22,298 nt of DNA from a virus. The notes under the pieces were generated by a model. It worked only from the letters and a program-made list of their open reading frames with translations, did no database searches and was not told the DNA's origin. Shown piece by piece: positions 1-22,298 of the stretch (its first letter is position 1; each line of letters begins with the position of its first letter). The DNA lies in IMG/VR virus record IMGVR_UViG_3300025598_000197, positions 1-22,298 of that record; one strand, 5' to 3'. A program made the position numbers and the translations under genes.

Positions 1-145
1 TGAAAAGCGTGTTTCCAGCTCTCATTACTCTAAAGTTGGGATCAGTTTTGACCAATTTAGCCATGGCATTATGGACACGAGCTGGGTCTTGACGAGAACC
101 TTGTAAGCTCTTTTCCAGTATTTGTATGGGTTCCATTCTTGCCAT
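1..145 (-). CDS. Hypothetical late protein, C-terminal part cut by window edge
   Basis: An open frame starts at ATG 145 and runs off the left edge with 48 codons visible and no stop. The peptide begins MARMEPIQILEKSLQ and includes PNFRVMRAGNTLF near the edge. The ATG shares one base with the upstream stop (TAATG), and AAAGG lies 7 bases before it, so the start is well supported. A second Met at codon 4 is a less likely start. The composition is charged and helical, with no membrane segment in the visible part. It continues the late operon downstream of the tail genes. I do not recognise a function. Confidence 0.7.
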   Translation of the reverse strand, partial: MARMEPIQILEKSLQGSRQDPARVHNAMAKLVKTDPNFRVMRAGNTLF

Positions 146-486
146 TACTGCACCTTTAAAGCCTGGGCTATTTGTTGGTGAATGTCTTGATGCACACCAA
201 TCCAATCGTAAAAGTCTTCTTCTACGTTCCAATCCGCATCTAACAATTGAAAAGGGTTGGCAAGGTTAAGTATCTTTGCCAAAGATTCGTGCATCTGATT
301 GTGGATTAGCAACCAATCATCTAAGTTGTCTGGGTTTGCCTCTTCTATGGGGTAGAAAGGCGTAGCCACACCCACTCTGTTTAGCGTTTGCCAAAACAAT
401 CTGTGTTGTTGAAAGTTTTCGAACACAAGCCTTCCCAGACCTTCTTTGTCTCCAAACTCAACATAGGCTAAGTCGTTCTGATTCAT
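145..486 (-). CDS. Hypothetical phage protein with two W-x3-H-x3-H units
   Basis: A 113-residue acidic protein. It contains two similar units, W58-H62-H66 (DWLLIHNQMH) and W95-H99-H103 (DWIGVHQDIH), about 37 residues apart. This suggests an internal helical duplication and possibly a metal site formed by the four histidines. Proteins with such paired DWL-x-H-x-x-H units occur in tail-end regions of environmental phage genomes as I recall them, but no function is established to my knowledge. The start at 486 follows the preceding stop by two bases, and the only ribosome-site candidate is a weak GGTG, so translation probably depends on coupling. Metal binding is inference. Confidence 0.8.
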   Translation of the reverse strand: MNQNDLAYVEFGDKEGLGRLVFENFQQHRLFWQTLNRVGVATPFYPIEEANPDNLDDWLLIHNQMHESLAKILNLANPFQLLDADWNVEEDFYDWIGVHQDIHQQIAQALKVQ

Positions 487-488
487 GA

Positions 489-1301
489 TTACACCGCATA
501 GTAAGGCACTTTTACAACCGTACCGTTAAGATCAACACTCATAAATCCTAAAGGTTGGAGAGGCAAACTAGCAGTACCATAAGTGGCAGTAGAGGCAACA
601 GTAGCTGCATGATTAGTGCTGGTGACATTGATGGTTCCAGAATTGATAGTCACATTAGCCATTGTTACATTACCCAAACTGGCTACGGTGCTACCTAATG
701 CAATTGCGGTGTTGCCTATAGTAACTGAATTGTTTTGCAACTGGCTATTGGTAATACCTGATAATGTTCCACCTAAAGTCAAATTACCTGACGTGGTGAC
801 ATTACCTGTTAATGTAATTCCATTGACAGAACCATTACCCTGTACTTGTGTAACTGTTCCGTTAGTGCCACCAGATGCACTAATGGTGACGTTTCCTGTT
901 AGCGCACCACCTCCTGTCAACCCAGTGCCAGCAATGATGTAAACAGTATTTGGCACAGCACCAGTAACATTTGCAACAGGAATATTGGGTTGAGCAGTGA
1001 CATTAGATGTACCGTTGGCAAACATATAACCACTGGCTGTGGTCACCGCAATGTTGGCAAAAGACTCAGTAGTACCGCCTAATACTTTTTCCCAAACTGT
1101 GCCATTAAAGATAGCCCAGTCACCTACAGACCAAGATGAAATGCCATCTAACGTAGTTGTTCCAGCAACGGAAACAACATAATAATTGTTTTTAGTACCT
1201 GTGCCAGAGACAAGAGTAGGCGTGTTTGTATTGGCATTCCATGTGCCTTGATACGATAACTGCCCCGTTGTTCCACCGCCACTAGATACTGTCTTTAACA
1301 T
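489..1301 (-). CDS. Putative tail fibre / receptor-binding protein with beta-repeat shaft
   Basis: A 270-residue protein rich in Gly, Thr, Asn, Val and Ser. Residues about 120-235 form a run of short beta repeats such as TGNVTTSGNLTLGGTLSG and VTIGNTAIALGSTVASLGN, typical of trimeric fibre shafts. The C-terminal tail FMSVDLNGTVVKVPYYAV looks like a small capping strand of the kind that ends phage fibre-type proteins. The repeat block resembles the N-terminal half of the fibre gene at 4126-4992, so the two probably share ancestry by duplication or module exchange. The start follows the upstream stop by two bases, with GGGGA before it as a modest ribosome site. Receptor binding is inferred from architecture; a head fibre is an alternative. 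Confidence 0.75.
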   Translation of the reverse strand: MLKTVSSGGGTTGQLSYQGTWNANTNTPTLVSGTGTKNNYYVVSVAGTTTLDGISSWSVGDWAIFNGTVWEKVLGGTTESFANIAVTTASGYMFANGTSNVTAQPNIPVANVTGAVPNTVYIIAGTGLTGGGALTGNVTISASGGTNGTVTQVQGNGSVNGITLTGNVTTSGNLTLGGTLSGITNSQLQNNSVTIGNTAIALGSTVASLGNVTMANVTINSGTINVTSTNHAATVASTATYGTASLPLQPLGFMSVDLNGTVVKVPYYAV

Positions 1302-1303
1302 GA

Positions 1304-1639
1304 TTAGTCCCCATCCCCAGGAGTAATGTAAATCGTTGCTGTGCTTGACGTTGCATTAGCCGTAAAGTACGCATTAGGCGCAAATGTGATAATTTCATCT
1401 GTTCCTGGCAACAAAGGCAAACAATTGCCTTGTGTGGTAGTTGGTATGACTCCACCAGCTGCTGCAATAGCAGATGTTTGACCAAACCCTAAAGCAACAA
1501 CAACAGAACCAGAATTGATGATTCTGTACTGGTTGCTACCAAGTGTATTGGAAGGCACTTGCACAGGTGCGGGTGCAGTAGTAGACGCTGTAATGACTAC
1601 AGTGTTACCAGAAGGGGCAAAAGGTGCGGATACAGACAT
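1304..1639 (-). CDS. Small virion-type beta protein, function unknown
   Basis: A 111-residue protein, almost free of charged residues and rich in Ala, Thr, Ser, Val and Pro. It contains YRIINSGSVVVALGFG and ends TSSTATIYITPGDGD, a pattern of short beta strands seen in small capsid- or fibre-associated proteins. AGGAG sits 7 bases before the ATG, and the ATG shares its first base with the upstream TAA (TAATG), so translation is coupled to the tail chaperone-like gene. It lies between two tail-type genes, which makes a tail or fibre accessory role likely. I cannot name a family. Confidence 0.75.
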   Translation of the reverse strand: MSVSAPFAPSGNTVVITASTTAPAPVQVPSNTLGSNQYRIINSGSVVVALGFGQTSAIAAAGGVIPTTTQGNCLPLLPGTDEIITFAPNAYFTANATSSTATIYITPGDGD

Positions 1640-2148
1640 TATTTTGCTCCTGTTGGATCAGTAGGCCAGTCAAAAGTCCAAGGAAATCCTGTTTCCTTAG
1701 TCAAATCTCTCAATGCTTGTCGATATGTAGCCCATGCTGCTTTATCAACTGGTGCATCTGCCACTTGTGTCCAATCGCATTTTGCCAATTTGTCATCACG
1801 TTGGGCACGAACAGATGTAGCTTGCGTTGCATCCATTTGTGCTTGATAAGCAGCTTGATGTTGGGCAGCAGTTGTGGTCACACCATCTTCTGTTGTATCT
1901 GTAAACACAGGCCCAGCAATGAATGATGTGTACCATTGACCATTTTCTTCAACCACACCATTAGGAACTGCAATTTGATAAGGAGGTGTCAGAGTGGGTT
2001 GTGGGCCATCAAACACAACGTCAGCCCCCAATTCATTGAGAATTTCTGTTGTGGTCTGACCCCATGATGGGCCACCGCTTTGTTGTATGTGTTGCCTAAA
2101 GGCTTCCTCATACATCACTTGTCCGCTTTGTCTGATTCTGATTTGCAT
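1639..2148 (-). CDS. Tail fibre assembly chaperone-like protein (Phage_tail_APC type)
   Basis: A 169-residue protein. The C-terminal segment (about 115-165) carries RDDKLAKCDWTQVADAP, then WATYRQALRDLTKETGFPW ending in a W-P. This matches the hallmark of phage tail assembly chaperone-type proteins (R-x-x-L-L-x-x-x-D-W-T-Q plus YRQALRD and FP-x-x-x-x-W-P, Pfam Phage_tail_APC as I recall). Members lie beside fibre genes and are thought to help fibre folding or attachment. The N-terminal part (1-75) reads like a virion-associated domain and the middle (about 85-115) is an Ala/Gln-rich helix. AAGGA is 6 bases before the ATG. Placement next to three fibre-like genes supports the role; the exact partner is unknown. 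Confidence 0.75.
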   Translation of the reverse strand: MQIRIRQSGQVMYEEAFRQHIQQSGGPSWGQTTTEILNELGADVVFDGPQPTLTPPYQIAVPNGVVEENGQWYTSFIAGPVFTDTTEDGVTTTAAQHQAAYQAQMDATQATSVRAQRDDKLAKCDWTQVADAPVDKAAWATYRQALRDLTKETGFPWTFDWPTDPTGAK

Positions 2149-2157
2149 GATTTGTCC

Positions 2158-4116
2158 TTATGCGATTGCTAAGAAAATATATGAACCACCATTGGTATTT
2201 ATTGGCGATGTTGATGTTAATGTAAATCCACCACTAGATGCGTAAGTGCCATGATTTCCTGTTACTTGTGCATTAGCACTATCCCAAGTGTAATAAGGGC
2301 TACTAGTTGATGTAAGTCCATTTACGCTATCCCAACAAAACCAATCATCCGTTGTATCTGTTCTTTTTCCTAAAATAAATCTTGCTCCACTAGCACCAAA
2401 ATTACAATTAATTGTTTGTGTTCCATTTATACCTGTATATGAGCCAACAAAAGAAACACCAGGACAAGTTGCAAATAAATAAGCAACATAGTTATACCCA
2501 GTTCCATTTATGTTGTTATTATTACCAACCGTAAACACGGTAGATGTTGGATTTGTATTGTTCCAAAAAACACTATTTACCGAAGACGCTGCATTTGTAT
2601 TTAATTTAAGATAACTAGTTCCAGTTAATGTTTTGTTATAAACAGGCCAATAAGACCCATTGAAAGTTCTATTTTTAACAAAAATAAATTCTGGTGCTAC
2701 TGTTAAATTATGTTTAATTGTTGTTCCAGATGTTGAATTACCTGAATAACAAACAATATCAAAAAATCCAGGCGCTCTACCAAAGTTCCAAAATGTTTGT
2801 CCAGAACTATCATAAGCCCCACTATCTACTAATCCAGTATTGTTATCAAAAAATAAACCACTAACAGCACCTTCAATACCTGCAAGATTAGTATATACAA
2901 TTGGATTAGATTCTGTTGGTGATGTACTAGTACCACCACCTCTTAATCTATCTATAACACCTCTATCTGAACCTGATGGACTTGCATTTATAGATAAATC
3001 AACAGGAAATCCAGTAGTTATTGTTTGTGGATTTGATGAATTTGGTTCTACATTAGGACTAAAAACACTTGTCCCAATAGTAGGCACTGCCATTGGGCCT
3101 CTGCGTATGGCTATGTAAATATAAGGGCCACCCGTTGCAAAACCAACTGCATTGAATCCTGTTGCATTTATTGAACAGAGTGCGGTTGATCCAAAATTAC
3201 CTTCAGCAGAAGAAACATCTGGTATTAAATAAGGCACATATTGACCAGATGCGGTAAGTCCACGCATATTGTCCATAATATACCAATCAACCGAATTACC
3301 AACATCTTTAATTAACAACCATTGTGGCTCCCAACCCAATGTAACTGATGAACCTTGAGCAAAAGACCCACAACTAATAATATCTTGCGTTCCATTTGGA
3401 CCAAAACCACCTGTGCCACCCGCACCAAATATAAATGCCGTATATATGCTTCCTGAAGCATTTGTATCTGCACTTGATCCTACTGTAAAAACAGATGATG
3501 TTGGTGCGGTGCTATTCCAAAGTGTTGTATCAGATGATTGAGCATTACTTAAATTTAATTGAATTCCATAAGATGCTGATGTTAAATTTTGATGATAAAC
3601 CTGCCAATTACTTGTTCCAGCTTTTTTTACAATAATACAACCAGGAACTGAACCTAATTTGTGTGCAATATTTTTTGTTGTTCCATTGCCGCTATATGAA
3701 ACCACATCAAAAAAATATTTTTTTTGCCCAAACACCCAAGACACATATTTTTGGTTGTTTGTATTTGTTATTGAACTATTGCCTAACGTATATCCTGTTG
3801 TAGATAATCCTGACGGGTAATTAAAATCAAGAGTGTAAGATGAATTATTATTTGATGAATAATATGTTTGGAAATCATAAGTTGAATCAGTAATTGCATG
3901 ATTTGATGTTGAACCTCTGTTTTTGGTCCACATCATCCAATTATTAGATACTGAATTAAAATTCATATTGATGCCATTAGTAATGGTTTGTGTACCACCA
4001 TTACCCTTATAACAATATGTTGAAAAAACTTGTTCTACATAAACAGGCACAATCGGCTTACTACCACTACCATAAGCATCTTGCGTTACATTACCTGAAG
4101 TTTGTTGAAGTGGCAT
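2158..4116 (-). CDS. Large modular tail / receptor-binding protein with duplicated domains
   Basis: A 652-residue protein, very rich in Asn, Ser, Thr, Gly and aromatics. Two copies of an A+B unit are visible. A1 (about 110-230) has FFDVVSYSGNGTTKNIAHKL and A2 (about 445-555) has FFDIVCYSGNSTSGTTIKHN; both continue through a W-x-V-Y segment to a TSxVFTVG stretch. B1 (about 240-345) ends YIYIAIRRG and B2 (about 560-652) ends SYIFLAIA. The N-terminal 100 residues look like a partial B unit. The A unit resembles the repeated domain of environmental phage tail proteins that I associate with DUF7483 (from memory, not searched). AAGGA is 6 bases before ATG. The gene looks more A+T-rich than its neighbours, as is common for exchanged receptor-binding genes. 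Host binding is inference. Confidence 0.75.
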   Translation of the reverse strand: MPLQQTSGNVTQDAYGSGSKPIVPVYVEQVFSTYCYKGNGGTQTITNGINMNFNSVSNNWMMWTKNRGSTSNHAITDSTYDFQTYYSSNNNSSYTLDFNYPSGLSTTGYTLGNSSITNTNNQKYVSWVFGQKKYFFDVVSYSGNGTTKNIAHKLGSVPGCIIVKKAGTSNWQVYHQNLTSASYGIQLNLSNAQSSDTTLWNSTAPTSSVFTVGSSADTNASGSIYTAFIFGAGGTGGFGPNGTQDIISCGSFAQGSSVTLGWEPQWLLIKDVGNSVDWYIMDNMRGLTASGQYVPYLIPDVSSAEGNFGSTALCSINATGFNAVGFATGGPYIYIAIRRGPMAVPTIGTSVFSPNVEPNSSNPQTITTGFPVDLSINASPSGSDRGVIDRLRGGGTSTSPTESNPIVYTNLAGIEGAVSGLFFDNNTGLVDSGAYDSSGQTFWNFGRAPGFFDIVCYSGNSTSGTTIKHNLTVAPEFIFVKNRTFNGSYWPVYNKTLTGTSYLKLNTNAASSVNSVFWNNTNPTSTVFTVGNNNNINGTGYNYVAYLFATCPGVSFVGSYTGINGTQTINCNFGASGARFILGKRTDTTDDWFCWDSVNGLTSTSSPYYTWDSANAQVTGNHGTYASSGGFTLTSTSPINTNGGSYIFLAIA

Positions 4117-4125
4117 TGCTAATCC

Positions 4126-4992
4126 TTATTTGTATTGTGTAAGACTTGCCAAAACCGTATATGTGGCACTTCCTGTTTTAATAACAGCATAACGATAAAC
4201 ATCATTTCCACTTGCATTACCAGCACTTGGCGCACCATTAACCCAAACTGGTGTTACCGATGCTCCATCAATGGTTACGGCATTGTTGTAATAAGCGGTT
4301 GAACTTTGTGTTGTAATCAAAGTAAACGTAATAGACTGTCCTGTTGACAAGGCTGTGTTGAGAGACGTGCCTGAGCTAAATGCAATGTTTAACGTCCAGT
4401 TGTTGGCAGCAGATGTTGTGTAATATTGAACCGAACCACTTTGAATGTAAAAGTTTGTTGTGCTTGATGGTGCTGATCCAACTACGTTAACGGTTTCAGC
4501 AGAATCCAATAAGACAGCACCTAGAATACTAGATGTGCCATTAAACGTTTGTGTACCTGTCCAAGTGTTATTGGTAGACAAAGACACACTAGCAGCTGGA
4601 GCTTGTGACAACCAAGCTGTACCATTACTAACAAGCACGTTTCCAGATGTGCCTACAGATGTTAATCCTGTACCACCTTCAGCTGGTGTAATGGCAGAAG
4701 AAACACTTTGAATTGTTACGTTGGCTAAAGTTAAATTGCCAATAGAAGAAACTGTACTACCTAAAGCAGCTGTTGTATTTCCAATAACAATATTGTTGCT
4801 AGATAAATTTGCAGAAGGAATAGTTCCACTTGTAATAGTAACATTGGTTAAAGTGAGGTTTCCAATGGTTGCAACCGTATTACCCAATTGAGCAGACACG
4901 TTACCAATCGTGATAGGTGTTGCAAAGTTATTGTCTAGCTGAGACAAAGGTATCGCAGCTGTAGCATTTCCAAACGTGTAATAAACTGCCAT
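4126..4992 (-). CDS. Putative tail fibre protein with beta-repeat shaft and C-terminal head domain
   Basis: A 288-residue protein. It starts MAVYYTFGNATAAIPLSQLD, a motif I associate with the virion-attachment end of phage fibres. Residues about 25-105 hold repeats built on IGNTTAALGSTVSSIGNLT, similar to the shaft of the fibre at 489-1301. A linker AEGGTGLTSVGTSGNVLVSN follows; this EGGTG motif is common in fibres. The C-terminal part (about 150-288) is a compact beta domain with TGQSITFTLITTQSSTAYYN and VYRYAVIKTGSATYTVLASL, resembling small fibre head domains. GAGG lies 7 bases before ATG. It is the first fibre gene after the hub-like gene, so it may be the fibre directly attached to the tail. 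Confidence 0.78.
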   Translation of the reverse strand: MAVYYTFGNATAAIPLSQLDNNFATPITIGNVSAQLGNTVATIGNLTLTNVTITSGTIPSANLSSNNIVIGNTTAALGSTVSSIGNLTLANVTIQSVSSAITPAEGGTGLTSVGTSGNVLVSNGTAWLSQAPAASVSLSTNNTWTGTQTFNGTSSILGAVLLDSAETVNVVGSAPSSTTNFYIQSGSVQYYTTSAANNWTLNIAFSSGTSLNTALSTGQSITFTLITTQSSTAYYNNAVTIDGASVTPVWVNGAPSAGNASGNDVYRYAVIKTGSATYTVLASLTQYK

Positions 4993-4993
4993 T

Positions 4994-7225
4994 TTAGAAC
5001 CTCACTCTTAATTCATGTTCAAACTCAAACGTGTTAACGATGAACGCTGGCGAACTGCTGGTCATGGTTAACCCTAAATACTTACCGTACTGTTCTGCGT
5101 CTGATTTGTACAACGCATATCCTTGTGAAGATGTCCAAATTATCGTCTTAGACGAATTATTTGTCCAACCTATTGTTTGCAAAACATTATTTATCCAAGT
5201 TATTTCATTGGATAAAACATATTGTGGGCTAGACCCATTTTCCGAGTCTACTGTGACATCAAAAATACCACCTTGCGACAATGTAGCTTCAACCGCAAAT
5301 TTCAATGCTTGTTTTGTCCGTATGGGGTCACCCATGTCTTGCAAAGCAGTTTGTATGTAACTATTGATGGGGCTAATTGAATCACTATACAATTGTTTTA
5401 ATACTTTATTAGTATCTGTAGCGTACAAATTAACTGTGCCATTAAAAGGCACAGACGTGATATACGATAAAGCTCCCTGGCTGGTAACAAACCATTTTTT
5501 CTCAAAGAACACGCACTGTATGTACCGTGATCCACCAGAACCAAACGGGAAAGAACTGTTTACATAGAAGTTAAATACCGCACACAAAATGTTGTTGAGC
5601 AGTGCTTGACCAGCCGTTACAGGTTTGCTGAAATCTATGTAAGGGAAAATACCATCTAACGGGTCTGAAATTTTGGTTGTTGTAGAACCGACCAGGGCAT
5701 AAATACCATAGTCGTTCATAAACAAAACGGACCTGAAATACGGGAATATGGCGTATATCCGCTTAGTACCAATAGATGCACTGACGTTGGTGTTGGTGAA
5801 CACCGTAGCCCCCGTAGAGGTCACCTGAAGGTCAGAAAACACGTTGATACTGTCATCGCCAAACACATACAAGAAGTTATTGGCTGATAACAAGCCTTGA
5901 ATGTTACCGTGTAACGTACTATCTGTAATATTGAACGCCACAGCAGATACAGACGTAAAATCTGTGGGGCTTGTAGAGGCAGATGCGTACACTGTGCGCC
6001 CAGCTGCTACCCAAACACGACCGCTAAAAGTGGCTACATCCACAATTTTGTTGGTATTTATGGTTGCGCTGATGTTTGCGCCTGATCCAGTACCACCAGA
6101 AATGCTCACAGCTGGAGCTGAAGTGTATCCAGAGCCTGGATTGTTCATCACCACTTCTGTGATCACATTACCGCTAATAATGGCAGTTGCATTTGCATTT
6201 GTACCGCCTCCACCAGTAATGGTGACCGCCAGATTGCCATAAGGTCCATACCCAGAGCCCCCATTATTGACTTGGATGGACACTGTACCCGTGGCAAAAG
6301 TCACGAGTTGGGCTATGGCGTTGGCATTTGTGCCCCCACCGCCTGATATGGTCACACTAGGTTGATTGATGTATCCACTACCCGCATTTGTGAGGGTAAT
6401 TGAGTTAACAATGCCTGTGGATAAAGTTGCATTGGCAGTTGCACTAGAACCACCACCCCCAGAAATGGTCACAGACGGGGGGTTGAGATAACCAGAACCA
6501 GGTGAAACCACAGAAATGGCAACCACATTGCCACCAGAAATAGTAGCTGCACCGACAGCTGTGTTTCCACCCTGTACATCAGGTGTACTAATAATGACTT
6601 TGGGCACAGACGTATAGCCTGAACCCGTATTGGTCATTTGGATGCTTAAAACACCGCCAGAACCAGAGGTGATGCTAGAAACAGCCGTTGCTTGCACCCC
6701 GTTGGCATTATCTGGGGGAGAAATGGTGACGTTAGGGGCAGATGTGTAATTGATGCCAGGGTTTGTAATTGCAATCAAGCCTACAGACCCAACGGGAATC
6801 AAACTTGTGCCATTCCAATCATACAAACCTTTGGTTGGGTCACCAATGAAAAGGTCCGTGTTTTGGTACTGAGCAGCTGCTACACCCGTGTTTGATAAAG
6901 TTCCAGCACTTGCAATGGTTACCATCGCATTGCCTTGTAAGTCATATCCCTGTGCACTGCCGTCTGACTCAAAAGCAACAACATAATCGTCTTTGATGTT
7001 GGCAGAATAAAGAGCTGTGACATTACTGGTAAACACCACGCTATTGCCAGCGTTGCTGACGTTAGAGCTGGTGGGAATAATGCGCATATTGCCAGCCCCA
7101 ATAGGCATGGCATTTTCTATCCAGTAAAACTCATCTTTATCAATAGCGGTCCTATTGGCCTTGGTGTCAAGACCTTTAAAGTTCTTAATGACCGCATAAG
7201 ATTTCTTTTGTTCTGCGGAGGCCAT
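4994..7225 (-). CDS. Tail hub / stabilisation-like protein with inserted GSGY repeats
   Basis: A 743-residue protein from ATG 7225, chosen because GGAGG lies 6 bases before it; a TTG two codons upstream is the alternative. The N-terminus has NFKGLDTKANRTAIDKDEF, then a segment of the kind that opens podovirus neck or hub proteins. Residues about 150-395 hold six tandem units of about 40 residues built on V-x-x-I-x-x-x-x-x-GSGY-x-x-x-P-x-V-x-I-S-GGGG. The region after them (about 400-600: FSGRVWVAAGRTVYASAS, LYVFGDDSINVFSD, YGIYALVG) reads as beta-propeller blades, like P22 gp10. Its place right after the neck adaptor supports a hub or tail-sealing role. The family match is by eye and should be treated as likely, not proven. 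Confidence 0.7.
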   Translation of the reverse strand: MASAEQKKSYAVIKNFKGLDTKANRTAIDKDEFYWIENAMPIGAGNMRIIPTSSNVSNAGNSVVFTSNVTALYSANIKDDYVVAFESDGSAQGYDLQGNAMVTIASAGTLSNTGVAAAQYQNTDLFIGDPTKGLYDWNGTSLIPVGSVGLIAITNPGINYTSAPNVTISPPDNANGVQATAVSSITSGSGGVLSIQMTNTGSGYTSVPKVIISTPDVQGGNTAVGAATISGGNVVAISVVSPGSGYLNPPSVTISGGGGSSATANATLSTGIVNSITLTNAGSGYINQPSVTISGGGGTNANAIAQLVTFATGTVSIQVNNGGSGYGPYGNLAVTITGGGGTNANATAIISGNVITEVVMNNPGSGYTSAPAVSISGGTGSGANISATINTNKIVDVATFSGRVWVAAGRTVYASASTSPTDFTSVSAVAFNITDSTLHGNIQGLLSANNFLYVFGDDSINVFSDLQVTSTGATVFTNTNVSASIGTKRIYAIFPYFRSVLFMNDYGIYALVGSTTTKISDPLDGIFPYIDFSKPVTAGQALLNNILCAVFNFYVNSSFPFGSGGSRYIQCVFFEKKWFVTSQGALSYITSVPFNGTVNLYATDTNKVLKQLYSDSISPINSYIQTALQDMGDPIRTKQALKFAVEATLSQGGIFDVTVDSENGSSPQYVLSNEITWINNVLQTIGWTNNSSKTIIWTSSQGYALYKSDAEQYGKYLGLTMTSSSPAFIVNTFEFEHELRVRF

Positions 7226-7227
7226 GA

Positions 7228-8088
7228 TCAACCTCCAGAACTATAAGGATCAGGAATTCTTCTAGTAAACGTGCTGTTAAGTACGTTCAGAATGTGTTTG
7301 TCGTATTGTTGTTTGAAAATTTCAGACTCACCGTAAGATTGTTCGTAAAACTTGGCTTTGTACGCTGCATAGTATTGCACAGCCGTTGAATACGGATCAA
7401 TGATGTTATCAACAGTATTTGGACTGCTCAATGACAAAGGATTGGGCAATATGTTGGTATCTACTTCAATGTAGTATTGCTGATCTGGGATGGGGGCAAT
7501 GTAGATTTGTTGTTGACCGTACACTGAAAAGCAAACGGGTCTACCCACATAGTTTTGCCAGTACCGCAACTGCGCTGTGAAATTAGACCAGGGCAAATAG
7601 CGAAGAGGTATCCGAGAATTGCCCCAGTAAAGGTTAATGTTGACAATATCGTAGACATTTAACTGTTGAGGTAATGAGTTAAAGTTGATGATCTCAGCGG
7701 GTCCTACATACTGCAACATGGCTGTGCCATCTGCAAAAGGCGTGGTAGGAGGGAAAGGATTGGTTCCCGTAGGATATGCGGGGGCTGAACTACCAGATGT
7801 GCCACTTTGAGTGTACACATAGGTATAAATGTTAGAAAACACATACTGACCAGCGGTAACAGCTGTGTTACCTTGCCATAACGTGGGAGAAACACCAGTG
7901 CTAGTGCTGGTGTTGTACGCTAGGGGAGCGGTTGTAGTTTGAAGGGTTCTTAGGCAACCAGTGTCTCGGACAGTTCTTTCCCTGGCCTCGTTGATGTACG
8001 TTGTTAACTGGTTTTGCGTCCAGAAAACATTGTTAACATCATGCAACAGGTTCTCAACTTGAGACAGGTAATCATTGAGGGTTGCCAT
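7228..8088 (-). CDS. Head-tail neck adaptor-like protein (P22 gp4 type) with inserted domain
   Basis: A 286-residue protein. The first 50 residues (LNDYLSQVENLLHDVNNVFW, then INEARERTVRDTG) form the helical start typical of phage adaptor proteins that sit under the portal. The C-terminal half (QQIYIAPIPDQQYYIEVDTN, then DPYSTAVQYYAAYKAKFYEQ) is also characteristic: a strand with I-x-P-x-P followed by a long helix. Residues about 67-130 are an insertion with W71-Q-G, VTAGQYV, GTSGSSAPAYPTG and DGTAMLQYVG, resembling small carbohydrate-binding-type beta domains in phage and bacterial proteins. No clear ribosome site precedes the ATG. The next gene starts three bases beyond its stop. Adaptor role: good confidence; binding role of the insert: inference. 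Confidence 0.75.
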   Translation of the reverse strand: MATLNDYLSQVENLLHDVNNVFWTQNQLTTYINEARERTVRDTGCLRTLQTTTAPLAYNTSTSTGVSPTLWQGNTAVTAGQYVFSNIYTYVYTQSGTSGSSAPAYPTGTNPFPPTTPFADGTAMLQYVGPAEIINFNSLPQQLNVYDIVNINLYWGNSRIPLRYLPWSNFTAQLRYWQNYVGRPVCFSVYGQQQIYIAPIPDQQYYIEVDTNILPNPLSLSSPNTVDNIIDPYSTAVQYYAAYKAKFYEQSYGESEIFKQQYDKHILNVLNSTFTRRIPDPYSSGG

Positions 8089-8101
8089 TCGAGGTCCATG
8101 G

Positions 8102-8440
8102 TTAAGCTACCCGCTTAATAGAGGACTTTCCCCCAGCGGACTTGTTGATCCGCAAGGGTATTGCTCCTACAGCCGAGGGTAACGAGCTGTTTTGTACTGG
8201 CGGTTCGTTTGTTATGACGAACTGCTCTAAGATTTTAAGTCCTTCTTCCAGTTCGCTGTGGAGTTTTATCCATCCATGGCGAACCAGCACAAATTCTTTG
8301 TCTTCACAGCCAAATCCAAAAAGCTGACGAGCAGCACCTTCTGGAATTTCTACTGTGACGTTTTTTTCAAAGTTATAGAGAACACCATCCCAACCAATGG
8401 TCAGGGGGGTGTCTCCATAATTGGTTACAAATACATTCAT
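8102..8440 (-). CDS. Conserved neck-region protein of unknown function
   Basis: A 112-residue protein starting MNVFVTNYGDTPLTIGWDGV with the motif EGAARQLFGFGCEDKEFVLV. Proteins with this pattern (N-terminal FVTN, then D-G-x-x-Y-x-F, P-x-x-AAR-x-x-FGFG, V-R-x-GW) recur between capsid and adaptor genes in environmental phages as I recall; their role is not established. The last residues (GGKSSIKRVA) are basic and probably disordered. ATG follows the upstream TAA directly (TAAATG) with no strong ribosome site, so translation is likely coupled to the preceding gene. Confidence 0.75.
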   Translation of the reverse strand: MNVFVTNYGDTPLTIGWDGVLYNFEKNVTVEIPEGAARQLFGFGCEDKEFVLVRHGWIKLHSELEEGLKILEQFVITNEPPVQNSSLPSAVGAIPLRINKSAGGKSSIKRVA

Positions 8441-8902
8441 TTAGAACGTCACAACGTCACCGTACACCTGGAAGGATACGGTATTGCTGTTACCAGAAAC
8501 TGTGGTCACATTCACATAAAGTGCTTGTGTCAAGTTGCCAGTAATGGCTGTTGTTGTTGAATAAGGCGTTGCAATGGTCAAATCTTGGTATCTACCAGCA
8601 GCAGTGATGTTACTCAAAGCCACGTTAGCCACTACTGCATTGCTGGCATTGCCATCATTGCTAGTTGTAATGGTAACGTAGGCTGAAGAAACAGAACCAG
8701 AAGGGTTGTTTACCGTGATTCTTCTAGGAATGACTCCACCTGAACCCACAGCAGAACCTGAGTTTGTGAGGCCACCACTCAACAAAGGAATGGTAGCGAC
8801 AGCATTACCCAAGGTTGCCATGGATACAACTTGAGCTGAACCAATGCGACCATATCCAAATGAGTCTAAATAATACTGACTGACTGAATCTGGATTAGAC
8901 AT
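8441..8902 (-). CDS. Small virion-type protein, function unknown
   Basis: A 153-residue protein, low in charge and rich in Ser, Thr, Val, Asn and Ala. It begins SNPDSVSQYYLDSFGYGRIG and continues with beta strands such as SSAYVTITTSNDGNASNAVV and SNTVSFQVYGDVVTF. Composition and position (second gene after the major capsid) suggest a head decoration or neck-associated beta protein. AAGGA is 7-8 bases before the ATG. There are no Cys residues, membrane segments or catalytic motifs. I do not recognise a family. Confidence 0.75.
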   Translation of the reverse strand: MSNPDSVSQYYLDSFGYGRIGSAQVVSMATLGNAVATIPLLSGGLTNSGSAVGSGGVIPRRITVNNPSGSVSSAYVTITTSNDGNASNAVVANVALSNITAAGRYQDLTIATPYSTTTAITGNLTQALYVNVTTVSGNSNTVSFQVYGDVVTF

Positions 8903-8912
8903 GGTTCATTCC

Positions 8913-9257
8913 TTATGATGCGTTGTATGTGCCAGACACGTTCTGTCCCCCGTCAACAGTCAACAAAGTAACTGTAGCGTTGGTAACAGAAGAGTTAGCA
9001 AACACGTTAACACCGTCAGAGAAAATCATGCCACCAGTGTTGTTAGCCAACACGGTAGATACCGCAGTGATGTTACCGTTTGTGTTAACTGCTGATGTGG
9101 CCTGGATGGTCACGTTGGCAGTGGGGAACACAATGTAAACACCAGCGGGAATGACGTTACCAACTGTTGTTGCGGGTGTCGTAGTGAGCTGGAAATACGC
9201 ACCTGGCGTATTGGCAACTGCACTGGCAAGGATAATTTTATTAAGAGCTAATGCCAT
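8913..9257 (-). CDS. Small virion-type protein directly after capsid, possible decoration protein
   Basis: A 114-residue protein, almost without charges, starting MALALNKIILASAVANTPGAY. Short beta strands follow (VIPAGVYIVFPTANVTIQAT, NATVTLLTVDGGQNVSGTYN). A strong AAGGAG lies 8 bases before the ATG. It is the first gene after the major capsid gene, a place where capsid decoration or stabilising proteins are often encoded, but no motif proves this. It shares the Val/Thr/Asn-rich style of 8441-8902, and the two may be structurally related. Confidence 0.75.
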   Translation of the reverse strand: MALALNKIILASAVANTPGAYFQLTTTPATTVGNVIPAGVYIVFPTANVTIQATSAVNTNGNITAVSTVLANNTGGMIFSDGVNVFANSSVTNATVTLLTVDGGQNVSGTYNAS

Positions 9258-9269
9258 TTCAAATTCTCC

Positions 9270-10292
9270 TTATAGTGACAAGTAGTTGTAGCCAGTGATC
9301 TTAGACATTGACTTGGGCTTGACAGACACCAATTCAGCAATCATAAGAACAGCACCGACATAACCGATTTGCCAGTTGGGAAGAGTGGACTCAAACCCTG
9401 TAAACACAAATGAACCTTGCTCGTGGATATACAAGCTCAAGTAGTTGGTGTTCAGGAAGTACACTGTACCTTCTGGGCAATATGGATCGGGATAGATTGG
9501 CACACCAGCAACCATCAAAGCTCTGAATGCAGCTTGAGGGCCGTTGTTGTCACCGTCAAAGCCTGATCCAGGTGTGATGACGTATTGCTCTTGACCAACA
9601 AAGTCTTGAGCCAACAAAGTCCAAGTACCAAATCCGCAAACACCGAATGAGGGCATTTCTGCACCTTTTTTCACTGTTCCAGAGATGTATTGGAGAATGT
9701 TTTGTCTTGTGGGGTTTACGTTACCAGCGTTGTAAACCTTGGACTGCCACCATGTGTATGTGGAACGGTTGATGTTACCGTAAGTCGTTTGGTAAGCAGC
9801 ACCACCAGTACCATCATCCACAGCAGCGGGCAAACCGATGAACTGTTGATTGTTTGTGGTGTTGTTGTACAAAGCTGTTGCCATCGCATCCATCATCACG
9901 TTGGTCGCATCGTTCATGCGGGCCTCGATCAAAGGAATGATAGCAGCGTCTTGTTGAGCCACACCTTCCATACCGAGGAACGGTACGGGAGAGATCATCA
10001 ACTTGAGGTCGTACTCGGCATTGTAAGCACCTTGTTGGACTGACGGCTGGGCAAAAGAGCCAGAGTAGTCAGACCATTGAGCGTTCACAAATTGTGCGCC
10101 TTGGACGGGAACGGTTACAGAAGATACACCACCGCTGGCTTGTTGACTGTTAGCAATCAACGCTGCCATGAGAGGCGTAGAGTTATACAGTTGTACAACC
10201 AGTTTGGGGATGAACGCACGTCTTGTAACGTAAGTTAATTCCGTAAACTGACTTGACCCTGTTTGAGGCAGAATACCGCCACCAATAGCCAT
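9270..10292 (-). CDS. Major capsid protein
   Basis: A 340-residue protein, predicted to form the icosahedral shell with the HK97 fold. ATG 10292 is preferred because AAGGAG lies 8 bases upstream; an in-frame ATG at 10316 has no ribosome site. An N-arm region (LTYVTRRAFIPKLVVQLYNS) is followed by a beta-rich E-loop-like stretch (VSSVTVPVQGAQFVNAQWSD) and a long helix (IPLIEARMNDATNVMMDAMA). The C-terminal part has IYPDPYCPEGTVYFLNTNYL, FVFTGFES and a final VSVKPKSMSKITGY, a common ending for capsid proteins of environmental phages. It follows a scaffold-like gene, as expected. Family assignment is by pattern and position. Confidence 0.88.
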   Translation of the reverse strand: MAIGGGILPQTGSSQFTELTYVTRRAFIPKLVVQLYNSTPLMAALIANSQQASGGVSSVTVPVQGAQFVNAQWSDYSGSFAQPSVQQGAYNAEYDLKLMISPVPFLGMEGVAQQDAAIIPLIEARMNDATNVMMDAMATALYNNTTNNQQFIGLPAAVDDGTGGAAYQTTYGNINRSTYTWWQSKVYNAGNVNPTRQNILQYISGTVKKGAEMPSFGVCGFGTWTLLAQDFVGQEQYVITPGSGFDGDNNGPQAAFRALMVAGVPIYPDPYCPEGTVYFLNTNYLSLYIHEQGSFVFTGFESTLPNWQIGYVGAVLMIAELVSVKPKSMSKITGYNYLSL

Positions 10293-10344
10293 AGTTAGCT
10301 CCTTAAAGACGGGCATTTCTGCCCAAACAAATGATTACCCTCTT

Positions 10345-10875
10345 TTACAAACCAATAGGCCGTTGAGGTTTACGCAAATCTGCGAAAGCCCTAACAGCCT
10401 CTTGCTGCGCTGCACCTCTTGGGTCCTTCCAATACTTGCCAAGATCAAACTGGCGAATAGCGGATGGATTGTATCCAGAAGGTGTAGGTTTAGCAGCTTG
10501 TTTCATCCAGTTGTGATACTCGGCTGCTGTCTCGTGGTCAGCAATCTTTTTCTCCAACATGAGTTTTTCAATTTCAGGCACATCTGCCTCACTAGCAAGA
10601 CCTTTTTTAACAAGTTCTTGTCTGCGTTTTTCCAAATTCTCAACAGCCTCTCTTTGCTGGAACTTGGCTTTAAGGGCCTCATTCTCAGCTCTCATTTGAC
10701 TAAGAGCATTGTTGGTGTTGTCCTCAATTTCCAATTCAGGAACAGTGAGTCCAGGACGAATCTTTTTGGTCAAACGCAAAATGTCTTTGCGAGTCTCAGG
10801 CGTTTCTGCTAACTGAGACATCAAAGCAGCAAGTTCATCTCGTTGCTCTGGGGACATATTTTCTAGTGAAGCCAT
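10345..10875 (-). CDS. Putative capsid scaffolding protein
   Basis: A 176-residue, strongly helical and charged protein directly before the major capsid gene, the usual scaffold position. Residues about 55-120 (ALSQMRAENEALKAKFQQRE, then ENLEKRRQELVKKG) look like a coiled coil. The C-terminal part (about 140-176) is basic and Pro-containing (FADLRKPQRPIGL), as in scaffolds that bind coat through a basic end. The first 40 residues (SPEQRDELAALMSQLAETPE) are also helical. AGAGGG precedes the ATG. No catalytic motif is present. Length and composition suit a scaffold, but sequence identity to known ones is not evident. Confidence 0.75.
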   Translation of the reverse strand: MASLENMSPEQRDELAALMSQLAETPETRKDILRLTKKIRPGLTVPELEIEDNTNNALSQMRAENEALKAKFQQREAVENLEKRRQELVKKGLASEADVPEIEKLMLEKKIADHETAAEYHNWMKQAAKPTPSGYNPSAIRQFDLGKYWKDPRGAAQQEAVRAFADLRKPQRPIGL

Positions 10876-10896
10876 TTTGTTACCCTCTTACCTTTG

Positions 10897-11079
10897 TTAA
10901 ATAACTTTTTTGCCGTCACCAGGCTTCTCAACTTTCATGCCTGTTGTAGCTGCTTTGTTTGCGCTAGACAAGCCACCAAATTGTGAATAGCGAGGTGTGT
11001 TAATGACAACGCCATTTTTCTGGTTGTTGTCAGTAGGTCTACGAGGTTGTGAAGCACCTCTGGGTTTAAATAAGTCCAT
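10897..11079 (-). CDS. Small basic late protein, function unknown
   Basis: A 60-residue basic protein, MDLFKPRGASQPRRPTDNNQ onward, ending GMKVEKPGDGKKVI. It is rich in Pro, Gly, Lys, Arg and Asn and probably disordered. A good ribosome site, AAGGAG, stands 6 bases before the ATG, which supports it as a real gene. It lies between the Pro/Gly-rich gene and the scaffold gene. In style it resembles the 56-residue product at 11836-12006 (both have NTPRYSQ/TYRQ-like stretches between Gly and Lys), but I would not call them homologous. Confidence 0.7.
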   Translation of the reverse strand: MDLFKPRGASQPRRPTDNNQKNGVVINTPRYSQFGGLSSANKAATTGMKVEKPGDGKKVI

Positions 11080-11088
11080 GATAACTCC

Positions 11089-11577
11089 TTACATTGGGGG
11101 GGGCATACCGCCACCAGGAGGTGGAGGTGGGGGTGGAGGCATTCCACCACCAGGTGGTGTCATACCAGGAAGTGGTCCAGCAGCCATGGCTTTACCTTCA
11201 GGGGTAGCACCACCAGCTTGAGGGAGAGATTGCAACATCTGAATGATTTCAGATTGTTGAAGTTCGTTGGTTTTGTTTTTGCGTGGTCCAAGAATTTTGT
11301 TCAGAGTAGAAATGGCAGACAGGATTGACTTGCCTTCTTCTGTGTTGGACCCAATAGATGCGAGAGACTGCTCAAGCAAGTCTTGAGCCATCCCGAGATT
11401 GATCATTGATGCTTCTTTAGAACCCATCTTAGGTTCTGGCGTTGACATCGGTGCGCCCATGGGAGGAGTTTCAGCATCGGGTGTAGGTTGGGGCAAACCA
11501 GATGTTGCGGGAATAGGAGTCCCAGCGGACCTTGGTCCACCCATCAATTCCATCAGTTTGTCTTGAGGTACACTCAT
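11089..11577 (-). CDS. Pro/Gly-rich late protein between portal and scaffold genes
   Basis: A 162-residue protein. Residues 1-55 are Pro-rich and disordered (PPMGAPMSTPEPKMGSKEAS). Residues about 55-120 form helices (MINLGMAQDLLEQSLASIGS, then GKSILSAISTLNKILGP). The tail (about 125-162) is low-complexity Pro/Gly, with eight prolines in a row flanked by GGGMPPP on each side. AAGGAG lies 6 bases before the ATG. Proteins of this layout recur between portal and scaffold or capsid genes in environmental phages as I recall, with no known role; assembly or protease-like functions are not supported by any motif. The poly-Pro/Gly DNA is repetitive and prone to length variation. Confidence 0.75.
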   Translation of the reverse strand: MSVPQDKLMELMGGPRSAGTPIPATSGLPQPTPDAETPPMGAPMSTPEPKMGSKEASMINLGMAQDLLEQSLASIGSNTEEGKSILSAISTLNKILGPRKNKTNELQQSEIIQMLQSLPQAGGATPEGKAMAAGPLPGMTPPGGGMPPPPPPPPGGGMPPPM

Positions 11578-11632
11578 TTAAATCTCCTTACCCGTGTTTG
11601 TAACCATTTAATCACCTGTTGTCAAGTGAGGT

Positions 11633-11658
11633 GGGAGGTATTTAGCGACATACCCCCC
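11633..11658 (-). other. RNA hairpin downstream of the 10-residue gene
   Basis: GGGAGGTAT (11633-11641) pairs with ATACCCCCC (11650-11658), with one mismatch in 9 and an 8-base loop. On the minus-strand transcript it lies just after the stop of the 10-residue ORF. No T-run follows, so it does not look like a terminator. A matching arrangement follows the 12-residue ORF. Confidence 0.45.
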
Positions 11659-11680
11659 AATGTCGGTTCATCCTTGCGGA

Positions 11681-11713
11681 TTACTTACGCTTATGTTTAC
11701 GTCCACGTTTCAT
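11681..11713 (-). CDS. Tiny ORF for 10-residue basic peptide MKRGRKHKRK
   Basis: ATG-AAA-CGT-GGA-CGT-AAA-CAT-AAG-CGT-AAG-TAA encodes MKRGRKHKRK: eight of ten residues are Lys, Arg or His. A textbook ribosome site, AGGAGG, lies 6 bases before the ATG, stronger than most genes in the window. It resembles the 12-residue product at 11784-11822 in the core MK-x-GRKH-[RK], though codons differ at Gly, Arg and His. This points to selection on the peptide and not to recent DNA duplication. It is far too short for gene finders. A nucleic-acid- or protein-binding peptide acting in head assembly is a guess from charge and position between portal and scaffold. Confidence 0.55.
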   Translation of the reverse strand: MKRGRKHKRK

Positions 11714-11732
11714 GGTGAGCCTCCTGATAAGC

Positions 11733-11756
11733 GGTTTCTCATCAAGGGGAGAAACC
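11733..11756 (-). other. Perfect 8-bp RNA hairpin between the two tiny ORFs
   Basis: GGTTTCTC (11733-11740) and GAGAAACC (11749-11756) form a perfect 8-bp stem with an 8-base loop. On the minus-strand transcript the hairpin follows the stop of the 12-residue ORF and ends about 7 bases before the AGGAGG of the 10-residue ORF. Without a T-run it is not a standard terminator. It may affect ribosome access, mRNA processing or stability. Confidence 0.55.
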
Positions 11757-11783
11757 ATACCCTTCTTCCTTTGCAAAGAAGTC

Positions 11784-11822
11784 TTAACGTCTTGTCTTGC
11801 GGTGTTTTCTGCCGTATTTCAT
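11784..11822 (-). CDS. Tiny ORF for 12-residue basic peptide MKYGRKHRKTRR
   Basis: ATG-AAA-TAC-GGC-AGA-AAA-CAC-CGC-AAG-ACA-AGA-CGT-TAA encodes MKYGRKHRKTRR, with eight basic residues of twelve. AGGAG lies 7 bases before the ATG, and the ORF begins 13 bases after the stop of the preceding 56-residue gene, so it sits in the late operon like an ordinary gene. Its similarity to the 10-residue product 70 bases downstream, despite different synonymous codons, argues against chance. No function is known to me; the charge suggests binding to nucleic acid or to acidic virion parts. Confidence 0.55.
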   Translation of the reverse strand: MKYGRKHRKTRR

Positions 11823-11835
11823 GGTGTACTCCTGT

Positions 11836-12006
11836 TTAAGTTCTTGCATAACTACGCTGGGTTCTTCCCCCAGACGAGTTTTTAACACCAGTTTGACGGT
11901 ATGTCAAACCTGGACCTGAAGTTTGTTTTTTCAGGGTTTCTGAACTCACTCTTGGCTGGTCTGCTTTAGATTGAACTTGTGGACCGCCAATATTTTTAGT
12001 AGCCAT
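11836..12006 (-). CDS. Small 56-residue late protein, function unknown
   Basis: An open frame encodes 56 residues, MATKNIGGPQVQSKADQPRV onward, ending GGRTQRSYART. ATG 12006 overlaps the portal stop (TGATG) and has AAGG 6 bases upstream; an ATG one codon earlier (12009) has poorer spacing. The product is basic, polar and probably disordered, with no Cys and no membrane segment. It follows the portal gene and precedes the two tiny basic ORFs, suggesting a head-assembly accessory role, but nothing in the sequence proves it. Confidence 0.65.
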   Translation of the reverse strand: MATKNIGGPQVQSKADQPRVSSETLKKQTSGPGLTYRQTGVKNSSGGRTQRSYART

Positions 12007-13643
12007 CATTCACCTTCTTTCTTAGGACCTTTGTGTTCTGGTTTACCTTTTGAGGGTGGAGGAGATGGGGGTTTCCCACCTTGCTGTGCCTCCAATTTCT
12101 TGAGCCTATCCAACAACTCTTCTTTCATGGGGGGTTCGATCAACTCAATCAAAGACTTTTTGTCAATAGCACCAGCCTTGAACAAGTTGAAAGCCATTTG
12201 GCGGTTGTCTTCCATGAAGATGGGAGAGTTGGAGTGAGCGTCCACTTTCACTGTAAAGTTTTTGGTGAACTGCTCGGCTATAAATGTATTGCCTTCTGTG
12301 TCTTTGAACCGTGTATCGTCATACATTTGCATGGCTTTGAGATACAAGGTAGCCATTTTTTCTAACGAGTCCTCAATGATGAGGGCACGTTTTTTGGTAC
12401 GACTAGAGCCAAGTCGGGCCAGCTGGCTTGCATGACCAGCCGACCGTACCCCAGCTTCGCCCTTACCCGACAAAACATTACCGATGCCTGATGCCTCTTC
12501 AAACATGGCATCAACTTCACGAATTTCTGTGAATAGATCAGGTGGCATATTGGGAGCCATCTTCTCTACTTTTGCGTTGGGCATATCTGTGGATAACAAA
12601 CCGCCCGCACGATTAAGCGCAAAATTCTTTTCATCCAAAATGCCCGTGAATCCAATCAAGGCCGTGGGAGGAGACACTTGCTTGGACAATATGTCTAAGA
12701 TTTCAGTCATGCGTCTGTTGCGCAGCTGCTGCAAGTAGATCAGGCGTTGAACTTCAGAACCACCCCAGAAGTAATCGTAAAGTGGGTTGGGACAGACTTG
12801 AATGAAAGGCAACTCACCCTTCATGAACAACTCTTCACCTGGGCGGTCATAAATGATCACGTCAGGATCAGCTTTGGTTACAACTCTGTAATCTCTTTCA
12901 TCATCGTCCCAGACATAAAGTTCAGTCATCTCGACTGTCTCTTCTGCCACTTCCGCTTTGTAGCGGTTACCACCTGACAAGTCTAGATTGACGTTACCGT
13001 AAATGGTGGGGTTGGATTGGGAAATGATGATGCGTTCTAGGCCGTTTGCAATTTCAGTTCTCTCGTGTGGCATAGACCCAACACGAGCAACAATGGCCTC
13101 CCTGTTGGGATGCGAGTAGAGGCGGGCATACAAGTCACTCTTGGTGATGTAGTATTTTTGAATGATGGCCTCTTGCCTGTCTGCGTAAGTCAAGTCTTCA
13201 CGCAAGACTCCCATCGTAGACGGTTCAACCATGTAAGGCTGAACAGTGCCATTCATCATGACCAGTTTGACAAAAGTTGTACCGTAGGCAAGTGACCAAG
13301 TGACCGCAGAAGAAAATACTTGATCAGCGTTGGTATTTAGCCACTCATCGTTGAGTGCTTTTGTCAGGACTGGAACTTTGTGATGTTCGCCTGGGGGGAC
13401 AGATGCCCCCAGATTGATGCTGAACCTCGTAGTCTCGGCTGAATATAAAAACGAGGTGAGTTGATCAATGTGGGGGAAAATTTTATTGTACAGAGCTGGG
13501 GCTTCGTCAGGCCCGTTACCAAAAAGATACCAATTGCGCAGACCCGCATAGTCAACCTTGCGGGCGTTTAAAGACACCTCACACTTGTAGATGACTTCAC
13601 GGAAAAAGATTTCTCTCTCTAGCGCATTCTTGGGTATCTTCAT
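12006..13643 (-). CDS. Portal protein
   Basis: A 545-residue protein forming the ring at the capsid vertex through which DNA is packaged and to which the neck binds. The early part has RNWYLFGNGPDEAPALYNKI and FPHIDQLTSFLYSAETTRFS; the middle has ELPFIQVCPNPLYDYFWGGS and QRLIYLQQLRNRRMTEILDI, a typical wing-to-stem transition. The C-terminal third contains VKVDAHSNSPIFMEDNRQMA, then FNLFKAGAIDKKSLIELIEP, a pattern common in portals of environmental podo- and siphophages. The end (about 515-545) is a Pro/Lys-rich tail. The ATG overlaps the stop of the upstream gene (ATGA). Its place after TerL and before scaffold and capsid agrees. Confidence 0.88.
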   Translation of the reverse strand: MKIPKNALEREIFFREVIYKCEVSLNARKVDYAGLRNWYLFGNGPDEAPALYNKIFPHIDQLTSFLYSAETTRFSINLGASVPPGEHHKVPVLTKALNDEWLNTNADQVFSSAVTWSLAYGTTFVKLVMMNGTVQPYMVEPSTMGVLREDLTYADRQEAIIQKYYITKSDLYARLYSHPNREAIVARVGSMPHERTEIANGLERIIISQSNPTIYGNVNLDLSGGNRYKAEVAEETVEMTELYVWDDDERDYRVVTKADPDVIIYDRPGEELFMKGELPFIQVCPNPLYDYFWGGSEVQRLIYLQQLRNRRMTEILDILSKQVSPPTALIGFTGILDEKNFALNRAGGLLSTDMPNAKVEKMAPNMPPDLFTEIREVDAMFEEASGIGNVLSGKGEAGVRSAGHASQLARLGSSRTKKRALIIEDSLEKMATLYLKAMQMYDDTRFKDTEGNTFIAEQFTKNFTVKVDAHSNSPIFMEDNRQMAFNLFKAGAIDKKSLIELIEPPMKEELLDRLKKLEAQQGGKPPSPPPSKGKPEHKGPKKEGE

Positions 13644-14161
13644 GTTTTAACTTTCAAACCCTCATGGTCTACCATTGTGCCTGGACCAGCTTTGGGGGGC
13701 GTAAATGTACCTATGTCTTTGGGCATGATGCTCACAGACTCATCTCTTACAGACTTAAATTGCCCACCCATAACGGACTTGAGGTTGATATTACCACCAT
13801 TCCCCCATAGAACGCTATCCCCTGGACGTGCCTCTTTGGGTTGCATACCCGCAATTTTCTCGTTGGTGGTCTTGATTGCCTCTGTAGCCTCTGCAAATTG
13901 CTTGTCAGAGAGCTTATTTTTGCGTTTTAGGTAACCAGTTTGGTGTTCACCTTCTTTTGTGGACTTGATGTCCGTCATATCAAACTCTAAAGCCAATTGT
14001 TTGACGTTTTTGTCCGTTTTCTTGGTATTTGCGGACACAAGACCCACTGGTTGAAGAAAAACGACCGATAACTCGGCATTACAGCCTTTCATCGGGCATT
14101 TTGGCTCCCAAGCCTCAAAAATACCGTGAGATTGACAAAAATAGTCTTTTAACACTGCCAT
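13640..14161 (-). CDS. Zinc-ribbon-like protein between terminase and portal
   Basis: A 173-residue protein. The N-terminus has C9-x2-H12 (FCQSHGIFE) and C22-x4-C27 (KCPMKGC), a plausible short zinc ribbon like that of FmdB-type regulators. The rest is charged and helical (KNKLSDKQFAEATEAIKTTN) and ends in Gly/Pro-rich sequence. Proteins with this start and an FDMTDIKSTKEGE-like segment occur beside portal genes in environmental phages as I recall; no function is established. AAGGGGG lies 4 bases before the ATG. Zinc binding is inferred from the Cys/His spacing only. Confidence 0.78.
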   Translation of the reverse strand: MAVLKDYFCQSHGIFEAWEPKCPMKGCNAELSVVFLQPVGLVSANTKKTDKNVKQLALEFDMTDIKSTKEGEHQTGYLKRKNKLSDKQFAEATEAIKTTNEKIAGMQPKEARPGDSVLWGNGGNINLKSVMGGQFKSVRDESVSIMPKDIGTFTPPKAGPGTMVDHEGLKVKT

Positions 14162-14175
14162 ATTACCCCCTTATG

Positions 14176-14562
14176 TTAAGTTTTAGACAAAATATTGTTC
14201 ATTTGACTGTAGTCATGCCTATTTCTAGGCCCCAATACTACTTTGGGTTGCCCGCTGGACATATCAATCTTCATGTGTGGAAAGAATGGAGTCTTTGGGT
14301 CTTTCTTGAATTCTACAAATCGGGTTTGATCTCTGCGCTGCATGACCCTTACACCGCCCTCTTTCCAGACCTTGTAAGCCTTGTTGACCCGCTTTTGGAT
14401 GTATTCAGTGAGTGGTTGTTTGTCATAGATGAACACATCGTAAAAATGTTCCATGTTCACCCCCGCTAATTCGGCAAACAACTTGATAGAAATGCCCCGA
14501 TCCTTGTCTAGGTAGAACCGTTTCATCTCAATCTTGAGCTGATCTTTACTGAGTGGTTGCAT
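14176..14562 (-). CDS. Small HTH-like protein overlapping terminase; possible small terminase or regulator
   Basis: A 128-residue protein from ATG 14562, chosen for GGAGG 5 bases upstream; the frame opens to a TTG seven codons earlier. The gene overlaps the 3' end of TerL by 17 bases. Residues about 20-60 (RGISIKLFAELAGVNMEHFY, then FIYDKQPLTEYIQKRVNKAY) read as helix-turn-helix followed by helices. The C-terminal half is basic. The position next to TerL and the DNA-binding-like fold allow a small terminase subunit, but such subunits usually precede TerL. No other small terminase candidate is obvious apart from the small genes near 17672-18398. Confidence 0.75.
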   Translation of the reverse strand: MQPLSKDQLKIEMKRFYLDKDRGISIKLFAELAGVNMEHFYDVFIYDKQPLTEYIQKRVNKAYKVWKEGGVRVMQRRDQTRFVEFKKDPKTPFFPHMKIDMSSGQPKVVLGPRNRHDYSQMNNILSKT

Positions 14563-16318
14563 TCTTGCCTCCGTATACCCCAATCATCTTGAGATAGTTA
14601 CTCACATTTTTACCCACAGCGATCTGTTCGGGGGTGTATTCATCTTGTTTGGTGGACATGGCCTTTGTCAAGCGTTGTGCAATGAGTCTAGGCTGGACTT
14701 GTTCAGCCCATGCAATGGTTGCTAAAGCAGATGCAATCACTCTATCGTCTTTGCCACGGCCTGGTGCGCCAATGAACCCGTCTTCACGAACAATGCCTTT
14801 CATTTCTTCTAAGGTGTCCATGCTGTAGATGCCCATCATGCCCCTCTCAAAGTAATCTTTCATGTAAGAAAGCATCCGTTCTTTAGAAGAACTGGTGGTC
14901 ACAAATCCGATGGAACTAGAGAGGCCACCCATGTTGTCTAGTCTGCGCCAGATGTAGTTGGACATACTTCCCAGCACGTCCATCAAACCCCGACCAGCCC
15001 CGCCTTCCATGGCGGCTGCTAGGCGTTTAAGGTTGCGCAGTTCGTTGATGACTGCCTGACCTGGGCCGTTGACCTCTAGGTTAAGCGTACTATTCTTGTA
15101 GGCCCCCGCCAAGTGGGCAATGACCCATGCAAATTGGTAGGTGTTGAGTTCGCTGGTTGCAAACTCTGCGACCTGGTCAAGACCATCAGCATAGACTCGA
15201 TACACCTGGATGCAGAATCGGTCTGCCCAATCTGAACTTCCGTAAGCTGGGTCTGCACCAATAACGTAGTAGGCGGTGTCAACGGGCTGTTGCCAGATTC
15301 GCAAAGTGGCGAGTCTGTCTGTACTTTTGAGGACTTCTGTATCCTGGAAGAGTTGACCAAAAGCATACCTGTAACATTCATAATCCAGTCCTTTTGCATA
15401 TTTAGCTGCATCTGTGCACCGTGAGTTTGAAAAGAAAGAAGTACCCGTCATTACAAAAGCGTAATCCTCGGTGGGTGGAAACTCTTGGTACATCAAGGTT
15501 TCGTCCTTGATGCCCTCGTACATCTTCCATCTCCACCAAGCCATTTGCCGAGAGTTGATTTCAACCCCGTATAGTTTTTTGATTTCCTTGACCCATTCCT
15601 TTTCTTCAGGCTTGAGTTTGCCGTCCCAGTAAACTTTGTATTCTTTGGACTCAGCGTCTACAGAGTAATACTCGTTTCTCCACCAGCCACAGAAGATAGC
15701 CCGTTGTGTACGGGCTTTCTTGGCGGTCTTGTACATATCATGGAACATATTGAATCCTTGGGCGGTGGATTCAAACATATAGAGTCGTTCAGGGTTCTTC
15801 TCAGCTAGTGAGGCAATCAGCGAGGCAAGTCCTTCTTCGTTACCCCAACTGGCGGTTTCAGTACCGTGAAGATAAGTGATGGCCTTACCTTGGCCCAAGC
15901 GAGACTTATTACCAGCGATTTGATAAAAAATCCTTGACCTGTTTTTAAGGACCATTTGATTTCTATTGTGCGCCACCAAGGGTATCTTGTACTCTTTGGG
16001 CAAGCCATCAATGTACATTCCAAGCGTAGACCTAAACATATCTCTGTTTTCTTCAGTGTCTGCCACAAGGGTTCCTTGCCACCCAGGATGCGTGAACTGC
16101 CAATAAAGATCAAGGGCCAGCGACACCGTTGTGATGCCGAGTTGACGTCCTTTAAGAATAACAAAGAAATGGACATCTTGTTCTAGCCCTTTTTGTATCT
16201 CTTCCATCACATACATTTGAGTGCCCAGAAGTCGACCCATCTTTTTCAGGCCTTCTTCCTTTGTCTCAATCTTCAGTTCTGCACAGAACTTGTAGAACTG
16301 TTGTAGGTTGAATTTCAT
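14546..16318 (-). CDS. terL: Terminase large subunit (packaging ATPase and nuclease)
   Basis: A 590-residue protein that pumps phage DNA into the prohead and cuts it. The ATPase half shows a Walker A-type KGRQLGITT (about 56-64), a Walker B/catalytic-Glu region ITYLHGTETASW (about 147-158) and FESTAQG (182-188), the usual coupling motif. The RNase H-like nuclease half shows GADPAYG (D356), LEVNGPG (E415) and GKDDRV (D524/D525), the three acidic motifs. Length suits the family. ATG 16318 overlaps the upstream stop (ATGA) and is preferred over a TTG five codons earlier; neither has a good ribosome site, so translation is probably coupled. Confidence 0.93.
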   Translation of the reverse strand: MKFNLQQFYKFCAELKIETKEEGLKKMGRLLGTQMYVMEEIQKGLEQDVHFFVILKGRQLGITTVSLALDLYWQFTHPGWQGTLVADTEENRDMFRSTLGMYIDGLPKEYKIPLVAHNRNQMVLKNRSRIFYQIAGNKSRLGQGKAITYLHGTETASWGNEEGLASLIASLAEKNPERLYMFESTAQGFNMFHDMYKTAKKARTQRAIFCGWWRNEYYSVDAESKEYKVYWDGKLKPEEKEWVKEIKKLYGVEINSRQMAWWRWKMYEGIKDETLMYQEFPPTEDYAFVMTGTSFFSNSRCTDAAKYAKGLDYECYRYAFGQLFQDTEVLKSTDRLATLRIWQQPVDTAYYVIGADPAYGSSDWADRFCIQVYRVYADGLDQVAEFATSELNTYQFAWVIAHLAGAYKNSTLNLEVNGPGQAVINELRNLKRLAAAMEGGAGRGLMDVLGSMSNYIWRRLDNMGGLSSSIGFVTTSSSKERMLSYMKDYFERGMMGIYSMDTLEEMKGIVREDGFIGAPGRGKDDRVIASALATIAWAEQVQPRLIAQRLTKAMSTKQDEYTPEQIAVGKNVSNYLKMIGVYGGKNATTQ

Positions 16319-16980
16319 AGAGGCGTTCTGCAAGGTTTCATGTTCTCAGGCTTGAATACGCCTGTGCGTATACCCTTACAGACGTTGTAAAACAGCTCTG
16401 CGTTCTGTGGCATTCGTCCTTGGTACAAATGGAACACACCTCCTTCAAAGTGCGTTCCTATGCCGTACTGACCGTAAGTGTGCAAGTTCCATGGACCTTC
16501 ATCAGGGTCTTTGAAGTAATGGGTTGGGTAGAGTGTTTTGTATTTGACCTTGTATATCTCGGCTGCATAGCTGACGTTTTCGCCCACATCGCAGTTCTCG
16601 TTCTCAGCAAAGCTGGGTCTGCCCATGTCATCCCAGATGTCTCTGTGGATGGCAAAGAATGCGGGGGCTGCATAGATGTGCGAATAAGGAGCAATGTGAT
16701 TGCTCACCTGTGCAATGCCCACCATGCTTTTGTTGTGTAAGGCATAAGCAATGGCTTTGTCCACAATCTCTTTGTTCATAGGTACACAGTCAATATCCAA
16801 GAACAACTTTACTTCTGCCATGCTGGACATCATGATGTTGTCCATCCAAATGCCGTGAGGTATCTCTTGCTCTGTGTAGTTGACTTTGATACCCAGATGT
16901 TCACAGGTGGCTTTGTGTGCGTTCACAATTTTGGAATCAACACTGGGCCAGTGTAAACAGTGAATTTGAGGTTGCATCAT
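16315..16980 (-). CDS. Putative glycosyltransferase-like protein (DxD motif)
   Basis: A 221-residue protein. It contains KLFLDIDCVPMN with a D62-I-D64 motif after a hydrophobic strand, the nucleotide-sugar/metal site of GT-A fold glycosyltransferases. Other features are WMDNIMMSS (about 45-53), AAPAFFAIHRDIWDDMG (about 104-120) and GGVFHLYQGRM near the C-terminus, consistent with an acceptor-side region. It is short for a GT and no family is certain. It starts in ATGA overlap with the GT2-like gene upstream and ends in ATGA overlap with TerL, so the three are translated together. Likely substrates, such as a virion protein or host glycan, cannot be read from sequence. Confidence 0.7.
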   Translation of the reverse strand: MMQPQIHCLHWPSVDSKIVNAHKATCEHLGIKVNYTEQEIPHGIWMDNIMMSSMAEVKLFLDIDCVPMNKEIVDKAIAYALHNKSMVGIAQVSNHIAPYSHIYAAPAFFAIHRDIWDDMGRPSFAENENCDVGENVSYAAEIYKVKYKTLYPTHYFKDPDEGPWNLHTYGQYGIGTHFEGGVFHLYQGRMPQNAELFYNVCKGIRTGVFKPENMKPCRTPL

Positions 16981-17675
16981 CGGGGTATCGTCCTTGCTAG
17001 TTTGTAAATGTCAACAGAATCTTGTGTTTGAAAAATAATCTGAGAATCCTTGGGGGGCTGTTCACCAAAGTCTTTGTAATGCTGTGTCACCCTCGTTGAG
17101 TAGTTGACAGTGGGTTTGAGTGACCTGGCAATACGAGGATTGTGGTTATTGACGTGTGCCCACATATGCCTGTCACCCAGTGCACAATCAGCTTGTGACT
17201 TAAAAAGCCAATTTCTTAGCAAATGAAATGTGGGTTTTGTAAACAGGTAACAGTTGGTGTCGTTAAAGGCATACCCGTCTGATTCCTTGTCCACACACAT
17301 GAAAGTCCCGTTTTCACGGAACAAGTTACGAGGACAGGTGACGATCTCAGTGCCACTCTCGTTCAACACCCCAACCATGTACTCCACATGATCAGGTTCA
17401 TACCAGCAATCGGCATCTAAAAAACAAATGGCATCGTAGCCTAGACCAGATGCAACAGCTGCGCCAATGCCTCTAGGAGTGTCTCCAAAGTCTCCAGCGT
17501 TTGGTAAGCGTATGTGAGTAACTCTTGCGAATCCATCTAAGCCCTCATAAGGTTCCCCGTCCGACACCATAAAATGGTGCACTTCCTTGTAAGTTTGTTT
17601 GGCAACGCTTGCTATACACTGCCTCAACGTCTCTTCACTCTCCGTGTAGTACGGAGTCACTACTGCTACCCTCAT
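16977..17675 (-). CDS. Family 2-type glycosyltransferase
   Basis: A 232-residue GT-A fold enzyme that would move a sugar from a nucleotide donor. The N-terminus MRVAVVTPYYTESEETLRQC is a classic GT2 start, followed by SVAKQTYKEVHHFMVSDGEP with D39 in the uridine-binding position. ICFLDADCWYEPDHV carries the DxD motif (D87-A-D89). A later segment has TNCYLFTKPTFHLLRNWLF and ADCALGDRHMW. It lies in the late operon just upstream of the second GT-like gene and TerL, with ATGA overlaps on both sides. It has no membrane segment, so it probably acts in the cytosol. Donor and acceptor are unknown. Confidence 0.8.
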   Translation of the reverse strand: MRVAVVTPYYTESEETLRQCIASVAKQTYKEVHHFMVSDGEPYEGLDGFARVTHIRLPNAGDFGDTPRGIGAAVASGLGYDAICFLDADCWYEPDHVEYMVGVLNESGTEIVTCPRNLFRENGTFMCVDKESDGYAFNDTNCYLFTKPTFHLLRNWLFKSQADCALGDRHMWAHVNNHNPRIARSLKPTVNYSTRVTQHYKDFGEQPPKDSQIIFQTQDSVDIYKLARTIPR

Positions 17676-17905
17676 GGTTTACCCATCCTTTCGTTATCCC
17701 AAGCTGCTATCTCACTTCTGACTTGTTTGTTCCTGGCACAGTTCAACAACTCTTGGTAGAAGATTTCTGAATACTTGGTCTTCCACTCCTGTGCCAACTT
17801 CCTTTTACTCGGCTTGCTAATGGACTGTATGGCCTTTTGCATTTCCCATTTCAGACGTAGCCGAGATTTGTATAACTGCTCTTGCGTATCCTTCTTTGTA
17901 TCCAT
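17672..17905 (-). CDS. Small basic helical protein, function unknown
   Basis: A 77-residue protein from ATG 17905 (MDTKKDTQEQLYKSRLRLKW), with AGAGG about 9 bases upstream; the frame is open to another ATG at 17944. It is rich in Lys, Arg, Glu and Gln and is probably all helix (KRKLAQEWKTKYSEIFYQEL). Its stop overlaps the GT2 start (ATGA). The 5' end overlaps the preceding gene by 89 bases in a different frame. I do not recognise it. Confidence 0.65.
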   Translation of the reverse strand: MDTKKDTQEQLYKSRLRLKWEMQKAIQSISKPSKRKLAQEWKTKYSEIFYQELLNCARNKQVRSEIAAWDNERMGKP

Positions 17906-18023
17906 GTTCCATTGCCTCTTGATTCGTAAACTCCCTGACTGCATCTGCGACCATCAAACGAATCCACAGCTCCCTACACAGGGTTCTGAGTTCGTCTTCA
18001 GTGGACCACAGCAAATCAGTCAT
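17817..18023 (-). CDS. Small hypothetical protein overlapping next gene
   Basis: A 68-residue protein starting MTDLLWSTEDELRTLCRELW. Residues 5-50 look like a genuine amphipathic helical protein (EFTNQEAMEHGYKEGYARAV), while the last 15 residues are low in pattern and overlap the next gene. The ATG overlaps the upstream stop by 8 bases (ATGACTGA). No strong ribosome site is visible. The large overlap means that either both genes are real, or one start is misplaced. Confidence 0.55.
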   Translation of the reverse strand: MTDLLWSTEDELRTLCRELWIRLMVADAVREFTNQEAMEHGYKEGYARAVIQISATSEMGNAKGHTVH

Positions 18024-18183
18024 TCATTACTTTCATAAAGCCTAACATCGTCCTACAAGCCTCTGCCACATCTTGCATCTCTGGCACAGACTCCACATCA
18101 TTCAATATGTCTTCCAGTCTCCAGGTGATGTAGTGATCAAAAACATCTACTGCCAACGAGTGGTGATCAAACTCCAACTTCAT
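18016..18183 (-). CDS. Small 55-residue acidic protein, function unknown
   Basis: An open frame encodes 55 residues, MKLEFDHHSLAVDVFDHYIT onward, ending EACRTMLGFMKVMND. The composition is protein-like: acidic, with amphipathic helices and no low-complexity stretch. The ATG overlaps the end of the gene at 18180-18398 (ATGA), and its own stop overlaps the next ATG, consistent with a tightly coupled operon. It has no recognised family. It is easy to miss because of its length. Confidence 0.65.
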   Translation of the reverse strand: MKLEFDHHSLAVDVFDHYITWRLEDILNDVESVPEMQDVAEACRTMLGFMKVMND

Positions 18184-18398
18184 GACACCCTCCAAACGTG
18201 CAGCACATCCCCATTCGCCTTGCTCTGGAACTTGTACCCCAACCTCTTACCAGCCCTGTAGTTGGCGTTGTACACCTTCGCCCTGTACTCTATAGGCACA
18301 ACAAAGCTATCCCCTACCTCCATGTCCTCGTACGGATACGCAAACACCACTCTAGGTGTTGGCATCTCTACATCTCTCTTTATCTCTAATGTCTGCAT
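18180..18398 (-). CDS. Small conserved phage protein (YPYEDMEVGDSF motif), first late gene
   Basis: A 72-residue protein. ATG 18398 is chosen because GAGGGG lies just upstream and because the frame's longer extension to 18542 would be a hydrophobic peptide covering the promoter and leader terminator. The core is VVFAYPYEDMEVGDSFVVPI, then RAGKRLGYKFQSKANGDVLHVWRV, matching a small family in phages and bacterial mobile DNA (YP-x-x-x-M-x-VGDSF-x-VP ... G-x-KF ... R-x-WR) that I associate with DUF7303. Function is unknown; a small nucleic-acid-associated fold is plausible. It is the first gene after the putative late promoter. Confidence 0.75.
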   Translation of the reverse strand: MQTLEIKRDVEMPTPRVVFAYPYEDMEVGDSFVVPIEYRAKVYNANYRAGKRLGYKFQSKANGDVLHVWRVS

Positions 18399-18433
18399 AT
18401 CATCCCCTCTACATATAACCTGTACTATATAGA

Positions 18434-18462
18434 TAAAAAAAGGGCTACGCAAGTGGTAGCCC
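18434..18462 (-). terminator. Intrinsic terminator inside the late leader (minus strand)
   Basis: GGGCTAC (18442-18448) and GTAGCCC (18456-18462) form a perfect 7-bp stem with a 7-base loop. On the minus strand the stem is followed directly by a run of seven T (18441-18435). This is a strong rho-independent terminator. It lies after the -10 at 18518-18513 and before the first late gene at 18398, so it would stop transcripts after about 70-75 bases unless bypassed. Confidence 0.8.
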
Positions 18463-18486
18463 AAAGTCTTGAAGAAAAAGGAAAAA

Positions 18487-18506
18487 GTAGCAACTGCAAT
18501 CGCTAC
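18487..18506 (-). promoter_or_regulatory. Leader hairpin that can compete with the terminator
   Basis: GTAGC (18487-18491) and GCTAC (18502-18506) form a 5-bp stem at the very start of the predicted minus-strand leader, followed on that strand by TTTTTCCTTTTTC. The same GTAGC/GCTAC words make up the arms of the terminator at 18442-18462, so the arms could swap partners. A regulatory switch is possible but unproven. Confidence 0.4.
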
Positions 18507-18512
18507 GGAAAC

Positions 18513-18542
18513 ATTATAGCAAAAACTTAATTTCATCTCCAA
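18513..18542 (-). promoter_or_regulatory. Putative late promoter, extended -10 type (minus strand)
   Basis: On the minus strand, TATAAT is at 18518-18513 and is preceded by TGC, giving an extended -10 (TGnTATAAT). A weak -35, TTGGAG, lies at 18542-18537 with an 18-base spacer. The start of transcription would be near 18506, giving a leader of about 108 bases before the first late gene. It is the only good minus-strand sigma70 promoter I found upstream of the late block. Confidence 0.7.
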
Positions 18543-18564
18543 CGCTACGCATTGTCGGAAAACA

Positions 18565-18594
18565 ATAGGTTTTGGGAAAACCTATATTTTTTTT
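18565..18594 (+). terminator. Hairpin terminator between promoter and repeat region
   Basis: ATAGGTTTT (18565-18573) and AAAACCTAT (18577-18585) form a perfect 9-bp stem with a GGG loop, followed on the plus strand by A and eight T (18587-18594). On the minus strand the tail is TGTTTT, so it may work weakly in that direction too and shield the late promoter from transcription entering from the right. No plus-strand gene ends here. Confidence 0.7.
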
Positions 18595-18597
18595 GGG

Positions 18598-18611
18598 GTG
18601 GGCGAGAAGTG
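18598..18611 (+). repeat. 14-bp direct repeat, copy 1 (GTGGGCGAGAAGTG)
   Basis: GTGGGCGAGAAGTG here and GTGGGCGAGAGGTG at 18836-18849 agree at 13 of 14 positions, 238 bases apart. Both lie in the non-coding control region, which suggests a protein-binding site. No matching copy was noticed elsewhere in the window. Confidence 0.55.
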
Positions 18612-18789
18612 GGGATCACTCACATCAGACCTCAAGTCCCCATCGAGTAACCGCAGCACTCTGTCGCTAGGTGTTGATCATGCAATTGGTGTCCATCTCC
18701 ATAGTCTATTTGAGACAACGAGCATTATGTTAACTTTAATACATAGCTAACATGACAACACTTTCTGACCCCATTTATTGTGATCAGTC

Positions 18790-18803
18790 CCCATGAGCAT
18801 GGG
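18790..18803. promoter_or_regulatory. 14-bp dyad CCCATGAGCATGGG between repeats
   Basis: CCCATG-AG-CATGGG is a perfect 6+6 bp inverted repeat with a 2-base centre. It lies between iteron copies 1 and 2. It may be an operator; the stem is too short and the context unsuited for a terminator. Confidence 0.4.
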
Positions 18804-18835
18804 AACCCCCTATACTTTCTGACCCTATTTATCCT

Positions 18836-18849
18836 GTGGGCGAGAGGTG
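18836..18849 (+). repeat. 14-bp direct repeat, copy 2 (GTGGGCGAGAGGTG)
   Basis: This is the second copy of the repeat at 18598-18611, with one A-to-G difference. It lies directly after iteron copy 2 (shared base 18836) and ends 9 bases before copy 3. Confidence 0.55.
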
Positions 18850-18991
18850 CAAACCCGTCCTTCTGACCCTAATTTCACTTGTCTACCTATTAACCTATTA
18901 GACACACACACTATAGTTAATATCTATTGGGTATATGTAATCAATAGTTAGATTGTATATATACATCGTAACCAGATAATAGACATTTCCT

Positions 18992-19005
18992 ATTGACTCG
19001 TCAAT
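18992..19005. promoter_or_regulatory. 14-bp dyad ATTGACTCGTCAAT upstream of early promoter
   Basis: ATTGAC-TC-GTCAAT is a perfect 6+6 bp inverted repeat that ends about 30 bases before the -35 of the plus-strand promoter at 19036. Position and symmetry suit a dimeric regulator. No regulator gene is in the window. Confidence 0.45.
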
Positions 19006-19035
19006 CTTAATAGAAATATTTATTCACAAAGGTAC

Positions 19036-19063
19036 TTGACAACTAATCTTCTGGACATATAAT
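19036..19063 (+). promoter_or_regulatory. Strong sigma70-type early promoter
   Basis: TTGACA (19036-19041) and TATAAT (19058-19063) are both exact consensus, with a 16-base spacer. Transcription would begin near 19070, about 40 bases before the first plus-strand gene at 19110. It should drive the plus-strand operon 19110-21176. Confidence 0.85.
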
Positions 19064-19089
19064 TTGATCTACATATGGTAAATATGTAA

Positions 19090-19104
19090 TCCTAACTTGA
19101 AAGG
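19090..19104 (+). promoter_or_regulatory. Leader element TCCTAACTTGAAAGG, copy 1
   Basis: This element lies 20 bases before ATG 19110. Close copies occur at 19351-19366 (22 bases before ATG 19373) and 21211-21225 (22 bases before ATG 21233). GAAAGG serves as the ribosome site here. The conserved upstream TCCTAACTT exceeds what a ribosome site needs. Confidence 0.6.
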
Positions 19105-19109
19105 CAAAT

Positions 19110-19301
19110 ATGAAATACGTTGTTTATTCTGATGATCGTTTCGGTAAATTCTCTCCTTCTGGTTTGTTCAACAGTTGGCAAGATGCCCATGATTGGAAAC
19201 AGACTTGCTTAAGATGGTCTGATAACGCATGGATCGAGGCCGTAGAAACCTATGACCTCGCAAAGTATCAAGAGCTTGAGGCTAAATACGGAAACGCATG
19301 A
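19110..19301 (+). CDS. Small early protein, function unknown
   Basis: A 63-residue protein, MKYVVYSDDRFGKFSPSGLF onward, ending KYQELEAKYGNA. It is acidic, with aromatic-rich helices (SWQDAHDWKQTCLRWSDNAW). The ATG has GAAAGG 5 bases upstream and is the first start after the strong promoter at 19036-19063. It is probably among the earliest-expressed genes. No family is recognised; host take-over or regulation is possible from position alone. Confidence 0.8.
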   Translation: MKYVVYSDDRFGKFSPSGLFNSWQDAHDWKQTCLRWSDNAWIEAVETYDLAKYQELEAKYGNA

Positions 19302-19309
19302 TTTCAACT

Positions 19310-19333
19310 GTTAGCCCTTGCATGAGGGCTTAC
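19310..19333 (+). promoter_or_regulatory. Intergenic hairpin before the 136-aa early gene
   Basis: AGCCCT (19313-19318) and AGGGCT (19325-19330) form a perfect 6-bp stem with a 6-base loop, extendable by two more pairs past one mismatch. It lies between two early genes and is not followed by T, so it is not a terminator. It may shape translation or stability of the mRNA. Confidence 0.45.
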
Positions 19334-19350
19334 GGGTGCAATCCGCATCA

Positions 19351-19366
19351 TCCTAACTTTAAGAGG
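19351..19366 (+). promoter_or_regulatory. Leader element TCCTAACTTTAAGAGG, copy 2
   Basis: This is the second copy of the element, 22 bases before ATG 19373, with AAGAGG as the ribosome site. Here it lies inside the operon, downstream of another gene, so it is tied to translation starts and not to promoters. Confidence 0.6.
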
Positions 19367-19372
19367 TTTACT

Positions 19373-19783
19373 ATGTCCGCATTCGTTGTTACAGACAATC
19401 ACATAAACGCACTTGTCCGCTATGCGTCTTTACAAGATGTCAGCGTATATCATGGGAATCCTGGAAGGGTAACCAGAGTAAAAGGCAATGAACAACAAAT
19501 TGCTCAGTTGTTTTTAGATGAAAACGTCAAGAGCGTGAATTATCGCTATGACGAACAAGATGAGGCTCTCATCTGGTTTGACCATAATGCAACGGCTTTA
19601 ACGGCTATTCAGGCCATCAAAGCTGCTCAATGCTTACGTTATCAATCATGTGAGCATCCAGAGTATGAAGGCAGTTTGGCGGACAAGTTGATTGACAACA
19701 TTATATTTGTTGCAATTAGGAACTTAGAAGGTTACGCACAAGCCGACTGGTGCATTGAAAACAGAGTAAAGGTGGCAGCATGA
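19373..19783 (+). CDS. Conserved early phage protein of unknown function
   Basis: A 136-residue protein from ATG 19373, chosen for AAGAGG 6 bases upstream; the frame is open further to 19298, but that extension covers the hairpin and leader element. The start MSAFVVTDNHINALVRYASL and the segments NEQQIAQLFLDENVKSVNYR and CLRYQSCEHPEYEGSLADKL match a small family found in proteobacterial phages and mobile DNA (MS-x-F-V-x-D-x-HI-x-x-L, then DEN-x-x-SVN-x-RY). Its function is unknown to me. The C-terminus (NLEGYAQADWCIENRV) is typical of the same family. ATGA overlap links it to the next gene. Confidence 0.8.
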   Translation: MSAFVVTDNHINALVRYASLQDVSVYHGNPGRVTRVKGNEQQIAQLFLDENVKSVNYRYDEQDEALIWFDHNATALTAIQAIKAAQCLRYQSCEHPEYEGSLADKLIDNIIFVAIRNLEGYAQADWCIENRVKVAA

Positions 19784-19995
19784 AAGTCTTAATTTGCAAA
19801 TGGGGTTATCCAGTTAAGGGTTCTAATAAACGCTACAAGATGACGCATAGACCCGTCATCATTGAAGATCACCCTGAAGATCAAGGCCGAATGATTGCCG
19901 AGTTTGGCAGATTAGAGGATGCACTTGAGTACATCCAATTTAAGGGTTTTGAGATCGTTTACAGTGAATGGAATGAAACGGAGACAGCAGAATGA
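19780..19995 (+). CDS. Small early protein, function unknown
   Basis: A 71-residue protein, MKVLICKWGYPVKGSNKRYK onward. It looks like a small alpha/beta protein (RPVIIEDHPEDQGRMIAEFG, LEDALEYIQFKGFEIVYSEW). Its ATG overlaps the preceding stop (ATGA), as does the next gene, so it is part of a coupled operon. No family or catalytic motif is recognised. Confidence 0.75.
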   Translation: MKVLICKWGYPVKGSNKRYKMTHRPVIIEDHPEDQGRMIAEFGRLEDALEYIQFKGFEIVYSEWNETETAE

Positions 19996-20183
19996 AGACT
20001 TACACAATCACGCACGAGCAGCTCATGGACTTAACCCATGCCGTTTGCTTAGCAGAATATTTCTGTGAAGAGCATGAGGGTGATTCTGACCAAGAGCAAT
20101 ATCTCTCGGACTTGGAAACCTACAAGCAAGCCTCTTCAACAATTCGCACAATCATGACAAAACAATTGGAGACTGAAAAATGA
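19992..20183 (+). CDS. Small acidic early protein, function unknown
   Basis: A 63-residue acidic protein, MKTYTITHEQLMDLTHAVCL onward, mostly helical (LAEYFCEEHEGDSDQEQYLS). ATGA overlaps are present at both ends. The strong negative charge could suit a nucleic-acid mimic or a small inhibitor, but nothing shows this. No family is recognised. Confidence 0.75.
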   Translation: MKTYTITHEQLMDLTHAVCLAEYFCEEHEGDSDQEQYLSDLETYKQASSTIRTIMTKQLETEK

Positions 20184-20374
20184 AAGTAAAAGCACCCTAT
20201 AACCACAATTGGACCACCAAACGCTACTCACGCACACTCAGAGAGGCTTTCCCCATGGACAATGATCTGTATATCCACCCTTCGCACGAATACGACCCTG
20301 AAGACGTTCTGGTCATGCTCTCGTGTGCATTCGCCTTCATCTTCCTGATGGCCTATCTCTTATGGAGCAGATGA
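20180..20374 (+). CDS. Small early protein with C-terminal membrane segment
   Basis: A 64-residue protein, MKVKAPYNHNWTTKRYSRTL, then REAFPMDNDLYIHPSHEYDP. Residues about 45-62 (VMLSCAFAFIFLMAYLLW) form one membrane-spanning helix at the very end, so it is probably tail-anchored with the basic N-terminal part in the cytosol. The KRYSRTLREAFP stretch resembles small proteins I recall from betaproteobacterial phages and plasmids. ATGA overlaps are present at both ends. A role in the membrane, such as exclusion or signalling, is open. Confidence 0.78.
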   Translation: MKVKAPYNHNWTTKRYSRTLREAFPMDNDLYIHPSHEYDPEDVLVMLSCAFAFIFLMAYLLWSR

Positions 20375-20919
20375 ACCGCTGTAAAACCCTTGGGGTTTGT
20401 CAGGTAATCGGTTGCAAGGATTGTCCCTCTAGTGCTAATATCGCACCCACGGGGATAGTCCACCAGTCCCTTGATGCGGTAGTTGCGACCAATTCAGATA
20501 AACGTAGCGAACTCGACTTGACCTTCCTGTGCACACTCGGGGGTGAGAAAATCGGGGCTTTCGAGCAAGAAAGTAGCTTAGATAAACGAGAGCAACCTCA
20601 CTTTTGTGAGCTTATCAGAGTTATCCACAGGGGTTCTCTGGTGGTTTTCCCTATTCCACATAAGTTTTTAAAAAGATTTGAGGTTTACGACCTCTTAGTT
20701 ACAACCTCTCACACGCCTGATCGCTGCGCTAAGGGCTACGCTCAAGGCGTGAGATCAACTCTTAAGAAGGGTTTTCTCCGAGAGGATCGGTTTGTGGTTG
20801 TAGCACTTCCTATTAACCTCTTGAAGTCTCGCTCTCGCATGAGAGTGAGTAGTGTTCGTGGTATGTCCTATAGCTGTCATTGGGCCATATCTCACCCTAA
20901 AAAAGGAGAGAAAAAGTGA
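20371..20919 (+). CDS. Cys-rich N-terminal protein overlapping an origin-like region
   Basis: A frame of 182 codons from ATG 20371, in ATGA overlap with the gene before and GTGA overlap with the gene after, as in the rest of the operon. The first 25 residues (MNRCKTLGVCQVIGCKDCPS) have C4, C10, C15, C18, a possible small zinc site, and look conserved in style. The rest is less protein-like (Ser/Arg/His-rich, for example SRSRMRVSSVRGMSYSCHW). The same DNA holds a perfect DnaA box and a 9-bp hairpin. Two readings are possible: a real 182-residue protein of unknown function, or a short Cys-rich gene that has lost its stop and runs through non-coding origin DNA. I lean slightly towards coding because the frame stays open for about 550 bases. 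Confidence 0.5.
   Translation: MNRCKTLGVCQVIGCKDCPSSANIAPTGIVHQSLDAVVATNSDKRSELDLTFLCTLGGEKIGAFEQESSLDKREQPHFCELIRVIHRGSLVVFPIPHKFLKRFEVYDLLVTTSHTPDRCAKGYAQGVRSTLKKGFLREDRFVVVALPINLLKSRSRMRVSSVRGMSYSCHWAISHPKKGEKK
20596..20609 (+). other. Short dyad CTCACTTTTGTGAG near the DnaA box
   Basis: CTCAC-TTTT-GTGAG is a 5-bp inverted repeat that ends about 11 bases before the DnaA box. Alone it is weak; it is listed because it clusters with other origin-like elements. Confidence 0.3.
20621..20629 (+). promoter_or_regulatory. Perfect DnaA box TTATCCACA
   Basis: TTATCCACA is the exact strong DnaA-binding sequence. A weaker relative, TATTCCACA (two mismatches), is at 20652-20660, followed by a T/A-rich stretch (TAAGTTTTTAAAAAGATTT). 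One box can occur by chance, but the surrounding features make a host-DnaA-dependent replication or control site plausible. Confidence 0.5.
20828..20849 (+). other. 9-bp hairpin with GCAT loop
   Basis: CTCGCTCTC (20828-20836) and GAGAGTGAG (20841-20849) pair over 9 positions with one G-U, closing a 4-base GCAT loop. No T-run follows. A second inverted pair, CACGCCT (20712-20718) and AGGCGTG (20745-20751), lies about 80 bases upstream. Both fall inside the 182-codon frame and are candidates for origin or RNA structure. Confidence 0.45.
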
Positions 20920-21176
20920 ACGAAAATGATATTCAAAAACTAGCTCAATACCATGGCATTGACTCACTTTATCAAACAGGAGTCATGGATTTTGCGAATG
21001 AGTTATATCAACTTGGACGCAAGCATGGAGCTGGGTTTGAGCGTGAGGAATGTGCGAAGATTGCTGAAAAAAAAGTAAGTAAAACTTGGTCATCGCCTCA
21101 ATCACCTAAAGAGTGGTGGGAACTGGCTTGCCAAACGATAGCAATAGAAATACGTGAAAGGAATAAAAAAACTTGA
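20916..21176 (+). CDS. Small early protein with GTG start, function unknown
   Basis: An 86-residue protein starting from GTG 20916, preceded by AAAGGAGAG, a very strong ribosome site, and overlapping the previous stop (GTGA). The sequence is NENDIQKLAQYHGIDSLYQT, then FANELYQLGRKHGAGFEREE; the segment FEREECAKIAE with C-terminal IEIRERNKK is a common small-protein pattern in phages. It is helical and charged. Function is unknown. Confidence 0.75.
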   Translation: MNENDIQKLAQYHGIDSLYQTGVMDFANELYQLGRKHGAGFEREECAKIAEKKVSKTWSSPQSPKEWWELACQTIAIEIRERNKKT

Positions 21177-21203
21177 CATGATCTAATCAACTCTGTTTAT
21201 AAT
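21173..21203 (+). promoter_or_regulatory. Second early promoter, before the Cys-rich and exonuclease genes
   Basis: TTGACA (21173-21178) and TATAAT (21198-21203) are both exact consensus, but the spacer is 19 bases, longer than ideal, so it may be weaker or need an activator. Start of transcription is near 21210, just before the leader element at 21211-21225. Confidence 0.65.
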
Positions 21204-21210
21204 TATCTCG

Positions 21211-21225
21211 TCCTAACTTTGAAAG
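21211..21225 (+). promoter_or_regulatory. Leader element TCCTAACTTTGAAAG, copy 3
   Basis: This is the third copy, 22 bases before ATG 21233, immediately after the second early promoter. GAAAG is the ribosome site. It is almost identical to copy 1, apart from one extra T. Confidence 0.6.
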
Positions 21226-21232
21226 AAACATC

Positions 21233-21439
21233 ATGAACATCTGTATCAAATGTCAACACTGCGTGGTCATAGACCCACTCTCGCCTGAGTTCGCCCGCTG
21301 CTCTATCAACGCTGAAAGATCGGTGATCACTGGCGAATACCCCAAATTAAAAGACCTCCCTTATTGCAAAGTAGAACGCACACCAGGTTCCACTTGTGGC
21401 CCAGCTGGTGCATCTTACAAGGAAAAAATCCATGAGTGA
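21233..21439 (+). CDS. Small Cys-rich, zinc-finger-like early protein
   Basis: A 68-residue protein. Cys residues are at 4, 7, 10, 23, 45 and 55 (NICIKCQHCVVID, FARCSIN, LPYCKVER, STCGPAGA). The CxxCxxC start with later Cys and CGPxGxxY resembles small Cys-rich phage proteins that often stand next to recombination genes. Zinc binding is likely; function is unknown. Its 3' end overlaps the exonuclease start by 8 bases, so the two are co-translated from the promoter at 21173. Confidence 0.8.
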   Translation: MNICIKCQHCVVIDPLSPEFARCSINAERSVITGEYPKLKDLPYCKVERTPGSTCGPAGASYKEKIHE

Positions 21440-22298
21440 CTTCAGCCCTGAAACCCGTAATTCAGCCATCTGGTCTGGAGACTCTCGCAAGGTAGCCAAC
21501 GGCAAAGCCAACGAGGTCATCCTCACCAAGCTCGGACAAATGCCCATTCCTGACCTCTCGCACATAGAGGCGGTCCAGATGGGTCACGTCATGGAACCCG
21601 TGATCGGCAGACTCGCCCAAAACAAGCTCAGAGTTGAGCTGACCAAAATCGAGGACTCCCTCACGCACAAAAAGGAACATTGGTTCAAATCACACTTCGA
21701 CTTTGCGGGTAAAGAAAATGGAAAAACTATCCTTGTGGAATGCAAAAACTACAACGCAGCTGTGCGCAATAAGTTTGAGGTGGGAAATATCCCTCCTGCG
21801 GACTTGGCTCAATGTATCCACGAGGCAGCGGTCTTCGGTGTGGAGAAAGTGTATCTGGCGGTCTTATTTGGCGGTCAGGAGTTTCAACTTTTTCCTGTGG
21901 AAGTTACCGAAGAGATGAAACTTGACTTGATCAAGAAAATGGCTGAAGTTTGGGCTAGAGTGCAAACAAAAACACCCTTCCCCCCTGAAGACACGGAACA
22001 GGCCAAACTCTTGTTCCCCGTCAGTTCTGAAGACGTGAAAATGGCCTCACAAAGCGTTGAAATGGCTTGCCGTAGCCTCAGACACGTCAAAGAGCAAATA
22101 AAGTCCTTAGAGGTCCAAGAAGAGGCTTTGCAAACCCTGATTCAGGGATGGATGCAAGAGAAAGGGACTCTCACCAGTGTGGATGGTCAGGTTCTAGCCA
22201 CATGGAAGTCAGCTAAAGGCGGGATGAAGTTTGATCCCAAATTGTTTCAGTCAGCCATGCCAGACATTTATGAACAGTTTGTCAGACCCATACCAGGC
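21432..22298 (+). CDS. YqaJ/lambda exonuclease-type recombination nuclease, 3' end missing
   Basis: 289 codons are visible before the window ends. The family degrades one strand of double-stranded DNA ends, producing single strands for a phage annealing protein. Visible motifs are MGHVMEP (50-56, E55), FDFAG (D90) and VECKNY (E103, K105), which together give the PD-(D/E)xK site, then DLAQCIHEAAVFG (Q127) and a YLAVLFGG strand. Late residues VLATWKSAKGGMKFD and YEQFVRP also match the YqaJ family end. The family's usual N-terminal GGSD-type motif is not obvious, which is somewhat unusual. A helical segment (about 205-245) separates nuclease core and end. A partner annealing protein would be expected just beyond the right edge. 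Confidence 0.85.
   Translation, partial: MSDFSPETRNSAIWSGDSRKVANGKANEVILTKLGQMPIPDLSHIEAVQMGHVMEPVIGRLAQNKLRVELTKIEDSLTHKKEHWFKSHFDFAGKENGKTILVECKNYNAAVRNKFEVGNIPPADLAQCIHEAAVFGVEKVYLAVLFGGQEFQLFPVEVTEEMKLDLIKKMAEVWARVQTKTPFPPEDTEQAKLLFPVSSEDVKMASQSVEMACRSLRHVKEQIKSLEVQEEALQTLIQGWMQEKGTLTSVDGQVLATWKSAKGGMKFDPKLFQSAMPDIYEQFVRPIPG

What the first reader, a model, noticed from the sequence alone, without database searches (positions are those of the whole stretch)
11681..11822. Two tandem tiny genes for 12- and 10-residue basic peptides of shared sequence
Seen: MKYGRKHRKTRR (11784-11822) and MKRGRKHKRK (11681-11713) on the minus strand, each with a strong ribosome site (AGGAG, AGGAGG), in the stretch between portal and scaffold genes where no larger gene fits. 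They share MK-x-GRKH-[RK], but use different codons for Gly, Arg and His, which suggests selection on the peptides. Known: very small, very basic phage proteins can bind DNA or capsid (microvirus J protein). Inference: a class of microproteins in head assembly or DNA condensation, missed by gene finders because of length.
Basis: partly seen in the sequence, partly recalled or inferred. Interest (0 to 1): 0.78.

Follow-up and report, generated by a model that had tools for sequence, protein, structure and literature searches.

The report
Tandem cationic nano-genes with pseudoknot leaders
Hundreds of uncultured, mostly freshwater phages carry, next to their head genes, one to three overlooked genes that encode only 10-17 amino acids, almost all lysine and arginine, and the main one has a conserved knotted RNA structure just before its start; this is a real, strongly selected gene family that annotation misses, with function not yet tested.

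Summary
MKYGRKHRKTRR (11784-11822) and MKRGRKHKRK (11681-11713) occur with their ribosome sites and are conserved across hundreds of IMG/VR contigs. Among 154 portal-dereplicated lineages, 126 have both peptides, 17 only the second, 2 only the first, 8 three and 1 none. In loci found by portal homology alone, changes are overwhelmingly synonymous (ORF1 99 vs 17, ORF2 57 vs 13; omega ~0.07-0.09). Gene callers missed them in both annotated relatives. Each gene is followed by an H-type RNA pseudoknot supported by compensatory changes; Rfam has neither. Pseudoknot 1 ends ~21 nt (18-23) before the ORF2 start. Every one of 163 intact pseudoknot-1 sites precedes a basic micro-ORF. Pseudoknot 1 plus ORF2 persist in a clade with only 41% portal identity. 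Best explanation: abundantly made cationic micropeptides that bind nucleic acid during head assembly, with ORF2 translation controlled by the pseudoknot. Reality of the genes is near certain; function is inferred. A leader-peptide role for nascent chains is the main rival.

The parts
11784..11822 (-). ORF1, 12-aa basic peptide MKYGRKHRKTRR; clade consensus MYK-x(1-2)-KRGRKTRR
11681..11713 (-). ORF2, 10-aa basic peptide MKRGRKHKRK; clade consensus M(A)RK[AG]RKGRK[ASG]RK or M(A)RKARKHKRK
11762..11781 (-). hairpin directly after the ORF1 stop codon; its 3' side touches pseudoknot 1
   Evidence: single-sequence folds; a hairpin is seen at this place in most relatives, loop not conserved
11733..11763 (-). 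pseudoknot 1 (H-type): S1 AGGG/CCCT, S2 GGTTTCTC/GAGAAACC, ending 19 nt before the ORF2 ATG
   Evidence: 47 sequences: 93.8% of cells paired, 8 of 12 pairs with changes on both sides
11720..11725 (-). Shine-Dalgarno AGGAGG of ORF2
11671..11680 (-). short hairpin TCC-GCAA-GGA directly after the ORF2 stop codon
11633..11665 (-). pseudoknot 2 (H-type): S1 CGAC/GTCG, S2 GGGGGGT/ACCTCCC
   Evidence: 27 distinct sequences: 88% paired, 61 double-change cells vs 18 in shuffles
11597..11625 (-). promoter-like TTGACA-N17-TACAAA immediately 3' of pseudoknot 2, before the 162-aa gene
   Evidence: (TTGAC[ATG] in 341 of 349 loci)
11836..12006 (-). 56-aa gene between portal and ORF1 (context)
   Evidence: its own frame in relatives
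12006..13643 (-). portal gene (context)
11089..11577 (-). 162-aa gene, first gene after the promoter (context)
9270..10316 (-). major capsid gene (context)

Best explanation
ORF1 and ORF2 are genuine genes for free cationic micropeptides (10-17 residues, net charge about +6 to +9), presumably made late in infection with the head genes. Shown by sequence analysis: the genes, their ribosome sites, purifying selection on the amino acids, the two covarying pseudoknots, the link of pseudoknot 1 with ORF2, and strongly biased codons. Inferred: the peptides work as free polycations that bind nucleic acid, most likely genome DNA being packaged or condensed in the head, and possibly acidic surfaces of head proteins. 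Inferred: pseudoknot 1, and pseudoknot 2 on read-through transcripts, are translational control elements next to the 30S footprint; an economical circuit is that excess peptide binds the pseudoknot and turns off its own synthesis, as T4 gp32 does on its leader pseudoknot.
For: Coding selection, on loci chosen only by portal homology: ORF1 99 synonymous vs 17 non-synonymous single changes (p 7e-37), ORF2 57 vs 13 (p 2e-19); shifted frames give the opposite. Charge and length are kept when sequence diverges (L266 MYKKVTKKVTRTTRRR and MARGRKAHKKMRKSKR), pointing to composition more than an exact recognition sequence. Both peptides share the C-terminal pattern basic-basic-small-R-K-small-basic-basic. 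ORF2 Arg codons are 98% CGT/CGC, against 71% in the major capsid gene and 60% in the portal gene, consistent with high expression. Copy number varies 0-3 while the cationic character stays. Pseudoknot 1: 93.8% paired, 66 double-change cells vs 17 in shuffles, slid controls <=62% paired. Pseudoknot 2: 88% paired, 61 vs 18. Pseudoknot 1 ends 18-23 nt before the ORF2 ATG; 163 of 163 intact sites precede a basic micro-ORF. It stays where ORF1 is lost (L225, L270, L291) and is gone in the two ORF1-only lineages (L102, L118). Lineages without the promoter keep pseudoknot 2 about 19-21 nt before the next start codon. Pseudoknot 1 + ORF2, with a second basic micro-ORF, persist at 41% portal identity.
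Against: No translation, binding, virion or knock-out data. L435 lacks peptides and pseudoknots, so the module is dispensable in at least one relative. L337 has three micro-ORFs and no pseudoknot 1, so control by pseudoknot 1 is not universal. In most lineages the promoter lies between pseudoknot 2 and the next gene, so pseudoknot 2 is not in that promoter's transcript. Pairing of peptide with pseudoknot is not tested.
Confidence: 0.5

Rival explanations
1. Leader-peptide control: the act of translating ORF1/ORF2 (pausing on basic codons or at the stop codon by the nascent basic chain) remodels the hairpins and pseudoknots and sets expression of the next gene; the free peptide does nothing.
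For: Each ORF is followed at once by structured RNA and then the next ribosome site. C-terminal basic residues right before the stop are the most conserved part. In the distant clade ORF2 is near the start of the presumed head-operon transcript and the next micro-ORF ends at or overlaps the start of the following gene.
Against: Sequence and length change while charge is kept. Pseudoknot 1 stays when the ORF before it is lost. In most lineages the main head promoter lies downstream of both ORFs. Lys/Arg-rich leader peptides have no obvious signal to sense (inference).
Confidence: 0.25
2. The pseudoknots are mRNA stability or processing elements that protect the 5' ends of operon segments after cleavage; the peptides are separate cationic proteins.
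For: Both pseudoknots lie between genes; pseudoknot 2 is kept in L118 without ORF2.
Against: The fixed 18-23 nt distance to the start codon for pseudoknot 1 and about 19-21 nt for promoterless pseudoknot 2 points to the ribosome site. Compatible with the peptide part of the best explanation.
Confidence: 0.15
3. Host-takeover peptides: the cationic peptides act on host ribosomes, nucleoid or membrane rather than in the head.
For: Small cationic peptides can bind many anionic targets (general knowledge); loss in single lineages would fit host-dependent use.
Against: Constant place between portal and scaffold/capsid genes in all relatives including the 41% clade.
Confidence: 0.08

Closest known systems
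Microvirus DNA-binding protein J / VP8
   Same: Very small, very basic phage product; J coats replicating DNA at ~120 copies (PMC13386984) and guides the genome into the procapsid; SpV4 VP8 has pI 12.9 and 38 residues (PMC11281519).
   Different: ssDNA icosahedral phage; two to four times longer; C-terminal end buried in a hydrophobic pocket of the capsid; no tandem copies or pseudoknot leader known to me. Here both peptides end in basic residues.
T4 gene 32 leader pseudoknot (autogenous translational repression)
   Same: H-type pseudoknot before the ribosome site of a phage gene whose product binds nucleic acid; described in 2010 as possibly the only viral example of a pseudoknot in autoregulation of translation (PMC3014915).
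   Different: T4 pseudoknot lies 67 nt before the start and its protein is a folded SSB; here 18-23 nt and the product has 10-17 residues; autoregulation untested.
Protamine-like virion peptides (e.g. adenovirus core peptide mu)
   Same: Short Arg-rich peptide that neutralises packaged dsDNA (from memory, not tested).
   Different: mu is cut from a precursor; here the genes are free-standing and the phages are tailed.
Leader peptides of attenuated operons
   Same: Tiny ORF next to RNA structure upstream of another gene.
   Different: No evidence of alternative terminator/antiterminator folds; overall charge, not one regulatory codon, is kept.

Membership tests
Protein-coding micro-gene | Excess of synonymous over non-synonymous change in the proposed frame only | tested here: met
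Protein-coding micro-gene | Conserved ribosome binding site | tested here: met
   167/178 and 175/178 strong, the rest weaker, none absent
Protein-coding micro-gene | Ribosome footprints or detected peptide | not testable with these tools
   no expression data
Microvirus J / VP8 DNA-binding protein | Small, highly basic product | tested here: met
   charge +6 to +9 in 10-16 residues
Microvirus J / VP8 DNA-binding protein | Hydrophobic/aromatic C-terminal residue buried in the capsid | tested here: not met
   last two residues almost always R or K
Microvirus J / VP8 DNA-binding protein | Encoded by an ssDNA microvirus | tested here: not met
   portal, large terminase and major head protein matches, i.e. 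a tailed dsDNA phage
Autoregulatory pseudoknot leader (T4 gene 32 type) | Covarying H-type pseudoknot upstream of the ribosome site | tested here: met
Autoregulatory pseudoknot leader (T4 gene 32 type) | Gene product binds the pseudoknot and represses its own translation | not testable with these tools
   needs binding and reporter assays
Known Rfam RNA family | Match at gathering score or E<=1 | tested here: not met
   no match
Known phage protein family (PHROGs, Pfam) | Profile match of the peptides | not testable with these tools
   tools need at least 20 residues
Ribosome-mediated attenuation leader | Alternative terminator/antiterminator structures controlled by ribosome position | not tested
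   no U-run terminator seen after either pseudoknot in the window (by eye)

The most novel reading that the evidence does not exclude
A previously unseen class of free-standing 10-17-codon genes in tailed dsDNA phages whose products act as genetically encoded counter-ions for genome packaging, in 0-3 tandem copies, with production tuned by peptide binding to the pseudoknot in its own mRNA: it would be among the smallest protein-RNA autoregulatory circuits known.
Probability: 0.25. Interest if true: 0.92.

Novelty: new variant of a known kind. Interest (0 to 1): 0.77.

Why it matters
It shows that protein genes of 10-13 codons can be conserved across hundreds of viral lineages and sit in public annotation as blank or wrongly annotated DNA. 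It supplies two new phage RNA pseudoknots with strong covariation near ribosome sites, where very few viral examples are known, and a compact system in which a synthetic peptide and a 31-nt RNA can be tested directly. If the peptides condense DNA, tailed phages would use a protamine-like strategy not known (to me) for them.

Tried and rejected
Chance ORFs: rejected. Selection bias from the peptide-pattern scans: the key statistics were repeated on loci found by portal homology only; the totals and the 154-lineage table mix both kinds (67 portal-selected lineages: 52 both, 11 ORF2 only, 3 three, 1 none). A longer ORF2 from an upstream TTG (31 aa in the window): rejected because the frame is closed by a stop within the gap in 134 of 189 distinct gaps. 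An early note that no lineage lacks both peptides was wrong: L435 lacks both. Known RNA family: no Rfam match. A boxB-like GNRA hairpin as target of the peptides: dropped, because the hairpin loops vary. Hydrogenobaculum phage 1 (TerL 32%) has a different gene order with no portal or capsid annotated next to the terminase; not pursued. A free descriptor search for pseudoknot 1 sometimes picked other foldings, so the aligned count is used. Pseudoknot 2 in the branch with long G/C runs is poorly aligned by MAFFT, which lowers the figure; one search uses the alignable branch only. The 2022 survey of small phage genes (PMC9254267) was not held, so whether it lists these genes is unknown. Structure prediction was not possible for peptides under 30 residues.

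Full report
Observation. The two ORFs are present exactly as reported. They lie on the minus strand after the portal gene (12006-13643) and a 56-aa gene (11836-12006), and before a 162-aa gene, a 60-aa gene, a 176-aa gene (probably the scaffold, by position) and the major capsid gene (9270-10316). The window is a 22.3-kb IMG/VR virus record; relatives reach 34-36 kb.

Conservation. A search with the portal protein gave 80 loci; every one with enough DNA downstream has both ORFs. Searches with two more divergent portals, with a peptide pattern for ORF1 and one for ORF2 gave several hundred loci. In 154 lineages with portals less than about 96% identical, 126 have both peptides, 17 only ORF2, 2 only ORF1, 8 have three and 1 none. 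Parsimony on the portal tree needs about 10 changes for ORF1, 3 for ORF2 and 6 for the third copy. The two annotated relatives from Manatee Spring carry both ORFs, unannotated, with minus-strand hypothetical genes called across the region.

Coding selection. In loci found by portal homology alone, changes between nearest ORF1 sequences are 99 synonymous to 17 non-synonymous where 29% synonymous is expected, and 57 to 13 for ORF2; in the other two frames the pattern is reversed. Every pair keeps a ribosome site. Lengths are 10-16 residues, net charge +6 to +9; a few start-extended forms reach 17 or slightly more. Both peptides end in a shared pattern, basic-basic-small-R-K-small-basic-basic. 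Very divergent copies keep the charge but not the sequence (L266, L337). Arg codons in ORF2 are 98% CGT/CGC, more biased than the capsid gene.

RNA elements. Between ORF1 and ORF2 lies an H-type pseudoknot: in the window S1 AGGG/CCCT and S2 GGTTTCTC/GAGAAACC. Over 47 diverse sequences 93.8% of cells pair, 8 of 12 pairs show changes on both sides, and all slid controls fall to 62% or less. After ORF2 lies a second one, S1 CGAC/GTCG and S2 GGGGGGT/ACCTCCC; 88% paired, 61 double-change cells against 18 in shuffles. Neither is in Rfam. Pseudoknot 2 is followed by TTGAC[ATG] in 341 of 349 loci, with a -10-like hexamer at 16-17 nt better than shuffled sequence.

Linkage of pseudoknot 1 and ORF2. Pseudoknot 1 ends 18-23 nt before the ORF2 start codon. 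A scan of the viral collection for the pseudoknot 1 sequence, together with the loci already held, gave 163 intact sites, all followed by a basic micro-ORF, and 4 cut by contig ends. Lineages that lost ORF1 keep pseudoknot 1 and ORF2 (L225, L229, L231, L270, L291), while L118 and L102 lost ORF2 and pseudoknot 1 together. In lineages where the promoter is absent, pseudoknot 2 ends 19-21 nt before the next start codon (L190, L248, L337; L422 and L291 read). So both pseudoknots belong next to a ribosome site.

Deep conservation. L454 and its relatives have portals only about 41% identical to the window. They lack ORF1 but have pseudoknot 1 and ORF2 (MARRGRRHKRK, MRKGRRHKRK), with promoter-like sequence upstream of pseudoknot 1 in several, and a further basic micro-ORF (MAGRPRGARVKRRTKRY and similar) that ends at or overlaps the start of the 162-aa homologue. 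Pseudoknot 1 with ORF2 is therefore the oldest part seen.

Mechanism. Shown: genes, selection, pseudoknots, spacing, linkage. Inferred: the product is a free polycation that binds nucleic acid in head assembly, and the pseudoknot sets ORF2 translation. The closest working parallels are the microvirus J protein and the T4 gene 32 leader, called in 2010 possibly the only viral pseudoknot used in autoregulation of translation (PMC3014915). The J family test fails on genome type and on the C-terminal anchor, so this is not filed as a J protein. The main rival, control by nascent leader peptides, is weakened by sequence turnover at constant charge and by persistence of pseudoknot 1 without the ORF before it, but it is not excluded.

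Host. Four portal matches lie in metagenome bins named betaproteobacterium (two), Legionella and Alphaproteobacteria; binning of phage contigs is unreliable, so the host is unknown.

Verdict. A real, conserved, unannotated family of cationic nano-genes with new RNA pseudoknots; function open but directly testable.

Noticed in passing
L305, L307, L337, L361, L372, L385, L425, L465 downstream of portal: Three tandem basic micro-ORFs instead of two; the extra first copy is often MARKSKKGRKSCK-like.
   Followed up: partly
L435:6654-6900: Relative (portal 66%) with no micro-ORF and no pseudoknot; the promoter follows the 56-aa homologue directly.
   Followed up: partly
window 11597-11625 (-): Strong TTGACA-type promoter at the head of the scaffold/capsid genes, conserved in position right after pseudoknot 2; in the 41% clade a promoter-like site is instead before pseudoknot 1.
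   Followed up: partly
MW202753.1 4740-5038 and MW202825.1 25683-25943: Minus-strand hypothetical genes in the public annotation cover the micro-ORF region and are probably spurious.
   Followed up: partly
window 11089-11221 (-): The 162-aa protein ends in a proline/glycine-rich tail, PPGGGMPPPPPPPPGGGMPPPM.
   Followed up: no
window 4994-7231 (-): 745-aa tail or connector protein with repeated YTSAPxVxIS-GGGG segments that match many unrelated tail and head profiles.
   Followed up: no
window 16315-17675 (-): Two adjacent genes upstream of the terminase, glycosyltransferase-like by eye; only a weak GtrB-like match for one.
   Followed up: no
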